From Acidobacteriota bacterium (GTDB lineage: Bacteria > Acidobacteriota > Terriglobia > Acidiferrales > UBA7541), in contig JABCZK010000010.1 in assembly GCA_013289695.1 (NCBI GenBank), positions 62,001 through 126,000 on the forward strand: a stretch of DNA of 64,000 bases, in the 5' to 3' direction. Below the pieces are notes generated by a model. The model saw nothing but the letters and a program-made list of their open reading frames with translations, was not told where the DNA came from and searched no databases. The position numbers and the translations under genes are program-made. Of this stretch, positions 1 to 64,000 are shown piece by piece (position 1 is the stretch's first letter; every line of letters starts with the position of its first letter).

Positions 1-769
1 GCCTGCGCACCACAGCGTTGCGATTCAGGCTTAGAAATGTTCCGGAAACGCCTTCGAAGAACGGAAGCTCCTGCAACTCTTCCAGCGGCACCGTTTCGGA
101 ATCCGGCGTGCGCGCAATCGCGGTTTGCGTCACAACTTTATTTGTCAGAGCGCCCGTCGGGCAGGAAACCATGCACTCGCCGCAGGAAACGCAGGAGGAT
201 TCACCCATGGGCTCGTTGTTGTCGAATGCGATGCCCGTCGTCGCGCCTTTGCCCATGCGTCCCAGGACGAAATTCTCGCGAATATCGCTGCAGCCGCGGA
301 TGCAGCGGTCACACAAAATGCACGCGTCGAAATCCACAGCGATGCTCATCGAGGAGTCATCGGGACCGCGGCGCGTGGCGCGCGGCGCATAACGCGGTGC
401 GGTGATCTGTTCCTGCTTGGCGAGCGTCTCCAGTTCGCAATCGCCGGATTGTCGCTCGCGCGCGCACGGGCTGGGATGATCGGACATCAGTAGCTCGATC
501 AACGTGTGCCGCGCGCGCTTCACTCCGTCGGTTGCGGTGTTCACCACCATCCCAGGTTCCACCGGACGAATGCACGATGCCGTGTACACTCGCGCGCCCA
601 CGTCCACCACGCAAACGCGGCAAACTCCCACCGGCTTTTCGTTTTGCTGGTGGCACAGGGTGGGAATCCCGATGTCGTGCATGCGCGCGGCGTCGAAGAT
701 CGTGGTTCCGGCGGGGACGGAGACTTTCCTTCCGTCAATCGTCAGCTCGATGAGCGGATTCGCGCTCAT
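1..769 (-). CDS. NuoG-like iron-sulfur subunit of an NADH diaphorase (partial, runs off the window)
   Basis: This is the N-terminal part (about 256 residues) of an electron-transfer subunit. Its ATG overlaps the stop of the upstream NuoE/F gene by 4 bp (ATGA), so the two are co-translated partners. Residues 1-80 form a plant-type [2Fe-2S] ferredoxin domain with the cysteines of LCHQQ, CRVC and ASCI. A NuoG-type His-Cys segment follows (HPSPCARERQSGDCEL). Then come two [4Fe-4S] motifs, CILCDRCIRGC and CVSCGECMVSCP. The His-Cys segment keeps His and two Cys, but the second Cys of the usual CxxC is Glu. After the clusters the chain reads ELPFFEGVSGTFLSLN, which resembles the start of a cyclic-nucleotide-binding fold more than a molybdopterin domain; this is inference because the gene is cut. 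Alternatives are a formate dehydrogenase or hydrogenase diaphorase subunit. Confidence 0.8.
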   Translation of the reverse strand, partial: MSANPLIELTIDGRKVSVPAGTTIFDAARMHDIGIPTLCHQQNEKPVGVCRVCVVDVGARVYTASCIRPVEPGMVVNTATDGVKRARHTLIELLMSDHPSPCARERQSGDCELETLAKQEQITAPRYAPRATRRGPDDSSMSIAVDFDACILCDRCIRGCSDIRENFVLGRMGKGATTGIAFDNNEPMGESSCVSCGECMVSCPTGALTNKVVTQTAIARTPDSETVPLEELQELPFFEGVSGTFLSLNRNAVVRR

Positions 770-2535
770 GCGCTCCCCAGCTTCGCCGCGAATCGTTCCG
801 CGGCTGTTTCGCTGATCCGTTCACCACAGCGGCAAACATCCACGGGACAACTTCGCTGCAAAAGATGCGCTTCCACTTCCGCGCGAAAATGTTTCAACAC
901 CGAAGCGATCGGCGCGGGCACCACTTGCCCCAGCCCGCAGATCGAAGTCTGCCGCAACGCTCCGGAAAGTTCGTCGATCAGCGCGATGTCCGCGACCGAG
1001 CCCCTTCCCTGCGTCCAGCCCGTCAACATCTCCACCAATTTTTGCGAACCCACGCGACACGGGACGCACTTACCACAGGATTCGTTGCGGAAAAATTGCG
1101 TGGAGTTCAGCGCCATGTCCAGCATGCAGCGGTCTTCGGCGCACACCACCAGCGCGCCGGAGCCTAGCATCGAGCCGGCATCCGCCAGCGATTTGAAATC
1201 CAGCCGCACGTCCGCCATGGACGCGGGCAAATATCCGGAAGATGGGCCGGACGGCGCGAAGGCTTTCAGTTTTTTTCCATCCGCGATTCCACCGCCGTAT
1301 TTGAAAATCAGCTCCGATACCGGCGTGCCCATCGGCACTTCGTAAACTCCCGGATGCACCACGTCGCCACTCACGCCAATAAATTTCAGCCCCGCCGCGC
1401 CGTTCAAGCCCTGCGCTTTGTACCAATCCACGCCGCGGAAAAGAATGGCGGGTACGTTCGAAAACGTCTCGACGTTGTTGATGACCGTCGGTTTGTTCCA
1501 CAGACCCTGCTGCACGGGGAACGGCGGCTTATTGCGCGGCTCCGCGCGCTTGCCTTCGATTGCCTCCAGCAGCGCCGTCTCTTCGCCGCAAATATAACCG
1601 CCCGGGCTGACAAATATTTCCAAATCAAAGGTGAAACCGCTCCCCAGCAGGTTCGGCCCCAACAATCCGGCCCGCGTGCAGCGCCGGATTTCCTCGTACA
1701 ATATTTTTTCCTGATCCTCGTACTCGTGGCGAATATAGAGAATGCCTTTTTGCGCGCCTGTCAGCACGCCCGCCAAGATCATTCCTTCCACCACCAGGTG
1801 CGGCAAATGCGCCAGAATAAAGCGGTCCTTGAATGTGCCGGGCTCGCTTTCATCCGCATTGCACACGATATATTTATCTGACCCGGGCGCTTGCCGCACC
1901 AGTTGCCATTTCGATTCGGTGGGGAAGCCCGCTCCGCCCAGGCCGCGCAGTCCGGATGTTTTCAGCGTTTCAAAAGCCGCGGCCCAATCGCGCGACTGAA
2001 TCAGGCGCCCGACCGTCTGGTAATGTTTCCCGTCGGTATAGGGATCGGACGCGCAAGGCACCCGGCGATGCACCTGCGAAATTTGCGGCAGCGCGCCGCT
2101 GGCAAGCACGTCGCCCACCATCGCCGTGATCTGATTTTGCGCAAGCCCGGTATAGATGTGTTCGTTGATCGCTACCGCCGGCGCTTCGTCGCAGCGCCCC
2201 AGGCAAGAAACTCCGCCGACCTTTGTGTCCGTAAACCCGGACTGCCGGAAGGATTCTTCCAGTCCTGCGCGCAATCCGCGCGCGCCCCGCAGATGGCAAG
2301 ACATATCCTGACAAACGCGCACGTCCGCTTTCGGCGGCGGCGTCAGATGAAAATGCGGATAAAAGCTGGCGACTCCGTGCAGACGGTACAACGGCACATC
2401 AATTTTTTTGGCGAGAGCTTTCAGTTGCTCGGCCGGCAGGTAGCCGAACTGGCGTTGAATTTCCCTGAGCTCGCTAAAAATCAAGGGGAAGGAATCCTTA
2501 CCGGGGAGAGTATGCATCCGCGCCCCGGAAAACAA
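766..2535 (-). CDS. NuoE-NuoF fusion, NADH-oxidising flavoprotein subunit
   Basis: A 589-residue fusion of the two NADH-input subunits of complex I-like, formate dehydrogenase or bidirectional hydrogenase enzymes. Residues 15-150 are NuoE-like, a thioredoxin-fold [2Fe-2S] domain with Cys75, Cys80, Cys111 and Cys115. Residues 170-560 are NuoF-like: the FMN/NADH-binding glycine-rich segment GLRGLGGAGFP, a second glycine-rich stretch near SPGGYICGEETAL, and the N3 [4Fe-4S] ligands in ESCGKCVPCRVG plus SICGLG. It should oxidise NADH (or reduce NAD) and pass electrons to the NuoG-like subunit encoded directly downstream. No quinone-reducing membrane subunit or hydrogenase gene is visible here, so the electron acceptor is unknown. 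Met7 is an alternative start. The gene is divergent from the pentahaem cytochrome gene. Confidence 0.9.
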   Translation of the reverse strand: MFSGARMHTLPGKDSFPLIFSELREIQRQFGYLPAEQLKALAKKIDVPLYRLHGVASFYPHFHLTPPPKADVRVCQDMSCHLRGARGLRAGLEESFRQSGFTDTKVGGVSCLGRCDEAPAVAINEHIYTGLAQNQITAMVGDVLASGALPQISQVHRRVPCASDPYTDGKHYQTVGRLIQSRDWAAAFETLKTSGLRGLGGAGFPTESKWQLVRQAPGSDKYIVCNADESEPGTFKDRFILAHLPHLVVEGMILAGVLTGAQKGILYIRHEYEDQEKILYEEIRRCTRAGLLGPNLLGSGFTFDLEIFVSPGGYICGEETALLEAIEGKRAEPRNKPPFPVQQGLWNKPTVINNVETFSNVPAILFRGVDWYKAQGLNGAAGLKFIGVSGDVVHPGVYEVPMGTPVSELIFKYGGGIADGKKLKAFAPSGPSSGYLPASMADVRLDFKSLADAGSMLGSGALVVCAEDRCMLDMALNSTQFFRNESCGKCVPCRVGSQKLVEMLTGWTQGRGSVADIALIDELSGALRQTSICGLGQVVPAPIASVLKHFRAEVEAHLLQRSCPVDVCRCGERISETAAERFAAKLGSA

Positions 2536-2746
2536 CCACCAGTCTCCAGCGGTGTTGCGTACACGGATATAACCACGAGCTTCGCGCGAAATCCAGCACG
2601 CAATTATTCTTGCGCGAAACGTCGCGAATAATTCGCCCTGAATTTAGTTGATTTCGACAGTATCCGATAGTACAAAGTGGTCGATTCGCAGGATTTTCAC
2701 GCTCTACCGGTCTTGCGGACTGGTATCCTGCTCCGCCAAATTGCCA

Positions 2747-4171
2747 ATGGAAACGAAGCTCGCCACAAAACGCCGGCGCCTGGCAATTTCTCCAGCCGTA
2801 TTCTCAGCGTTGCTCGCGGCCGCTTTCGCGTTCTGCCCGATCGCGCATTCGCAAGAATCGGCAGTGCCGCTCTTCGCGTTCGATGGCCCAGCAGCCCAGG
2901 AAAGTCAATCGGGCCAAGCAGGCCAGGCCCCGCGCTATACCGGTCCCGGTTCGTGCGCATCAACGACGTGCCATGGCAGCGTTTCGCCGCGTACCGAGAA
3001 TCGCGTGCTGCAGAACGAATACAGCACCTGGATCGTCAAGGACAAGCACTCCAAAGCCTACGCATCTCTGCAAGGCAATGTGGGAGAGCGCATGGCGGCA
3101 ATTCTCGGCATCGGCAAGGCGGAGTCCGCGCCCAAGTGCCTGGCGTGTCACGCGCTCGATGTTCCCACTACGCAACGCGCCCGCACCTTCGAACTGAGCG
3201 AAGGCGTGAGCTGCGAAAGTTGCCACGGCCCGGCCGCCGCTTGGCTCGGACCGCACACCGAGCGCGACTGGACGCATGAGAAATCCATCGCAGCCGGCAT
3301 GTACGACACGCGCGACCTCACCAAGCGCAGCGAAAGATGCCTCAGTTGCCACCTGGGCAGCCAGGAAAAATCTGTTGACCATGAGATGATCGCCGCCGGT
3401 CACCCGGATCTTTATTTCGAGCTCGATTCTTTCTCCGCCGTGATGCCGCGTCACTGGAAGGAATCGGGCGAGCCGGGCGAACCGGAAAATAGCGATCCCT
3501 GGTACGACGTGCGCGAGTTGACCACCGGCCAAGCCGTGCAGCTACGGCAATCTCTGCTGCGCCTGGCATCTCGCGCGCACGGCAAGTTCTGGCCCGAGTA
3601 TTCCGAACTGCAGTGCTACGCATGCCATCACAGCCTCACCTTGCCGGAAAATAGTTGGCGGCAAGCCCGCGGATATTCAGGCCGCCGCCCCGGCGATCCG
3701 CCGTGGAATCCTTCGCGTTACACGATCTTTCACGAAGTTGTTTTTCAGGCTGACGGTGACGGCGCCGGAAAACTGGATTCCGAGCTTTCGCGCCTGGCTC
3801 AACTGATGAGCCAGTTGAATCCCGACCGCGACGCCGTGGCTGCCTCCGCGGTTAATTGCGCCAGGCTCGTCAGCGATTTGTCCTTGAAAGTCGGCGCGAT
3901 GGCGAACGATCCCGCCTCCACGTTGCGCTTGCTGCGAAAGATTTCGAGCGATGCGGACAACATTGCCGCGCAGGGCGAACACGCCGCCGCACAATCCGCG
4001 ATGGCCGTGCAATCGCTGTTCGTGGCGTACGAGCGCAATGAAAAATTCCAGAATTCCGCCGAACTGCGCGCCGCCATTGGCGCGCTCTTCCAGGATTTGC
4101 AAGATCCATCAGCATACGATCCCGCGCGCTTCGCGGGCAAGTTGCGCCAGGTAAACGCCCTGCTGCCGTAA
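2747..4171 (+). CDS. Exported pentahaem c-type cytochrome, cytochrome c554-like
   Basis: The protein (474 residues from the chosen ATG) begins with a signal peptide: basic METKLATKRRR, a hydrophobic core, and a likely cleavage after AHS. A longer reading frame from 2648 exists, but the sequence before this Met does not look like a signal peptide. Five haem-attachment sites are visible: an unusual CASTTCH (CX4CH) at residues 70-76, then CLACH, CESCH, CLSCH and CYACH. Several other histidines could be distal ligands. The order resembles cytochrome c554-type multihaem proteins. The C-terminal 130 residues have no haem motif and look helical. It should act as a periplasmic electron carrier. It is divergent from the diaphorase genes and lies 90 bp before the transhydrogenase. 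Its redox partner cannot be read from the sequence. Confidence 0.85.
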   Translation: METKLATKRRRLAISPAVFSALLAAAFAFCPIAHSQESAVPLFAFDGPAAQESQSGQAGQAPRYTGPGSCASTTCHGSVSPRTENRVLQNEYSTWIVKDKHSKAYASLQGNVGERMAAILGIGKAESAPKCLACHALDVPTTQRARTFELSEGVSCESCHGPAAAWLGPHTERDWTHEKSIAAGMYDTRDLTKRSERCLSCHLGSQEKSVDHEMIAAGHPDLYFELDSFSAVMPRHWKESGEPGEPENSDPWYDVRELTTGQAVQLRQSLLRLASRAHGKFWPEYSELQCYACHHSLTLPENSWRQARGYSGRRPGDPPWNPSRYTIFHEVVFQADGDGAGKLDSELSRLAQLMSQLNPDRDAVAASAVNCARLVSDLSLKVGAMANDPASTLRLLRKISSDADNIAAQGEHAAAQSAMAVQSLFVAYERNEKFQNSAELRAAIGALFQDLQDPSAYDPARFAGKLRQVNALLP

Positions 4172-4261
4172 GTCGAGACGCGGCGATGCGGCTGAATATA
4201 TTTGTATGAATTCTGGAAGCCATCCGCGAATCACCGCGATGAGAACGCCGGGAGGGCTTGC

Positions 4262-5668
4262 GTGCAAAATTATGACCTTGTGGTGATCGGCTCGGGTCCC
4301 GCCGGCGAAAAAGGCGCTGCTCAGGCTGCTTACTTTGGCAAGAGCGTCGCTCTGGTTGAATGTGGAGATACGCTCGGCGGCGCCTGCGTCAACACCGGCA
4401 CCATACCCAGCAAAATTCTTCGCGAATCCGCGCTGTATTTTTCCGGCATACGCCAGCGCGGTTTGTACGGCGTGGACTATTCGCTGCGCGAAGGCTTGAC
4501 CGTCAAGAATTTCATGCATCGCAAGGACGTGGTCGTTGAGACCGAACGCGAACAATTGGCCCAGAATCTTGTGGTGCATAACATAGACCTCATTCATGGC
4601 CTGGCCTCCTTCCAGGATGCCGACACGGTCTCGGTAAAAACATCGCACAGCGAAAATCTGACGCTGCATGCGGATGCCATTTTGATCGCGACTGGCTCGG
4701 TACCACATCGCGCGCCGGAGATTCCCTTCGATGATGAAATTATTTTTGATTCGGACTCCATCCTGAAAATGGGCTCGATTCCGCGCAGCCTCGCGGTTGT
4801 CGGCGGCGGCGTGATCGGCTGCGAATACGCTTCCATCTTCACTGCCTTGGGTGTGGAAGTGTCGCTGGTGGACGGCCGTGATCGCGTCCTGCCTTTTCTC
4901 GACGCGGAAATTTCGGCGTGCCTCAGCGAGCGGCTGGCGGATCTGGGCGTGCGTTTTTTCTTCGGCGAACGCACCACGCAGATCGAACTTGCGCAAGAAA
5001 AAGTGCGCATTTCGCTGCAATCGGGCAAGACGATCGAAACCGAAGCGGCCCTTTTCGCTGCCGGACGTCGCGGAGCCGTGGACAAGCTTGGCCTGGAAAA
5101 AGCGGGCGTAGCCCTCAATAAGCGCGGCTACATCGAAGTGAACGAACACTATCGCACCGCCGCGCCTCGCGTCTATGCCGCTGGAGACGTCATCGGCTTT
5201 CCCGCGCTGGCCTCCACTTCCATGGAACAAGGCCGCGTGGCCGTCTGCCACGCTTTCGGGTTTCAGTACAAACAGCGCCTCGCATCCATGCTGCCGATGG
5301 GCATTTATACTATCCCGGAAATTTCCGCCGTGGGTGAATCCGAAGAGACCTGCAAAGAGAAGGGAATTGAATACGCCGTGGGGCGAGCGCACTACGCCAA
5401 CAACACGCGCGGTCAGATTGTGGGCGACTTGCACGGTCTGCTGAAATTGATTTTCGCCAAATCAAACCGCCGCCTGCTGGGCGTGCAGATCATCGGCGAG
5501 AGCGCCACGGAGCTGATCCATCTGGGCATGATGGCGCTGGAATCCGGCATGACCATCAACGCCTTCATTGACTTCGTCTTCAACTACCCGACACTCTCCG
5601 AAATGTATAAGTACGCGGCATACGACGGGCTGGGAAATCTTTCCGGCCACAAACTCCGCGAGGGGTAG
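4262..5668 (+). CDS. sthA: Pyridine nucleotide transhydrogenase-like flavoprotein (SthA type)
   Basis: A 468-residue flavoprotein of the dihydrolipoamide dehydrogenase/glutathione reductase superfamily. The FAD-binding fingerprint LVVIGSGPAGEKGA is at the N-terminus and the NAD(P)-binding VVGGGVIGCEYASIF near residue 180. The active-site helix reads GGACVNTGTIPSK: the first Cys is kept, but the second Cys of the CxxxxC disulfide is Thr. This is what soluble transhydrogenases show and argues against lipoamide dehydrogenase. The C-terminal dimerisation domain lacks the catalytic His-Glu pair of disulfide reductases. It probably exchanges reducing equivalents between NADH and NADPH in the cytoplasm. 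The GTG start at 4262 is preferred because GGGAGGG lies just upstream and the FAD motif follows at once; an upstream in-frame ATG at 4202 would add 20 unlikely residues. Confidence 0.85.
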   Translation: MQNYDLVVIGSGPAGEKGAAQAAYFGKSVALVECGDTLGGACVNTGTIPSKILRESALYFSGIRQRGLYGVDYSLREGLTVKNFMHRKDVVVETEREQLAQNLVVHNIDLIHGLASFQDADTVSVKTSHSENLTLHADAILIATGSVPHRAPEIPFDDEIIFDSDSILKMGSIPRSLAVVGGGVIGCEYASIFTALGVEVSLVDGRDRVLPFLDAEISACLSERLADLGVRFFFGERTTQIELAQEKVRISLQSGKTIETEAALFAAGRRGAVDKLGLEKAGVALNKRGYIEVNEHYRTAAPRVYAAGDVIGFPALASTSMEQGRVAVCHAFGFQYKQRLASMLPMGIYTIPEISAVGESEETCKEKGIEYAVGRAHYANNTRGQIVGDLHGLLKLIFAKSNRRLLGVQIIGESATELIHLGMMALESGMTINAFIDFVFNYPTLSEMYKYAAYDGLGNLSGHKLREG

Positions 5669-5707
5669 CGCGATTACTATGCGTCACTAATCGCTCATCA
5701 CTACCTC

Positions 5708-7339
5708 TCAATCCGTAGGATTCCGCGGAAACTTCAAATACGGCAGCCGAACTCCGTCAATCACAATCTGGTCCGCGCGAATATCCGTCGGCGCTTCAAA
5801 TCCCACCGCGCCTCCCGCGGTCACAAAATCGTCCTGATCCACGCCATCTCCGCTGACGCCCAGGCCGCCCACCATCACGCCATTTATATACAGCGGCTCC
5901 GAGCCTGGAAAAAATACCACGCCGCTCTGATTGACCTTGGGCCACGCCGTGCTGGGGACTTGAAATCCCTGCGTGCATGGGTTCCCAGTATCCTGCGTGT
6001 ACAAATTGAAGAACGGACCCACCGGCGAGCCATCAATCCCCGAAGGAAACAAAGGCTGCGCGCCGAAACCGATGGTGCGGTTCGTAACCGCAGTTCCCAG
6101 CGGCACCTGGTTTAGGTCCGCGGTCTGCCGGTTCATGCCGCTGAAGTAAATCACATTGCGCGCTTTCGTCGCGGCCACATCAATGCTGAACACCGTTCCA
6201 TCCGTCATGCGGTACAGGCCGATCAAAGTGCCGTCAAGATCGCTCACCGCGATCGTCATTTTTGCGCGTGCGCCGATGGGCAGGCGAATCTGCGCGCGCG
6301 TCAAATTGGCTGTGGCCACCGCGCTGTTGATGATCTGTGTCACCTGCGCCGTCGTCAGCCCGCCCACGGGCCCATTCGTTGCCGCAATCAACGCGCCTTC
6401 GGGTGGAACACCGGGGCTGCCCACCGGGCCCATGGTAAAAAATGCGGCATCAAAAGTTCCGCTGGTCACGCCGCCGGGCGGTGTCGTCTGATTCACAAAG
6501 GGCAGCGTGATGCCGTTAATGGAAACAATTCCCGGCGCCGGAAATGCGGGGAAGCCGACGCCGTCCGTTGCGGCGCTTGAGCCGCCCATCGCGATCATGC
6601 CCGCTGCCGCGAACGCAACGTATTCCGCCGTGTCCGTATCCGCCGCAACGACACCGATTCCGCCCACTTCTTGCCCGCTCTTGAAAATCGGCACGCCGCC
6701 GGGATTTACTGCTGTCGCTTCGCTATCGTTCAAATCCGCCTTGCCCGTGACGATTCCGTATCCCGGGGACGTCCCGGCGATTGTGGTGGCCGGCGGCACG
6801 ATCGCATTGATACTAGTCGCGAGATTGCAGCCGCGATTGGTATTCTCGATGCCGTACAGCGCGGCGCTCGAGGTGTTCGCAACTCCCGGCGGGAAATGTA
6901 TGCCGCTGATAAATCGCACCGTGCGCGAAGAGAGCGGGGCCTGATCGTTGCTGAAGAAAGCTCCTGTGCGAGCCAGCGCCACCGCCAGATCGGCCGTGGG
7001 AATCATCGCGCCGAAATTCCCCGGCGACGTGGCGGGCGCCGATGGCCCTACGTACACGGCGAGGATGCGTCCCATCCGGTCAACGACGGCGATAGCCATG
7101 GCGTCGGATTGCGCCGCCGTTGCTGCGGCCTCCACCACCATCTGCACGTCCGCTTGCGTCAAGCTTTCCGTCGGGGGCGGGGGATTCGTGGACCCGCCGC
7201 CACCGCCGCCGCCTCCATTTCCACTTCCACCGCCGCCGCAAGCCGCGAGCACCAGCCAGAACGCAAGGCTGAGGCAAACCCGCAGGTTCGCAGGCTTCCA
7301 CAGCCGAACTCGGAACTTCCGAATTTCCGCCGGAATCAT
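5708..7339 (-). CDS. Lipoprotein with two GlcG/HbpS-like (haem-binding) domains
   Basis: A 543-residue exported protein with a clear lipobox: a hydrophobic stretch ending LVLAAC, followed by a Gly-rich linker and PPPP. The mature part holds two copies of the GlcG/HbpS (DUF336) fold. The first begins LTQADVQMVVEAAATAA and contains AIAVVDRMGRILAVY. The second begins LTTAQVTQIINSAVATA and contains IAVSDLDGTLIGLYR. HbpS-type domains bind haem or related ligands in other bacteria; binding here is inferred. It is anchored to a membrane and points away from the cytoplasm. It sits leftward between redox genes, divergent from the outer-membrane barrel gene, so a link with haem or electron transfer is plausible but unproven. 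Confidence 0.8.
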   Translation of the reverse strand: MIPAEIRKFRVRLWKPANLRVCLSLAFWLVLAACGGGGSGNGGGGGGGGSTNPPPPTESLTQADVQMVVEAAATAAQSDAMAIAVVDRMGRILAVYVGPSAPATSPGNFGAMIPTADLAVALARTGAFFSNDQAPLSSRTVRFISGIHFPPGVANTSSAALYGIENTNRGCNLATSINAIVPPATTIAGTSPGYGIVTGKADLNDSEATAVNPGGVPIFKSGQEVGGIGVVAADTDTAEYVAFAAAGMIAMGGSSAATDGVGFPAFPAPGIVSINGITLPFVNQTTPPGGVTSGTFDAAFFTMGPVGSPGVPPEGALIAATNGPVGGLTTAQVTQIINSAVATANLTRAQIRLPIGARAKMTIAVSDLDGTLIGLYRMTDGTVFSIDVAATKARNVIYFSGMNRQTADLNQVPLGTAVTNRTIGFGAQPLFPSGIDGSPVGPFFNLYTQDTGNPCTQGFQVPSTAWPKVNQSGVVFFPGSEPLYINGVMVGGLGVSGDGVDQDDFVTAGGAVGFEAPTDIRADQIVIDGVRLPYLKFPRNPTD

Positions 7340-7551
7340 GAGGTTGGACTATTGGTATCACAGCCGCACATCGTTCTCAATCATTCTGCAAATCAGATGT
7401 GCAATCGTGATGGAATAGTGCAAAAATCGGGAACCAGATTTTGCCTGCGGAGCCGCCCGGAGACATTTACCGGCTCCGGAAAAAACTGTGATCGCGAGAC
7501 GATTCCAATTGTTCCTTGCCGAAAGTCGCCGGACAACCGAGGCCTGACGGA

Positions 7552-9750
7552 ATGCGCGACGCATTCCGCACGTTTTTTTTCCAGCCGGCGCGCCTGTGCT
7601 GGCTCTTGATTTTGCTATGCGCCGCGCCTGCGCCCGGTTCAGCCATGAACCCCGCGATCGCTCCGAGCGCGCTCCAACAATCCGTCGCACAGCAGCGACT
7701 GCCGGGCCAAAGCGCTCCCAAGAAAGCCGCGTTGCAAGGCATCGTGCGCGATTCGAACGGGAACCCGGTCATCGGTGCAACCGTGGTCTTGCGAAACCTC
7801 GCAACGGATCAAAAGTTCGAAACGGTCAGTGGCTCCCAGGGAGTCTTCCGTTTTATTGACGTCGCTCCCGGCGACTATGAGCTAAAAATTGCCGCGACAG
7901 GCTTCCAGGAATTCACCAGTCCCGCCTTACAGCTGCACCCCGGCGACGATCTCGTCCGCGAGGTGACGCTCATCGCCATCCTCTCCATCGCGCCACCGCA
8001 ACCGCAGTTTCCCCAGCTTCCCGCCGGCACCACAAATCCGCCAACAGGAAGTCAGCCCAAGCCTTCGCCCACTGTTCCGCCCAACGCGGTGCAGAACGGC
8101 AACCTCCCGCAGACCGCGCAGCAACCCGCGCCGGAACCGCTGCCTTCTCCCGATCAAGTTTTTCATCCCGAACCCGATCGCTGGTCCATCGCCATGCCCG
8201 ATTGGGATCGCTACGGAATCGGCGGCGAACATCCTTACGTGAAAGGCAGCAAGTGGGATCCGTTCAATCGCAATAAATTGAAGGGCGACGTGCCGATCAT
8301 CGGCAAGCAGACTTTTCTAAATCTGACGGCCACCAGCGACACGTTTTTCGACGGCCGGCGCTTGCCCACGCCCACCGACGTCAGTTCCGCGCGGCCCGGC
8401 AGCAGCGATTTTTTCGGCAAGGGTGACCAGATCTTTCTCGATCAAACTTTTGCGTTTTCCTTCGATCTGTTTCATGGCGACACCTCGTTTCGCCCCGTGG
8501 ACTGGCGCATCCGCATCACGCCGGTGATCAGCTTGAATTATCTGGACGTGCAGGAACTAGGCGTCGTCAACGTGGACGTGACCAAAGGCACCACGCGCCT
8601 GGCTTCGCATCTCGGCTTGCAGGAAGCGTTTGCCGAAGTGAAGCTCCACGATCTCGGCCCGAATTACGATTTCGTGTCCGTGCGCGCCGGCATTCAGGCT
8701 TTCAATAGCGATTTCCGCGGCTTCCTGTTTGTGGAAGAGCAACCCGGCGTGCGTTTCTTCGGCAACCTCGATTCGAATCGGTGGCAATATAATGTCGCGT
8801 ATTTCAATTTTCTGGAGAAAAACACCAACAGTGGGCTGAATTCCATGGCGCTCCGAAATCAACAGGTAATCATAGCCAATGCGTATCGCCAGGATTTTTT
8901 GTTCCAAGGTTACACCGCTCAGCTGAGCGTGCACTACAACAAGGACGATGCCTCGATTCATTACGACGACAACGGGTTTCTGGTGCGCCCTTCTCCCATC
9001 GGCGCCGTTTTTTCCAGCGGCATGATCCGCCCGCACAGCGTTCACGCCGCTTATCTCGGCTGGACCGGCGACGGCCACATCGGCCCGCTGAATTTGACGC
9101 ACGCTTTCTATCAGGCGTTCGGCAACGACAGCTTCAATGCCATCGCGGGCAAGGCCGTCACCATCAATGCGCAAATGGCCGCGCTCGAGCTTTCCTATGA
9201 CAAGGATTGGTTCCGCATCAAAGGTTCCGTCTTTTACGCCTCCGGCTCGGCGAAACCTTCCAGCAGCCGCGCGCGCGGCTTCGATTCGATCGACGATTTT
9301 CCGGAATTTGCCGGCGGAATCTTCAGCTTCTGGAATCGCGAAAGCATCCGCCTGACCGGCTCGGGCGTCGCGCTGAACTCCGGAGATAGCTTGCTGCCCG
9401 ATCTGCGCTCGAATAAAGACGAAGGCCAGGCAAATTTCGTGAATCCCGGAATTTTCCTCGCGAATATCGGAGCCGATGTTGACTTGACGCCGAAACTGCG
9501 CGGATTCGCCAACGTGAATTACCTGCGCTTCGAACGCACCGAGTCGCTCGAACAAATTCTATTTCAGTCGCCGATTCGCCACTCGATTGGAGTGGATTCC
9601 AGTATTGGCGTGCGCTACCGGCCGCCGCTCACCGAAAACATTTCCGTTGCGGCGGGTGCGGCCAGTTTAATTCCGGGCCAGGGTCTAAGGGACATCTACA
9701 CCGGTAAAGTGATGTTTTCGTTTTTCACCGATTTGCGGTTCCAATTTTGA
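7552..9750 (+). CDS. Outer-membrane beta-barrel protein with N-terminal CarboxypepD_reg domain
   Basis: The protein (732 residues) has a signal peptide (hydrophobic [15 protein letters not shown]). A carboxypeptidase-regulatory-like beta-sandwich follows at about residues 65-145, with [20 protein letters not shown] and [16 protein letters not shown] Pro/Gln-rich linker leads to a long region of alternating beta-strands ending in an aromatic residue (TDLRFQF), as outer-membrane proteins do. The barrel has frequent aromatic girdle residues. No TonB box or plug domain was recognised, so it is not an obvious TonB-dependent receptor. It is followed after 25 bp by the ten-haem cytochrome gene, so they are almost certainly one operon. 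The barrel may hold the cytochrome in the outer membrane (inference). The ATG at 7552 was chosen; a TTG at 7516 is in frame. Confidence 0.8.
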
Positions 9751-9775
9751 GCGGACGAAATTGTTGAGGACATTT

Positions 9776-12700
9776 ATGCGCGGCTCGATGGACGACGCCA
9801 CAGCACAGAAACGCTACCTGCAGCGCCGAGTCTTCGTCTTTTTCGTGCTGGCCGGCGCCATCGCCGCCGCGTTGCTGCTCGAAGGCCGCTCGCACGCGCA
9901 GTCACCTTCGCAGCCACAACAGAGCCTGTTCAGGCAGTCCCAATCCGACGTTGATCGCAAAAACGTTGGATGCGTTTCCTGCCACACCAGCACCGACGAG
10001 CCTTCGATGCATCCCACCCGCACGGTTCGTCTGGCCTGCGTGGATTGCCACGGCGGAGACGCCATCGCGATCCTGCCTTCAGGGACTCAGCCTGGCTCAC
10101 CGGAATACGCACAACTCAAGAATCGCGCGCATCCGCAGCCCAACGATCACGCGCTCGCCGGCGCTTCGGGGAACCCGCCGCGCCTCTACACCAAATGGCT
10201 GCGCGAGAATTACGCCTACGTGCGTTTCGTCAATCCCGGCGATTTGCGCGTCGCCGCGGAGACCTGCGGCACTGCCGGATGCCACGCCTCCGAAGTTCTG
10301 AAAGTAAAGACCAGCATGATGACGCACGGAGGAATGTTGTGGGGAGCGGCGCTCTACAATAACGGCTCATTCCCGCTGAAGAACGCGCGCTTCGGAGAAA
10401 GCTATTCCGCCGACGGCCAGCCCCAGGCGCTTCTCACCGTGCCAATGCCCACGCCCGAAGAAACGCGCGCGAAAGGCGTCGTTCCGGAACTCACGCCTCT
10501 GGAACGTTGGGAAATATCGCAACCCGGCAACATCCTGCGCGTATTCGAACGCGGCGGCCAGAAAAAAGGCGAAATCGGCAATCCGGATCGCGAAGAAGAA
10601 TCCGGCCGCCCCGACGACAAGCTCGGCGAACGCGGCTTCGGCACTCTGCTGCGCACCGATCCCGTTTTTCTCGGCCTGCAAAAAACGCGCCTTCTCGATC
10701 CATTGCTTTCGCTGCCTGGCACAAACGACGACCCCGGCGACTATCGCGGCAGCGGCTGCACCGCCTGTCACGTGGTTTACGCCAACGATCGCTCGCCGCA
10801 GCATTCCGGCCCCTACGCTCGCTTCGGCCATCTTGGCGAAAGCGCATCTTCCGATCCCACCATCCCCAAAAATGAATCTGGCCATCCCATTCGCCACAGT
10901 TTCACGCGCGCGATCCCGTCCAGCCAATGCATGATCTGCCATGTCCATCCCGGCACGAACATGGAAACCACTTATTTCGGCTACACCTGGTGGGACAACG
11001 AGGCCGATGGCGCAGCAATGTATCCGCGCCAGCAGCACAATCCGACGGAGGAGGAAAAATATCAGGTCGCGCTGCGTAATCCGGAGGGTGCCGCGGCGCG
11101 CGGCCTTTGGTCCGATCCAAAATTCCTCGAAAAACTGGGCAGCCCGGAGTTCAACGCGCAACTCGACCAGACTCAGTTCGCCGATTTTCACAGCCATGGC
11201 TGGGTTTTTCGCGCCGTTTACAAGCGCGACCGCCAGGGCAACCTGCTCGACGCCGAAAATAAAATTGTCAGCCCCAAAGATCCCGATAAATTCAAGAAAG
11301 CCGTGCACCTTGCGGACATTCACCTCGAGAAGGGCATGCACTGCGTTGACTGCCACTTCGAGCAGGATTCCCATGGCAACGGCAAACTCTACGCCGAGCC
11401 TCGCGCCGCCGTCGAACTCGACTGCGTGGATTGTCACGGCACGATTGACGCCCGCGCGCCGCTAATTTCTTCCGGCGCGGCATCCCCCGCGGGCGGCACA
11501 CACCTCGACGCGCTGCGCACTCCCTGGAACACGCGCCGCTTCGAATTTCGCGACGGCAGATTATTCCAGCGCAGCATGGTGGAACAGGACAAGGAATGGG
11601 AAGTCGTGCAGACCCTGGACACGATCACTCCCGGCAATCCGCACTACAGCGAAAAATCGCGCTGGGCCAAAACCATTCGCACCGACGGAAGATCCTGGGG
11701 CGACGTGCCCGCCGATTCAGCGCAACTCGCGCACGCGAATCGCCGTATGACCTGCTATGCCTGCCACACCTCGTGGACGCCGAATTGTTTTGGCTGCCAT
11801 CTTTCCATGACGGCCAATCAGCGCAAGCCCATGCTGCACAACGAAGGCCTGCTCACGCGCAACTGGACCGCTTACAATTTTCAGGTTCTGCGCGACGACG
11901 GCTTCATGCTCGGTATCGACGGCACCGTCACCGGTCATCGCGTCGCGCCGGCCCGCTCGTCCTGCGCGATTTTGGTCAGCTCGCAAAATCAGAATCGCGA
12001 TTGGATTTACTACATGCAGCAGACCGTTTCCGCCGAAGGACTCAGCGGCACGGCGTTCAGCACTTTCGTTCCGCACACCGTGCGCGCCAAGGAAACCAAG
12101 GCCTGTGACGATTGCCACATTTCCGATCGCAAGGACAATAACGCCTGGATGGCGCAAGTCCTGCTGCAGGGCACAAATCTGCTGAATTTCATGGGACGTT
12201 ATATTTACGTCGCCGATGGCGCGAAGGGATTCGATGCCGTGGCCGTCGCCGAACACGATGAGCCGCCCGCGATCATCGGCAGCTATTTGCAGCGCGTCGC
12301 GTATCCGCAAGATTATCAACAGCACGTGGCGCGCGGCCGCGAATTGCAGGAAGCCTACCACCACGTCGGAAACGTTTTGGACCTGCAGCTGCGCGGCGAA
12401 TATCTCTACGCCGCGCTCGGCAAGGGCGGCTTCCGCGTGTACGACGTGGCCAACGTTGACAACAAGAATTTCTCCGAGCGCACCATCACGGCTCCGGTTT
12501 CTCCGCTGGGCCAGCGCTTTTACGTCAGCACGAAATACGCGACGGCCGTCGCCAGCCCTTCGACGCAAGCGCTCGATCCCGCGCGCGCGCGCAACCCAGT
12601 AAACGAAGAGCAGGCCATTCATCCGCTCTACGCTTACTTATATGTTGCGGACAAATATGAAGGTCTCGTGGTCGTCGGCGATCCGGATCCCAAAAGCAAA

Positions 12701-13582
12701 TCGCCCGGAGTCAGCACGCTGCTCGATGGCGACCCACGCAATAATTTCCTGAAGCGGGCGGTAGCGTTCAATCCGGACGGAATTCTCAACGGCGCGCGCC
12801 GCATCACTATCGCAGGGACGTATGCTTACATGCTCTGCGATCGCGGCCTGGTGGTCGTAGACCTGAATGATCCGCTGAAGCCGCGCGTCACAGCCCAAAT
12901 CGGCGCGCCGGACCTGCACGAGCCGCGCGGAATCGCGATTCAATTTCACTACGCGTTCGTGGTCGATCGCGATGGCCTGAAAGTTCTCGACGTCTCCGCG
13001 CTGGACCATCCGCGCACGGTCGCCAACGCCGCAGTGCCCCTTGCCGCCGCGCGAAATATCTACGTCGCACGCACCTACGCTTACGTTGCGGATGGCAAAG
13101 AGGGGGTGGCGATTATAGACGTCGAAAAGCCGGAACAGCCACGCCTCGATCAATTGTTCACCGCCGATGGCAAAATCATCGACGCGCAGGACATCAAAAT
13201 CGGAATGGTGGACGCGAGCGCGTTCGCCTTTGTCGCCGATGGCCGCAACGGTCTACGCGTGCTGCAAATATTGTCGCCGGAAGATTCGTCCAACTCTTAC
13301 GGCTTCAGTCCGCGCCCCACGCCCAAATTAATCGCCACGTACCGCACCAGCGGTCCGGCGCTCGCCGTTTCGAAGGGCATTGACCGCGATCGCGCCGTGG
13401 ACGAAAGCGGCAATCAAATCGCCGTCTTCGGCCGCCGCGGCGCCCGCCCCTTCAATCGCGAAGAAGCCTCGCGCCTCTTCCTGCACGATGGCACGCCTTA
13501 CACAGTTCCCGACAATCCTCCCGGCCCGCCGCAATCGCCCGCAGCCGGCCAGCGCTCCGGCGCGAAAGCTTTGCCGCGCTAA
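9776..13582 (+). CDS. Ten-haem c-type cytochrome fused to a C-terminal beta-propeller (LVIVD-like repeats)
   Basis: A 1268-residue exported protein. The ATG at 9776 has GAGGA five bases upstream and is followed by a signal or anchor segment ([17 protein letters not shown]). Ten haem sites are spread over the first 780 residues: CVSCH, CVDCH, CGTAGCH (CX4CH), CTACH, CMICH, CVDCH, CVDCH, CYACH, CFGCH and CDDCH. From about residue 810 the sequence changes to repeats of the type [19 protein letters not shown], with related copies such as [18 protein letters not shown] and [17 protein letters not shown]. These repeats are typical of LVIVD-type beta-propellers that sit outside the cytoplasm. The tail is Pro-rich. 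Cotranscription with the barrel gene suggests a transmembrane electron conduit or an outer-surface reductase/oxidase. The substrate is unknown. Confidence 0.88.
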
Positions 13583-13635
13583 CGCCACACGAACGAACCG
13601 GCGTCCAATTGCATCTCTGTAGTGGGAATTGAAAA

Positions 13636-13683
13636 TGTTGGTGGGCCCGCTAGGATTCGAACCTAGGACCAACGGATTATGAG
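13636..13683 (-). repeat. Distal attachment-site copy: 48-bp partial tRNA duplicate
   Basis: These 48 bases are identical to 21870-21917. They cover a tRNA(CAU) from the anticodon loop through the encoded CCA and three further bases. The 5' half of the tRNA is absent, so this copy cannot be a functional tRNA. Its position and orientation are those expected of the far attachment site of an element integrated into the 3' end of the tRNA gene at 21873-21949. Confidence 0.92.
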
Positions 13684-14232
13684 CGTGGAGATTTGCCTAC
13701 CGCCGCAATCCCTCACATACCCTTCAATCCGTCCGCCGCAGTTCAGAGAACGTGTGCTTGAGTTCAAGTGACCTCTCTCTCCCCAGTTTTCGTCGTTCTC
13801 TCGTCACGCCGGCGTCACAAGCGGAGCAAAGTAATCGAGCGCAAGGGCACAGAGCCAGACGGCGAGGCGATCGAGTTTGACATCGCCGCATTCTAAGCGG
13901 CGCGGGAACCTAATTGCATCGAGACCGACGCCACTTAGCGCATGAGGGGGTCAAATTCGAGTCCCGAATATGGAGTGAATGCTTTACAGAGTCCCAGACG
14001 GACGAGAAATGTCTTACGAAGAAACATCTTGACACGTGGCTCGTTATATCATATTCACTTACCACAAGAGACAGTATTTCTTGCGTTACATGTACCATAG
14101 CTTCAAAATCTGGGTATTCTCGGGCCATGGAAGCCGCAGTACGGTTTCGCGTTCATGGATTGAGACGACGGGCCCCGGAGATTGATTTTAGTTTTCCCTG
14201 GGTTAGCTGGATTCCTGTTCAATGGAGCTGCA
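13684..14232. other. Island left end, no recognisable gene
   Basis: These 549 bases follow the distal attachment copy. Short open frames here have no recognisable motif. The segment becomes AT-richer from about 13.95 kb and probably holds the promoter of the secreted-protein gene that begins at 14233. No integrase remnant was seen. Confidence 0.4.
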
Positions 14233-15741
14233 ATGCGCTGCCTCGTGAAGCTCGCCCCGAAAGCCTTTCTAATCTTCTCAATAGTCGTATTCGTGGAATG
14301 TGCGAATGCACAAGTACCTGTGCCCGTCCCGGCGAGCGCGCTGCCAACGATCGAATCGTACCCTCCGTGCATCCCCAGCGCTCAATCCGGCTATAAGGAC
14401 AAGCATTGTCTGGTCACCATAGACAGGCAAGCTCCGATATCGCCGCCAATCTTGATAGTACCCGCTGGGACCACCGTGTTCGTGGAACTGAATAATACGC
14501 GTTGGAACGAGAACGTGACGTGGACGGTGAGCACAACTCACACCACCCCACCGGACGTGGCGGCGGCGGCCGTCAAGAATGCAATTCCTGCCTTACAAAC
14601 GATTGTATTCAACATCACGACCGGTCCAAAGCCAGCCATGATTGCAAATCCGACAGGTATCCTCGCGCTTCAGGATGCAGTCGGCTCGCAACAGGAAGCT
14701 CTGGCACAGCAGCTCAGCAGAATAATCAGGGCTATTAACAATTCTAGCGCCGGCATTACCTGTCTTTCGAGCTACCAAGCACTGCAATTAGACAATACTT
14801 GCTCACAAGCCGGCATGCTGACGCCGTTGACATTTGATCCCGCAAAAACGGCCGTCATCACCAGCGCCAACGCTTCCGCGAATCTACCCGTTCCCGTGCT
14901 AGACATCACCGATATGGACTCGCTCGTCAAAACTTTCTATTTGACCTGTGTAACCTACGTTCCGGGACTGCCTGCCGGCGATCAGGATCTAGCCAGACAA
15001 CTTTGCCGTGACATCGGCGAGAAGGTCTCCAGCAAGGAGTCGTTAATCGATTCGGCTCTTTCGGATATTCAAAAGGCACAGGATGCGCTATTGCAGACTG
15101 TACAGACGCTGCAAGCGTGGCCTGGGGCACCGAGCAAGATCGCGTATCAGTTCACGACGACCAAATATAACAATATGTCGATAGCGATTGCAGGAGTCGA
15201 GATTGTCAGCAAAACGAGTTCGCCGATCGCGACCGTCGCGATCAATCCTCAAGCAAATCGTTGGGTCGTGTCCATAGGCTTGGGGGTTTCAAATCTGACA
15301 TACAACACCTACACGAATGCCCCAATCATCGTGAATGGGCAGCCTGTCTTGAATAGTTCAGGTCAGACGACCACAGTCGTGACGCGGACGAGAACCTCGC
15401 CGTCCTTCATTGCTCCAGAGGGGTTGCTTAGCTATAACTTGATTCCCTCGAAATACACCCATCTTTTCAACAAGTGCCCCAACGGATGCACGATATTGGC
15501 AAGCGGTGGAGTCGGAGCCAACTTGACATCTAAGACCGCCGACTTCGACGTGGGCTTGTCCTTTCAGATCGGCGGTGTCCTGCTGACGCCGGCATTGCAC
15601 TTTGGGCGCGACAGCAGGTTAACGGATGGAGTGGAGGTGGGCCAGATGCTTGGCAGTAGCCCTCCTAATCCATTGCCCACGACGAATGTCTGGGTTCGCA
15701 AGTTTGCGCTGGCGGTTACCTACACAATCCCAACGCCATGA
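14233..15741 (+). CDS. Secreted protein of unknown function, possible small C-terminal beta-barrel
   Basis: I do not recognise this 502-residue protein. The ATG has GGAG five bases upstream and starts a clear signal peptide (MRCLVKLAPKAFLIF, hydrophobic core, cleavage near ANA-QV). The mature N-terminal half has cysteines (YPPC, DKHC, TCLSS, NTCSQ) and a helical stretch around residues 270-310 with several Leu/Gln/Asp repeats. The last 160 residues alternate polar and hydrophobic positions with many Gly and Thr, and end KFALAVTYTIPTP. This could be a small membrane beta-barrel, which is inference. It is the first gene of a rightward set followed by two secreted serine proteases. It may be their substrate, inhibitor or membrane anchor, but no motif proves this. 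Confidence 0.7.
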   Translation: MRCLVKLAPKAFLIFSIVVFVECANAQVPVPVPASALPTIESYPPCIPSAQSGYKDKHCLVTIDRQAPISPPILIVPAGTTVFVELNNTRWNENVTWTVSTTHTTPPDVAAAAVKNAIPALQTIVFNITTGPKPAMIANPTGILALQDAVGSQQEALAQQLSRIIRAINNSSAGITCLSSYQALQLDNTCSQAGMLTPLTFDPAKTAVITSANASANLPVPVLDITDMDSLVKTFYLTCVTYVPGLPAGDQDLARQLCRDIGEKVSSKESLIDSALSDIQKAQDALLQTVQTLQAWPGAPSKIAYQFTTTKYNNMSIAIAGVEIVSKTSSPIATVAINPQANRWVVSIGLGVSNLTYNTYTNAPIIVNGQPVLNSSGQTTTVVTRTRTSPSFIAPEGLLSYNLIPSKYTHLFNKCPNGCTILASGGVGANLTSKTADFDVGLSFQIGGVLLTPALHFGRDSRLTDGVEVGQMLGSSPPNPLPTTNVWVRKFALAVTYTIPTP

Positions 15742-15975
15742 CGGGTTCATTCTAATTCGCTGGTGAAGGGTGAAGCTGCAGTGAGATTTGGTATCAGGTG
15801 CGAGGCACTACGAAAAAGATGGATCAATTCCAAAAGATTGACGAATTCTCAATTCCACTTGATTAAAATACGTCTCAAATAACACTCGGACTTATTCCGT
15901 TGGTTTCGACGCGAGGCCCGCAGTCTTCATCCGAACGATTTCAACGTACGAAACACCTCGAGGAGGTCAAAGAAA

Positions 15976-16848
15976 TTGAGACTTCTGAGTTTTGGCATCC
16001 GTGCACTTCTCAATGTGGGTTTATTAGTTGCGTTGACAACAGGAACAATTCAATGCGTCAGGGGGCAGCGTGTTGCGTCGGTCGATCGGAGTGAGACAAT
16101 AACGTTCTCCGCCGTATCGGACCTCACAAAACCCTCCGGAGTCGAAACGGCGTTGCGACATGCTCGGCTCGCAAATCCAAGCGATTGGCCGGCTTCGTTT
16201 TATTCAGTCCATCCGGGCGGCTCGTGCACCAGCACATTGATTGGCCCCCGCGCTCTTCTGACCGCAGCTCACTGCGCTCCTGAAAGGGCGACTGTTGTTA
16301 TTCGGATGGCTGGGAAAGTATACAAAGGCATTTGCTCACAGTCCGACAGCTACCTTTCAGATCCGTCCGCAGACTGGGCGATCTGTCTAATGGACATCGA
16401 CATTCCAATATTTAGATATGAAACAGTTAATTTGGACGCGTCGCGTATCAAGATTAACACGCAGCTTCTATTGACCGGCTTTGGGTGTACCGAGGCGACA
16501 GGAACCGGGGGAAATGACGGGAACTATCGCATTGGGGAGGCAAACGTAACGAAACTGCCCAGTGGTGTTGATAATGACATTCAAACGACAGGAGACGTCG
16601 CGTTGTGTTTCGGCGACAGCGGTGGCCCTGCATTTTTCTTCTTAGATGCAGGGAAGAAGAGGCGCGTTCAGGTTTCCGTCAACTCAAGGATTAGCCCGGG
16701 GACCAACGGCAATCTGGGCAATACTTCGTACTTATCGAGTTTGTCCACAAACGCGGCACGCACATTTCTGCAGGGATGGGCGGCAAAAAATGCTGCCGAG
16801 ATTTGTGGGGTCAACTTAAGCACCAGTGCCAGTAAGTGTCAGCACTGA
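15976..16848 (+). CDS. Secreted trypsin-like serine protease (family S1)
   Basis: A 290-residue exported endopeptidase with a complete chymotrypsin-type triad: His99 in LLTAAHC, Asp133 in SADWAICLMD, and Ser215 in CFGDSGGPAFF. A signal peptide covers about residues 1-31. Cysteines near His and Ser (GSCTS, AAHC, GIC, FGC, ALCFG, EICG) could form disulfides, fitting a periplasmic or extracellular location. The start is a TTG at 15976 preceded by GAGGAGG about 10 bases away; no better ATG gives a signal peptide. The next gene, a subtilisin-like protease, begins only 19 bp downstream, so the two are very likely cotranscribed. One protease may activate the other, but the sequence does not show this. 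Confidence 0.88.
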   Translation: MRLLSFGIRALLNVGLLVALTTGTIQCVRGQRVASVDRSETITFSAVSDLTKPSGVETALRHARLANPSDWPASFYSVHPGGSCTSTLIGPRALLTAAHCAPERATVVIRMAGKVYKGICSQSDSYLSDPSADWAICLMDIDIPIFRYETVNLDASRIKINTQLLLTGFGCTEATGTGGNDGNYRIGEANVTKLPSGVDNDIQTTGDVALCFGDSGGPAFFFLDAGKKRRVQVSVNSRISPGTNGNLGNTSYLSSLSTNAARTFLQGWAAKNAAEICGVNLSTSASKCQH

Positions 16849-16867
16849 CGGGCGGAAGGCGAGTTGG

Positions 16868-18787
16868 ATGAGGACAAACTTACAGATTTGGATTGCCGCT
16901 GCACTATTGAGCATTTTTACCTCGCCTGCGCCCGCCGCGTCGCAACAGAATCCGGATATTGTTTTGACGACTCCTGAAGGGACACTCGTCAAATTCCGCC
17001 CTACGGGTTCTGACGTGAAGGACAAGAAAGCCTTGGATCTCTTGATGAGAATTTTTGAATCCGAGAGAGTTGATGTCAGTGCGGGAATGACTGTCGATGA
17101 TTTGTCGCGCCAAGTCTGCGGTCGGGTAGACAAGAATTGGATCTCTGCGTTCCTGAAAGAAAACCAGGAGCTTACCTCTGGCACGATAACCGCAGCGACG
17201 AAGGTCAGCCTGCCTCCGTGTCCATTTTGGAAGAGGGCAGGAGAAGCCCGAATTCCACCGAACGGTACGCTGGGTCAGACTGTTGCCTTGCAAATGGGCA
17301 CAGTTGGCGCAAAAACTTTCGATTCGGTAGCAAGGCAAAACGGACGCTCCACAGCATCTCTGAATTCAGTTAAAGCCGGGGATACAATCCAACTCCCCTA
17401 CATGACCGTTTTTACTCCTTATGCGCTGAAAGCTGAATACAGGACAGACCCAACAAGTACAGAGAATGCTCTCCGAAAGGTTCCTGGCTATATCTCATCC
17501 ATACCGCGAAGTGAGTTGTCGCTGATCGCTGCAGCCTCCGCCGGCGATTGTGTTGCTCCAACAAGGGACTGGCCCTTTTCTGCGAGTGGACTCCGCAAGG
17601 TCTTGCAATACAACGCGACAAAGCGGTCGGGTCCTGTTCGAAAAGCTGTGATCGCCGTGGCAGATACAGGTCTAGACAAAAATGATCACCGGGCTTTTCT
17701 AGACAAGATCGTAGGTGCAAACATGGATCCAACAAGATCCGGCTTTCCTGCATTGAACGAAGATTATGATAACAGGAACCACGGCACTCACGTGGCAGGC
17801 TTGGCGCTAGGGGGTCTCGACGATGCTGAATTGGACAGACTAGTAAGGGAACGGATAGCCCTTCGGATCGTAAATATGGTCAAGCGTGAGGTGATCCAAC
17901 CAAAAGTAGGTGATCCGATAACTCGATTCATTATCCCGAACGATTATTTGTTAAGAGCATTTCAGTATATAGGGGAGGATCCTCCGGCACAAATCATCAA
18001 CCTTAGCGTGGAAGAAGACGAAGAAATAGCAGGCTTGGAAGTAGTACTCCGTTCAAATCGTGCCTTAGTTGTTACGGCTGCCGGTAATGATGGGGTTAAT
18101 ATAGATGAAGACGAGAGATACCCTGCAGCTAGCGTCGATCGAGATCTGCTCATGAGCGTGGCGGCCTATGAAGCATCAGGTGGATTAGCGAGCTTTTCTA
18201 ACTGGGGCTCAAAAAACGTGGATCTCGCTGCACCCGGTTGTCAGATAGATTCAATACTCCCCGCCGGTAGGCGAGGGAGGATCAACGGAACATCCCAGGC
18301 CGCACCGCTAGTTTCCTTTACTGCGGCATTGCTCTATTCCGAAGGTCTGCCGCTCGCGGAGATCAAGGACCGAATTTTACTGACTACTGAAATGGATCGC
18401 GCCAAGCTGGGCGATTGTTCCGGAGAAGCTGGACGTTGTGTGAATTCGGAAGGGAGGCTGGACGTCGTTCGAGCACTTAGAGTCCACCAGGATGTCATCG
18501 TGCGAAGGAAATCGGATGGCTCGCAAGTTGAGCTGACAGGAACCATAAAGGACGATTGCATCTACTTGGACGGGCGTTGCTATGAAGTGCGAACCCAGCT
18601 AAAGCGACTCGTTCCTGACGCTCGATCTAATACGGGAACGGTGTGGATCAAGAGCAAGAATAATCGAGTGATGTTTCGCCCATGTATAATTGGTACACGA
18701 GAAATTAATTTTCGAGAAAGTGAGAGTGGACAGTCACAGCGCATACCCCTAAGCGAAATCGTTGATATTGTCCCGGCTGTCTTTTGA
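16868..18787 (+). CDS. Secreted subtilisin-like serine protease (family S8) with unusual N-terminal region
   Basis: A 639-residue exported protease. The signal peptide is residues 1-23 (MRTNLQIWIAAALLSIF). The S8 triad is complete: Asp265 in IAVADTGLD, His304 in NHGTHVAG and Ser475 in NGTSQAAP, with the oxyanion Asn406 in TAAGNDG. Instead of a usual I9 prodomain, residues 30-180 hold two segments that faintly resemble LysM repeats (GMTVDDLSRQVC to VSLPPC, and FDSVARQNGRST to IQLPY); this is a weak call. The catalytic core has a long charged insert (about residues 315-370) between His and the sheet after it. A small beta-rich domain (about 560-639) follows the catalytic domain. The gene is 19 bp behind the trypsin-like protease gene. 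Confidence 0.88.
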   Translation: MRTNLQIWIAAALLSIFTSPAPAASQQNPDIVLTTPEGTLVKFRPTGSDVKDKKALDLLMRIFESERVDVSAGMTVDDLSRQVCGRVDKNWISAFLKENQELTSGTITAATKVSLPPCPFWKRAGEARIPPNGTLGQTVALQMGTVGAKTFDSVARQNGRSTASLNSVKAGDTIQLPYMTVFTPYALKAEYRTDPTSTENALRKVPGYISSIPRSELSLIAAASAGDCVAPTRDWPFSASGLRKVLQYNATKRSGPVRKAVIAVADTGLDKNDHRAFLDKIVGANMDPTRSGFPALNEDYDNRNHGTHVAGLALGGLDDAELDRLVRERIALRIVNMVKREVIQPKVGDPITRFIIPNDYLLRAFQYIGEDPPAQIINLSVEEDEEIAGLEVVLRSNRALVVTAAGNDGVNIDEDERYPAASVDRDLLMSVAAYEASGGLASFSNWGSKNVDLAAPGCQIDSILPAGRRGRINGTSQAAPLVSFTAALLYSEGLPLAEIKDRILLTTEMDRAKLGDCSGEAGRCVNSEGRLDVVRALRVHQDVIVRRKSDGSQVELTGTIKDDCIYLDGRCYEVRTQLKRLVPDARSNTGTVWIKSKNNRVMFRPCIIGTREINFRESESGQSQRIPLSEIVDIVPAVF

Positions 18788-18833
18788 CTACAGTAAACAA
18801 AGGCAATAACGATACTTTAGGCGCGCAGAAATA

Positions 18834-19992
18834 TTACCCAGATGTCACAACGGCACTTCCTGTTACCAATCGGAGCATAATATAGATGACATAAAGAAGA
18901 TAATGTGATAGTGTGTCGGGCATGGGAAACCAAGATGCTCGTTCGCTGCCGGCGGAAGCTCAAGAAGATCTTCGCCGGCGGGTCGTGGAGGCAGTTCAGA
19001 AAGGTCTTTCGCAAACTGAGGCGGCTCGAGTCTTCGGGGTAGCTCGCGGTACAGTGAGCCGCTGGATGGGGATGGTGGAACGGGAAGGAGGACGGGCGCT
19101 GAAGGCACAACGGCGAGGACGACCGCCGGTTTCGCGGTTGGCGCCGCATCAAGCAGCTAGGACGGTGCGCCACATTCTGAGCGGTTGCCCGGACCAGTTG
19201 AGCTTGCCGTTTGCGCTGTGGACCAGAGAAGCGGTGCAAGAGTTGCTGTCGCGAAAATTCGCTCTGCAGGTTTCGGTGTGGACGGTGGGACGCTACTTGC
19301 GAGCCTGGGGTCTGACCCCGCAGAAGCCGGTGCGCCGAGCGTACGAACAAAATCCGGCTGCGGTACGGGAATGGCTAGAGGAAGAATATCCAGCGATTCG
19401 CGCACAGGCGCGACAGTTTAAGGCCCAGATTCATTGGCTCGATGAGATGGGTCTGCGTTCGGACCATCAAGCGGGACGATCGTGGGGACGTCGTGGGCAG
19501 ACGCCGGTAGTTTTGGGCACGGGTCAGCGCTTTCGCTGCAACATGATCTCTTCGATCACCAATCGGGGGCGGTTAGCGTTCATGATTTTCCGTCAGCGTT
19601 TCACGGCGCGGGTGTTTCTGAATTTTCTCGGCCGTCTGTTGCGCTTGATGCGCAAGAGCAGGCGGAAAGTGTTTCTGATTGTGGATGGTCACCCGGTACA
19701 CAAGTCGCGATCGGTGAGCCGTTGGTTGGCAGAGCACTGCGAACAAATCCGGATTTTCCACTTGCCGTCTTACAGTCCGGAACTGAATCCGGATGAACTG
19801 CTCAACCAGGATGTGAAGACCAACGCACTGGGCCGTGTCCGTCCCGTGAACGTTCAGGAAATGATGGAAAACGTTCGCTCTTACCTTCGAATCACACAGG
19901 CCAGGCCCCAGTTGGTGAAGAACTACTTTCGTGAACGCCACGTCCAATACGCCGCCCGCTGAAAAGTGTCACCAATTAAGCGCTCGGAGTAA
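18834..19992 (+). mobile_element. IS630-family insertion sequence
   Basis: The element is about 1159 bp, a normal IS630 length, and holds one intact transposase gene. Proposed ends are TTACCC on the left and GGAGTAA on the right, each flanked by a TA dinucleotide, the target duplicated by this family. The terminal inverted repeats are imperfect: TTAC at the tip and CACTT about 25 bases inside on both ends. The transposase assignment is firm; the exact ends are moderate. Confidence 0.65.
18922..19962 (+). CDS. IS630-family transposase
   Basis: A 346-residue transposase. The N-terminal 110 residues are a helix-turn-helix DNA-binding region (SQTEAARVFGVARGTVSRW), followed by a winged-helix-like part (REAVQELLSRKFALQVSVWTV). 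The C-terminal half is a DDE catalytic domain with Asp in HWLDEMG, Asp in FLIVDGHPVHKS and the final acidic residue in PELNPDELL. Length and motifs match IS630 elements, including the Tc1/mariner-like third motif. It is intact and may be active. It is not the enzyme that would have made the tRNA-linked island, because IS630 transposases target TA. A GTG three codons upstream is an alternative start. Confidence 0.92.
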   Translation: MGNQDARSLPAEAQEDLRRRVVEAVQKGLSQTEAARVFGVARGTVSRWMGMVEREGGRALKAQRRGRPPVSRLAPHQAARTVRHILSGCPDQLSLPFALWTREAVQELLSRKFALQVSVWTVGRYLRAWGLTPQKPVRRAYEQNPAAVREWLEEEYPAIRAQARQFKAQIHWLDEMGLRSDHQAGRSWGRRGQTPVVLGTGQRFRCNMISSITNRGRLAFMIFRQRFTARVFLNFLGRLLRLMRKSRRKVFLIVDGHPVHKSRSVSRWLAEHCEQIRIFHLPSYSPELNPDELLNQDVKTNALGRVRPVNVQEMMENVRSYLRITQARPQLVKNYFRERHVQYAAR

Positions 19993-20475
19993 TAATTCCC
20001 GTAAATTATCGTAGCTTTCGCCTTAACTTGGCCGGTTCTAAATCAGCGTTTACGTGACCACTCACAGGGAATTATCACGCACACACCCGAGCGCCTGACT
20101 CCCTATTGCACCCTTTCATTCAAGAACGCGCTGCTAGTGCCGGCTCTAGTGACGCCGAGAAGTCGCAGTCCTATCCGCTGAGCGTCCATATAGCTGGCCG
20201 ACCGCGGTCGGCGTCAGGACAGTCCTAAAATGGCCCGCAGAGAGTGCCACAGCGGTGGCAGATGAAGGGGCATCCCATCTGCCGAACCGCTATAACGCCT
20301 GCGTAAACCCGTATCCAAGACGCAGTCGAAACGACGTAACACCATCCTGGGGAGTATAACTTGTTCAAATTGGCAGGCGATACGGGCCACGCAGCAGATC
20401 GGCGATCAGCTAATTTAGTTTAGGGTAAGTAGGTATGGTCAGACATGGGCCAGTTCGATCTCCATAAGCTTGGTG
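19993..20475. other. AT-rich island spacer, no recognisable gene
   Basis: Between the IS630 end and the Mrr gene there are about 480 bases without a convincing reading frame. No tRNA, terminator with a clear T-run, or integrase remnant was recognised. Confidence 0.4.
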
Positions 20476-21393
20476 CTACTCGAAGAACTCCTCGTCAACT
20501 TTCTTGATGTCTAGCGTCTGTTCGATACGACATCCGACATTGTGGCGAATCATGAGGCGGGCGAGCTGATCTCCATCAATCAGTACAATGCGCTTACTCA
20601 AGTGCTCTGCTGTTTCCTTGGCCGACGGGGAAAAAGTCGAAGTTGTTACAAACAGGCCCTTGGTGGCCTTGTGGCGGTCCAAACTTCCAAAGAAGTCGCG
20701 AATTGCCCCAGGCCCTATGTTGTTGCCAGCTGCATAACGTTTGGCTTGTATGTAAACGCGATCTAGCCCGAGAGCGTCCTGATCGATGACTCCATCAACT
20801 CCATCATCGCCCGATCCGCCAAGAGTGCGACCAGCATCGACTGTTGACCCGCCATAACCCATGCTGAGAAGGAGGTTCACCATTAGGCGTTCGAAGAATT
20901 CTGGCGGGGCCTCGCGGATGCGCTCCATCAGGTCGTGTATTAGTGCGGTTTCGATTTGGCGATAAGCCATCCGCATCGTTTCATCGGGTGTCTGCTTCTG
21001 ATCCTCTGCGGTTGGACCTGGCGTTTCGCTCTCCGATTGGGACGCTGCGGTTGATCGTTCTCGGAATCGACGAAATTCCTCAAACTGCATCAGGAATTTG
21101 ATATCGATCTTTTGAGGCGAAGTCTGGAGAACCGTCTGGCCTCGCGTCGTAATTCGGAAGTAGGCGCGGCGGGTTATTTCCACGAGTTCCGCTTTGTTCA
21201 AATACGACTTCGCCCAATGCACGCGGTTGCTGAAAACCGTCTGCTGGCCAGAAGGGAGCAGCTCACTCCGCTCTTGCGTAGATAGCCCAAGCTTGTTGGC
21301 AAGTTCGTCCACGACCGACCCAATACGAACTTCGCCTTTGGAACAGCTTTCAAGCACCGGCAGCATCAATGATTGATAGTCTGGAATCGCCAC
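20476..21393 (-). CDS. mrr: Mrr-type restriction endonuclease (type IV)
   Basis: A two-domain nuclease of about 305 residues. The N-terminal winged-helix Mrr_N domain begins IPDYQSLMLPVLESC and contains RSELLPSGQQTVFSNRVHWAKSY. A charged, Pro-containing linker leads to the Mrr catalytic domain with a PD-(D/E)xK-type core: FERLMVNLLLSMGYGG, GSGDDGVDGVID, and the signature VYIQAKRY. The Asp of DGVDG and the Gln-Ala-Lys are the expected catalytic residues. Mrr enzymes cleave modified foreign DNA, so this is a defence gene on the island. The GTG start at 21393 puts the Mrr_N domain at the N-terminus. The frame is open further, to 21621, but the extra 76 residues do not resemble the family. Confidence 0.88.
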   Translation of the reverse strand: MAIPDYQSLMLPVLESCSKGEVRIGSVVDELANKLGLSTQERSELLPSGQQTVFSNRVHWAKSYLNKAELVEITRRAYFRITTRGQTVLQTSPQKIDIKFLMQFEEFRRFRERSTAASQSESETPGPTAEDQKQTPDETMRMAYRQIETALIHDLMERIREAPPEFFERLMVNLLLSMGYGGSTVDAGRTLGGSGDDGVDGVIDQDALGLDRVYIQAKRYAAGNNIGPGAIRDFFGSLDRHKATKGLFVTTSTFSPSAKETAEHLSKRIVLIDGDQLARLMIRHNVGCRIEQTLDIKKVDEEFFE

Positions 21394-21869
21394 GTAGTCC
21401 AACCCCCAGTGTGAACCAATTACGATCAAGTTCTTGCTGCCATTCTGCCTCGATGCCAAGATATAGTGCCTGCACTTGCGTTTGTGAACAATTATTTTGT
21501 GGGAACTCCAGGCCTTTGTCTCAACAGTTCTGGTGTGATTGACAGCTGTTGGACTGGAACGCGACTCAGTGCGATGGATTTCCTGATCTCCGGCGATTTG
21601 CGTCCTCAACCAGTCGACCACGGGAACGCGTCAGTTGAAATCTGGCCGGAGCGCGTAATTTCGCGGTCTCGAAGTAGGACGCGCGCACGTTCACGCTTGG
21701 TCACACCCGCGTCACAGGCTCAATTGAAGCCGCGTCGTCGGTTTCATTTCATCGATCGCTTAGCTTTTCGAGCACGGGATCAGAAGCTGCGTCTAGAGTT
21801 ACAAACCCGTTCCCGACGCGGCTTTGCGCGGTTTACCCTACGCGGAGGTGATGCGATGATTTTGAGAGT

Positions 21870-21949
<80 letters not shown>

Positions 21950-22314
21950 GGCCTGGTCGAATCATCTTATAGCGAAACGTTTCAGCGGGCAGCAAGTGTT
22001 TGCGATGCCTTCCGCGGAATTCTCGCGGCGTTGCTTGCCACAGTGGGAACGCGCCCGCCGCCCGCTTCCTATCCAAAAAACGATTATCCGCTATGCGCAG
22101 AAATGATGGGAGCCTTTATCAATTCCTTACGCGTTGCCTATATCTTCTTGATGTTCGCCGGTAGCATGCGGGGCATTCCCGTAAACGCTTTTGCGAGAAC
22201 TCGAAACCTACGCTTCGTCGGCCTTGAGCCCCCGTCGCGATCCGCATCCAGGATCAACGGAAGCCACAATTTCTTGCATATTCAAAAAACCGCCGAAAGG
22301 GAAAACGCGACCCG
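21950..22314. other. Intergenic region between tRNA and porin gene
   Basis: About 365 bases upstream of the porin and of the divergent tRNA. It should hold both promoters. I see no gene and no clear consensus hexamer pair. Confidence 0.4.
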
Positions 22315-23967
22315 ATGAATCATCAAATTCAGTTTGCATGGCAAGAAATAGCCGTCGCCACGCTAGGAATTGTGCTGCTGTCGTGCGTGGCGTCCTCAGC
22401 AGCGGCGCAGGCAACCCCTCCCGCCGCCCCGCAACAAAATGCGCCTGCCCAAACGAATCAGCAGGCCCCGCCGCGACAGAGTGCGTCGCAAAATGTCGCG
22501 CAAGGCAATTTCTTCAAACGCCTCGCTAACGCATACAAGGACGACTGGAAAGGAACGACGCCAGCCGGACCCGCGCCAGCCTTGCGCGGTGATCCCGCGC
22601 CCGTAAACGGCCCGCCGTTTCCCTTCTCCACCTGGCCGATTGGTGGCACGGTGACCATCGGCTATCCGTTCACGCAAGCGGGCCCCTTGATGCAGGCGCT
22701 TTGGAGCGGAGATCACGGCGACCGGTGGAAGAAAAGCGGCATCCAGATTTACGGCTGGCTGAATTTCGGCGGGAACTGGAGTACTTCCCACAACGTATCG
22801 AACGGCCAAGCCCTGTGCGGCGCTACGCCGCCGCTCAATTGCAAGTACGGCAATTTCCCCACGTCCTACGACGAAGTGCCCAATTCAATCCAGCCCGACC
22901 AGGAAGTGATCTATATCGAGCGCCAACCAGACACGGTGCAAACCGACCACTTTGATTGGGGCTTTCGCATCTCGAACTTGTGGGGCTTGGACTACCGCTT
23001 CACCACCGCGAACGGCATCTTCAGCCAGCAACTCCTCAGTAAGAACAAAGAATATGGCGACGATCCGGTGATGGTGTATGCCGACCTGTACTTTCCGCAG
23101 GTAGCGCAAGGCATGGACGTCCGCATCGGCCGCTACATTTCGCTGCCCGACATCGAAGCCCAACTCGCTCCCAACAATTACACCTACAGCCACTCGCTGC
23201 TCTATACCTTTGATTGCTACACGCAGACCGGCCTCAACACCACCACGAAGATCAACAACAATTGGACCATCCAGGTGGGCGTATCACCAGGCTGCGAAAT
23301 CGCGCCATGGAAGCAACCGGGCCGGCTCGCGAAGCTCACCCTCAACGCTTGCGTTCAGTACATGTGGCACGAGAGCAAGGACGACATCTACGTCTGCGAC
23401 AATTCCCTTAACTCCGGGAAATATGCCTACAACAATTTGAACGCTTTTTACTTCACCTGGTATCACGTCATCAACAAGAGCTGGCACTCCTCGACGGAGA
23501 GTTGGTATCAATATGAGCGCGACACTCCGAACCTGAACAATCCCAACGTCGGGCTGATCGGCAGCAGCGCGCCCGATCCCATCCTAATCTTCGGTGCGAA
23601 CGGCGCGCGTTGCAATAACACTACGGAGACCACCTGCTATGCTCCGGAGTGGGCGGTGGTTAACTATCTCGAAGATCAAATAAATCCGCATAATTACATC
23701 TCGATTCGGAATGAAGTGTTCGATGATATTCGCGGCCAACGCACCGGAACCAAAGGTTGGTACACCGAACACCTCTTCGGATGGGGACACTGGATTGGGA
23801 CTACGATTTTGTTCCGTCCCGAGGTGCGCTGGGAACACATCTACAATCCCAACCTGGGATTGACGGCGCCGCCTGCGGGAACAAAGAACGAACTTCCCGG
23901 CTCCTATGACAACGGCCTACGCCACAGCCAGCTTACGCTTGCCAGCGACATCATTTGGTTTTTCTAG
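22315..23967 (+). CDS. Outer-membrane porin, OmpL-like (BBP2 type)
   Basis: A 550-residue outer-membrane beta-barrel. It has a signal peptide (hydrophobic VATLGIVLLSCVASSAAAQ), then a Pro/Gln/Ala-rich linker to about residue 65. The body starts with SGIQIYGWLNFGGNWSTS and continues with aromatic-rich amphipathic strands (HFDWGFRISNLWGLDYRF, VRIGRYISLPDIEAQL, FYFTWYHVINKSWHSS). It ends LASDIIWFF with the terminal Phe of barrel proteins. The combination YGW, GRY.SLPDIE and HSSTESWYQYE is that of the putative beta-barrel porin-2 family found in Acidobacteria and Planctomycetes. Substrate is unknown. It stands alone, outside the island and divergent from the tRNA. Confidence 0.8.
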   Translation: MNHQIQFAWQEIAVATLGIVLLSCVASSAAAQATPPAAPQQNAPAQTNQQAPPRQSASQNVAQGNFFKRLANAYKDDWKGTTPAGPAPALRGDPAPVNGPPFPFSTWPIGGTVTIGYPFTQAGPLMQALWSGDHGDRWKKSGIQIYGWLNFGGNWSTSHNVSNGQALCGATPPLNCKYGNFPTSYDEVPNSIQPDQEVIYIERQPDTVQTDHFDWGFRISNLWGLDYRFTTANGIFSQQLLSKNKEYGDDPVMVYADLYFPQVAQGMDVRIGRYISLPDIEAQLAPNNYTYSHSLLYTFDCYTQTGLNTTTKINNNWTIQVGVSPGCEIAPWKQPGRLAKLTLNACVQYMWHESKDDIYVCDNSLNSGKYAYNNLNAFYFTWYHVINKSWHSSTESWYQYERDTPNLNNPNVGLIGSSAPDPILIFGANGARCNNTTETTCYAPEWAVVNYLEDQINPHNYISIRNEVFDDIRGQRTGTKGWYTEHLFGWGHWIGTTILFRPEVRWEHIYNPNLGLTAPPAGTKNELPGSYDNGLRHSQLTLASDIIWFF

Positions 23968-23992
23968 ATCAGCGAGCGCTCCGTTGCCGTTG

Positions 23993-24109
23993 GTAGCGCC
24001 GGCGTCCCGCCGGCTCTGTTGTCTTTGACTTTGTAGCGGCGCACTTTAGTGCACCATCGATGGTGCGGCTATCACCGATGGCGGTCGCGCTTCGCGGGAC
24101 CGCCGCTAC
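23993..24109. repeat. Pair of GTAG-headed palindromes in BIME-like arrangement
   Basis: Three palindromic units occur here. One starts GTAGCGCCGGCG at 23993. A second starts GTAGCGGCGCAC at 24033. The third is inverted and ends CCGCCGCTAC at 24109. Each is headed by GTAG and folds into a GC-rich stem. The inverted pair resembles bacterial interspersed mosaic elements made from REP sequences. Confidence 0.6.
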
Positions 24110-24305
24110 AACGGCCTGCGCCTTTTTCCGCAAACTGTTTATCCGCTGAAATACAGATTTTGAGGTTGCCACACAGACTCTAAGGCTATGAGTGGTCTTC
24201 AATTTTAATGCGCCGCCGCGGGGGCTCAGCTGTGAAGCGGGCTTATAATGCGCGTGGCGCGGCCAGTCCGCGAACGCATCGCGAACACAGGACAAGAGGG
24301 GGGCA

Positions 24306-25496
24306 ATGGCTCGACTAGACTCTCCGTGGGTCGTCAACATCGAGGATTTGCGGCGCCTGGCGCGGCGGCGGCTGCCGCGCGCGGTGTTCGACTACATGGA
24401 CGGCGGCGCAGGCGACGAAGTCACGCTGCGCGAAAACTGCCGCGCGTACCAGGAAGTGATTCTGCGCCCGCGCCATGCCGTGGCGCTCCAGAATTGCGAC
24501 TTGCGCGCACGTGTCCTGGGCCACGACATTTCCTTTCCCGCGATTCTCGCGCCTGTTGGTTACAGCCGACTAATGCATCCCGAAGGCGAACTCGCTGCGG
24601 CCCGCGCGGCCGGCGAATTCGGCACCGCATTCATCCTTTCGACGGTCTCGGGCCACAAACTGGAAAACGTGAAGGCTGCCTCTACCGGCCCGGTGTGGTA
24701 CCAGCTCTATATGATGGGAGGGCGCGAGGTCGCGGAAGCGGCCATCGAACGCGCGCGTGTGGCGGGATATTCCGCGCTGGTGATTACGATTGATACTGCC
24801 ATCGCGGGCATGCGCGAGCGCGACGTCCGCAACGGCGTGAAGGAATTGCTGGGCGGTTCGTTGCTCGCGAAAATTCCTTTCGTTCCGGATGTGCTGATGC
24901 ACCCGCGATGGCTCGCTGCGTTTTTACTCGATGGCGGCGTGCCGCGCTTGGAGAATGTGGTGACGCCCGGCGTCGGGCCGATGCCGATGATGGACGTGGC
25001 TGCGGCTTTGGCGCGCGCGGTGGTTACTTGGGAAGATTTGCGATGGCTGCGCAAACTGTGGCCCGGTCCGCTGGTGGTGAAAGGCGTGCTCACCGGCGAG
25101 GACGCGCGCCGCGCGATTGACGGCGGTGCTGACGGAATCGTGGTGTCCAATCACGGCGGGCGGCAACTCGACACCGTGTCGGCTTCGCTGCGCGCCCTGC
25201 CCGAAGTAGTTGCGGCGGTGAACGGCCAAGCGGAAGTGTTGATGGATGGCGGCGTGCGCCGCGGTTCCGACATCGTGAAAGCCATTTGCATGGGCGCGCG
25301 AGCCGCGCTGGTGGGGCGCGCGTACGCGTACGGCCTCGGCGCCGCGGGATATCCCGGTGTGGTGCGAGCAATGGAAATTCTGCGCGCCGACGTCGGGCGT
25401 GTGCTGAGGCTGATGGGCAGCGAGTCTATGGCGGAGCTGAATCCGTCGCTCGTGGATGTGCCGGAAGCGTGGCGCGCAAAATCACGCGCGCAATGA
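24306..25496 (+). CDS. FMN-dependent alpha-hydroxy-acid oxidase/dehydrogenase
   Basis: A 396-residue TIM-barrel flavoenzyme of the lactate/glycolate oxidase family, which oxidises an L-2-hydroxyacid to the 2-oxoacid. Family hallmarks are AVFDYMDGGAGDEVTLREN near the N-terminus, the FMN-binding ILAPVGYSRLMHPEGE, the VKGVLTGEDA strand with its Lys, and the catalytic His with substrate-binding Arg in VVSNHGGRQLD near residue 280. The phosphate site DGGVRRGSDIVKA and the GARAALVGRAYAYG segment follow. The substrate-tuning loop after IAGMRERD is short and there is no membrane-binding insert, so it is probably soluble. A possible -10 box TATAAT is at 24244-24249, 57 bases before the ATG, without a good -35. 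It is not visibly in an operon. Confidence 0.88.
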   Translation: MARLDSPWVVNIEDLRRLARRRLPRAVFDYMDGGAGDEVTLRENCRAYQEVILRPRHAVALQNCDLRARVLGHDISFPAILAPVGYSRLMHPEGELAAARAAGEFGTAFILSTVSGHKLENVKAASTGPVWYQLYMMGGREVAEAAIERARVAGYSALVITIDTAIAGMRERDVRNGVKELLGGSLLAKIPFVPDVLMHPRWLAAFLLDGGVPRLENVVTPGVGPMPMMDVAAALARAVVTWEDLRWLRKLWPGPLVVKGVLTGEDARRAIDGGADGIVVSNHGGRQLDTVSASLRALPEVVAAVNGQAEVLMDGGVRRGSDIVKAICMGARAALVGRAYAYGLGAAGYPGVVRAMEILRADVGRVLRLMGSESMAELNPSLVDVPEAWRAKSRAQ

Positions 25497-25611
25497 AGCA
25501 GAGAAGCAGGGAAGCTAAGATGCAAGAAAGCAGAGCTGCGAACGAGCTACGCTGCGCCAACGCGTCGTTGTGAGAATCACTGTGTTGCGCTTCCCAGTTT
25601 CCAGAAAAACT

Positions 25612-25919
25612 CCGCCTTTGACTTTGTAGCGGCCGCCTGCTTTTTAGGCGGGCGTAGTTGACTTTGCTTTGTAGGTCGTGGCTTTAGTTCATCCCCAGAG
25701 CTTGCCTGCGGCAGGAGCGGAGGGCCACGACATAGACTCCACGCAACGCCGGCGGCTTTACAGTTTGCGGAAGTAGTCGGTATATAGGGCGTCGGAGCTT
25801 TAGCTCCGACAATAAGTGCTTGGCTTCCAGCGGGCTTTAGCCCCTGGGGAAATGGTTTAGAGCATTGTTCCGCAAGCTGTTTAGCCGCTGAAGCTCCAAT
25901 GTTGTAGTCGTCAGCCAGA
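25612..25919. repeat. Mosaic of palindromic intergenic repeats
   Basis: The spacer between the oxidase and galE is filled with repeats: a GTAGCGGCCGCCT stem-loop at 25626, a GTAGGTCGTGGC unit at 25671, the perfect palindrome GTCGGAGCTTTAGCTCCGAC at 25791-25810, and a GCGGGCTTTAGCCCC unit after it. Related copies are at 33818-33955. No gene is visible in 25497-26065. Confidence 0.65.
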
Positions 25920-26065
25920 TTTTTTAACCCTCACGAAATCGCGTATCGTACTTTTTCGCCCAGCACGCCCGAATTCCTCGCTCCGCATCAACACCCCGCG
26001 TAGTAAAGTAACGCGCGGCTGCATTCGCGCAATCGATCCACAAATTCAGACTGGAAGGATGGCTG

Positions 26066-27049
26066 ATGGCGATTCTCGTCGCGGGAGGTGCCGGATACAT
26101 CGGCAGCGTCACGGTAGAACTCTTGCGCGCGGCCGGCGAGCGCGTGGTCGTCCTGGACAATCTCGTGCGCGGTCATCGCCCGTCGCTCGACAAAGACATC
26201 CCGCTGTATCAAGGCAACATCGGCGACCGCGGCCTCCTCGCGCGTATCGCCAGCGAGCACGAGCTCGAATCCTGCATCCATTTCGCCGCGGTGACGTTTG
26301 TCGGCGAATCCGTGAAAAATCCAGCATGGTATTACGAGAACAACGTCGCGCAAGGCATCGCCCTGATGAGCGCTCTCGTTGAAGCCGGTGTCCGCCGCGT
26401 GGTCTTCTCCTCCACGGCCGCCAGCTACGGAGATCCGCAGCACATCCCCATTTCCGAAAACGACTCGCAGTGGCCGGTGAATCCCTACGGCTGGTCGAAA
26501 TTATTCATGGAACGCCTGCTGCATTCCTTTGACATAGCCTACGGCCTAAAATTTGTTTCGCTGCGTTACTTCAACGCCGCCGGCGCCACCGAAAAGTGCG
26601 GCGAGCACCACGATCCGGAATCGCATTTGATCCCCTGCATTCTGTCGGCGGCGCTCAGAGAACCGCCGGAGGTCGCGGTCTTCGGAAATAATTATCCCAC
26701 GCCGGATGGCACGCCGATTCGCGATTACGTCCACGTGGTGGACCTGGCCGACGCGCACATTCGCGCGCTGGGCCATTTGCGCCGTGGCGGCTCGTCCGAT
26801 TACCTGAATCTCGGCACGGGCCACGGCTATTCGGTGCTGGAGGTAATCGAAACCGCGCGCCAGGTCACCGGCAGCGATATTCGCATCCGTGTGGAACCAC
26901 CTCGTGCTGGCGATCCTCCTCAGCTCATCGCCGATCCCACAAAATCAAAATCCGTTCTCGGCTGGGTCCCCACAAAATCCGATCTGCGTTCCATCATTGA
27001 TTCCGCCTGGCGCTGGCACCAACGCCATCCCCGCGGCTACGATTCGTAG
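26066..27049 (+). CDS. galE: UDP-glucose 4-epimerase
   Basis: A 327-residue extended short-chain dehydrogenase that interconverts UDP-glucose and UDP-galactose with bound NAD. The Rossmann motif is [10 protein letters not shown], followed by the NAD-adenine region [11 protein letters not shown]. Ser of [11 protein letters not shown] and the Tyr-Lys pair of NPYGWSK form the catalytic triad. The characteristic LRYFNAAGA and the uridine-binding [17 protein letters not shown] and [12 protein letters not shown] are all present. The length is slightly below E. coli GalE (338). A second, different epimerase is encoded at 49270-50211. The protein supplies galactosyl residues for cell-surface polysaccharides. 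It is a single gene flanked by repeat-rich spacers. Confidence 0.93.
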
Positions 27050-27055
27050 CAAGCC

Positions 27056-27085
27056 GTGGCACAGCCGCACACTTGGCTGTGTGCC
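27056..27085. repeat. GTGG-headed palindrome after galE
   Basis: Seven bases past the galE stop, GTGGCACAGCC pairs with GGCTGTGTGCC around a short loop. No T-run follows, so it is more like the window's other GTAG/GTGG-headed repeats than an intrinsic terminator. Confidence 0.5.
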
Positions 27086-27119
27086 TCCCGCAAAGCCAGC
27101 GCGGCCGACGTGCCGCCCG

Positions 27120-27352
27120 CCTGGGAACGCCAATCTCCCGATTGGCGTCGTGGCCGTCAGTAGGGCGCCGCTCGCAGCAATAAAATTGTGTCACCATCCA
27201 CCCGCGTGCGACGCAACCCAAATCGCCGCCCGCCGCCGTTCCTGGGAACGCCAATCTCCCGATTGGCGTTGTGGCCGTCAGTAGGGGCGCTGCTCGCGGC
27301 AATAAAAGTGTGGCACGATGTACGGCGCTGCGATGCAACCAAAATCAAGTCA
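27120..27352. repeat. Imperfect tandem duplication, unit about 121 bp
   Basis: The sequence beginning CCTGGGAACGCCAATCTC occurs at 27120 and again at 27241. Each unit contains the inverted repeat GCCAATCTCCCGATTGGC, then tggccgtcagtaggg and gcaataaaa, with more divergence in the last third. There are only two copies and no spacer structure, so it is not a CRISPR. No gene is visible in 27050-27413. Confidence 0.75.
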
Positions 27353-27413
27353 AGCAAATCCTATTCACCGACTCGCGGGCCCCGAACCTCCATCCAACAC
27401 GTGAGGCACTAAC

Positions 27414-28238
27414 ATGCGCTCCCACCGGTTTCTTTCCGTCTCGCTCCTGACCAGCTGTTTCGCCCTGCTCTTCGCCGCGTCGTCCGCCAAAGCGCAGTGC
27501 GGCCGCAACACCCTCGGCTATGGCGACGTCGGCATCGTTGCAAATAATCCGTTTCACGCCGACGTGGTTGTCACTCCGTCAGGCTCGGCAGAGTTGCGCA
27601 GCCCGCTACTGCAACGACCGCTCTCGGTAGCCCGCGACACGCAAGGACGCGTACGCATCGAAAGGGTCGGAGGAGAATTCCAGCATGATAACGGCCCCGA
27701 GACCGGAAGCAAGGTCCGGGAACATACCATCACGATTTGTGATCCCGTCGCCGAAACCTTGACGCGCATAAACACGGTGAACGCGACTGCCACGATTATT
27801 CACTCTCGCCCCAGCGCGCCGAGTTCGGCAGGTCTTCGGTCAATCGCCCCGCGATCGTTCTGCTCATCTCGCTTACCTTCCGCCCGCGCGGCAGCGCATC
27901 CACAAGTCGAAGATCTGGGGACCCAAATAATCGAAGGAGTCGAGGCCCACGGAGAACGCATAACGTTGCCGATGCTTGGCGCGCCCGCCGGCGAAGAGTC
28001 GCCCAACGGAGAAAACACGTCCGAGCTGTGGTGCTCGGATTCGCTTTCGGCGCTCGTGCTAAGGATCACCGGCAATACCAAGACCGGAACGAAGACCACC
28101 CTCGCCATGCAGAAAATCGAGCGCACCGAGCCCGACCCCGCGCTCTTCCAGATTCCCCCAGACTACGCCGTGACAGAATCCGTAGCCGAACCCCGCGAAC
28201 GCCGCACCCCAAACCCCGCGCCCAACGAACAACCGTAG
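27414..28238 (+). CDS. Exported protein of unknown function
   Basis: A 274-residue protein with a clear signal peptide (MRSHRFLSVSLL, hydrophobic core, cleavage after AKA). The N-terminal third reads NNPFHADVVVT and VARDTQGRVRIERVG, a beta-rich segment. The C-terminal half contains VEDLGTQIIEGVEAHGERITLPM, then SELWCSDSLSALVLRI and a Pro-rich tail. The segment EDLGTQIIEGVEA and the later ELWCSDSL seem familiar from exported hypothetical proteins of Acidobacteria, but I know no function for them. The mature protein has few cysteines. It lies downstream of the tandem repeat and has no obvious operon partner. Confidence 0.65.
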   Translation: MRSHRFLSVSLLTSCFALLFAASSAKAQCGRNTLGYGDVGIVANNPFHADVVVTPSGSAELRSPLLQRPLSVARDTQGRVRIERVGGEFQHDNGPETGSKVREHTITICDPVAETLTRINTVNATATIIHSRPSAPSSAGLRSIAPRSFCSSRLPSARAAAHPQVEDLGTQIIEGVEAHGERITLPMLGAPAGEESPNGENTSELWCSDSLSALVLRITGNTKTGTKTTLAMQKIERTEPDPALFQIPPDYAVTESVAEPRERRTPNPAPNEQP

Positions 28239-28301
28239 CGTGTCTCGGCCAGCGCAATTCTAATCAGCCGATAGGACTGCCCGGAGTATTTGGCGCGGAA
28301 G

Positions 28302-29219
28302 TCAACTCCGATGAGCGGACAGAGCGTTCCTTGAATGACCTAAGGTTTTTAGCGCGAAAGATCTGAAGTTGTCTACGACTGCCGCTCGAACGTGTCTACT
28401 GACAACGATCGCAATTTCAGACATTGGTATCCGGTCGACAATTTCACAGGCAACTACCGAAGCAACGCTATGTTTGACTGCCGATACGGGGAGAATGGCG
28501 ATACCCATGTGCGCATCGACGAGAGAGATCAGCGTTGAGATTTCTGCTGCGGTCTGCGAAACATTCGGAACAATCCTGGCGTCGCCAAGCATCCCGAAGA
28601 TTAGATCGCAGAATCCGGGAGCATAGTTACGCTCATACATCACGAAATCCTCATCCGACACTTCGTTTAGGCGCACCCTTTTCCTTTTTGCCAGTTTATG
28701 GGACGCGGGTACCACGAGTACGAACGGTTCGCGATGCACCGTGACAACATCGAGGGCCGAGTGCCCGCCAATCGGCAGACGCAGAAATCCAATGTCGAGC
28801 GACCCTGTCTCCAGCATCTGCACCTGATCCGCTGTGGTTATAGCGCGCAAAGAGAACTCTACTTCGGGATTCAATTCTCTAAACTGACGAACGATATTGG
28901 GCACAGTCTCTCTTCCCGCGGTTGAAATGAATCCAATCCGCAATCGTCCCAGTTTCCCATTGGCAGCCAGTCTCGCCCTGCGAATCGCTTGCTCCAATTG
29001 TGACAGCGCTGCAGCCGCATCATCGCGAAAGGCGACACCCGCCGCAGTCAGCGTTGTTTTGCGTCGGTTCCTCTCGAAGAGTCTTACGCCGACCTCCTCC
29101 TCAAGAGCTCGTATCTGAAGGCTTAAAGCTGGTTGGCTGAGATGAATTAACTCCGCGGTACGCCCGAAATGCAGCGTCTCGGCGATCGAGAGAAACGAGC
29201 GAATCTGACGAAGCTCCAT
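28302..29219 (-). CDS. LysR-family transcriptional regulator
   Basis: A 305-residue regulator. The N-terminal winged helix is canonical: MELRQIRSFLSIAETLHFGRTAELIHLSQPALSLQIRALEEEVGVRLFERN, here split only for reading. The effector-binding domain (residues 90-295) starts with LRIGFISTAGRETVP and includes LDIGFLRLPIG and MGIAILPVSA. LysR proteins usually control the divergent neighbour with a small-molecule ligand, so its likely targets are the exported metallo-beta-lactamase-fold protein and the alpha/beta hydrolase that start 128 bp away on the other strand. The ligand is unknown. The AT-rich spacer between the divergent genes should contain the operator, but I could not assign a T-N11-A site with confidence. 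Confidence 0.88.
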   Translation of the reverse strand: MELRQIRSFLSIAETLHFGRTAELIHLSQPALSLQIRALEEEVGVRLFERNRRKTTLTAAGVAFRDDAAAALSQLEQAIRRARLAANGKLGRLRIGFISTAGRETVPNIVRQFRELNPEVEFSLRAITTADQVQMLETGSLDIGFLRLPIGGHSALDVVTVHREPFVLVVPASHKLAKRKRVRLNEVSDEDFVMYERNYAPGFCDLIFGMLGDARIVPNVSQTAAEISTLISLVDAHMGIAILPVSAVKHSVASVVACEIVDRIPMSEIAIVVSRHVRAAVVDNFRSFALKTLGHSRNALSAHRS

Positions 29220-29347
29220 ACATTTATCTTATTTGCGAATCCTATCACAGACAATAAAACAAACAATGTCCTCAATCACAGCCCGAAGTATCCAACCGGG
29301 TGTGGTAAAGGAGTAGTTCGATGCCACCAAAGGAAGGACTAAAGAAA

Positions 29348-30376
29348 ATGAAATTCGAATTTCTACAGAAGCAAACCTCACGCCGCGAAATGTTGCGAGG
29401 TTCGGCTACTCTGACCGGCAGCGCCTTTCTGGCGCACCTCTTTCCCGCGACGCTGCTCCGCGGCTCTGCGATGGAACATGCGCAACGAGCACCTTCGCCG
29501 GCCGCCCTGCTCGCGAGCATGCGCGCCAAGTTCAACGCCGTTCCCATGGAAACGCAAGAGCTTGCCGACAATATCACTATGTTCGACGGTCCTGGCGGAG
29601 CCGTGACAGTACTCAACGGCCCCGACGGCAAATTCGTTGTGGACACTTTCGTTGCACTCGCCTGGCCCAGGCTCAGAGAAGCTCTCGATGGCCTTGGCAG
29701 CGCACCGGTGAAAAACGTCATCGACACCCACTGGCACTTCGACCATACCGATAACAATGCGCAGCTCCACGCCGCAGGAGCAACGGTCCTTGCGCACGAA
29801 AACACTAAGAAGCGCATGTCCGAGCCGCATGATCTGCCGGTCTTGTATAGAGGAGCAGACGGCGCGCTCGCCGGCTTGCATTTCGACCCCTCGCCCGCGG
29901 AGGCCTTGCCGCAGCAGATCTTCGCTACCAGTTACCAGTTGGAAGCCAATGGCGAGACACTCGCGCTCCAACACGTTCCTCCCGCGCATACGGATTCGGA
30001 TATCTACGTTCATTTTCAAGAAGCCAATGTGATTTCGATGGGCGACCTGTTTTTCAACGGCATGTATCCCTACATCGACCCCGGTACGGGCGGCAGTATC
30101 GACGGCATGATCGCCGCAGCCGACAAAATTCTCTCGCTCGCCGACAATCACACCAAGATTGTTGCGGGGCACGGCCCGCTCGGCAGCAAAGCGGACCTGA
30201 CGAAATCGCGGGACATGCTTATCACTTCTCGCGATCGCGTTCAGAGATTGAAGTCCGCAGGAAAATCCGCCCTGGAAGCCGTCGCGGAGCAGCCGTTTGC
30301 CGATCTCGACTCCGTGTGGAGCAATGGCATCATCAACAGCGAGCAGTGGGTCCAAATCGTGTATTTGACCCTCTGA
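29348..30376 (+). CDS. Exported metallo-beta-lactamase-fold hydrolase (Tat-type signal)
   Basis: A 342-residue MBL-fold protein. The N-terminus SRREMLRGSATLTGSAFLAHLF is a twin-arginine signal, suggesting export of a folded, metal-loaded enzyme. The zinc motif HxHxDH is at residues 128-133 (DTHWHFDHTDN). Later metal ligands are likely in HVPPAHTDSD, SMGDLFFNGMYP and VAGHGPLG. The fold and layout match periplasmic MBL hydrolases of unknown substrate rather than classical beta-lactamases. The gene opens an operon with the alpha/beta hydrolase (61 bp downstream) and is divergent from the LysR gene. The ATG at 29348 was chosen over 29321 because it places the Arg-Arg motif near the N-terminus. 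Confidence 0.82.
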   Translation: MKFEFLQKQTSRREMLRGSATLTGSAFLAHLFPATLLRGSAMEHAQRAPSPAALLASMRAKFNAVPMETQELADNITMFDGPGGAVTVLNGPDGKFVVDTFVALAWPRLREALDGLGSAPVKNVIDTHWHFDHTDNNAQLHAAGATVLAHENTKKRMSEPHDLPVLYRGADGALAGLHFDPSPAEALPQQIFATSYQLEANGETLALQHVPPAHTDSDIYVHFQEANVISMGDLFFNGMYPYIDPGTGGSIDGMIAAADKILSLADNHTKIVAGHGPLGSKADLTKSRDMLITSRDRVQRLKSAGKSALEAVAEQPFADLDSVWSNGIINSEQWVQIVYLTL

Positions 30377-30437
30377 GGCCTCGGTGAACGATCCCGGACG
30401 AACTAACCAGAACGTGACAAAACAAAAGGAGCCACAA

Positions 30438-31241
30438 ATGAGTAATTCGATAAAGCCTACACGAGGAGTACGACGAATCTCACGTTCCGTCTGCATCGGT
30501 TTGACACTGTTGAACTGCGGGGTTCTGTCAGCGCAGAACCAAGCGCATGGCGTTCGAAATATTGTTCTGGTTCACGGCGCCTGGGCAGATGGTTCAGGGT
30601 GGAAAGGTGTCTACGACATTCTTGTCAAGGATGGCTATAACGTCAGCATCGTCCAAGAGCCGGAGACGTCCTTCCAGGATGATGTGGCTGCCACAAAGCG
30701 CGTCCTCGCTCTTCAAGACGGGCCGAGCATTCTTGTCGCGCATAGCTATGGGGGAGCCGTAATTACGGAAGCGGGCACCCGTCCATCGGTTGTCGGACTG
30801 GTGTACGTCGCAGCCCACATGCCGGATTCCGGCGAGAAGGAGTCAGAGGACGGAAAGCGCTTTCCGAGCGACCTCGCCAAATCGGGCGCCATAAAGAAAA
30901 CGCCGGACGGCTTCACCTATATCGACCCGGCCCAATTCCATGAATTGTTCGCAGCTGACCTTCCCGACGACCAAGCCGAATTCATGGCGCACTCACAGGT
31001 GCTCAACTTTGCGGACAATTTCTCAGCGACGATTACTACGGCTGCCTGGAGAACCAAACCGAGCTGGATGCTGGTGGCGGGGAGCGATCGAACCATCAGC
31101 CCGGACCTGGAACGTTGGTACGCCAAGCGGGCCAAGAGCCACACCGTCGAAGTCGCAGGCGCAAGCCACTCAGTCTACGTCTCCCATCCCAAGGAAGTTG
31201 CAGATGTAATTGAGAGTGCAGCACGTGCGGTCTCGAAGTAG
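30438..31241 (+). CDS. Exported alpha/beta hydrolase
   Basis: A 267-residue protein with a signal sequence (RISRSVCIGLTLLNCGVLSAQ) and an alpha/beta-hydrolase core. The oxyanion motif is VLVHGAWADGSGW; the nucleophile is Ser103 in LVAHSYGGAVI; the acid is probably Asp in LVAGSDRTISP and the base His in AGASHSVYVSHP. It resembles the small EstC/salicylate-esterase-like group often annotated only as alpha/beta hydrolase. The ATG at 30438 has AGGAG seven bases upstream. It follows the MBL-fold gene in what is probably one LysR-controlled unit. Together they suggest hydrolysis of an extracytoplasmic ester or lactone, which is inference. Confidence 0.85.
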   Translation: MSNSIKPTRGVRRISRSVCIGLTLLNCGVLSAQNQAHGVRNIVLVHGAWADGSGWKGVYDILVKDGYNVSIVQEPETSFQDDVAATKRVLALQDGPSILVAHSYGGAVITEAGTRPSVVGLVYVAAHMPDSGEKESEDGKRFPSDLAKSGAIKKTPDGFTYIDPAQFHELFAADLPDDQAEFMAHSQVLNFADNFSATITTAAWRTKPSWMLVAGSDRTISPDLERWYAKRAKSHTVEVAGASHSVYVSHPKEVADVIESAARAVSK

Positions 31242-31495
31242 GCGGGAGTGCGGGTTCAGACGCCAGTCGATCCACGACCACAGCTGGCTGATTAGCCGAC
31301 AACGTCAGCTAATCAGCCGGCACGTAAGTCTTTTTTTTTCTGGCATCAGTGTAGCCTCGCGGACGCCGTTAATGCTTGCTGGACGCGTGAGCTTGCTGTG
31401 GAAAACTCTGAAAACGGACGCGATTCTCAACGGATTTTAACGTGACCGCAATGCGCGCACTATAGAGGCTTTGTAGGCTCTCGCCGGAGGTAACA

Positions 31496-33229
31496 ATGAA
31501 AAAGACAGTTGCTATACTTTTCCTCGCACTCGCCTGCTCGGTAGGCACCGCAATCGCCCAAGACGATAGCTCCCAATCAAACAACCAAGACGGTAACTCC
31601 GAAAAAAGCCACATCAAACGTGTTCTGCTGGTTAGCGTTGACGGTATGCACGCTGTTGATCTCGCGAACTGTGCGAACGGCGTCAGCATCGTCAACAATG
31701 GCGCACCCTATTGCCCGGAACTTGCTGCTCTCGCTAAGACGGGTATCAATTACGTTGCCGCCAGCACGTCAAAAACCTCCGATTCCTTTCCGGGCCTGAC
31801 CGCGATCGTCACCGGCGGAAGCCCGGCCCTCACCGGCGTGTACTACGATGTCGCTTATTCCCGGAATTTCGACGCCCCAACGATAACCACCGGCAACGGC
31901 CTCGGCGCTGGCCCGTGTACGGCTGGCACGGCTCCCACGGGCACCACCACCGAGTATGAAGAGGGTATTGACCTCGACAAGACGAAGTTGAACGGCGGCG
32001 CGCCCGGTGCGTCGCTGACGGACGGTGGCCTTGCCTCCATCGACCCCAAGAAGCTGGTCCGCGACCCGAGCAATGGCTGCAAACCGGTTTATCCATGGGA
32101 ATTTGTCCGCGCCAACAGCATTTTCAGCGTCATTCACCAGGCGGGCGGATATACGGCATGGTCCGACAAGCACCCCGCGTACATCTCCGTCGCTTCCGGC
32201 CTCGGTCCCACTGCTGTTGACGACTTCTACGGACCGGAAATTAACTCCAGCGTCATCGCCCTTCCCGGTGTCACAACGCCAACCGGACTTTCCTGCTCCT
32301 CAATCCCCGACCCAGGCTCGGACCTGACTGCCTGGACGAACAGTTTTCAGAACATTCAATGCTACGACACGCTGAAGGTCAATGCGATCCTCAACGAGAT
32401 CGATGGGAAGAACCACCTGGGAAACAAGAAGACCCAGGTTCCCACGATCTTCGGCATGAACTTTCAGGCCCTTAGCGTGGGCCAGAAGCTCGTTGAGAGC
32501 AGCAACAGCGTGACCGGCGGATATTTGGACGCCGCTGGCACACCCACCGCCGCGCTGCTGGGCGAATTCAAGTTCGTGGACGCCTCCATTGGGGCTTGGG
32601 TCAAAGAGCTGAAGGGAAGGGGGCTTTACGATTCGACCTTGATCGTGATCACCGCCAAGCACGGCCAGTCGCCTATCGATCCGAACCGCTACGTCTCGCA
32701 ACTCATCAACGGCACTTCACCCGTCACTCTACTTTCCAATGCTGGATTCATTCCCTTCTCTGAATCTACCAACAACCCCACCGGCATTGGACCGACCGAA
32801 GATGACGTCTCGCTGATCTGGCTGAACAATTCCTCTGATACTCTGGCGAGCGTCAAAATCCTCGAAGATAACGCCTCCGCCGCCGGAATCGAACTCGGCC
32901 AGATTTACTATGGCCCGGCGCTTTCGATTAACTACAACGATCCGACCGTGGACCCACGCACGCCGGACATTATCGTCACCCCGAACGTCGGCGTTACTTA
33001 CTCCGGCAGCACCGCGAAACTGGCCGAGCACGGCGGGTTCGCCCATGACGACACGAACGTCATTCTGCTGCTGTCTGCTTCGGGCTTCCAACCCAGGACG
33101 ATTCGCGAGGCAGTCGGAACGGCACAGGTCGCGCCTACCATCCTCGAAGCGTTGGGTATCAGCCCTGCGGCGCTCCTTGCCGTTCGTGTTGAGGGAACGA
33201 GCGTTCTCCCGGCGGTTCAAGTCAAGTAA
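31496..33229 (+). CDS. Exported type I phosphodiesterase / nucleotide pyrophosphatase-family protein
   Basis: A 577-residue protein with a classic signal peptide (MKKTVAILFLALACSVGTAIAQ). It belongs to the alkaline phosphatase superfamily. The first metal-binding Asp is in VLLVSVDGMHAVD. The nucleophile region is STSKTSDSFPGLTAIVTGGSP, where a Thr or Ser would be phosphorylated. Further metal ligands are in VITAKHGQSPID and HGGFAHDDTNVILLLS. It should hydrolyse phosphodiesters or phosphomonoesters outside the cytoplasm; the substrate is unclear. A good ribosome site (GGAGG) precedes the ATG. A T-rich hairpin terminator follows at 33260. A decayed inverted relative lies just beyond (33311-33496). 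Confidence 0.85.
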   Translation: MKKTVAILFLALACSVGTAIAQDDSSQSNNQDGNSEKSHIKRVLLVSVDGMHAVDLANCANGVSIVNNGAPYCPELAALAKTGINYVAASTSKTSDSFPGLTAIVTGGSPALTGVYYDVAYSRNFDAPTITTGNGLGAGPCTAGTAPTGTTTEYEEGIDLDKTKLNGGAPGASLTDGGLASIDPKKLVRDPSNGCKPVYPWEFVRANSIFSVIHQAGGYTAWSDKHPAYISVASGLGPTAVDDFYGPEINSSVIALPGVTTPTGLSCSSIPDPGSDLTAWTNSFQNIQCYDTLKVNAILNEIDGKNHLGNKKTQVPTIFGMNFQALSVGQKLVESSNSVTGGYLDAAGTPTAALLGEFKFVDASIGAWVKELKGRGLYDSTLIVITAKHGQSPIDPNRYVSQLINGTSPVTLLSNAGFIPFSESTNNPTGIGPTEDDVSLIWLNNSSDTLASVKILEDNASAAGIELGQIYYGPALSINYNDPTVDPRTPDIIVTPNVGVTYSGSTAKLAEHGGFAHDDTNVILLLSASGFQPRTIREAVGTAQVAPTILEALGISPAALLAVRVEGTSVLPAVQVK

Positions 33230-33259
33230 CCTGTCGGCAACAGGCGGCTCAATCAAAAG

Positions 33260-33292
33260 CGGGCGCTCCTTTCGTGGGCGCCCGTTTTCTTG
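33260..33292 (+). terminator. Rho-independent terminator after the phosphodiesterase gene
   Basis: The 5' arm CGGGCGC and the 3' arm GCGCCCG form a GC-rich hairpin around TCCTTTCGTGG, followed by TTTTCTT. It begins 31 bases past the stop codon. Confidence 0.8.
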
Positions 33293-33310
33293 CTGGTCAA
33301 TTCCGGAGGC

Positions 33311-33496
33311 GCACCCCAGTAACTCGGGGGATCCTGGTTCCTCCACGTCGCCGATTCCCTTGAAGCAATTGATGAAGTCCAGCGCATGCGTGCCATCGAT
33401 GCTGATTAGCAGGACGTGACGAATGCAATGCCCGCCGTGGTCACCGTCTTGCGCGTGCGCGATCAAAACCATTGCAGCAACCAGCAATAGGTCATG
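33311..33496 (-). pseudogene. Decayed N-terminal fragment of a phosphodiesterase like that at 31496
   Basis: On the minus strand the bases encode a signal-like LLLVAAMVLIAHAQ and then RHVLLISIDGTHALDFINCFKG and GSPELLGCAS. This matches KRVLLVSVDGMHAVDLANCANG and CPELAALAK of the intact neighbour. The similarity stops after about 62 residues and the frame runs on into unrelated sequence. It lies tail to tail with the intact gene, so it is a remnant of an inverted duplication or a related gene. Confidence 0.7.
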
Positions 33497-33817
33497 GGCG
33501 GGTCGCACACCCTTCCGCACCACCAAAACGAAAGCCGTTGAACTTCCGCGTGCCGCACTCTCCCCTGCCTGCCGCAGGCAGGCCGCAGTCGAGAGCGCGG
33601 GTTTAGAGTTTGCGGAAAAATGAACATAGGCCAAGATCTTGACGTTGTGAATCGCCCCACCGGGCGATTCACCCTGAGAATCCGCCTGTGGCGGATTCGA
33701 AGGGTTGGCGCCGCAGCGCGATTCATCCTGAGATCCTCCCGCGGCAGGCAGGCCCGCGATGCGGGATCGAAGGGTAGCGGCCAGCTTTAGAGTTTGTGTG
33801 GCAACTCAGGATTCTTT

Positions 33818-33955
33818 GTGGGTCGTGGCTTTAGCCACGACATAAACGCAACAAAGTCAGCGCGGTTTCACAGATTGCGGAAAAAATCGATCTTTTAGGG
33901 GGTCGGAGCTTTAGCTCCGACAATAAGTGCTTGGCGTGCAGCGGGCTTTAGCCCC
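33818..33955. repeat. Mosaic of palindromic intergenic repeats (second copy)
   Basis: The units match those at 25671-25845 in the same order: GTGGGTCGTGGCTTTAGCC, then the perfect palindrome GTCGGAGCTTTAGCTCCGAC at 33902-33921, then AATAAGTGCTTGGC and GCGGGCTTTAGCCCC. The rest of 33500-33981 holds no gene that I can support. Confidence 0.7.
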
Positions 33956-33981
33956 TGAGGAGATGGTCTGCGCCTGTGGAA

Positions 33982-35352
33982 TTAATTGGCGGGCTTCACC
34001 GCATCCATCAACCAAAAAAACCCCTCCGCCAGCGTGGGGTGGATGTACACCGCGCCCTTCAGCACTGTGTATGGCGCGTCCGCCAGAATCATGGCGCCAA
34101 GGATCTGCACTGTCTCTCCGCCTTCGCTTCCCAAAATCGCCGCGCCCAGAATGCGATCGTTCTGCGCGTCCACGATGATTTTCATCAGTCCCGCGGTTTC
34201 GTCGCGTTCAATCGCGCGCGAAACGGTGGACATCGGAGCCGTGCCCATCTTGAATTTGCGTCCCGAGGCGCGCGCCTCGGCTTCGGTAATGCCCACGCGT
34301 CCCAACTGCGGGTCGGTGAAAAGCGCGTAGGGCAGATAGCGGTTTTCGATGCTGAGATTTTTTCCTTCGATCATGTTCGCGTAAACAATTTGATAATCAT
34401 TGTAGGAAATGTGCGTGAACGCCGGGCCGCCCTTCACGTCGCCCAGCGCCCAAACGCCCGGAACATTTGTTTCCAGCCGTCCGTTCACCTTCACATAGCC
34501 ACGCGCGTCGGCCGTGACGCCGGCCGCTTCCAGGCCCAGGTCGTCCGTGTTCGGCTTGCGTCCCGTGGCAACGAGCAGGTGCGAGCCTTGCACAGTCTCG
34601 GTCGCTCCGCCGGATTCCACGGTGAGCGCAATCCCGCCATTACGATTCTCGACGCGCTTCGTCGCCGCATTCACCCGGAACGTGACGCCCTCCGACTCCA
34701 GCGCCTGCTGCAGCGCCGACGCGATGTCCAGATCTTCGCGCGGCATGATGCGTCCGCCATTGTGCACGATCGTCACGCGGCTGCCGAAGCGGCGAAACAT
34801 TTGCCCGAATTCCAGCCCGATGTAACCTCCGCCGAGCACCAGCAAATGTTCCGGCACCGCCTGCAGCTCCATGACCGTGGCGTTGGTGAGAAACGGAACC
34901 GCGTCAATCCCGGGAATTTTCGGAATCGCGGGGCGCGTCCCGCTATCAATGAAGATTTTCTCGCTCTCGAAGAGTTCCGCGCCTACTTGCACTTGGTGCG
35001 GCCCCGTGAATTTCGCATGCCCGCGTATCAATTTTACGTTCGGCCTCGCGTCCACCCGTGCCTGCACGCCCCCGCGCCCTTTTTGCACCACTTGATTCTT
35101 ACGGGCCACAACCGCAGGCATGTCCACGGCGACGTCGCTTGCACGCACGCCCCACCGCGCTGCATCGCGCGCGTAGTGCGCCACCTGCGCCGAGGCCACC
35201 ATCGTTTTCGTCGGCGTGCAGCCGGTGTTGATGCAGCTGCCGCCCAATTCGGCGCGCTCGATCAGCGCCACTTTCCAGCCCAAATCGGCCAGCGCAACAG
35301 AAAGTGGATTGGCCGCCTGCCCGGAGCCGATCGCGATCGCGTCGAATTTCAT
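33982..35352 (-). CDS. MerA-like pyridine nucleotide-disulfide oxidoreductase
   Basis: A 456-residue flavoprotein. The FAD motif is AIAIGSGQAANPLSVAL and the redox disulfide GGSCINTGCTPTK is complete, unlike the transhydrogenase at 4262. The NAD(P) motif LVLGGGYIGLEFGQMF is near residue 175, and the FAD-binding GVWALGDVKGGPAFTH near 300. It resembles mercuric reductase and its housekeeping relatives, but it has no N-terminal HMA domain and no C-terminal Cys-Cys pair, so mercury reduction is unlikely. The C-terminal dimer interface contains AVYIHPTLAEGF, with the catalytic His-Pro followed by Glu. It probably reduces an unknown disulfide or quinone. There is no operon partner; the small 85-residue gene is divergent. 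Confidence 0.85.
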   Translation of the reverse strand: MKFDAIAIGSGQAANPLSVALADLGWKVALIERAELGGSCINTGCTPTKTMVASAQVAHYARDAARWGVRASDVAVDMPAVVARKNQVVQKGRGGVQARVDARPNVKLIRGHAKFTGPHQVQVGAELFESEKIFIDSGTRPAIPKIPGIDAVPFLTNATVMELQAVPEHLLVLGGGYIGLEFGQMFRRFGSRVTIVHNGGRIMPREDLDIASALQQALESEGVTFRVNAATKRVENRNGGIALTVESGGATETVQGSHLLVATGRKPNTDDLGLEAAGVTADARGYVKVNGRLETNVPGVWALGDVKGGPAFTHISYNDYQIVYANMIEGKNLSIENRYLPYALFTDPQLGRVGITEAEARASGRKFKMGTAPMSTVSRAIERDETAGLMKIIVDAQNDRILGAAILGSEGGETVQILGAMILADAPYTVLKGAVYIHPTLAEGFFWLMDAVKPAN

Positions 35353-35556
35353 TTCGTTCCCCCCGTGCCGCTTGGATGCTTCCGCGCCCCAAGTGTACTC
35401 AACTTCTCGCGATGTGGCATGGCGTCGAATGGAAAAAAGGGTCTTGCGGGCGGATGCGCCCCCACCCTTTCGCGTCCCGTTTCCGCACTTGAGTCAAGGA
35501 AACTCGCGCAAAAAAATGCATCCCGATTTTTGCCGCTCCAAATTAGAATCGATCCC

Positions 35557-35814
35557 ATGGCCAGGGGATGGGAAAGCAAGGCAGTGGAAAGTCAGGTCCA
35601 GGAATTCCAGTCGAAAGAGGACCGCGAGAACAAAAAGCAAGTCTCGCAGGACCAGATTGAAACGCGCCGCAAGCGAGGGGTGCTGCTGCTATCGCGCGCG
35701 CGCGTCGAAAGACAATTGCAGTCGAGCCAGGGTCCGCGTTACCGCGAACAACTGGAGCGCGCGCTCGCCGATCTCGATGCCCAGCTCGCGCAACTCCCCA
35801 CCGAAGCGAAGTGA
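35557..35814 (+). CDS. Small charged helical protein, unknown function
   Basis: I do not recognise this 85-residue protein. It starts MARGWESKAVESQVQEFQSK and is rich in Glu, Arg, Lys and Gln, with heptad-like spacing of Leu and Val in LLLSRARVERQLQSS and YREQLERALADLDAQLAQL. It is predicted to be mostly helix or coiled coil and has no signal peptide. A longer frame runs upstream, but that part is antisense to the MerA-like gene. Start and reality are moderate. Confidence 0.55.
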   Translation: MARGWESKAVESQVQEFQSKEDRENKKQVSQDQIETRRKRGVLLLSRARVERQLQSSQGPRYREQLERALADLDAQLAQLPTEAK

Positions 35815-35842
35815 ACGGCGAAGGAGCGCGCCGCGCACGCGT

Positions 35843-36301
35843 TCAAGTGGCTATCGGCAGACTGATCGTAAGATGCTTGTCATATTTTCCGCCGCTCATG
35901 ACGGTCACTTCCGTCGGGTCAAAGCCAGGTTTGCTGAGCTGAAGATAGTACGTTCCCTGCGGCAGGCTGCTAAAGCGAAACGCGCCCTGCGCATCCGTTG
36001 CAGTTTTTTGAATCGTGGTTACAAACTTCGAATCCATTCGTTCCACATCCACACCGGGAATCTCCGCTCCAGACGGATCGATGATTGTTCCCGCAACGTT
36101 CCTCGCATGAAACGGCTGTTCGATGCGGACTAGCTGCAGTTGCGGCAGAGAGCCTTCATCATCCATGGTTTTCACAACCGGAATTGCGGAAATTTCAAAC
36201 GCGAAATGAAATATGACCGCCGCGCAGAACAGGGAGTTGACGAAAACCTTCACGGGACCCACAGGTCGACTCCGTGCGTTCTGACCATCTGATCGCTCCA
36301 T
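35843..36301 (-). CDS. Exported small CarboxypepD_reg-domain protein
   Basis: A protein of about 152 residues from the Met at 36301. The N-terminus has a basic segment and a hydrophobic stretch (VFVNSLFCAAVIFHFAFEIS), probably a signal or anchor. Residues 65-150 form one carboxypeptidase-regulatory beta-sandwich: VAGTIIDPSGAEIPGVDV, then GAFRFSSLPQGTYYLQLSKPGF. This fold often serves as a carrier or spacer domain in Acidobacteria. It is transcribed in the same direction as the MBL-PilZ gene, 40 bp downstream of its stop. An in-frame Met at 36397 would overlap that gene. Confidence 0.65.
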   Translation of the reverse strand: MERSDGQNARSRPVGPVKVFVNSLFCAAVIFHFAFEISAIPVVKTMDDEGSLPQLQLVRIEQPFHARNVAGTIIDPSGAEIPGVDVERMDSKFVTTIQKTATDAQGAFRFSSLPQGTYYLQLSKPGFDPTEVTVMSGGKYDKHLTISLPIAT

Positions 36302-36341
36302 ACGGGCATGAGTCGTGCGGACCGCACGGCGCGGTTCGCAG

Positions 36342-37535
36342 CTAGTCGCGCGGGCGCCCAGGGTCGGGATCCTCGATGAACACCACGCCCACTCCATTCT
36401 GATTTTTTTCGCGCCCCAGTTCGAAGTGCACCACTGTCCCGCGCAGCGTCATCACGCTGGAAACCGTCGGATCGCTGGAAGCTTCAATTACCACCCGCAC
36501 TTCAGACTGCAGGCGCGGGCGGCTGCGCAGCGCCAGATAAGCTCCCTGCAAACTGATATCGCGCACGACAGCTTTTTCCTCGAATGGCCTGCCGTCTTCG
36601 GTCTGCCCGCTCACGGTCGCGGCAAAGCGCAGCCGCCGCCGGATTCCCAGCCGCGTTTCCTTCATGTCCACTGCCACTCCGCGCTCGCTCAAGCTGATGG
36701 ACATGCCTTCGGTTGCAGCCCAGGTCGCCGGAAATTCCTGACGCGCCGCGGAGAGGAATCCGTCCACCACTTTGTCCGGCGAATCTGGGTCGTGGTGGAA
36801 CAAGATCAGATTCCGCGCCTTCGCCTCGCGCGCGATCTTCACGCCCTCCAGCCAGCTCGAATGCCCCCAGCCTTTGCGTTCAGAGGCCAGCTGCTCCGGA
36901 GAATATTGCGCGTCGTAAATCAACACGTCAGCGCCGTGCGCCAGCTGCCGAAGATTCTGGTCGCACGTATGCTCCCCGGGTTCATTGTCGGTGGCATAGA
37001 CGATCGAGCCGCCGGTCGTCTCGATCCGGTATCCCAGGCATCCCTGCGGGTGATTCAGATAACGCGCAGTGATGCGCGTGCCGTGGATGTCCCACGTCTC
37101 CCCGTTGGCCACTTCGCGAAAATCGCGCGCCGCCGTCATCATAGTTACGTCCACCGGAAAGTAAGGGCTGGCGAGCTGCGCCGCGAACACTTGCTCCAGA
37201 CTATTGGGTCCCAAATACTTGGACTGGAAACTATAGAAATGGAAGCGATTCTGCGATTCGAAGAACGGATGAAAGAACGGAATGCCCTGAATGTGGTCCC
37301 AATGGTAGTGCGTTACCAGGATGTGCGCTTCGATGCCCATCCCCCGGCGCCTTTCGGTGAGATGGTTGCCGAGCGTGCGCAACCCCGTGCCGCAATCCAG
37401 GATAAATTTGGTCCCGTCCGGCGCGGTCAACTCCAGGCAAGGCGTGTTGCCGCCATAGCGCCAGGTGTCGCGCTCGAGCGTGGGCGTCGAGCCACGCACG
37501 CCCCAAAACACAAGTTTGGCAACTTGGTGCGTCAT
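36342..37535 (-). CDS. Metallo-beta-lactamase-fold hydrolase with C-terminal PilZ domain
   Basis: A 397-residue cytoplasmic fusion. Residues 5-270 are an MBL fold of the RNase Z/PhnP-like group: FWGVRGSTPT at the start, the zinc motif HYHWDH at 76-81, then YRIETTGGSIVYATDNEPGEH and LILFHHDPDSPD. Residues 300-390 are a PilZ domain with the c-di-GMP-binding signature: basic RRRLRF and the DISLQGAYL motif. The protein would be a hydrolase whose activity or location responds to c-di-GMP; this is inference. The start at 37535 places the MBL motif immediately at the N-terminus; a longer frame begins at 37580. It may be cotranscribed with the CarboxypepD_reg gene downstream. Confidence 0.85.
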   Translation of the reverse strand: MTHQVAKLVFWGVRGSTPTLERDTWRYGGNTPCLELTAPDGTKFILDCGTGLRTLGNHLTERRRGMGIEAHILVTHYHWDHIQGIPFFHPFFESQNRFHFYSFQSKYLGPNSLEQVFAAQLASPYFPVDVTMMTAARDFREVANGETWDIHGTRITARYLNHPQGCLGYRIETTGGSIVYATDNEPGEHTCDQNLRQLAHGADVLIYDAQYSPEQLASERKGWGHSSWLEGVKIAREAKARNLILFHHDPDSPDKVVDGFLSAARQEFPATWAATEGMSISLSERGVAVDMKETRLGIRRRLRFAATVSGQTEDGRPFEEKAVVRDISLQGAYLALRSRPRLQSEVRVVIEASSDPTVSSVMTLRGTVVHFELGREKNQNGVGVVFIEDPDPGRPRD

Positions 37536-37744
37536 CGCCGGGCGGCTTGCGACGCTGCGCGCCTGCGCCCCCTCTGCCATCTCTGAGAGTTGAGGTCCAC
37601 GAAACTGGTGCCATGGTAGGCGGGTGCGGCGAGGTAAGTCAATTGCGTTTCGGCCCGCGCGTTCGTTCCTGATGGCCGTCGTGGTCCATGCCGCTATGCG
37701 CCTCGGCGGCGCTCACAGGTCGGGCTGAGAATTCGCGAGTCTTT

Positions 37745-37830
37745 GTAGGTCGTGGCTTCAGCCACGACACAATTCCCGTGAGATTGCTGCGGCTTCAGCC
37801 GCTGAAATACCGATTTTGGCGTCGCCACGT
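37745..37830. repeat. GTAG-headed palindrome and companion unit
   Basis: GTAGGTCGTGGCTTCAGCC and its complement form a stem at 37745-37768. A second unit, TGCGGCTTCAGCCGCTGAA, follows at about 37783. Related pairs are at 49156-49220 and, in part, at 33818. The 37536-37938 spacer holds no gene. Confidence 0.65.
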
Positions 37831-37938
37831 GTTCCCGGAGGTCACGTCGACGCGGGATCGAAGAGCCAACTAACTTGTCGAGGATGTCGGGAGAATCCGC
37901 GCTGTAAGGCAAGGCAAATCGCGGTTAGAATCGTGCTG

Positions 37939-38964
37939 ATGCACGACCCAGCCCAGAAATCCGGCGGCCATTCTCACGACGGCCACAGCCACGGCCACGA
38001 TCAAGCTCATGACCACGATCATCGTCACAGCCACGGCTTGGGTGGCCACTCGCACGTTTCGCTCCCCGCCGAGGGCATGACCCTGGCGTTGGGCGCCGCA
38101 GTCGTCGCAACGTTCGCGTTGGTTGCCGTCGAGCTGCTAGCCGGATACGCGGGTCATTCCATCGCCCTGGTAAGCGATGCCGTGCACAATCTCACCGACG
38201 TGCCCACTCTCGTGCTCTCCTGGCTGGCCATGCGCTGGGCCGCGAAGCCTCCCACGCCGCAAAAAACCTACGGCTATCATCGCGCGGGAATCCTCGCGGC
38301 GTTCGTCAATGCCACGCTGCTCACGCTGGTCTCCCTCGGATTGATTTACGAATCCGTGCTGCGCTTGCGCACTCCCGTGGAAGTGAAAACCGGACTGATG
38401 CTGTGGGTCTCGGTATTCGCGTTGCTGATTAACGGCGGGATCACGCTCGCTCTGCACAGCGGCCGCCGCGACCTGAATTTGCGCAGCGTGTGGATTCACA
38501 ATCTGGGTGACGCGCTCTCGAACGTAGCCATCGTCGTCGGCGCGCTGGCCATCCGTTACACCGGCACGACATGGGCGGACTCGGTAATTGGCATCGCCAT
38601 CGGCGCAATGGTGCTGTGGTCCGGCGTCGGCATCTTGCGTGAGAGCACGCACATTCTGCTGGAAGGCCTGCCCCGCAGCATCGCTCTGGAAGAAGTCGCG
38701 CGCGCCCTGCTGAAAATCGAAGGTGTGCAAGAAGTGCACGACATCCACATATGGACCCTGGGCACGGACCTCAACGCGCTCTCGTGCCACATCTGCATCC
38801 CGGACATGCACATGGAAGCAAGCGAAAAGGTTCTGACGAAAATCCACGAAGTGCTCGACCACGATTTTCGCATCACCCACACCACAATTCAGTTCGAGCG
38901 CGCCGGCCTGCCCGCCGACGCGGGCCTCTACATGCCCGAACCAATCCGCCGCTCCGAAAGCTAG
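37939..38964 (+). CDS. Cation diffusion facilitator (zinc/cobalt/cadmium efflux, CzcD type)
   Basis: A 341-residue metal/proton antiporter. The N-terminus is a His/Asp-rich metal-binding tail (GGHSHDGHSHGHDQAHDHDH). Six transmembrane segments follow, with the metal-site Asp residues in ALVSDAVHNLTD (segment 2) and HNLGDALSN (segment 5), a His/Asp zinc site as in CzcD-like exporters. The C-terminal cytoplasmic domain begins near residue 240 and contains VHDIHIWTLGTDLNALSCHI, the usual CDF-C motif. It exports Zn or a similar divalent ion. The ATG at 37939 was chosen because it directly precedes the His-rich tail. It is a single gene followed by a terminator-like repeat. Confidence 0.9.
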   Translation: MHDPAQKSGGHSHDGHSHGHDQAHDHDHRHSHGLGGHSHVSLPAEGMTLALGAAVVATFALVAVELLAGYAGHSIALVSDAVHNLTDVPTLVLSWLAMRWAAKPPTPQKTYGYHRAGILAAFVNATLLTLVSLGLIYESVLRLRTPVEVKTGLMLWVSVFALLINGGITLALHSGRRDLNLRSVWIHNLGDALSNVAIVVGALAIRYTGTTWADSVIGIAIGAMVLWSGVGILRESTHILLEGLPRSIALEEVARALLKIEGVQEVHDIHIWTLGTDLNALSCHICIPDMHMEASEKVLTKIHEVLDHDFRITHTTIQFERAGLPADAGLYMPEPIRRSES

Positions 38965-38983
38965 GCGAGCCGGCCCGGTCTTC

Positions 38984-39015
38984 GTAGCGCCGGCGTCTCG
39001 CCGGGTCTTTTTTTT
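38984..39015 (+). terminator. GTAG-headed hairpin with T-run, terminator of the CDF gene
   Basis: GTAG is followed by a CCGGCG/CGCCGG hairpin and then TCTTTTTTTT. It starts 20 bases after the CDF stop. The same hairpin without the T-run occurs at 23993 and, inverted, at 60711, so a repeat unit appears to have become a terminator. Confidence 0.7.
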
Positions 39016-39063
39016 GCTAACCGTCGCTCTGCCGTCGCCGAAGCTCGCCGCCCCACGCAATTG

Positions 39064-39145
39064 GTAGGGGCGCTGCTTGCTGCGCCCCAGCTTGCCCGGG
39101 CGTCAACACATAGCCGAATCAGTAGGGGCACGGCGTGCCGTGCCC
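39064..39145. repeat. Two GTAG-headed palindromes
   Basis: GTAGGGGCGCTGC at 39064 pairs with GCAGCGCCCC-like sequence that follows it. GTAGGGGCACGGC at 39122 pairs with GCCGTGCCC. Both stems are perfect or nearly so and begin with the same GTAGGGGC. Confidence 0.65.
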
Positions 39146-39235
39146 GCAGTTGCAGGACGCTGCATTTCCCGCGAGCTCGTGATTGACTAACTCCAGGCTA
39201 GCGCACCACCCGTGCGCAGGCGGAATTCGCAGTGA

Positions 39236-40066
39236 CTACAGAGGAAGTTGCATCGGTGTCCCGCGCTCTTGATTCACGCGTTGTGTGGCATCCACGTCGA
39301 AAATGTCCGACGAGATGGTGAGGCGTCGGCCTTCCGGCGTGATGTAAATCACCTGGCCTTGCGTCATCGTGAAGGCCACCACGTCCAGATGGCTGCCGTC
39401 GCGAAGCACCAGCGTCAACGTGCCGACGTCCGGCAGCGGTTCCTGCTGCTCGGCTTCCTGCTGCTCGCGTGCGGGCGCGGCGGCGTTCGCTTCGGATGGC
39501 CCATCGTCTCGATGATCGGCGCGTTCGCCGTCTCGTTGTTCGCGCCGATCGCCGTACCGATCATTGGGGGCCCCAGCCTGCTGTTCATCAGCCTGTTGGC
39601 CCTCCACCTCGTCCGATTCCTGTGCTGCGTCTTGTGGAGGCCCTGCGGATTCATCAACGGGTGCCCCAAAGTAATACCCACCTACGCCGAGAATATAAAC
39701 TACCCTGGGACTAGTAACCGGCGGCGGATTGCGTCGACCGCCCAACGGCGCGCCGATTGGCGCCAACACTCGGTTACTCGCGTTCTGACTTCGCTGTGTA
39801 GAGGACAATCCCGCGTGCCGGGAAGGCACGTCTCCGGCATGGACACCCGCGCGCGTATGAATGGCGGGGCTGCTGACAAGAACGCCAGTAGGAAGGCCGG
39901 ACGATGTGCGTACCACGTTCGCAGCGTGCGGCGCGCCACCACTCGAGACAGCGCCAACATGCGTCCCGGAAGGAGCGAATCCGGCTACGGCCCCGCGCTG
40001 TGCCGCAACCACCGACGGCATCGCCACCAGCACGCCCGTTAACCCGATCAGCAATCGCCGCTTCAT
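39236..40066 (-). CDS. Exported protein of unknown function with acidic low-complexity centre
   Basis: A 276-residue protein from the Met at 40066, which has a Shine-Dalgarno-like GGAGAG upstream and starts a signal peptide (MKRRLLIGLTGVLVAMPSVVAAQ). The N-terminal third is Gly/Ser/Ala-rich. The middle contains RVVYILGVGGYYFGAP, possibly a short membrane-interacting strand. A Gln/Glu/Asp-rich low-complexity stretch follows. The C-terminal 60 residues are beta-rich (LTLVLRDGSHLDVVAF, GQVIYITPEGRRLTI). I do not recognise a named family. Confidence 0.65.
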   Translation of the reverse strand: MKRRLLIGLTGVLVAMPSVVAAQRGAVAGFAPSGTHVGAVSSGGAPHAANVVRTSSGLPTGVLVSSPAIHTRAGVHAGDVPSRHAGLSSTQRSQNASNRVLAPIGAPLGGRRNPPPVTSPRVVYILGVGGYYFGAPVDESAGPPQDAAQESDEVEGQQADEQQAGAPNDRYGDRREQRDGERADHRDDGPSEANAAAPAREQQEAEQQEPLPDVGTLTLVLRDGSHLDVVAFTMTQGQVIYITPEGRRLTISSDIFDVDATQRVNQERGTPMQLPL

Positions 40067-40442
40067 GGATCTCTCCGCCGCGCCCTGCCCATAAGACGCT
40101 GCAAACCGCGCGACGGTTGCCGATACTTTACCACCTTCCGCCTCGACGGCCCACACGATGAACTTTCGTAGCCTCGCCGGTGTCTAATGGTCGTGGCTCG
40201 CCGTGATTGGCTGGAGCGACAGGTTCGCCCGTCGATGGCCGCGCACCGCAGGGCGGCGAAAAGGCGATCCGAGTATTTCTGCAGGATCGAGGTCTCTGCA
40301 TTCGCTGCAGTGCTGTGTGGGTTGCTGTTCGCGTTTTTAGCCCCCACCTCGCAACCGCACACTGGAGGGGCCGTAGACTTAGCCAAGAGCCAGCAGTCCA
40401 AACGTCTGCCGTCTGCCGTCTGCCGGGGGCCCTTCGCGAAGA
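40067..40442. other. Spacer without recognisable gene
   Basis: The 376 bases upstream of the exported-protein gene show no convincing frame. Its promoter should lie here. A short direct repeat (GTCTGCCGTCTGCCG) occurs near 40407. Confidence 0.35.
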
Positions 40443-40679
40443 CGTTTTGCGACTGATGGCGCGCGTGACGGGCGTTTCTACTTGGGCAATCAGGGAGTTA
40501 CCCCTGAGGAGTTGCCAGGTCGGATACGAGATGGAATCGGTGGTGGTGCGGAAAGAAGGGCTTATATCTTGGCTGATGCCCGTGCCAGATACGGCGACGT
40601 GAAAATAGTTCTGCAGCGTATAAGCTCGGCGGGAGTGGAAAACGGTAGCTTTTTTACGGAAGTCGCGCGCGCACGGTAG
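40443..40679 (+). pseudogene. Fragment of an ExbD/TolR-type periplasmic domain
   Basis: This frame reads DGRFYLGNQGVTPEELPGRI, then AYILADARARYGDVKIVLQR and [15 protein letters not shown]. The order and spacing match the C-terminal periplasmic domain of ExbD (an iyl-ng-vs-eeL segment, then an aD segment, then a GV/lT end). The transmembrane helix and its conserved Asp are missing and no good start is present. It appears to be a decayed remnant of an ExbB-ExbD/Tol-type proton-motive complex gene. Confidence 0.5.
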
Positions 40680-40821
40680 CCTGCGCCGGCAGATCACAGG
40701 CTGGTCACGGGTGTTTCCTGGTGCTCGAAGCGCCTTCGCCCAGCGCGGCCCCGAAAATTCACCTTGGCTTTTCCCCACACCCTGGATGTGCTATAAACAT
40801 GCGTCCGAAGGACTACTAGAA

Positions 40822-41004
40822 ATGGGACAGCCGGAAGCCGTAGTTCCGAAGGCGCAAGCGGCGGAGCCGAAAGTCAGCACTCGCGGGGTGCCACCCGAGC
40901 CTTCACAGTATTGCCCGCGATGTTCGGCTCGGCTGGAGCAGCGCAGCTGCAAAATGATCTGCGCGTCTTGCGGATATTACATGTCCTGCTCGGATTTTTA
41001 CTGA
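40822..41004 (+). CDS. Small zinc-ribbon protein
   Basis: A 60-residue protein. The C-terminal half has two Cys pairs, YCPRCSARL and [12 protein letters not shown], as in a zinc ribbon. The N-terminal part is Ala/Glu-rich and flexible. The function is unknown; proteins like this can bind nucleic acid or act as small redox/zinc proteins. It is followed after 84 bp by the STAS-domain gene on the same strand. Confidence 0.7.
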
Positions 41005-41088
41005 AGAGAAAGTTCGCCGCCGCAGGGCAGTGACTTCTCGGCTCTACCGATTCCAAATAAGATTTCGAATTTTCCAGGAGGCGCGAAC

Positions 41089-41436
41089 GTGGCACTGAGA
41101 ATGGTTGATAACGAAGTCAATGGCGTGACGGTGCTGGAGATCGAAGGGCGCATCGTGCTGGGCGAAGAGAGCAATGCGTTTCGTGAAAAAGTGAAAAGTT
41201 TGCTCGCCGCCGGCAAGAAGCAGATCGTGCTGAACCTGGCGCAGGTCGGTTACATTGACAGCGCCGGCCTCGGCACCCTGGTGGCCACATTCCACAGCGC
41301 TCGCTCGCAAGGCGCCGTTCTGAAGCTGGCCAACCTCGGCTCGAAATTCAAGGAAGTGCTGCAGGTAACCAAGCTGATGACTGTGTTCGACACCTACGAC
41401 AACGAAGCCGCAGCAGTCGCCAGCTTCGCCAAGTAG
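41089..41436 (+). CDS. STAS-domain anti-anti-sigma factor
   Basis: A 115-residue single STAS domain (SpoIIAA-like). Hallmarks are VTVLEIEGRIVLGEES at the N-terminus and the phosphorylation loop VGYIDSAGLGTLVA, whose Ser would be phosphorylated by an anti-sigma kinase. Such proteins release a sigma factor by partner switching. No kinase or sigma gene is adjacent. The GTG at 41089 has AGGAG eight bases upstream. A second STAS protein is encoded at 59959-60306. Confidence 0.88.
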   Translation: MALRMVDNEVNGVTVLEIEGRIVLGEESNAFREKVKSLLAAGKKQIVLNLAQVGYIDSAGLGTLVATFHSARSQGAVLKLANLGSKFKEVLQVTKLMTVFDTYDNEAAAVASFAK

Positions 41437-41465
41437 TTGTGCGCCACGCTTAACGGATCGTGGTT

Positions 41466-41494
41466 GTAGGGGCGGGTCTCAGACCCGCCCCTAC
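41466..41494. repeat. Perfect 14-bp-arm palindrome headed by GTAG on both strands
   Basis: The sequence starts GTAGGGGCGGGTCT, has a single central base and then the exact complement. It lies between the convergent STAS and DUF1015 genes. There is no T-run, so it is not an obvious intrinsic terminator. A looser copy without GTAG is at 60509-60538. Confidence 0.75.
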
Positions 41495-41511
41495 GCTCCA
41501 CGCCGGATTGC

Positions 41512-42882
41512 TCACTGTCCGCTTCTCGCGTCCGCTTGTCCCGCCACGCGACCTTCCACCTGATAAATCGCGATGCCGCTCAATAATTTGGGATAGAAGT
41601 CCGTGGACTTCTGCGGCAGCACATCTCCGCCCAGCGCAATATCAGCCACCTGCTGCACGCGCACCGGATTCAACAGGCAGGCAAGCTGCGCTTCGCCGCG
41701 ATCCACCGCCGCGAGCGCCGCTTCCATTTCGCGTTCGTATCCCACGTTTTTTTCCGCTGCTACCGCTTCCGCGCTGATCCCCAGCCCGCGTTCCATTATC
41801 AGCCGGTGCAGCAACACCACATCCAGCCCGCGCTGCGCTTCGGAAACGTCCGGGAGCATGGCTTCCAGGTCTGCATCGCGGCGCAGCAAAAAAATATAGA
41901 ACGCACCGCCGCCGTGATAGACGCCAATCGCGCGCCGCCCGTGATTCGTTCCTTCCAAATCCTTGCGGAATTCGGCGTAGGCGCTCGAGCGCTCTTCCGA
42001 ATTTTGAAACGGATAAGAATACCAATCGAAAGCCTGCGCCACGGCATTGCGAAACTTGTCAAAATCGAAATTGGCGACGTTGCGGATCAGCCGATGCGTC
42101 GGCAGAATCGTCAAGCCCTTGGAATGCGTGTTGACGAACGTCATCATCGCCAATTCCGCTGCCGCATACGGATCGTTCACGCCGGCGGCGACGCGGGATT
42201 CGTTGCGAAAGTTCAGCGCCGTCTCGTAGCGGTGATGTCCGTCCGCGATGATCAGCTTCTTATCTGCCATCGCGCTCTGAATTCTGCGGATCGTAGCGAC
42301 ATCAGACACCGGCCACAGCCGATGCGTCACGCCGAATTCGTCATGCAACTCCTGCGGTGCGGATGCGTGAATCGCTTCTTCCAGCAGTGTGTCAACGTGG
42401 CGCGACGGGTCGTTGTAAAGCATGAAAAGCTGCCCGGTTTGCGCGTGCGTGTGCCGCAGCAGCTCGATGCGGTCCGCTTTCGGCGCGGATAGCGTGCGCT
42501 CGTGGCGGAACACCACCTGCGCGTCGTAATCTTCCACGCGCCCCAGCGCGATAAAGCCTATGCGCGTTTTTCGCGTGTGCGTACCGGGGACCAGATATTC
42601 TTGCGAGTAAACGTAAATGCCCGGAGCCGCTTCCTGCACCAGGATTTTCTCCGCAATCCATTCGCGGACTTTCTGCCCCGCGCGCGTGTACACATTATTT
42701 TCCGGCGAATCGTTCGCGCCCGCGCGCCCCTTCTCCACCGCAATCAAATTGTAAGGACTGGCGGCGTAATACAGCTCCTGCATCGCCGGAGTGATCTTGT
42801 CGTAGGGCTGCGTGAGGACTTTCTCCAGCGGCACGCGGTTCGTATCGTAGCGAAAGGCGCGAAAGGGTTGAATTTCAGCCAT
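41512..42882 (-). CDS. DUF1015 family protein
   Basis: A 456-residue cytoplasmic protein of the DUF1015 family, present in many bacteria, with no established function. Typical segments are the start AEIQPFRAFRYDTNRV with LTQPYDKITP, the middle VFRHERTLSAPKADRIELLR, and the strongly conserved LIIADGHHRYETALNFR. The GHHRYE motif suggests a nucleotide- or metal-dependent activity, as in ParB/sulfiredoxin-like folds, which is only inference. The ATG at 42882 was chosen because the family starts with this segment; an upstream Met at 42981 adds 33 unlike residues. The gene is convergent with the STAS gene. Confidence 0.85.
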   Translation of the reverse strand: MAEIQPFRAFRYDTNRVPLEKVLTQPYDKITPAMQELYYAASPYNLIAVEKGRAGANDSPENNVYTRAGQKVREWIAEKILVQEAAPGIYVYSQEYLVPGTHTRKTRIGFIALGRVEDYDAQVVFRHERTLSAPKADRIELLRHTHAQTGQLFMLYNDPSRHVDTLLEEAIHASAPQELHDEFGVTHRLWPVSDVATIRRIQSAMADKKLIIADGHHRYETALNFRNESRVAAGVNDPYAAAELAMMTFVNTHSKGLTILPTHRLIRNVANFDFDKFRNAVAQAFDWYSYPFQNSEERSSAYAEFRKDLEGTNHGRRAIGVYHGGGAFYIFLLRRDADLEAMLPDVSEAQRGLDVVLLHRLIMERGLGISAEAVAAEKNVGYEREMEAALAAVDRGEAQLACLLNPVRVQQVADIALGGDVLPQKSTDFYPKLLSGIAIYQVEGRVAGQADARSGQ

Positions 42883-43289
42883 GTGGGCCTCGGGTGGCGG
42901 TTTCAGCAACTTGAGAAACCCTGATTGTACCAGCCGCGTCACCACAATCCAAAAATTCGCAACCCGTCCGCGGCAGCTCAATTTCCGGCTCGCGCGTTTG
43001 TCGCGTGCGAGGATTGCATCCCAATACTCCGCGATCCACCCGCAATCGGCCGCAGGATCTCGATAGAGCCTTCAACTTCCCAGAACCGGCCCACCATAAC
43101 TTCCGAATTCGCCGTGACTCGGCCAGATCCCAAGAAACGGCTCGCGGAGAATAAGACGGACGAGTTACCCGTACCGGTATTCGGAAGATGCTGCTTTTAT
43201 GAGTCGTTTGACCGCAAAACAACACCCAAGTGCCGGGTCACGAATCCTACGACGCGGGAACACGAAGGAAAAATAAATCCTAGATCGCT
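42883..43289. other. Spacer without recognisable gene
   Basis: About 400 bases between the DUF1015 gene start and the end of the TldD-like pair. I see no convincing gene, terminator or repeat. Confidence 0.35.
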
Positions 43290-45095
43290 TCACTTTGCCG
43301 CGAGCGGCGAAGGTGATACGGGCGTCGGCGGAAACGGACCCTCGCTTCTCGCCAGCGAAAGTTCCTCAAAGAGCAGCGAGGGGGCCACGCAGGAAACCAC
43401 GGGCAAGCCGCTTCCGGAGGAGAATGAGAACCCCATGAAGAGCATGGAGCTCACGCGCGGCATGAGTTCATCACTATAGAGGGCCGGCGCATCGCCCGTG
43501 GCGACGATCTCCTTGAACGATTCGACCGGTATATCGGACATGCGCACGCCACGGAGCGGCTCCTCATGTCCGTCGAAGTAGAGCTTGTAGATTTCCGGAA
43601 TCGACGGAGAGCCACTTTGCCGAGAGGCTATCTGCCGTGCCATTTCCATTATGGAAGCGCCGGATCCCGCTCCGGCCCTGCGAACGATGAGCGCGTAGTC
43701 GAGCCCTCTTTCCTTCGCGCGACGCAGCAACTCCTGTTTCAGTTCATCGCTCGATAGTGTCTTCCCGGAAGTGACGAAAAGGTTGCTGGGAAGCGGGCCC
43801 CAGCCGCGGCGGCTGCCAGTGCTCTGCAAAATGCCGGAAACCGGGACGCGCGCCGCCAGCAGGTTCTTGAGAATGCCGTGATCAATCAGGACCGTTTCGC
43901 GTGTCTTGATCCCATCATCGTCCACCGACGACGTGCCAAGCAATGCAAGACCGTTAAAGAGGGTTTGCGAGGGATTGTCCCGCACGGACATGAAACTCGG
44001 GAGGACACGGGCGCCGATCTTGTCCTGGAACGAGGCGCCACCCATACGCTCGAACATCTGGCTGAACATCATCTCGAATTGCGGGTTGTCGCTAATCGGG
44101 GATCGCGACGTGGCAAGCCGCGAACCGAATTGTTGAAGGAAAATCTCGGCCGCGGCCGCTCCCTCGAACAAAACCGGGCCGTTATAGCGATCGAGCGAAG
44201 CTGAGGAGCGAAGTTTCACGATCAACGCGGACATCTGTCTCACGCGTGCGAGTAGCGCGTCCGTGGAAGGCAGAGCCGCCGCGTCCCGGCCGTAGACCGC
44301 GAACGAGTCCGCGATCGGCTGGCCGTCCGGCGCCTGCGTCTCTGCGCGCACTTCCAGCATGATGAGAGGCTGCGAGCGCGTGAATGTCGTGCCCTCGCTA
44401 TTCAGGTACCGGGAGTAAACGTCGCTATATCGAATCCTGACCTCGGACCTGTAGATTTCCGGAGCGGACCGGAAAACGGCAGAAAGATCGCGCGCGGTGG
44501 CCTCAAGCTCGTCGAGATGGGGGAGAACGTCCTCGGGGATGACGTTGGCCCCTGTGTTGGGCGGTTCCTTGCTGAAGTCCGGGATATTCTCCCCGCCGCT
44601 GCGGCCCTTAAGGGCGGCGCGCTTCGCTGAGAGATCCTCCAGCGCCTGTTTGTATTTCCTGTCCGTCGCGAGCCAGAGTTCCCGCCGGATTTGAGAGTAG
44701 TTGTTATCCAAGGAGCCTTCCCCGATGCCGCCGAACATGGCCGCGCCGCCAAAGCTGCGCTCGGAAAAGAAGTTGGTGTTATCTAGACCATAGTCGCCGA
44801 CCCGGAGCTCCACTTCGACGATCCGGTTATGAGTGGGAGACCCGGTGCGGGATGTCAAGCTCCCTAGCGTCGCCGTTATCTCCTGTACCGCAACGTCTTG
44901 CACACGGTAGGCAATAAAATAGGGCTTGTCCATCTGCAGGAGCCGCAACTGGCTCATGGAGCGCGCCAATTCGTCCTTCATCGCGCGCATGACCACATCG
45001 TCCTGCGGGCTCTGGGCCTGCAAGAAAGGAGCGAGGAGGATCGCTACGACTCCGACGAGCCATTTCGAGCGCGCGGTTCTGCATTTCGCGGCCAT
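43290..45095 (-). CDS. Exported TldE/PmbA-like protein, zinc motif lost
   Basis: A 601-residue member of the TldD/PmbA family with a signal peptide (KWLVGVVAILLAPFLQAQ). It aligns along its length with the 45098 product: ELRVGDYGLDNTNFFS, RYLNSEGTTFTRSQPL, and GHEEPLRGVRMSDIPVESFKEIVATGD. In place of the HExxxH zinc helix it has EGAAAAEIFLQQFG, so both histidines are gone. It should be the non-catalytic partner of the pair, as TldE is to TldD. Its ATG is 2 bp after the stop of the active partner's gene, so the two are translated together. It includes a Gly/Phe-rich insert (SFGGAAMFGG) that the other lacks. Confidence 0.85.
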   Translation of the reverse strand: MAAKCRTARSKWLVGVVAILLAPFLQAQSPQDDVVMRAMKDELARSMSQLRLLQMDKPYFIAYRVQDVAVQEITATLGSLTSRTGSPTHNRIVEVELRVGDYGLDNTNFFSERSFGGAAMFGGIGEGSLDNNYSQIRRELWLATDRKYKQALEDLSAKRAALKGRSGGENIPDFSKEPPNTGANVIPEDVLPHLDELEATARDLSAVFRSAPEIYRSEVRIRYSDVYSRYLNSEGTTFTRSQPLIMLEVRAETQAPDGQPIADSFAVYGRDAAALPSTDALLARVRQMSALIVKLRSSASLDRYNGPVLFEGAAAAEIFLQQFGSRLATSRSPISDNPQFEMMFSQMFERMGGASFQDKIGARVLPSFMSVRDNPSQTLFNGLALLGTSSVDDDGIKTRETVLIDHGILKNLLAARVPVSGILQSTGSRRGWGPLPSNLFVTSGKTLSSDELKQELLRRAKERGLDYALIVRRAGAGSGASIMEMARQIASRQSGSPSIPEIYKLYFDGHEEPLRGVRMSDIPVESFKEIVATGDAPALYSDELMPRVSSMLFMGFSFSSGSGLPVVSCVAPSLLFEELSLARSEGPFPPTPVSPSPLAAK

Positions 45096-45097
45096 GC

Positions 45098-46801
45098 TCA
45101 ATTATTCCCGGCCGATGCGGGCGGTGGAGGCAGCAGTGGCGCACGCTCCTGCGATTTCTCCTTCCTCTGCACTTCGATCTGCGATATCAGCATGCCCGGC
45201 GCGCTTGCGGAAACCGGGACCCATCCGGAGTCAGCTCCACAAACGCCATTGAAGACTTCTTCGTGATCGTCCGTGGCGACGATCTTGCTAAAGGAAGTGA
45301 GAGGCGTCCCGATCAGGTCTACGCCCCGGACCAATTCTTCGCGGCCGTCCGGATAGACGCGATACACGACAGTCGGCCGCACGTTGAACGCATTGGGGAT
45401 GATTCGCTCGGTAAAGGTGAAGCCGCCCTCGATGTCGTCAAAAAACAGTCCGTAAGGTTTGTTCGCGGCCTTGACTTGCTCGATCAGCATCCTCTTGAGC
45501 TCATCGCGCGAAACGGATTTCGACGACTCGACGATCAAATTCGATTGCCGCGCCGCCACCGCATAGCCTTGCTGGTGGCGGCCGTGGCCGTTGGAGCGAT
45601 CAAAACCGGTGATCGGAGTGCGCGACATCAGGAAATTCTGCAACACCCCGTTCTGAACAACCGTGACGCGCCGGGATGGCACACCCTCGTCGTCAAAAGC
45701 ATAGTAGCCCAGTAATTCGGTGTGCCGCAGCTGGCGCAACGTAGGGTCCGAATAAACAGAAAGAAAATTCGGGAGGACGGGCTGATTCACTTTGCGCTTG
45801 AAGGTCTGCGCGTCGTCTTCGTTCTTCTGCCGCTGTCCTTCGATGCGATGTCCGAAGATTTCATGGAAGAAAACGCCGCTGGCGCGGCCGGAGAGGATCG
45901 CAGGGCCCGTGTATGGGTCGGCTACCGGGGCCTTGATCAGCGCCAGCAGCATGACGATCATTTTGTTCACGTCTGCGGATAGCGCGGCATCATTCGGCAA
46001 ACCGTCCGGGCGGAAGGACATGTACGTATGGTACAGAGGTAGTTCCATCCCATCGTCTGCCTTTGCGGTGGCCCAGATGATCAGCCGGTAAAAGGGCGTG
46101 GACATGCGGATTTCGCTGCCCTCGCTGTTCACGTATCGCCGGGTCTCGACTTCGGCATCCAACTGCGCATTGGCTTCGAGAATTTCCTTGTGGTCCGCGA
46201 ATGGCTTGGTCGCGCCGCGCAGTTTCTGCTGCCACGCCGGTTTGTCGAGGGCGAAATCCGCAATGGGCTCCGAATAGACATGAGCTGGTTCGGCGGAAAA
46301 ATCCGGCGACTGGTCCTCTTGAGCGACTTTTACCTGGACGTTCGCCTGGACCTGTTGCAGGCGCTCCACCGCGTGTCTGTAATGCTGTTCCGTGGATTGC
46401 CAGAGCGCTACTCGTAGCGCCAAAGGATCATCGTTCAGCGGAATTTGGGGCGATTCCAGGCGCTCCTGCATAGGTTCGGAGAAAGTATCCTGGCGGAATG
46501 GATGCGAACTGTCCAGCTTGTAATCGCCGACTCGCAGATCGAGGTCGAGGACTCTGGTGGTTTCATCCGTCGTCGAAATTAAAGTCCCGAAGGCAGCGGT
46601 CACGTTGATCGCACGATTGTCGGTGATCTCGTAAGAGAGAAAGTACGGCGGAGCCGGAGTTCTCCTGAGGTCCTGCATGGACCGGTCGAGTTCCTGACGC
46701 ATGGCCGCAACGACCGAATCCGACGGCGCGTGCTGTGCGAAGAGGGCGGGAGACGCCGCCAGCAGGCACAAGCCGAGCCATATTTTGGTAGGCACGCTCA
46801 C
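45098..46801 (-). CDS. Exported TldD-like metalloprotease
   Basis: A 567-residue member of the TldD/PmbA peptidase family. The zinc-binding HExxxH is intact at residues 313-318 in FFHEIFGHRIEG. TldD-TldE complexes cut unfolded peptides such as microcin or antitoxin precursors in the cytoplasm. This protein instead starts with a signal peptide (IWLGLCLLAASPALFAQ), so it is probably periplasmic. Other family parts present are RRYVNSEGSEIRM, GLLQ-like LQNFLMSRTPITGF and REELVRGVDLIGTP. The start is GTG at 46801 (another GTG is 6 bp inside). The next gene, the zinc-less partner, follows 2 bp after its stop, so they form a heteromeric unit. Confidence 0.88.
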   Translation of the reverse strand: MSVPTKIWLGLCLLAASPALFAQHAPSDSVVAAMRQELDRSMQDLRRTPAPPYFLSYEITDNRAINVTAAFGTLISTTDETTRVLDLDLRVGDYKLDSSHPFRQDTFSEPMQERLESPQIPLNDDPLALRVALWQSTEQHYRHAVERLQQVQANVQVKVAQEDQSPDFSAEPAHVYSEPIADFALDKPAWQQKLRGATKPFADHKEILEANAQLDAEVETRRYVNSEGSEIRMSTPFYRLIIWATAKADDGMELPLYHTYMSFRPDGLPNDAALSADVNKMIVMLLALIKAPVADPYTGPAILSGRASGVFFHEIFGHRIEGQRQKNEDDAQTFKRKVNQPVLPNFLSVYSDPTLRQLRHTELLGYYAFDDEGVPSRRVTVVQNGVLQNFLMSRTPITGFDRSNGHGRHQQGYAVAARQSNLIVESSKSVSRDELKRMLIEQVKAANKPYGLFFDDIEGGFTFTERIIPNAFNVRPTVVYRVYPDGREELVRGVDLIGTPLTSFSKIVATDDHEEVFNGVCGADSGWVPVSASAPGMLISQIEVQRKEKSQERAPLLPPPPASAGNN

Positions 46802-47139
46802 GCTTCTGTTTTCCGGCCGCTGTGCAAATTACTAGTTTCGGATATAGCTCCCTTGCTACTGGACCGGCGCAACTGTACACGTTTGAACTCAAGAACTCAA
46901 AAAGAAAAGAATGACCTGGCAGCCGCGTCAGCGGAGCTGCGGCACGACTTCAGCGAATCCAACCTGCGTCTTGGCGGGATCCTATCACTGTTTTTGCGCA
47001 CCTCCGCGAGCACCTGCTGCGTGGATACCACGTGGTGGACGTATGGTCGTCCCTACCGCGACAGTTGGCCAGAAACGGGGTTGTGGGCAGCGAAAGATGA
47101 GGCTCCGACCTCACGGAAACGGCGTCTGTTAACAAGCTG
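46802..47139. other. Spacer upstream of the TldD-like pair
   Basis: About 340 bases between the TldD-like gene start and the end of the MarR gene. It should carry the promoter of the TldD-like operon. I see no gene or clear repeat. Confidence 0.35.
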
Positions 47140-47580
47140 CTAAAATTCTAGTGCGGCGACTCGCTTCAGCAGGCGAATCAGGGTGGAAACCTGCGCCGGA
47201 CGGAACTCCTTGCGAAGTTTATCCTCAGCTGCGCGGCGTGCTTTGATCAGACCCTCTCGGTACTTGTTGCCTTTTGCCGTCAGCTGGACGAGCAGCGCTC
47301 TCCCGGTATCCGCTTTCCGTTCTGAAAGCAATCCCTCGTGAATCATCGTCTTGATCGCGCGATGCACCACGGTCCGGTCGAACCCCAGCATCGTTGCGAT
47401 CTGATTTTGGTTCCGCGCCGCTCCGTCGCGCAGCGTGGACATGATGAATCCACGCGTCTGCGAGCATTTTGTCTTTTGCTCCAGCCTCTTGCCGATCGCA
47501 AAATAAGCCGAAGCCAGATGCACCAGCACGGAATCCTTCAGGATTTCCTGCGGTATCAGCTTCTTGTCAACAATGATCAT
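47140..47580 (-). CDS. MarR-family transcriptional regulator
   Basis: A 146-residue winged-helix regulator. It has a helical N-terminus (SVLVHLASAYFAIGKRLEQK), the DNA-binding helix ARNQNQIATMLGFDRTVVHRAIKTM and the wing LLSERKADTGRALLVQLTAKG, then long dimerisation helices at the C-terminus. The ATG at 47580 overlaps the nitroreductase stop by 4 bp (ATGA), so it is the second gene of that operon. It probably represses its own operon through the palindromes at 48311-48337. MarR proteins usually respond to phenolic or oxidising ligands, which would suit a nitroreductase partner. Confidence 0.88.
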   Translation of the reverse strand: MIIVDKKLIPQEILKDSVLVHLASAYFAIGKRLEQKTKCSQTRGFIMSTLRDGAARNQNQIATMLGFDRTVVHRAIKTMIHEGLLSERKADTGRALLVQLTAKGNKYREGLIKARRAAEDKLRKEFRPAQVSTLIRLLKRVAALEF

Positions 47581-48287
47581 ACGATCCGCACCGTCGCTTC
47601 TAGCGGTCTGCGCCACTGCGGTTGATCCACGTGGCGCGCCGATTTTTTTCCGATGGCGATGACCATCACAATCTCATGATCCTTGCCCGAAAGTCCCAGC
47701 AATTTGCCCAGGCGCCGCCCGTCAAATCCTTCCATCGGACACGTGTTCAATCCGAGCGCTTCCGCCGCAATCATCAGATTCTGGCACGCCAGTGACGCGC
47801 TCTTGGTCGCCCATTTAAACATGCCCTGTCGCGCCACCGGAAGCGTGCCCATTGTCTTCCAGAAATGCACCACGCGCAGAATCGTCCATTTCAGCAGCCC
47901 GAACACGCCAAACCACCCCTGAATGAAAAACCATTTCCCGAATTTGGCGCGGCGCTCGTGCTCTGCGATTGCTTTCTCGTTGAATCCAGCTGTGCGCATC
48001 CAAGCCAGCTCGCTTGCGGTGGTAGATTTCCATGATCCGATATCCGCCACCGCGACGATCAATGCCGATGCCGTCGCGGCGGGACTCTGGCCAAAGCACA
48101 GCCGCGCGGCTTCGTTTTTCATTTCCGGCGACTCCACCCAATAGAAACGATACGGCTGGATATTAAAGCTCGAAGGCGCCACGCGCGCCGCGTGCAGGAT
48201 CTGTTCGCGCGTTTCCGCGGAAATTTCCACCGGGTCAAACACCTTAATGGCCCTTCTTCGCAAAATCGCATCGAGAACGTGGCTCAT
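47577..48287 (-). CDS. Nitroreductase-family FMN protein
   Basis: A 236-residue FMN-dependent NAD(P)H oxidoreductase of the NfsB/FRP type. The start MSHVLDAILRRRAIKVFDP has the FMN-phosphate Arg residues of the family (RRRAIK), then ARVAPSSFNIQPYRFYWVES, the Ser/Asn/Gln FMN contact. The C-terminal half contains SASLACQNLMIAAEALGLNTCPMEGFD and LLGLSGKDHEIVMVIAIGK. The middle has an extended, aromatic-rich insert (WFFIQGWFGVFGLLKW). Substrate could be a quinone, nitro compound or unsaturated carbonyl. The start at 48287 has GGAGG six bases upstream. A palindromic operator lies immediately upstream and MarR follows downstream in overlap. Confidence 0.87.
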   Translation of the reverse strand: MSHVLDAILRRRAIKVFDPVEISAETREQILHAARVAPSSFNIQPYRFYWVESPEMKNEAARLCFGQSPAATASALIVAVADIGSWKSTTASELAWMRTAGFNEKAIAEHERRAKFGKWFFIQGWFGVFGLLKWTILRVVHFWKTMGTLPVARQGMFKWATKSASLACQNLMIAAEALGLNTCPMEGFDGRRLGKLLGLSGKDHEIVMVIAIGKKSARHVDQPQWRRPLEATVRIV

Positions 48288-48310
48288 GTGCGGCCTCCAT
48301 GTTGCTACTA

Positions 48311-48337
48311 CAACATAGATATGTTGCAGATGCAACA
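48311..48337 (-). promoter_or_regulatory. Palindromic operator upstream of the nitroreductase-MarR operon
   Basis: Two overlapping inverted repeats lie 24-50 bases before the nitroreductase ATG: CAACATAGATATGTTG (48311-48326) and the perfect TGTTGCAGATGCAACA (48322-48337). A TTGACA -35 hexamer on the minus strand is at 48344-48349, just upstream. Binding of the MarR product here would block the promoter. The assignment to MarR is inferred from position. Confidence 0.7.
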
Positions 48338-48433
48338 TGAGAATGTCAACGCGACCGCCGCGGTGACAATTCCCGCCGCGCCGCATAAAATGGAAGTGTC
48401 AAACGAAAATTCCAGGCGAGGCCCGCTAGACGC

Positions 48434-49099
48434 ATGACCGAAAATAACCGCAGGTTCTCCGGCGTCCGCGCCATCATCTTCGATCTCGACGGCACGCTGA
48501 TTGACTCCCAGCTCGACCTGGTGCTTTCGGTGAACGCCATGCTCGAACACATGGGCCGCGAACCCCACGTGCACGAAAAAATTTGCAGCTTCATCGGCAA
48601 TGGCGCGCCCATGCTGGTGCAGCGGGCGCTCGGTCGAGACGCCTCCGACGCGGACGTCGAAAAAGGCCTCGCCTATTTTCTCGAATACTATCGCGCGCAC
48701 ATGCTGGACAACACCGACGCTTACCCGGGCGTGCGCGAGACCCTCGCGCAGCTGCAAAAATATCCCATGGCGGTGCTCACGAACAAACCCGTGCATTTCA
48801 GCCGCGCGATCATGCAAGGCCTGAATCTTGCGCGCTATTTCCGTTACGTTTACGGCGGCAACAGCTTCGCAACCAAGAAGCCCGACCCGCAGGGCGCGCA
48901 GATTCTACTGCGTGAACTGCAAGCCGCGCCGCTCGAGGCCATGATGGTGGGAGACTCCGACGTGGACATCAAAACCGCGCGCAACGCCGGAATGCACGCG
49001 TGCGGAGTAACCTATGGTTTTGGCGCCGAAAGTTTGCGCGCCCATCCGCCGGACATAATGCTCGATACTCTGAGCGACTTGCCCGCGCATCTAAAATAA
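48434..49099 (+). CDS. HAD-family phosphatase, phosphoglycolate phosphatase-like
   Basis: A 221-residue HAD hydrolase. Motif I is IIFDLDGTLIDS, motif II is AVLTNKP with the Thr, motif III the Lys in FATKKPDP, and motif IV MMVGDSDVDIKTARNAGM. A helical cap domain lies at about residues 25-95. Family relatives dephosphorylate 2-phosphoglycolate. Divergent from the nitroreductase operon; about 150 bp separate them. The start ATG follows directly the adjacent regulatory region. Confidence 0.85.
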   Translation: MTENNRRFSGVRAIIFDLDGTLIDSQLDLVLSVNAMLEHMGREPHVHEKICSFIGNGAPMLVQRALGRDASDADVEKGLAYFLEYYRAHMLDNTDAYPGVRETLAQLQKYPMAVLTNKPVHFSRAIMQGLNLARYFRYVYGGNSFATKKPDPQGAQILLRELQAAPLEAMMVGDSDVDIKTARNAGMHACGVTYGFGAESLRAHPPDIMLDTLSDLPAHLK

Positions 49100-49155
49100 A
49101 TTGCTGCTTGAGGAATGCGGAACGACAAAGCCCGTACGAAACCGCGAGTATCCTT

Positions 49156-49225
49156 GTGGGTCGTGGCTTTAGCCACGACATTAGCGGAGCCAACTCATTG
49201 CGGCTTTGGCCGCTGAAGTTCCGCC
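49156..49225. repeat. GTGG-headed palindrome and companion unit
   Basis: GTGGGTCGTGGCTTTAGCC and its complement form the stem at 49156-49179, followed by TTGCGGCTTTGGCCGCTGAA. The same order occurs at 37745-37830. It lies between the HAD gene and the convergent epimerase gene. Confidence 0.65.
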
Positions 49226-49269
49226 TCGCTTTTGCGATTGAATCTGTGAATGGGCTGGATCAGCTGCCA

Positions 49270-50211
49270 CTACGCCTTCGTGTAGGCCTGCTTATACCAA
49301 TCCCAAGTCCGCTTCAGTCCCTCTTCGAATAGCACGCGCGGCTCGTAGCCCAGGATTTTGCGCGCGAGCGACACATCCGCCTGCGAATCGCGAATGTCCC
49401 CATCGCGCGGCGCATCATATTTCGGCTTGACTGCTTTCCCGGTAATTTGTTCGAGCAATTTCAATACCTGATTCAGCGTGATCCGCGCGCCGGTCCCTCC
49501 ATTGAACACCAAGCCCGTCGCGCCGGGTGCCTCACAAGCGCGCAGCGTCTCGTCCACAATATTGTCCACGTAGGTGAAATCGCGCGATTGCTCTCCGTCG
49601 CCATACACCACCGGCGCCTGGCCCTCGATCACCGCCAGCATAAAGCGCGAAAGCACGCCGGAATATTGCGACGTGGGATCCTGGCGCGGTCCAAATACGT
49701 TGAAGTACCGCAGACACGCATTCTCCAGGCCATAGACGCGCCCAAACACCTGCGCGTACAACTCGCCGACGTATTTCGTCAAGCCGTAGGGCGATATCGG
49801 CTGCGCTGGCATGCTCTCAATTTTCGGCAGCGTCGGCGTTTCGCCGTACGCCGCCGACGACGCGGCGAAAACAAACCGCCGCACCTGCGCATCGCGCGCG
49901 GCCACCAGCACGTTCAACATCCCGTCAATATTCACGTGATTGGTTTCCAGGGGATTCAGCACCGAGCGCGGCACGGAAGTCCGCGCGGCAAGATGGATCA
50001 CGTAGTGAACGCCTTTACATGCCGACTGCACCGCGGCCAAATCGGTAATGCTCCCGATGTGCAGTTCAATCTTGTCGCGCACCGCCGCCAGGTTCGCTTC
50101 CTTGCCCGCCGAAAGATCATCGAGCACCACCACTTCCTGGCGCCGCCTGACCAGCTCATCCACAATGTTCGAGCCGATAAATCCAGCGCCACCGGTTACA
50201 AGATAACGCAT
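49270..50211 (-). CDS. NAD-dependent sugar-nucleotide epimerase/dehydratase
   Basis: A 313-residue extended SDR. The Rossmann motif is YLVTGGAGFIGSNI; the catalytic Ser is in FAASSAAYGE and the Tyr-Lys pair in SPYGLTKYVGE. The segment CLRYFNVFGPRQDPTSQYSGV is typical of UDP-N-acetylglucosamine/UDP-glucose 4-epimerases of the WbpP type rather than GalE. It probably makes a precursor for exopolysaccharide or O-antigen, in keeping with the UDP-sugar dehydrogenase and CpsB-type phosphatase genes nearby. The Met at 50211 was chosen; a longer frame adds 12 residues. It runs convergent with the HAD gene. Confidence 0.87.
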   Translation of the reverse strand: MRYLVTGGAGFIGSNIVDELVRRRQEVVVLDDLSAGKEANLAAVRDKIELHIGSITDLAAVQSACKGVHYVIHLAARTSVPRSVLNPLETNHVNIDGMLNVLVAARDAQVRRFVFAASSAAYGETPTLPKIESMPAQPISPYGLTKYVGELYAQVFGRVYGLENACLRYFNVFGPRQDPTSQYSGVLSRFMLAVIEGQAPVVYGDGEQSRDFTYVDNIVDETLRACEAPGATGLVFNGGTGARITLNQVLKLLEQITGKAVKPKYDAPRDGDIRDSQADVSLARKILGYEPRVLFEEGLKRTWDWYKQAYTKA

Positions 50212-50401
50212 TCCGAAAGTCCTCCCGCATAGAACAGCCGCAACCAATGGCTACTCATTTATTTTTCAGACACGCTTGACTATATCCCCGCGCCTTGCGA
50301 ACGGGCAACCTCTGGCACCAGAATAGATGGCTGATGCGCAATACACGCAAATCAAGACGGCTGCCGTGTTGCGGAAGAATGATTGTCTGTTGAGCAGCAA
50401 C

Positions 50402-51244
50402 ATGAAATTGCCCCATCACGCAACGTTCACAAGCCGGCTCTTCACCGTCGCCGTCATTTTCCTTTGCGGCTTCGTTCCCGTCCTCCTTGCGCCGGCGCGC
50501 CCTCGCGCCGACACACAGCACGCTCCGCCGAGCACCCCCAGCAAGGCAATCTCCGCCAGCAAGATTTCAGCGCCGGAAATCCCGATGCCATTCCGCACCG
50601 GCGAAATTTTGAACTATCGCGTCGCGTGGGCGATCTTTCCGAATGCCGCCGCGCTGCAAATAAGCGTCGTCGAGCGCCGCAATCTTCTCGGCTGGCAAAC
50701 CTGGCATTTTCAGGCATCGGCGCACTCCGTGGTCCCGGCGCGCACGCTTTTCGAAGTAGACGACCAATTCGATTCCTACACGGATGCCACAACGCTGGAG
50801 AGTCATCAGTACGAAATGTATCTGAACGAAATGGGTTCGAAGCAGAATGAAGTGTTGCACCTGATTGCGGTCGGGCAGTCCAATCGCGGCAACGTCGCGC
50901 CGGTGATCGTGCAACCCGGCACGCGCGATCCCCTCGGCGCATTCTACGCGCTGCGCGCCGTGGATTGGCAGCGCACGCCCGATTTTCATATTCCGGTTTA
51001 CGATGGCAGCGATCTATATGACGTTCGCGCGCGACAGGAGTCTGCGTCAGATCCGGTCGCTGTGGATGCGGGAAATTTCCAAGCTGCGAAAATTTCGCTG
51101 CGCCTGTTCGAGCATGGCAGAGAAGTGCCGCACACAGGTTTCCTCGTGTGGTTTGCGCACAATGCCGCGCGCACGCCGGTGTTGGTTCTCGCGGAAATGC
51201 CTTTGGGAAATGTTCGTGTGGAACTGACGGCAACGCCCAGGTAA
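50402..51244 (+). CDS. Exported DUF3108 family protein
   Basis: A 280-residue exported protein. The Met at 50402 is followed by a basic and then hydrophobic stretch (RLFTVAVIFLCGFVPVLL), a signal peptide. The mature part matches DUF3108: PFRTGEILNYRVAWAIFP near the start, FEVDDQFDSYTDATTLESHQYEM in the middle, and PIPVYDG-type HIPVYDGSDLYDVRARQ later. The family is beta-rich and periplasmic; its function is not established. It is divergent from the epimerase gene, and the PilZ gene is convergent. Confidence 0.8.
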   Translation: MKLPHHATFTSRLFTVAVIFLCGFVPVLLAPARPRADTQHAPPSTPSKAISASKISAPEIPMPFRTGEILNYRVAWAIFPNAAALQISVVERRNLLGWQTWHFQASAHSVVPARTLFEVDDQFDSYTDATTLESHQYEMYLNEMGSKQNEVLHLIAVGQSNRGNVAPVIVQPGTRDPLGAFYALRAVDWQRTPDFHIPVYDGSDLYDVRARQESASDPVAVDAGNFQAAKISLRLFEHGREVPHTGFLVWFAHNAARTPVLVLAEMPLGNVRVELTATPR

Positions 51245-51275
51245 TTGCAGTTCAGCAACGAAGCAGCAAGGCCGC

Positions 51276-51656
51276 TCAGTCTTCGGGAACGACCCAATCC
51301 TCCGGCGGGAAATCAATTTGCCAGAAAGTGCGCGAGGCCTTCACGAACTCGACTCCCATCTGCGCTTTTCCGGCCTGCGCCGCGCCCACATACACGATGC
51401 GGCATTTCTGGGTGTGCTGCGTGGCCTTATTTGCCAGCGTAACTTCCTGCGCGGCGGCCACACGCGCGGCCAGCGAGATCAAGGCTCCGTGAGCGTTCAC
51501 CACCAGCGTGCGCGTATCTTCCTGGAAATCCTGGTTGGACGTGTTCTTTCCGGTCACCGTAATCGGCACGCTCAGCAGCACCCTCATGCTGCGGCGGCGT
51601 CCCGGGTCCAATAACAACGGCTCTTTGTCCTTTTGCGGTTTTGTCTCTGCTCGCAT
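51276..51656 (-). CDS. PilZ-domain protein
   Basis: A 126-residue single PilZ-like domain. The basic cluster RRRSMRVLLSVPITV is present, but the second signature motif reads VVNAHGALI instead of DxSxxG, so c-di-GMP binding may be weak or lost. The rest (KATQHTQKCRIVYVGAA, MGVEFVKAS) matches PilZ beta-barrel strands. It may regulate the polysaccharide genes next to it, such as the UDP-sugar dehydrogenase that begins about 1.5 kb upstream on the same strand, but no direct evidence shows that. Confidence 0.75.
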   Translation of the reverse strand: MRAETKPQKDKEPLLLDPGRRRSMRVLLSVPITVTGKNTSNQDFQEDTRTLVVNAHGALISLAARVAAAQEVTLANKATQHTQKCRIVYVGAAQAGKAQMGVEFVKASRTFWQIDFPPEDWVVPED

Positions 51657-51794
51657 ACTCCAGACGATAGAGTTCCGCTACGTACTGGGCAATGGAACTA
51701 TCTTCCCATGTGCGAAAACACAAACCTCCCCTGTTCGTCGGTACAGGCGAAGGATTATCGGCGGTATGTCGCGTGACAAGTCGAGCAGACCCGG

Positions 51795-53150
51795 CTAGCA
51801 GTGCACCACTTTTTCGCGGCCCTGCTTTACATGGCGCGTGGCGTTGCGCGTGTCCACCACCAGCTTGGACTTGCGCACGATCGCGTCGTAGTCGTAGCTG
51901 CTGTGGTCGGTGGCGATCAGCACGCAGTCGTAACTCGCCAGGCGCTCGGGTGAAAGCTCCACGGACTTCATGTTGGAAAAATCGTAATGGCGCATTTTGT
52001 GCAGCGCGGGGAAATAAGGATCGTTGTAATCGAGTAGCGCTCCTCGCGCGGTGAGCAGCTCCAGAAGTTTCAGGGAAGGTGATTCGCGAAGGTCGTCCAC
52101 ATCCTTCTTGTAGGCCACGCCCAACAGCAAAATCTTCGAACCCTTCACGCTTTTTTCGTGGCTGTTGAGCGCTCCCACCAGCGCATCCACCACGTTGTAA
52201 GGCATGGCTGTATTAATTTCGCCTGCCAGCTCGATAAAACGCGTCGCGAAATCATATTCGCGTGCTTTCCAAGATAAATAATAAGGATCGACGGGAATGC
52301 AGTGTCCGCCCAGGCCCGGGCCGGGATAGAACGGCATGAAACCGAACGGTTTCGTCGCCGCACTGTCAATCACTTCCCAGATATCCAGGTCCATGCGCAG
52401 TGAAAGCTGTTTGAGTTCATTCACCAGCGCAATATTCACGCAGCGAAAAATATTCTCCAGCAGCTTCACCATTTCCGCCGCCCGCGTCGAACTTACCGGC
52501 ACCACCTTCGACACGATCTGCGCGTAGAGCGCCACTGCCGCGCGGCCGCTCGCCGGATTGATCCCGCCGACCACTTTTGGAATCTGCGCCAGGCCAAATT
52601 GCTTATTGCCCGGATCCTCGCGCTCCGGGGAAAACGCCAGGTAGAAATCCGTGGCAACATTCTCGCTGCCGGCGCCGCGCGCAAGCGGGCACTTCAGGCC
52701 GCCTTTCTCCAGAATCGGCAGCACCAGTTCCTCGGTGGTTCCCGGATAAGTGGTGCTCTCCAGCACGATCAGCTGATTGCGTTGCAGATTCGGCGCGATG
52801 GACTGCGCGGTTTTCTCGACGTAGCTCAAATCAGGTTCGCGCCGTTCATCCAGCGGCGTGGGAACGCAGATCAGCACCGCGTCCATCTCGCGCAGGCGCG
52901 TGAAATCTGTGGTGGCATCGAAGCGTTTTCCCTGCACGTGCTGCTTAATTTTGTCCGCGGAAATATGCTGGATATAGGATTGGCCGGCGTTCAGCTTGTG
53001 GATTTTTTCCTGGTCGGTGTCGAACCCGGTGACGCGCTGGCCCACGTCTGCAAAGCGCAGCGCCAGCGGCAGGCCCACGTAGCCGCATCCGATAATTCCG
53101 ATCTTGACGTCTTTTCCCGCAAAAAATTCCGGCGTGCGCTCCGCGGCCAT
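51795..53150 (-). CDS. UDP-sugar 6-dehydrogenase (WbpA/WecC type)
   Basis: A 451-residue nucleotide-sugar dehydrogenase that oxidises C6 of a UDP-sugar to the uronate with two NAD. The N-terminal Rossmann motif is [36 protein letters not shown] and [15 protein letters not shown] follow. The central domain has [21 protein letters not shown] and the active-site region [21 protein letters not shown]; here the loop is [11 protein letters not shown], with the catalytic Cys as in UDP-ManNAc/GlcNAc dehydrogenases. The C-terminal domain begins [25 protein letters not shown]. The ATG at 53150 has GGGAGAGAG upstream. It belongs to a polysaccharide cluster with the truncated gmd and CpsB-type genes. Confidence 0.92.
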
Positions 53151-53370
53151 CTCTCTCCCTCGTTGCTGCAAATTAAGGCAGCTGCGCCCAGACCGGGCTG
53201 AAGCCGCAATGTGAAACGGAAAATTACTATAACAAGAATCCGAATCTGCTCATAGGCATGGCGGGCGGCGCGCAGGGAAGCATTCCCTTGTCGAAAACGC
53301 ATGAAGGTGCCTCGGAACGCTATGCCAGAACGGACGAAACTGATGTCGCGTTCGTGCCAATCTGAAATCG

Positions 53371-53530
53371 AGTGGTCAACTCGTTCCATATTGAAACTGC
53401 TCGAACGTCTCTTGATCCCGTGTACCTCGTAGTTCTTTGAAATCAGCAGTTCGGCAAGGTAGGAGCCATCCTGGCCGGTGATTCCGGTGATGAAAGCTCG
53501 TTTGCGGCGTACCGGAAAATCGAAAGTCAT
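53371..53530 (-). pseudogene. Truncated GDP-mannose 4,6-dehydratase (gmd) N-terminal fragment
   Basis: From the ATG at 53530 the frame reads [37 protein letters not shown] and MERVDH, which is the highly conserved N-terminal Rossmann part of Gmd. The homology stops after about 53 residues. Unrelated sequence then leads into the UDP-sugar dehydrogenase gene. The catalytic Tyr-Lys part is absent, so it cannot be active. Confidence 0.8.
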
Positions 53531-53828
53531 GTGGTTTGCTCTCTGGAACGCGCCGTTCGACCTGGAATCCGCGCCACAGCTATCAATTCGACCATGTGCG
53601 CCTATTGCTTCAGTCATTTCTGAGCAAGGCGGATAGAGGCAAGCAGCAAATCGCCGAGGTGCCTTCGCGTTTCCGTAAATGAAATTGTACGGGTCGGTTC
53701 CAGACGCCTAGAGAGCAAGATTCCTGCTAATCAATTTGTCGCTTGCCGCGCTTTCATCGTCGCGCGGCCAGGGCACTCGGCCGTTCCTCCGTTGTCATCT
53801 CTCATCTGCTGCGTTATCCTCGGCTGCA

Positions 53829-54617
53829 ATGATCGATATTCATTGCCACTTGCTTGCCGGTCTCGACGACGGTCCCGATTCCATCGAAATGTCTCTGGAA
53901 ATGGCGGAAATGGCGATTTCAGACGGCATTACGCATGTGATTGCGACACCACATGCGCATCCGCAGCATGCTTTCGTTCCCGAATTGATCAACCTGCGGC
54001 GTGAGGAGGTGCAGGCTCGGGTCGAAGGTCGCATGATCCTCGCCACAGGATGCGACTTTCACTTGAGTTTTGAAAACCTGCAGGAGATTCAGCGCCTGCC
54101 GAGCCGCTTCACGCTGAACCAAAAGAACTACTTGCTGGTAGAGTTTGCCGACTATTCGATTCCGCCTTCGCTGGACCAGGCGCTACATCATCTGCAACTC
54201 GCCGGACTGCGGCCGATCATTACGCACCCGGAACGCAATCCCCTGATTCGCGCGAAGCCCGAGCGGTTGTACCGCTGGCTGCGTCAAGGTTGTTACGCGC
54301 AGGTGACTGGGCAATCTTTGCTGGGGAAATTCGGGAAGGCTGCACAGGAAGTGGCGGAAGAATGGATGGGAATGAACGTGGTGCACTTTCTGGCAAGTGA
54401 CGCGCACAACATCACTACGCGTCCGCTACGCTTGAAGGAGGTGTTCGACCACGTGGCGAAAAAGCGAGGCGAGGATGTCGCGAAAGCGCTGCTGGTGGAT
54501 AATCCGTTGGCGGTGTTCGAAGGGCGGCCGCTGCCGTGGGTTCCGGAGATGGATGACGACATCGGCTTGAGCCCGGGAGCGACGCCGCGCAGGCGCAAAC
54601 GGTTTTGGTTTTTTTGA
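53829..54617 (+). CDS. CpsB/YwqE-type tyrosine-protein phosphatase (PHP fold)
   Basis: A 262-residue metal-dependent phosphatase of the PHP superfamily. The N-terminal MIDIHCHLLAGLDDGPDS carries the HxH metal ligands; further ligands are in VIATPHAHPQH, ATGCDFHLSF, LRPIITHPERNPLI and HFLASDAHN. In Gram-positive and other bacteria such enzymes dephosphorylate the tyrosine kinase that controls capsule or exopolysaccharide chain length. It fits the nearby sugar-nucleotide genes. The kinase and polymerisation genes are not in this window. The Met at 53829 is the natural start because the metal motif begins right after it; a longer frame starts at 53736. The tail ends RRRKRFWFF. Confidence 0.87.
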   Translation: MIDIHCHLLAGLDDGPDSIEMSLEMAEMAISDGITHVIATPHAHPQHAFVPELINLRREEVQARVEGRMILATGCDFHLSFENLQEIQRLPSRFTLNQKNYLLVEFADYSIPPSLDQALHHLQLAGLRPIITHPERNPLIRAKPERLYRWLRQGCYAQVTGQSLLGKFGKAAQEVAEEWMGMNVVHFLASDAHNITTRPLRLKEVFDHVAKKRGEDVAKALLVDNPLAVFEGRPLPWVPEMDDDIGLSPGATPRRRKRFWFF

Positions 54618-54731
54618 GCGCGAGCGGCGCCGAGGGAAAAAAAGAAAGAGAGATCCTTCGCTGCGCTCAGGATGACGACGCGTTTCTGCTCGGGATGACG
54701 GCGCGCTTCCGTTGAGCCGGCGCCGCGCGGT

Positions 54732-56609
54732 TCATCGAAAGAGCTCCAGAATTTCTTCGTAGCGTTTGAATGGCGCGATCAAGTACGCGCCTGCGATGCT
54801 TTCGCTGCGCGCGGTGCGCGCCCAATCGAGCATTTGGCGAGCCAGCACGAAACCGCGCTCGCGCGCGGCGTCTCCGGCTTTTTCCATTTCGCGCAGCGTG
54901 GCTTCGGGGATGACGATTCCGGGAACTTCGTTGTTCAGTCGCAGCGCTTGCTTGTAGCTGGTGAGCGGCCACAGGCCGACGATGATGGGCACGGGAGATC
55001 TGCCGCCCAGGCGTTTCAGAAATGCGTGCCAGTGCTCCGGATCGAAAATCGGCTGCGTCATCGCGAAATGCGCGCCAGCTTCAATTTTTGCTTCGAAGCG
55101 CCGCAGCTCTTCGTCAATATCTTCCGCGACGGGATTCACCGCGACACCAATCGTGAAATTGGTCGCTCCGCCGAGGCTTTTGCCGGCCCAGTCCGTGCCC
55201 TGATTCAAACGCGATAGAACTTTCACCAGGCCGATCGAATCCACTTCATACACGCCGCTGGTTTCCGGGTGATCGCCGAGCGAAGGAGGATCGCCGGTGA
55301 TCGCCAGCACGTTGCGCACGCCGCCGACAGCCCATGCGCCCAGCAGCACGGCCTGCAGGCCAATGATATTGGCATCGCGCGTGGTGACGTGCGGCACGGT
55401 TTCATACCCGTGCGCTTCGAGGGCGCCGGCCAGCACCAGCGCATCCATGCCGACGCGCGCTAGCGTGCCGCTATTGATGTCAATCGAGTCGACATGCGGG
55501 GACGCCATGACGCGGCCGACTTGTTCCAAGATGCGGTCAATCCCAACGCCCTTGGGTGGGTCAATTTCGACGGAAGTGACGAATTGCGCGGCTTGAATTT
55601 TTTTCCAGAGTTTGCTTTCCGGCTCGCGGGTGGCGATGCGACGGAAACGCTCGGCCGGCTCAAAAACTTCCACCGTTCCGCCCGCGCCACTTGCGCCGGC
55701 GATCGTTGAGCCACGCGGCTTCGCAGAGCGGAGTTTTTTCACCGCCTCGGATATGGCGTGAATATGTTCGGGCGTGGTGCCGCAGCATCCGCCGATGATG
55801 CGCGTGCCTATTTCGGCGGCTTCCTGCGCGAACAGCGCGAAATATTCCGGCGAAGATTTCGGATACACGATGCGATCGCCTATGCGCTTGGGAAATCCCG
55901 CGTTGGGCATGGCGGAAAGCGGCAGCTTGGTGGTGGCAGCGAGTTCGCGCAACACCGGCAACAAGAGTTGCGGACCGATGGTGCAGTTCGCGCCGAAGAC
56001 CTGAATATTTTTGTCCTTTAGCTGGTCCCAGGCATCTTGCGGGCGCGTGCCGCCGAAAGTGGAACCTTCATCGGAGTAGGTCAACTGCGCGGCGATGGGC
56101 AGGCGCGAAAACGAGCGGATGGCTTCCACGGCGGCGAGCAGCTCCGCGATGTCGCTGAACGTTTCGAGTAGAAAAAAATCCACACCGCGCTCTTCCAGAG
56201 CGCCGGCCTGTTCCTTGAAGATGGCAACGACGTCCTGGTGCGGCAGTTCGCGCACCTGCTGCAGAATTCCCAGCGGCCCGATGGACCCGGCAATCAGGAC
56301 TTCGTGCTTTGCCGCTTCGCGCGCCTCGCGGGCAATTTTTACGGCGCGGTGGTTTAGCTCGGCCACGCGATCGGCCATGCCGAATTGCCCGAGCTTGTGA
56401 CGGTTGGCGCTAAAAGTATTGGTCTCGATAATCTGCGCACCCGCTTCGATATAGGTTTGATGGACGTGAAAGACGGCTTCGCCATGCGTGACGTTAAGCT
56501 CGTCCACGCAGCGCTGCGGGCCCACCGATTCATAGAGCAGCGAGCCCATGGCGCCGTCGGCGACCAGGATCGCCTGTGTCAGTCGTTCATTGAAATCTGC
56601 GATGCGCAT
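54732..56609 (-). CDS. Bifunctional homocysteine S-methyltransferase / methylenetetrahydrofolate reductase
   Basis: A 625-residue fusion of the kind seen in Bacillus YitJ. Residues 1-300 are a zinc homocysteine methyltransferase barrel: VADGAMGSLLYE at the start, NTFSANRHKL, and the zinc-binding Cys pair in IIGGCCGTTPEH. Residues 330-625 are an MTHFR TIM barrel: FVTSVEIDPPKG, RDANIIGLQAVLLGAW, VLAITGDPPSLGDHPET, AGAHFAMTQPIFDPEHW, and the C-terminal RSESIAGAYLIAPF. It would remethylate homocysteine and supply 5-methyl-THF, linking folate and methionine metabolism. The Met at 56609 is the first that gives the barrel start; a promoter-like pair lies at 56694-56724. It is convergent with the CpsB-type gene. 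Confidence 0.92.
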   Translation of the reverse strand: MRIADFNERLTQAILVADGAMGSLLYESVGPQRCVDELNVTHGEAVFHVHQTYIEAGAQIIETNTFSANRHKLGQFGMADRVAELNHRAVKIAREAREAAKHEVLIAGSIGPLGILQQVRELPHQDVVAIFKEQAGALEERGVDFFLLETFSDIAELLAAVEAIRSFSRLPIAAQLTYSDEGSTFGGTRPQDAWDQLKDKNIQVFGANCTIGPQLLLPVLRELAATTKLPLSAMPNAGFPKRIGDRIVYPKSSPEYFALFAQEAAEIGTRIIGGCCGTTPEHIHAISEAVKKLRSAKPRGSTIAGASGAGGTVEVFEPAERFRRIATREPESKLWKKIQAAQFVTSVEIDPPKGVGIDRILEQVGRVMASPHVDSIDINSGTLARVGMDALVLAGALEAHGYETVPHVTTRDANIIGLQAVLLGAWAVGGVRNVLAITGDPPSLGDHPETSGVYEVDSIGLVKVLSRLNQGTDWAGKSLGGATNFTIGVAVNPVAEDIDEELRRFEAKIEAGAHFAMTQPIFDPEHWHAFLKRLGGRSPVPIIVGLWPLTSYKQALRLNNEVPGIVIPEATLREMEKAGDAARERGFVLARQMLDWARTARSESIAGAYLIAPFKRYEEILELFR

Positions 56610-56693
56610 GGTTTGGGTTTTTTGCCTGCAACTTCGGCGCGACTTGCGCAAACGCCGCTTCTGCGTATTCCGAACACGGGCAAAAAGTTCGTC

Positions 56694-56724
56694 ATTATAC
56701 CATCTGCGGAGCGGGGGACTGCAA
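56694..56724 (-). promoter_or_regulatory. Candidate promoter of the homocysteine methyltransferase/MTHFR gene
   Basis: On the minus strand TTGCAG (56719-56724) and TATAAT (56694-56699) are separated by 19 bases, about 85 bases before the ATG at 56609. The -10 is a perfect consensus; the spacing is slightly long. The leader shows no recognisable SAM riboswitch. Confidence 0.4.
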
Positions 56725-56826
56725 AGCGCGGCCCGGCGCGCTGTGGTGTCCACTCCGTGGGATCTAGTGCGCACCACACAAACTATGCATTTTTTCGCGA
56801 TTAGAGAGGGTCGCCATGGTTTATTT

Positions 56827-57282
56827 TCAGGAAGTTGCGTCGGGTTTTAATTCTACGGATTCGCGATTAGAAAGGTCCTGTAACTCATCGGCGATGGCGG
56901 CATTCGTTTCGCAACGCGCCAAGCGATCCACACCGCGGGCGATCCGCACGCCCGGGCGGACGATCCATTTGCGGGCGTTAGTGAGGCCATATTCCCGCGC
57001 GATGGCGGCAGGGCTGCGCCAGCGCAGGTACTCCTGCTCGATTTCCTTACGTTGAGGATGATGGCAGACCGGGCATTTACGCTGGCGGCGGCCCATGGAT
57101 GCGCGGCGCTCTTTCGGCACGGTGCCGTAATCCATTGAACCTGTGTAGTTTGCGGGCTCGTAGGTTGACTGGGGCGTGGAGCTGGATTGGGTGGTGCGGC
57201 TGGGTTTGGCGGGACTGGCGTGCGTTGGCGCGGTTGGGGATTCGCCGGGGGTGGCGCTGGTCTTTTTTCTGGCGTCCTTCAT
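56827..57282 (-). CDS. Protein of unknown function with CxxC motif and HTH-like segment
   Basis: I do not recognise this 151-residue protein. The first 65 residues are Ser/Pro/Thr-rich and disordered. Residues 67-100 contain RKCPVCHHPQRKEIEQEYLRW and SPAAIAREYGL, which looks like a Cys-pair followed by a helix-turn-helix. The C-terminal half is helical. It could be a small DNA-binding protein; only two Cys are clear, so a full zinc site is uncertain. It lies between two leftward metabolic genes, about 220 bp upstream of the MTHFR fusion start. Confidence 0.6.
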   Translation of the reverse strand: MKDARKKTSATPGESPTAPTHASPAKPSRTTQSSSTPQSTYEPANYTGSMDYGTVPKERRASMGRRQRKCPVCHHPQRKEIEQEYLRWRSPAAIAREYGLTNARKWIVRPGVRIARGVDRLARCETNAAIADELQDLSNRESVELKPDATS

Positions 57283-57349
57283 GTTTCTTCCTCGAGGGGC
57301 GTGAAACGTGCCGCTACTGCGGACTAATCAGGACAGCTGACGCGGTCGC

Positions 57350-58738
57350 TCAGCGTTTTTGGCCGACGAGGCCGGCGATTGTGTCCATTAGGTCGAACTT
57401 GGTTAGGACTTCTAGTTTGTTGCCGGTCATTTCTACGAAGACGGCGGGGCTGTCGTGGCTGAGGATGTGGGTTACGCGCTCGATGGGGGAGTTGGCGGGG
57501 ACTTGCGGGAGCGGGGCGCCCATGACTTCGCGGATTACCAACTTGCGCAGATCTTTCCCTTGCAGGGCGAGATTCAGGATCTGATCCTCGAAGACTGTGC
57601 CGATGGATTTTCCTTCTTCGAAGATGGGAAGCTGCGAAATATCCTGCTGCTGCATGGTTTGCAGCGCGTGGAACACGGTCTGGTAGGGTCCGGCGACAAT
57701 CATTTCGCGAGTCTTGCCGGCCTGGCGCTTGACGCGAATGACGTCGGCGGCGGAGAGCGCGACTTCGGCGTCCACATAGCCGTGCTCGCGCATCCAGCCG
57801 TCGTTGAAAACTTTGGACATGTAACGCGAACCGGAATCGGGCATGAAGGCCACGATCATGTCGCCTTTTTTGGCGTTCCGAGCGATTTTGAGCGCGGCAG
57901 AAATGCAGCCGCCACCCGAGCCTCCGGTGAAAATGGCCTCTTGTTTCGCGAGGCGCCGTGCCCAGACGAAACATTCTTCGTCGCTCACTTGGAAAATGTC
58001 GTCGAGAATTTTCAGATTCATCGTGCCGGGGAAAAAATCTTCGCCGATGCCTTCGACGACGTAGGTGAGGGCCTTGCCGGTGTTCCCGGTTTTTACTTTT
58101 TCGTAATAGAGCGAGCCGATGGGATCCACGCCGATAATTTTGACGTTGGGATTTTTTTCTTTCAGGTAGCGGCCCACGCCGGAGATGGTGCCGCCGGTGC
58201 CGACGCCGCAGACGAAATGCGTGATTTTTCCTTCGGTGTCGTTCCAGATTTCCGGGCCGGTGGTGCGGTAATGCGCCTCGGGATTCATGGCGTTTTCGTA
58301 CTGATTGGGATAGAAGGAATTGGGGATTTCGCGCGCGAGTTTGGCGGCGACGGAATAATAGCTGCGCGGATCTTCCGGCTCGACGGCGGTGGGGCAAACG
58401 ATGACTTCGGCGCCGAAAGCCTTCAGGAGATCGATTTTTTCGCGCGATTGCTTGTCGGTGATGGTGAAGACGACTTTGTAGCCGCGCACGCAGGCGACCA
58501 GAGCAAGGCCCATGCCGGTGTTGCCAGAAGTACCTTCGATGATGGTGCCGCCGGGTTTCAGTTTTCCGGTGCGTTCGGCTTCGTCAATCATGGCGAGGCC
58601 GATGCGGTCTTTCACCGAGCCGCCGGGATTCATGTAGTCGGCCTTGACCCAGACTTCTGCAGGCAAATCTTTCGCCAGGCGATTCAGGCGGATGATTGGC
58701 GTGTTGCCGATGGCTTCCAGGATGTTGTGGCACTTCAT
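57350..58738 (-). CDS. Cystathionine beta-synthase with C-terminal CBS domain pair
   Basis: A 462-residue fold-type II PLP enzyme that makes cystathionine from serine and homocysteine. Lys43 in PGGSVKDRIGLAM is the Schiff-base lysine. The PLP-phosphate loop is GTSGNTGMGL, with GGTISGVGRYLKE, FTGGSGGGC and FMPDSGSRYMSKVFND further on. From about residue 335 a pair of CBS domains follows (FHALQTMQQQDISQLPIFEEG and VTHILSHDSPAVFVEMTG), as in regulated enzymes that bind adenosyl ligands. No haem-binding N-terminal segment is present. It fits with the homocysteine methyltransferase nearby, together covering both fates of homocysteine. The gene starts at the ATG at 58738 and ends near the 151-residue gene. 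Confidence 0.92.
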   Translation of the reverse strand: MKCHNILEAIGNTPIIRLNRLAKDLPAEVWVKADYMNPGGSVKDRIGLAMIDEAERTGKLKPGGTIIEGTSGNTGMGLALVACVRGYKVVFTITDKQSREKIDLLKAFGAEVIVCPTAVEPEDPRSYYSVAAKLAREIPNSFYPNQYENAMNPEAHYRTTGPEIWNDTEGKITHFVCGVGTGGTISGVGRYLKEKNPNVKIIGVDPIGSLYYEKVKTGNTGKALTYVVEGIGEDFFPGTMNLKILDDIFQVSDEECFVWARRLAKQEAIFTGGSGGGCISAALKIARNAKKGDMIVAFMPDSGSRYMSKVFNDGWMREHGYVDAEVALSAADVIRVKRQAGKTREMIVAGPYQTVFHALQTMQQQDISQLPIFEEGKSIGTVFEDQILNLALQGKDLRKLVIREVMGAPLPQVPANSPIERVTHILSHDSPAVFVEMTGNKLEVLTKFDLMDTIAGLVGQKR

Positions 58739-58891
58739 GTACGGAGATCAGCTCCTGCTTTCAGCGGCGGACTAAACTAGCTTAGAGATTTTCCTAAACG
58801 CTGGCAAGCGGGAAGGGCGGGGCGTTTCCGCAAGTGCGATTTAGCGGGTGCGTGGCGCAAGCGCAGGAGGCGCTCATGCTATGCTTTTCTG

Positions 58892-59314
58892 GTGGGGCCC
58901 GGCGCGCCTGCGGCGGAATATCTTTTTTACGATGGACATTGCGGACTGTGCCATCGCTCGGTGAAGTTTGTTTTGCGGCACGACCGCAGCGGGCAGGCGT
59001 TTCGATTTGCGCCGCTGCAGGGCGAGACGTTTTTGGCGCGGGTGGCGGCGGAGCGGCGCGCGGGGTTGCCGGATAGCGTGGTGGTGCTGACGCGTGACGG
59101 GGAGTTGCTGGTGCGGTCCGCGGCGTTCTTGCATATTTTTCGGCGATTGCGCGGCGGGTGGGGAACGCTGGCTGCCGTGCTGGGCGTAATACCGCGGGGG
59201 CTGCGCGATTTTTTGTACGACTTCATCGCGCGGATTCGTTATCGGGTGTTTGGGACGCGCGAGGATTTGTGTCCGATCGTGCCGGCGGAATTGCGCGAGC
59301 GGTTTGATCCGTAG
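58892..59314 (+). CDS. DCC-family thiol-disulfide oxidoreductase-like protein (DUF393)
   Basis: A 140-residue protein of the DCC (DUF393) family. The signature is YDGHCGLCHRSVKFVLRHD near residue 14, with the CxxC pair expected of a thioredoxin-like redox site. RFAPLQGETF and DSVVVLTRDGELLVRSAA are typical. The start is GTG at 58892; ATGs upstream are out of frame. The function is not known; relatives are redox or membrane-associated. It is divergent from the cystathionine beta-synthase gene. Confidence 0.85.
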   Translation: MGPGAPAAEYLFYDGHCGLCHRSVKFVLRHDRSGQAFRFAPLQGETFLARVAAERRAGLPDSVVVLTRDGELLVRSAAFLHIFRRLRGGWGTLAAVLGVIPRGLRDFLYDFIARIRYRVFGTREDLCPIVPAELRERFDP

Positions 59315-59445
59315 AGAGATCCGCAGGCGCGCTGAGTTGCGCTACGTATTGTGAATGGCGGCGGAAAATAGAAAAGCGAAAAGCGAAAATAGAAAAGCGC
59401 GATCGTGGAGATTGGTTGGGCGGGAATTCGAGGAGGAGATAGGTG

Positions 59446-59832
59446 ATGGCGCGCACAAATATATCGAGTGGAACGCCTTGGGAGCCGGTGATCGGTTACT
59501 CGCGGGCGGTGCGGGTGGGCGCGAACGTGTGGGTTTCCGGCACGACTGCGACCGACGCGCAGGGAAAAATTGTCGGCGTCGGGGATGCGTATGCGCAGGC
59601 GGTGCAGACGCTGCAGAATATCGAGCGGGCGTTGCAGAAGGCGGGAGCGGGACTGACGGACGTGGTGCGGACGCGCATGTTCATTACTCGCGCGGATGAT
59701 TCAGAGAAAGTGGGCCGGGCGCACGGGGAGGCCTTCGGAAAGATATTGCCGGCGACTTCGATGATTCAGGTGAGCGGATTTATTTCGCCGGAGATGCTGG
59801 TGGAAATTGAGGCCGAGGCGTTTGTGGGGTGA
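59446..59832 (+). CDS. ridA: RidA-family enamine/imine deaminase
   Basis: A 128-residue YjgF/YER057c/UK114 protein. The start has AGGAGG 10 bases upstream and the sequence begins [13 protein letters not shown]. The typical substrate-pocket segments are present: [26 protein letters not shown] and the C-terminal [16 protein letters not shown]. RidA hydrolyses reactive 2-aminoacrylate from PLP enzymes; the cystathionine beta-synthase gene nearby is one possible source. The catalytic Arg of the VRTRMF segment is present. It forms a small rightward set with the DCC gene. Confidence 0.9.
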
Positions 59833-59958
59833 GCGGCTGCTACCGCGCTCGGCCAATATGCGCTAGGCTCTTGCCGCTGGGCCCAAGGGAGCGCCGCGCG
59901 GCGGTTGTAACACAATATTCACAATGGGAGGGGTGGCGATTCGCTAGAATCGCGAGCC

Positions 59959-60306
59959 ATGGCCAGGGACACCTTGCAGATTGTGGTATCGGCGGGGAGC
60001 CGCGAGGGGCAGAAGATTTTGACCCTTAGAGGCTCGTTGAATATTCAAACGATTTTCGATTTTCAAAAGGCGACGCGGGAGGAATCCGCGCCGAAGCTGA
60101 TTCTAGATTTTCGTGGCGTGCCTTACGTGGACTCGGCGGGGTTGGGCGCTTTGGTGGGCGCGTACGTGGCGGCGCAGCGGATGCAGCGGAGATTGGCTGT
60201 GGCGGGAATGAATACGCAGGTGAAGGCGCTGATTGATATGACGCACGTGGGGACTTTGATCAAGTCTTATGCCACGGTGCAGGAAGCGGAAGAAGCGCTG
60301 GGGTAG
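59959..60306 (+). CDS. STAS-domain protein (anti-anti-sigma factor-like)
   Basis: A 115-residue single STAS domain, the second in this window. It contains ILTLRGSLNIQTIFDFQK and the phosphoacceptor loop VPYVDSAGLGALVGAY, with the Ser in the usual place. The C-terminus reads ALIDMTHVGTLIKSYATVQEA. It should act in a partner-switching module with a kinase that is not in this window. It follows the ridA gene by 126 bp on the same strand. Confidence 0.87.
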   Translation: MARDTLQIVVSAGSREGQKILTLRGSLNIQTIFDFQKATREESAPKLILDFRGVPYVDSAGLGALVGAYVAAQRMQRRLAVAGMNTQVKALIDMTHVGTLIKSYATVQEAEEALG

Positions 60307-60829
60307 GGGCGGAAAATAGAAATTAGAAAAGTGAAAATAGAAAATCGGGCGGCGGGCGTTTTGGTTATTTTGGTTTCGTCACCTTCCTTGATTCATCCGC
60401 ATTGAAAATCCGCTGACAAAATCTTGGCTATGCCTTCGCTGCAGCGGCGGCTTGTTCGGCGTCGAGCTTGGGCTGGATCCGGCTGTGCCGGCGAGATTCG
60501 TTCACACCGGAAGGGGCGGGTCTGAGACCCGGCCCTCCGCCGCGTGATGGGGCGGAAGCCGTGGCAAGCTGGAGCGCAGCGCATCGATTCAGCACCGCCG
60601 ATTATCAGGCTGAATCGCCCCCGCTCTGCAGCTGCGATTCACAAATTCAAAGGCAAAATCAAGATGCCTGCTTCAGGGGAAAATTCAAAGGCAAATTCAA
60701 GAACAAAAGAGCCGGCGGGACGCCGGCGCTACCGAGACCGACCATGCCTGGTGGGCGACAACAAATTGGGAACATGAGGCAAGGTAGGCTCCGGCGAGGT
60801 GCGTGACTATGCGATAGAATGGCAGGGCG
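60307..60829. other. Spacer with palindromic repeats upstream of the PBP gene
   Basis: The 520 bases hold no convincing gene. At 60509-60538 a GGGGCGGGTCTG unit forms a stem. At 60711-60732 the minus strand reads GTAGCGCCGGCGTCCCGC, identical to the unit at 23993. The PBP promoter should lie in the last part. Confidence 0.45.
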
Positions 60830-63202
60830 ATGGAACGATTTTACCGCGCGACGATGAAGATTACCGGCGACACGGTTTTTGGCCGGCTGGCGTTTACATT
60901 CCTGGTGCTGTGCGCGATCGGGTTTGGCGCGGCGGTGGGGCTGCTGTTTGTGTACTCGGGCGATTTACCGGAAATTCACGCGCTGCAGGATTACCGGCCG
61001 AACGTGGTGACCGAGCTGTACGCGGATGACGGGCAATCCGTCGGTACGTTTGCGCTGCAGCGGCGGATTCTGCTCACCTACGGACAGATTCCAAAAGTTC
61101 TGAAAGACGCCATCCTCACCACCGAAGACCAGCACTTCGAAGAGCACTGGGGCGTGGATATTCCGCGCGTGTTGCAGGCCGCCTGGCACGATATCGCCAA
61201 GCGTCGCCTGGCGGAGGGCGCCAGCACGCTGACGATGCAGCTGGCCGGCGGATTGTTCTTGAATCGTTCGGACCGCAGCGCGCGGCGGAAGATTGAGGAA
61301 ACGATTCTGGCGATCCAGATCGAGCGGCACTACACGAAAGAACAAATTTTCACGATGTACTGCAACCAGATTTATCTGGGTTCGGGGAATTACGGGTTCG
61401 AGGCGGCGTCGGAATATTATTTCAGCAAGCCGGTGGGGCAATTGACGCTGGCGGAAGCGGCCACGCTGGCGGCCATCATTCGCGGGCCGATTTATGCGCC
61501 GATCAATCACCCGGACCGCGCGCTGGCGCGGCGCAATCTGGTGCTGGTGTTGATGGCGCACGACCGCAAAATCACGCAGGCGGAAGCTGACGCCGCGGTG
61601 AAACAGCCGCTGGGCCTGCACCTGGAATCGCTGCGCAATGATCTGGCGCCGTATTTCGTGGAAGAGGTGCGCCAGTATCTGGAGCACACTTACGGCACCG
61701 CCGCGGTACACGAACAGGGATTGCGCGTGTACACCTCGTTGAATGTCGGGATGCAGAAAGCGGCGGACGAGGCGGTGCGCGACGGTTTGCATGCGTACGA
61801 CCGGCGGCACGGCTGGCGCGGCAAGCTGCCGAACATTCTGGAGCAGAATCTGGGGCCGCTGGAAAAATATCAGGATGAAGGTTGGCGCAACTCGCCGCGC
61901 AAGGGCGACTACGTGACGGGATTGGTGACCGCCGTGGAACCCACGTTCGCGACGCTCAAGCTCGGAACGTATCATGCGATGCTCACGCCCGCGGATTTTG
62001 CGTGGACCGGGAGCAAATCGCCCAAGCAACTGTTGAAGCCTGGCGACCTGGTGTGCGTTTCGGTGAAGGAAGTTGCTGGACTCACAGTGCGCGCGCAGCT
62101 GGAACAAGTGCCGGCGGCGCAAGGCGCTTTGCTGGCGATTGACAACGCCACCGGCGAGATCAAGGCGATGGTGGGCGGCTACGATTTCGAGGAATCGAAA
62201 TTCGATCGCGCCACGCAAGCGGTGCGGCAGACGGGTAGTTCGTTCAAGGTGTATGTGTACGCTGAAGCGCTACAAATGGGGATGAATCCGTTCGACACCG
62301 TCGTGGACGAGCCCGTCACGTTTCGCAGCGGCGGACAAAATTATTCTCCGAAGAATTACGACGAGAAATTCGAAGGGCGCATCACGCTGCGGCGCGCGCT
62401 GGCGGATTCGCGCAACGTTCCGGCGGTGCGATTGCTGGATCATGTGGGCGTGCTAAACGTGATCGAGCTGGCGCGCAAATTCGGGATTAGCAGCCCGCTG
62501 CCGCCGTATCTGCCGCTGGCGCTGGGGGCAGCGGATTTGAGCTTGCTGGAGCACACCTCCGCATTCACCGTGTTTCCGGATGACGGCATTCACATCGAGC
62601 CGCACTACATTCGGCGCGTGACTTCGTATGACGGCGCGGTGCTGGAAGAGCCTCGTCCGAAGGTGAATGATGTGATTCCGCCGGACGTGGCGCGGACGAT
62701 GGTGGCGATGCTCGAGGAAGTGGTGCAGTTCGGCACCGGCGTGCGCGCAAAAGAATTGGGAAGGCCGTCGGCGGGCAAGACCGGCACGACGAATGATTTT
62801 ACTGATGCGTGGTACATCGGATTTACGCCGCAGCTCACGGCGGGCGTTTGGGTGGGGAACGACGACAAGCGAATTTCACTGGGGAAGAAGGAAACCGGCG
62901 CGCGCGCCGCGTTGCCCATCTGGTTGGAGTTCATGCAACAGGGCATGCAGGGCGTGCCGGTGGAAAATTTCCCGAACGTGGTGCCGCTGGAGAAGCTGGC
63001 GCCGTCGAGGCCGGTGCAGGTGGATGTGCCGGATACCGCGCCGCCGGCGGATGCCGCGGAGCAGGGATTGACGGAAACGGCAGTGCCTAAGGCAGTGCCA
63101 GTGCAGCCAAGACCCGCGCCGCCGGCGAAACCGAGCGCGCCGTCGGCCACTCACAGCGGCGCAGCTGATCCCTCGCAAGATACAAGCGGGCCTGGGCGGT
63201 AG
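60830..63202 (+). CDS. Class A penicillin-binding protein (PBP1a type)
   Basis: A 790-residue bifunctional peptidoglycan synthase. A single N-terminal transmembrane segment (GRLAFTFLVLCAIGFGAAV) anchors it. Residues 55-260 are the GT51 glycosyltransferase: AILTTEDQHFEEHWGVD (catalytic Glu), EGASTLTMQLAGGLFL and YCNQIYLGSGNYG. The transpeptidase domain follows: the nucleophile in TGSSFKVYVY, the SxN-like ADSRN and the GKTGTTNDF triad element. A long Ala/Pro-rich tail ends the protein. It polymerises and cross-links murein in the periplasm. The ATG at 60830 gives a short cytoplasmic tail, as in relatives. The convergent TPR gene lies 21 bp downstream. Confidence 0.95.
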   Translation: MERFYRATMKITGDTVFGRLAFTFLVLCAIGFGAAVGLLFVYSGDLPEIHALQDYRPNVVTELYADDGQSVGTFALQRRILLTYGQIPKVLKDAILTTEDQHFEEHWGVDIPRVLQAAWHDIAKRRLAEGASTLTMQLAGGLFLNRSDRSARRKIEETILAIQIERHYTKEQIFTMYCNQIYLGSGNYGFEAASEYYFSKPVGQLTLAEAATLAAIIRGPIYAPINHPDRALARRNLVLVLMAHDRKITQAEADAAVKQPLGLHLESLRNDLAPYFVEEVRQYLEHTYGTAAVHEQGLRVYTSLNVGMQKAADEAVRDGLHAYDRRHGWRGKLPNILEQNLGPLEKYQDEGWRNSPRKGDYVTGLVTAVEPTFATLKLGTYHAMLTPADFAWTGSKSPKQLLKPGDLVCVSVKEVAGLTVRAQLEQVPAAQGALLAIDNATGEIKAMVGGYDFEESKFDRATQAVRQTGSSFKVYVYAEALQMGMNPFDTVVDEPVTFRSGGQNYSPKNYDEKFEGRITLRRALADSRNVPAVRLLDHVGVLNVIELARKFGISSPLPPYLPLALGAADLSLLEHTSAFTVFPDDGIHIEPHYIRRVTSYDGAVLEEPRPKVNDVIPPDVARTMVAMLEEVVQFGTGVRAKELGRPSAGKTGTTNDFTDAWYIGFTPQLTAGVWVGNDDKRISLGKKETGARAALPIWLEFMQQGMQGVPVENFPNVVPLEKLAPSRPVQVDVPDTAPPADAAEQGLTETAVPKAVPVQPRPAPPAKPSAPSATHSGAADPSQDTSGPGR

Positions 63203-63223
63203 CGATTTTAATCAGCTCGCAGG

Positions 63224-63697
63224 CTATGGGCTTTTTGTTCCAGGGTCAGCCTCATCGTTCTGGCCAGCCGCTCGCTGAAACTGGGCATACTCGAGCAACG
63301 TGTTCTTGAGCCGTTGCGTGTAGTTGTCCTTCATTCGCGGTAAATTCAAGCTGGCGGCTTCAAAGGTTCCCACTGCTTTGCTGAAGAACGGATCGCCTTT
63401 CTCGAAATCCCCCAAACGAAAATCGGCTCGCCCCCAATCCGCATAGTTCGATGCCAGGTCGGCGTCATCCAGCTTGAGGTAAGTCAGATTGAGCGTGAGC
63501 GCCTCCTGGTAGTGAGGCAACGCCTCATCGGTCTTACCCTGAAGAAGGAGCGCGTGACCCAATAATGATTGCGCCCCGCTTCGCTCTAGGACCGCAGCGG
63601 CGGGAAGTTTGTTCGATAGATTCGCGGCGTCAGAACAAGTTTTTTCGGCTTCGGAATAGCTTTGTTCGTTGACGAGTTGCCTGCACTTGTCGTCCAA
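63224..63697 (-). CDS. TPR-like protein, possibly 5'-truncated
   Basis: A 157-residue helical protein with tetratricopeptide-like repeats: GHALLLQGKTDEALPHYQEAL and GRADFRLGDFEKGDPFFSKAV. The start at 63697 has no signal peptide or strong ribosome site. Upstream in the same frame lies open sequence, but it passes through a GTAG-headed repeat at 63720-63747, which is not protein-like. The original N-terminus may have been lost by insertion of that repeat. It would be a protein-interaction module. It is 21 bp from the end of the PBP gene, in convergent orientation. Confidence 0.65.
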   Translation of the reverse strand: MDDKCRQLVNEQSYSEAEKTCSDAANLSNKLPAAAVLERSGAQSLLGHALLLQGKTDEALPHYQEALTLNLTYLKLDDADLASNYADWGRADFRLGDFEKGDPFFSKAVGTFEAASLNLPRMKDNYTQRLKNTLLEYAQFQRAAGQNDEADPGTKSP

Positions 63698-63719
63698 CGG
63701 GAAGAAGGCCTGCCGGCTG

Positions 63720-63747
63720 GCCGGCTCTCCCGACAGGCCGGCGCTAC
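63720..63747 (-). repeat. GTAG-headed palindrome between thiL and the TPR gene
   Basis: On the minus strand the unit starts GTAGCGCCGGCC and closes with GAGAGCCGGC. It is a relative of the units at 23993, 38984 and 60711 with a longer loop. It sits inside or just upstream of the TPR gene's 5' end. Confidence 0.65.
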
Positions 63748-63784
63748 TAAACCGCTTCGCGCACGCTTCATTGAGACATGCCGG

Positions 63785-64000
63785 TTACCTGAACGGGTCC
63801 CAGCCGTGTGATTCGAGCGGCTCGTTGTGTCCGTCGGGGTGAACGAGGATCAGTTGGCGGTTGCGGGTGATTTCGCCGATCGCGGTTAGGGATGCGGCGC
63901 CGGGGGCGCGGCTCGGGTTTTTTGCTTGGCGGGGCGAGACGGTGAAGAGGAGTTCATAGTCTTCGCCGCCGTGCAGGGCTAGCTGCAGGGGGTCGAGCTT
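63785..64000 (-). CDS. thiL: Thiamine-monophosphate kinase C-terminus (partial)
   Basis: The last 71 residues of ThiL, an ATP-dependent kinase that phosphorylates thiamine monophosphate to the diphosphate. The window starts inside the gene. The conserved LALHGGEDYELLFTV segment, IGEITRNRQLILV and the final GWDPF are the C-terminal landmarks of the family. The stop is TAA at 63785-63787. Upstream sequence is not in the window, so the start cannot be judged. It is transcribed leftward toward the TPR gene, with a GTAG-headed repeat between them. Confidence 0.88.
   Translation of the reverse strand, partial: KLDPLQLALHGGEDYELLFTVSPRQAKNPSRAPGAASLTAIGEITRNRQLILVHPDGHNEPLESHGWDPFR

Follow-up and report, generated by a model that had tools for sequence, protein, structure and literature searches.

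Three adjacent genes for exported proteins, two of them encoding serine proteases of unrelated folds, raise the question of whether they act together and, if so, which of them belong to the unit. The genes lie in a 64,000-nt stretch of Acidobacteriota DNA (the window) from a genome assembly of 4.5 Mb in 64 contigs that is 87% complete. The first (14233..15741, plus strand; its frame opens at 14182) encodes P1, a secreted protein of 502 aa and unrecognised family. The second (15976..16848, plus strand, TTG start) encodes a secreted trypsin-fold (S1A-like) protease of 290 aa, and the third (16868..18787, plus strand) an S8 protease of 639 aa that matches PF00082 (E=2.7e-23). P1 and trypsin are separated by 234 nt, and trypsin and S8 by 19 nt (16849-16867). 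The triads of both proteases are complete (H99/D133/S215 in trypsin; D266/H305/S476, with oxyanion N407, in S8), and the N-termini of all three proteins, judged by eye, resemble Sec signals. The original prediction, which had read three rightward genes with signal peptides, a 19-bp spacing of the last two, two complete serine-protease triads and two unrelated protease folds side by side, was thus accurate in its description of the genes.

It had also placed them on a mobile island, which the surrounding DNA bears out. An exact 48-nt direct repeat (100% identity; spacing, 8234 nt) flanks the segment. Its right copy (21870..21917) falls in the 3' portion of an intact tRNA-Met(CAT) gene (21873..21949, minus strand), the probable integration site, and its left copy (13636..13683) reproduces that portion of tRNA-Met exactly. 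Cargo flanked by the 3' part of a tRNA gene is the arrangement of an integrative element at such a gene. GC content is 50-53% in the cassette versus 57-62% in the left flank. Based on the flanking repeat, the tRNA gene and the low GC content, the 8.2-kb segment looks like a tRNA-targeted island. Outside the protease pair, the island carries an IS630-family transposase gene (18913..19962, plus strand; DDE_3, HTH_33) and, as a passenger, a gene for an Mrr-type (type IV) restriction endonuclease (20476..21621, minus strand; Mrr_N and Mrr_cat; PADLOC mREase_IV, 269 bits). No integrase or recombinase was recognised among the island ORFs, and an empty integration site was not found in relatives from the genus. 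Eight of these have the left-flank cytochrome gene, but in those retrieved the right flank and the same tRNA do not lie beside it.

A tblastn search of plasmids with the window S8 protein gave weak matches, four of which, in Rhizobiaceae, were inspected (L008, L009, L010 and L011). The S8 proteins of these loci align with the window S8 over the N- to C-terminus. A trypsin-like or serine protease is annotated directly upstream of S8 in S. americanum (L008), Shinella (L010) and R. rhizogenes (L011), and an M12 metallopeptidase lies downstream of S8 in L009. The window trypsin has one plasmid relative at E<=1e-5, on R. rhizogenes pColt5.8a (36% identity, E=3e-37), and this relative is the very gene that lies upstream of the R. 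rhizogenes S8. When the C-terminal half of S8 was scanned against one genome per species (84,980 species), 13 loci were recovered; a trypsin ORF is directly upstream of S8 in 10 of these, and a secreted metzincin stands beside S8 in the remaining three (M10-like in L043 and L046; an astacin, PF01400, in L045). To guard against circularity, we ran the trypsin profile alone against 147 Bradyrhizobium genomes. Results from this reciprocal search showed seven new loci, six of which have a member of the S8 family directly downstream; the trypsin gene of the seventh is decayed, with an in-frame stop, and S8 is not nearby. Furthermore, in a Hyphomicrobiales genome (G731) where S8 was found independently, trypsin directly precedes it.

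Altogether, trypsin and S8 are paired in the same order at 22 loci, 21 of them besides the window (the window, L008, L010, L011, L033, 10 loci found with S8, six found with trypsin, and G731). The hosts are Hyphomicrobiales genomes and plasmids, Brevundimonas, Burkholderiales, Tahibacter, Telmatospirillum and the window genome. The six S8 members without trypsin adjoin a secreted metzincin, which is of the M12 type in L009, L034 and L035 and is the astacin or M10-like protease mentioned above in the others. Hence none of the 28 members of the S8 family (22 with trypsin, six with a metzincin) lacks a second secreted protease. Collapsing near-duplicates reduced the 28 members to 20, 17 with trypsin and three with a metzincin.

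The island carries unrelated cargo (the IS630 transposase and Mrr genes), and trypsin and S8 could have come to lie side by side through chance accumulation of such cargo. Against this stand the 22 loci with an identical gene order, recovered with either gene as the query, and a comparison with 10 generic S8 genes from the same plasmid search, a control set that is small and limited to plasmids: a protease neighbour of any kind was present in 20 of 20 non-redundant members and in one of 10 controls when a zinc peptidase was counted (Fisher p = 7e-7), and for a trypsin neighbour only, Fisher p = 1e-5. In none of the 10 controls is there a trypsin next to S8 on the same strand; one control has the divergent zinc peptidase, and one a trypsin several genes off. 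Chance is refuted for the pair, and we assign it a negligible probability. The trypsin and S8 genes are a real, conserved two-gene unit. The gaps between them range from -20 to +31 nt (17 measured pairs, with start codons as chosen), and such short gaps and overlaps fit coupled translation. The arrangement had been called unusual in the original prediction, which holds insofar as the pair is rare and patchy, but it is a recurring unit rather than a one-off juxtaposition. Matches in viral contigs and phages were generic S8 proteases only. A literature search, in which subscription papers were thinly covered, yielded no paper describing an exported trypsin/S8 pair, and the S8 family and the pair are apparently unnamed in the literature.

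The conservation does not extend to P1. This protein has no match in Pfam, NCBIfam, PADLOC or PHROGs and no relative on plasmids, and its relatives are limited to the same phylum: L004 from the same genus (full length, 27% identity), L090 from the same class (~32%) and the doubtful L091. The L004 gene adjoins a type I restriction operon and the L090 gene a helicase-like ORF; neither protease gene is present at these loci, and no P1 relative was recognised at the 27 other S8 loci. Outside the window, P1 relatives and the proteases were thus found only apart, so the trio is not supported and the pair stands. The original prediction had named the three families never being neighbours elsewhere as grounds for refutation; on these grounds the three-gene version fails, P1 drops out and the trypsin/S8 pair survives. 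A single functional cassette, in which the proteases would mature or release P1, draws on the shared strand, the signal-like N-termini throughout, the position of P1 just upstream and the unrelated exported protein that often adjoins the pair at other loci. We rejected this cassette, now very unlikely, since P1 and the protease pair occur apart. P1 was likewise rejected as a remote member of the lipoprotein family that recurs beside the pair in six Bradyrhizobium loci (hhalign probability 0.2%), and a single-sequence AlphaFold model of P1 (pLDDT 33) was discarded. Judged by the distribution of its relatives, P1 is a neighbour rather than a conserved component, and presumably independent cargo of the same island; it may be no more than cargo, or a stand-in at this locus.

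Mirror-tree analysis of 17 pairs gave r = 0.84, or r = 0.71 with near-duplicates removed, and none of 10000 permutations matched, which indicates that the trypsin and S8 genes are inherited together. Plain co-transfer of two neighbours can also yield parallel trees. Among 397 Hyphomicrobiales genomes, with only two candidates scored in each, at least three encode the S8 family, and two of these had been found before. In the orders to which Tahibacter and the Burkholderiales MAG belong (151 and 150 genomes, respectively), the family was found only in the genome from which each search started. Trypsin was found in the window's own genome alone among 396 genomes of the phylum. In gene trees, the window trypsin and S8 fall within the Pseudomonadota set; this placement, together with the low GC content and the flanking repeats, points to arrival of the pair in the window genome by horizontal transfer.

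The S8 proteins are distinctive within their peptidase family. In alignment A6, which contains 20 members with 22-28% identity to the window S8, the triad, the oxyanion Asn and exactly six Cys columns are kept in 20 of 20; over the wider family, D266, H305, N407 and S476 are kept in 27 members. The A6 profile scores S8-family members above 530 bits, versus below 120 bits for other S8 genes of the same genomes. The cysteines fall in the N-terminal part (84 and 118), before (228) and inside (458) the catalytic domain, and in the C-terminal part (571 and 606). C458 belonged to the search pattern for L036-L048 and was therefore checked on members found without that pattern, where it is kept in seven of seven; the sole Cys exception among these is C228 in L084. 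The order of the six cysteines suggests that they form three disulfides, and the N-terminal part is probably disulfide-bonded. A structural model (pLDDT 71) has two beta-alpha-alpha-beta units (66-180), an S8 fold (239-508) and an all-beta domain (541-635), and a Foldseek search of this model against the PDB returned subtilisins only. Pfam LysM (PF01476) matched two of the 20 members at E<=1, the best at E=0.0013 and under the cut-off, and on this weak match and the model we call the N-terminal repeats (~66-180) LysM-like and go no further. The S8 of the pair has the catalytic domain and triad in common with other S8 subtilisins (deseasin MCP-01, subtilisins, PatA/PatG, mycosin) and differs from them in its LysM-like N-terminal pair, C-terminal beta domain, six-Cys pattern and constant protease neighbour.

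The window trypsin has the H/D/S triad and GDSGG sequence of peptidase family S1 (PF00089, E=1.9e-11); among solved structures, those of chymotrypsin C and elastase are the nearest. The trypsin partners fall into group A (the window and most others), which is S1A-like with a C-terminal ICG...C, and group B (L008, L010, L037 and L038), which is Trypsin_2-like. Most group A proteins carry a new-N-terminus motif of the form I/L/V-x-G-G or near it (IVGG, ILGG, IIGG, IDGG or LIGG); the residue before the motif is Glu, Gln, Met or Phe, except in L036, where it is Arg. All family members aligned retain Asp194, the residue that in known S1A enzymes forms a pair with the new N-terminus. Asp189, which confers Arg/Lys specificity, was present in none of 18 sequences (it is Ala in the window trypsin), and these enzymes are therefore not trypsin proper. 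The kept Asp194 and a motif preceded by E/Q/M/F rather than K/R suggest that group A trypsins are probably zymogens and that cleavage of the trypsin type would leave them inactive. They resemble chymotrypsin/elastase S1A zymogens in the I16-like new N-terminus of most members, Asp194 and GDSGG, and differ from them in the residue before the junction and the ICG...C tail, and in being bacterial and paired with S8. The junction of the window trypsin, TA|LRHA, is non-canonical and without GG, so that the activation argument is weaker for this copy, to which canonical N-terminal insertion may not apply.

Given the conserved order and the joint inheritance, processing of one protease by the other, as the original prediction had suggested, is a reasonable reading, to which the zymogen-type junctions of the trypsins lend indirect support. 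We propose that S8 activates its partner protease; the main argument is that S8 is the constant neighbour and the zymogen the variable one. Astacins, too, need propeptide removal for activity. Specifically, we hypothesize that the pair is a conserved, horizontally spread unit for an exported proteolytic relay, and we give this reading about an even chance. The constant member would be the S8 protease, with its LysM-like N-terminal part and C-terminal beta domain, and the exchangeable member an exported zymogen, usually of the trypsin fold (group A or B) and elsewhere an M12/M10-type metalloprotease. Both genes would probably be translated together and both proteins exported by Sec. S8 would most likely cut the propeptide of its partner and thereby free the mature N-terminus, and the activated pair would serve as a weapon or defence aimed at proteins of the envelope or outside the cell, rather than at food. 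We infer export, the direction of activation and wall binding; trypsin might instead activate S8, or each protease might process itself.

The two proteins could also be secreted degradative enzymes for nutrient release or predation, both useful without an activation step. The full triads kept in trypsin and S8 are compatible with this, as is the setting of several loci amid LCAT-like lipases, M6/M4 proteases, lysozyme and beta-lactamase-like hydrolases. However, a degradative set leaves unexplained why a constant S8 has a zymogen-type neighbour from changing clans, why the genes nearly overlap and why their trees run parallel, and we consider it somewhat unlikely.

The nearest described system is System 3 of Kaur et al. 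2020, which comprises a trypsin-like peptidase, a NucA endonuclease and sometimes S8 (PMC7159879). Trypsin and S8 are coupled there in one operon or protein, mainly in alphaproteobacteria, and a proteolytic cascade was proposed (PMC7159879). The 22 pairs found here have this coupling in common with System 3 and differ from it in their signal-like N-termini, LysM-like repeats and conserved cysteines. The pair could be an exported branch of these protease conflict systems, with a lipoprotein or another sensor as a third component that varies by locus. It is rare and patchy, it occurs on an island and on conjugative plasmids, and its neighbours include caspases, HipA and PIN families, and Mrr in the window. 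A protein with a lipobox lies within one or two genes of the pair in 12 loci (10 by pattern and two by eye). Trypco1 and Trypco2 are trypsin-co-occurring domains (PF19631; PMC7159879), and the L045 lipoprotein, a small protein adjoining a peptidase, is weakly Trypco2-like (E=0.0097, under the cut-off). However, this is a single locus, where the partner is an astacin and not trypsin. Trypco2 (PF19631) was above the cut-off in none of 21 genomes, and the pair-adjacent match, at 17.7 bits, fell short of the cut-off of 24.2 bits. In a further difference from System 3, EAD and STAND partners were not seen at the pair loci. The NucA DRGH motif was absent from ~6 kb on each side by a motif test only, save for a chance match inside an S8, and the 25 Pfam families that occur most often in 60 neighbours do not include NucA. 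In addition, exported proteins could not sense intracellular phage as proposed for the Kaur systems. We view membership in this branch as possible, with a chance well below even. Such membership would be compatible with the relay mechanism. Finally, the IetAS anti-phage system (an ATPase plus S8) also has an S8 protease in a mobile two-gene unit, but its S8-domain similarity to the pair is marginal (PADLOC E=6e-4, NCBIfam E=0.024), and the pair has no ATPase partner.

No neighbour beyond the second protease is common to all loci. The contexts include conjugative plasmids, the island with Mrr, caspases, HipA, PIN families, lipases, lysozyme and tyrosinases. A tyrosinase lies near L008, L011, L033 and L036, and copper-oxidase-like proteins, identified by eye, near L010 and L038. 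A phenol-oxidase link as part of the mechanism was rejected, as it is recurrent yet missing from most loci. One more elaborate view, distinctly unlikely in our estimate, is an extracellular zymogen cascade, likened in manner to animal protease cascades, in which a wall-binding S8 would be the general activator of a lineage-specific zymogen (trypsin fold, astacin or matrixin). Local effectors or sensors, such as lipoproteins, phenol oxidases and lipases, would be added to it, and its action would be directed against competitors or phage outside the cytoplasm. As to the role of the exported relay proposed above, we lean weakly toward antagonism or defence over nutrition.

The present results define an S8 family whose members found here, some of them on plasmids of plant-associated bacteria, all adjoin another secreted protease. 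If S8 does activate its partner, the pair would be a compact bacterial example of an exported protease relay in two steps, in which the second enzyme is exchangeable and which mobile DNA has spread.

Several other loci in which a trypsin-like gene is followed by an S8 protease gene (the pair) carry oxidase-type neighbours. Directly upstream of the pair in Sinorhizobium lies a 975-aa protein in which a second S8 protease is fused to a tyrosinase (L008 484-3411; L033 1803-4730), and tyrosinases were found as separate proteins in loci L011 and L036. Two further loci encode exported proteins of more than 1000 aa that contain HXH and are divergently oriented relative to the pair (L010 1-4377 and L038 1-3530 (-)). 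Judged by eye, these resemble multicopper oxidases; the L038 protein gave no Pfam matches. Near the pair in Bradyrhizobium, a lipoprotein family recurs (L036, L041, L042, L044, L087 and L088) in which the lipid cysteine is followed by the motif I..[KRQ]CE, and an LCAT-like lipase is also present in L041, L042, L087 and L088.

Among the S8 loci with a metalloprotease and no trypsin, the S8 copy on pSymA of S. meliloti AK57 is broken across several frames (L034 4500-7030), whereas those of the other two M12 metalloprotease loci, L009 and L035, are intact. Downstream of S8 in L045, an astacin and a DUF1353 domain are fused in one protein (6768-8330).

In the window, the tRNA island that holds the pair also encodes an Mrr-type type IV restriction enzyme (20476-21621, (-)), which adjoins the intact tRNA-Met. 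Left of the island is a 1273-aa multihaem cytochrome with LVIVD repeats (9761-13582, (+)), with orthologues in 8 more genomes of the genus; several of these orthologues contain an in-frame stop codon.

P1 is the secreted 502-aa protein encoded upstream of the pair (14233-15741, (+)). In another genome, a type I restriction operon lies beside a relative of P1, together with further uncharacterised ORFs that look exported or nuclease-like (L012, G075:C28:16000-34000); these surroundings possibly represent a defence island.
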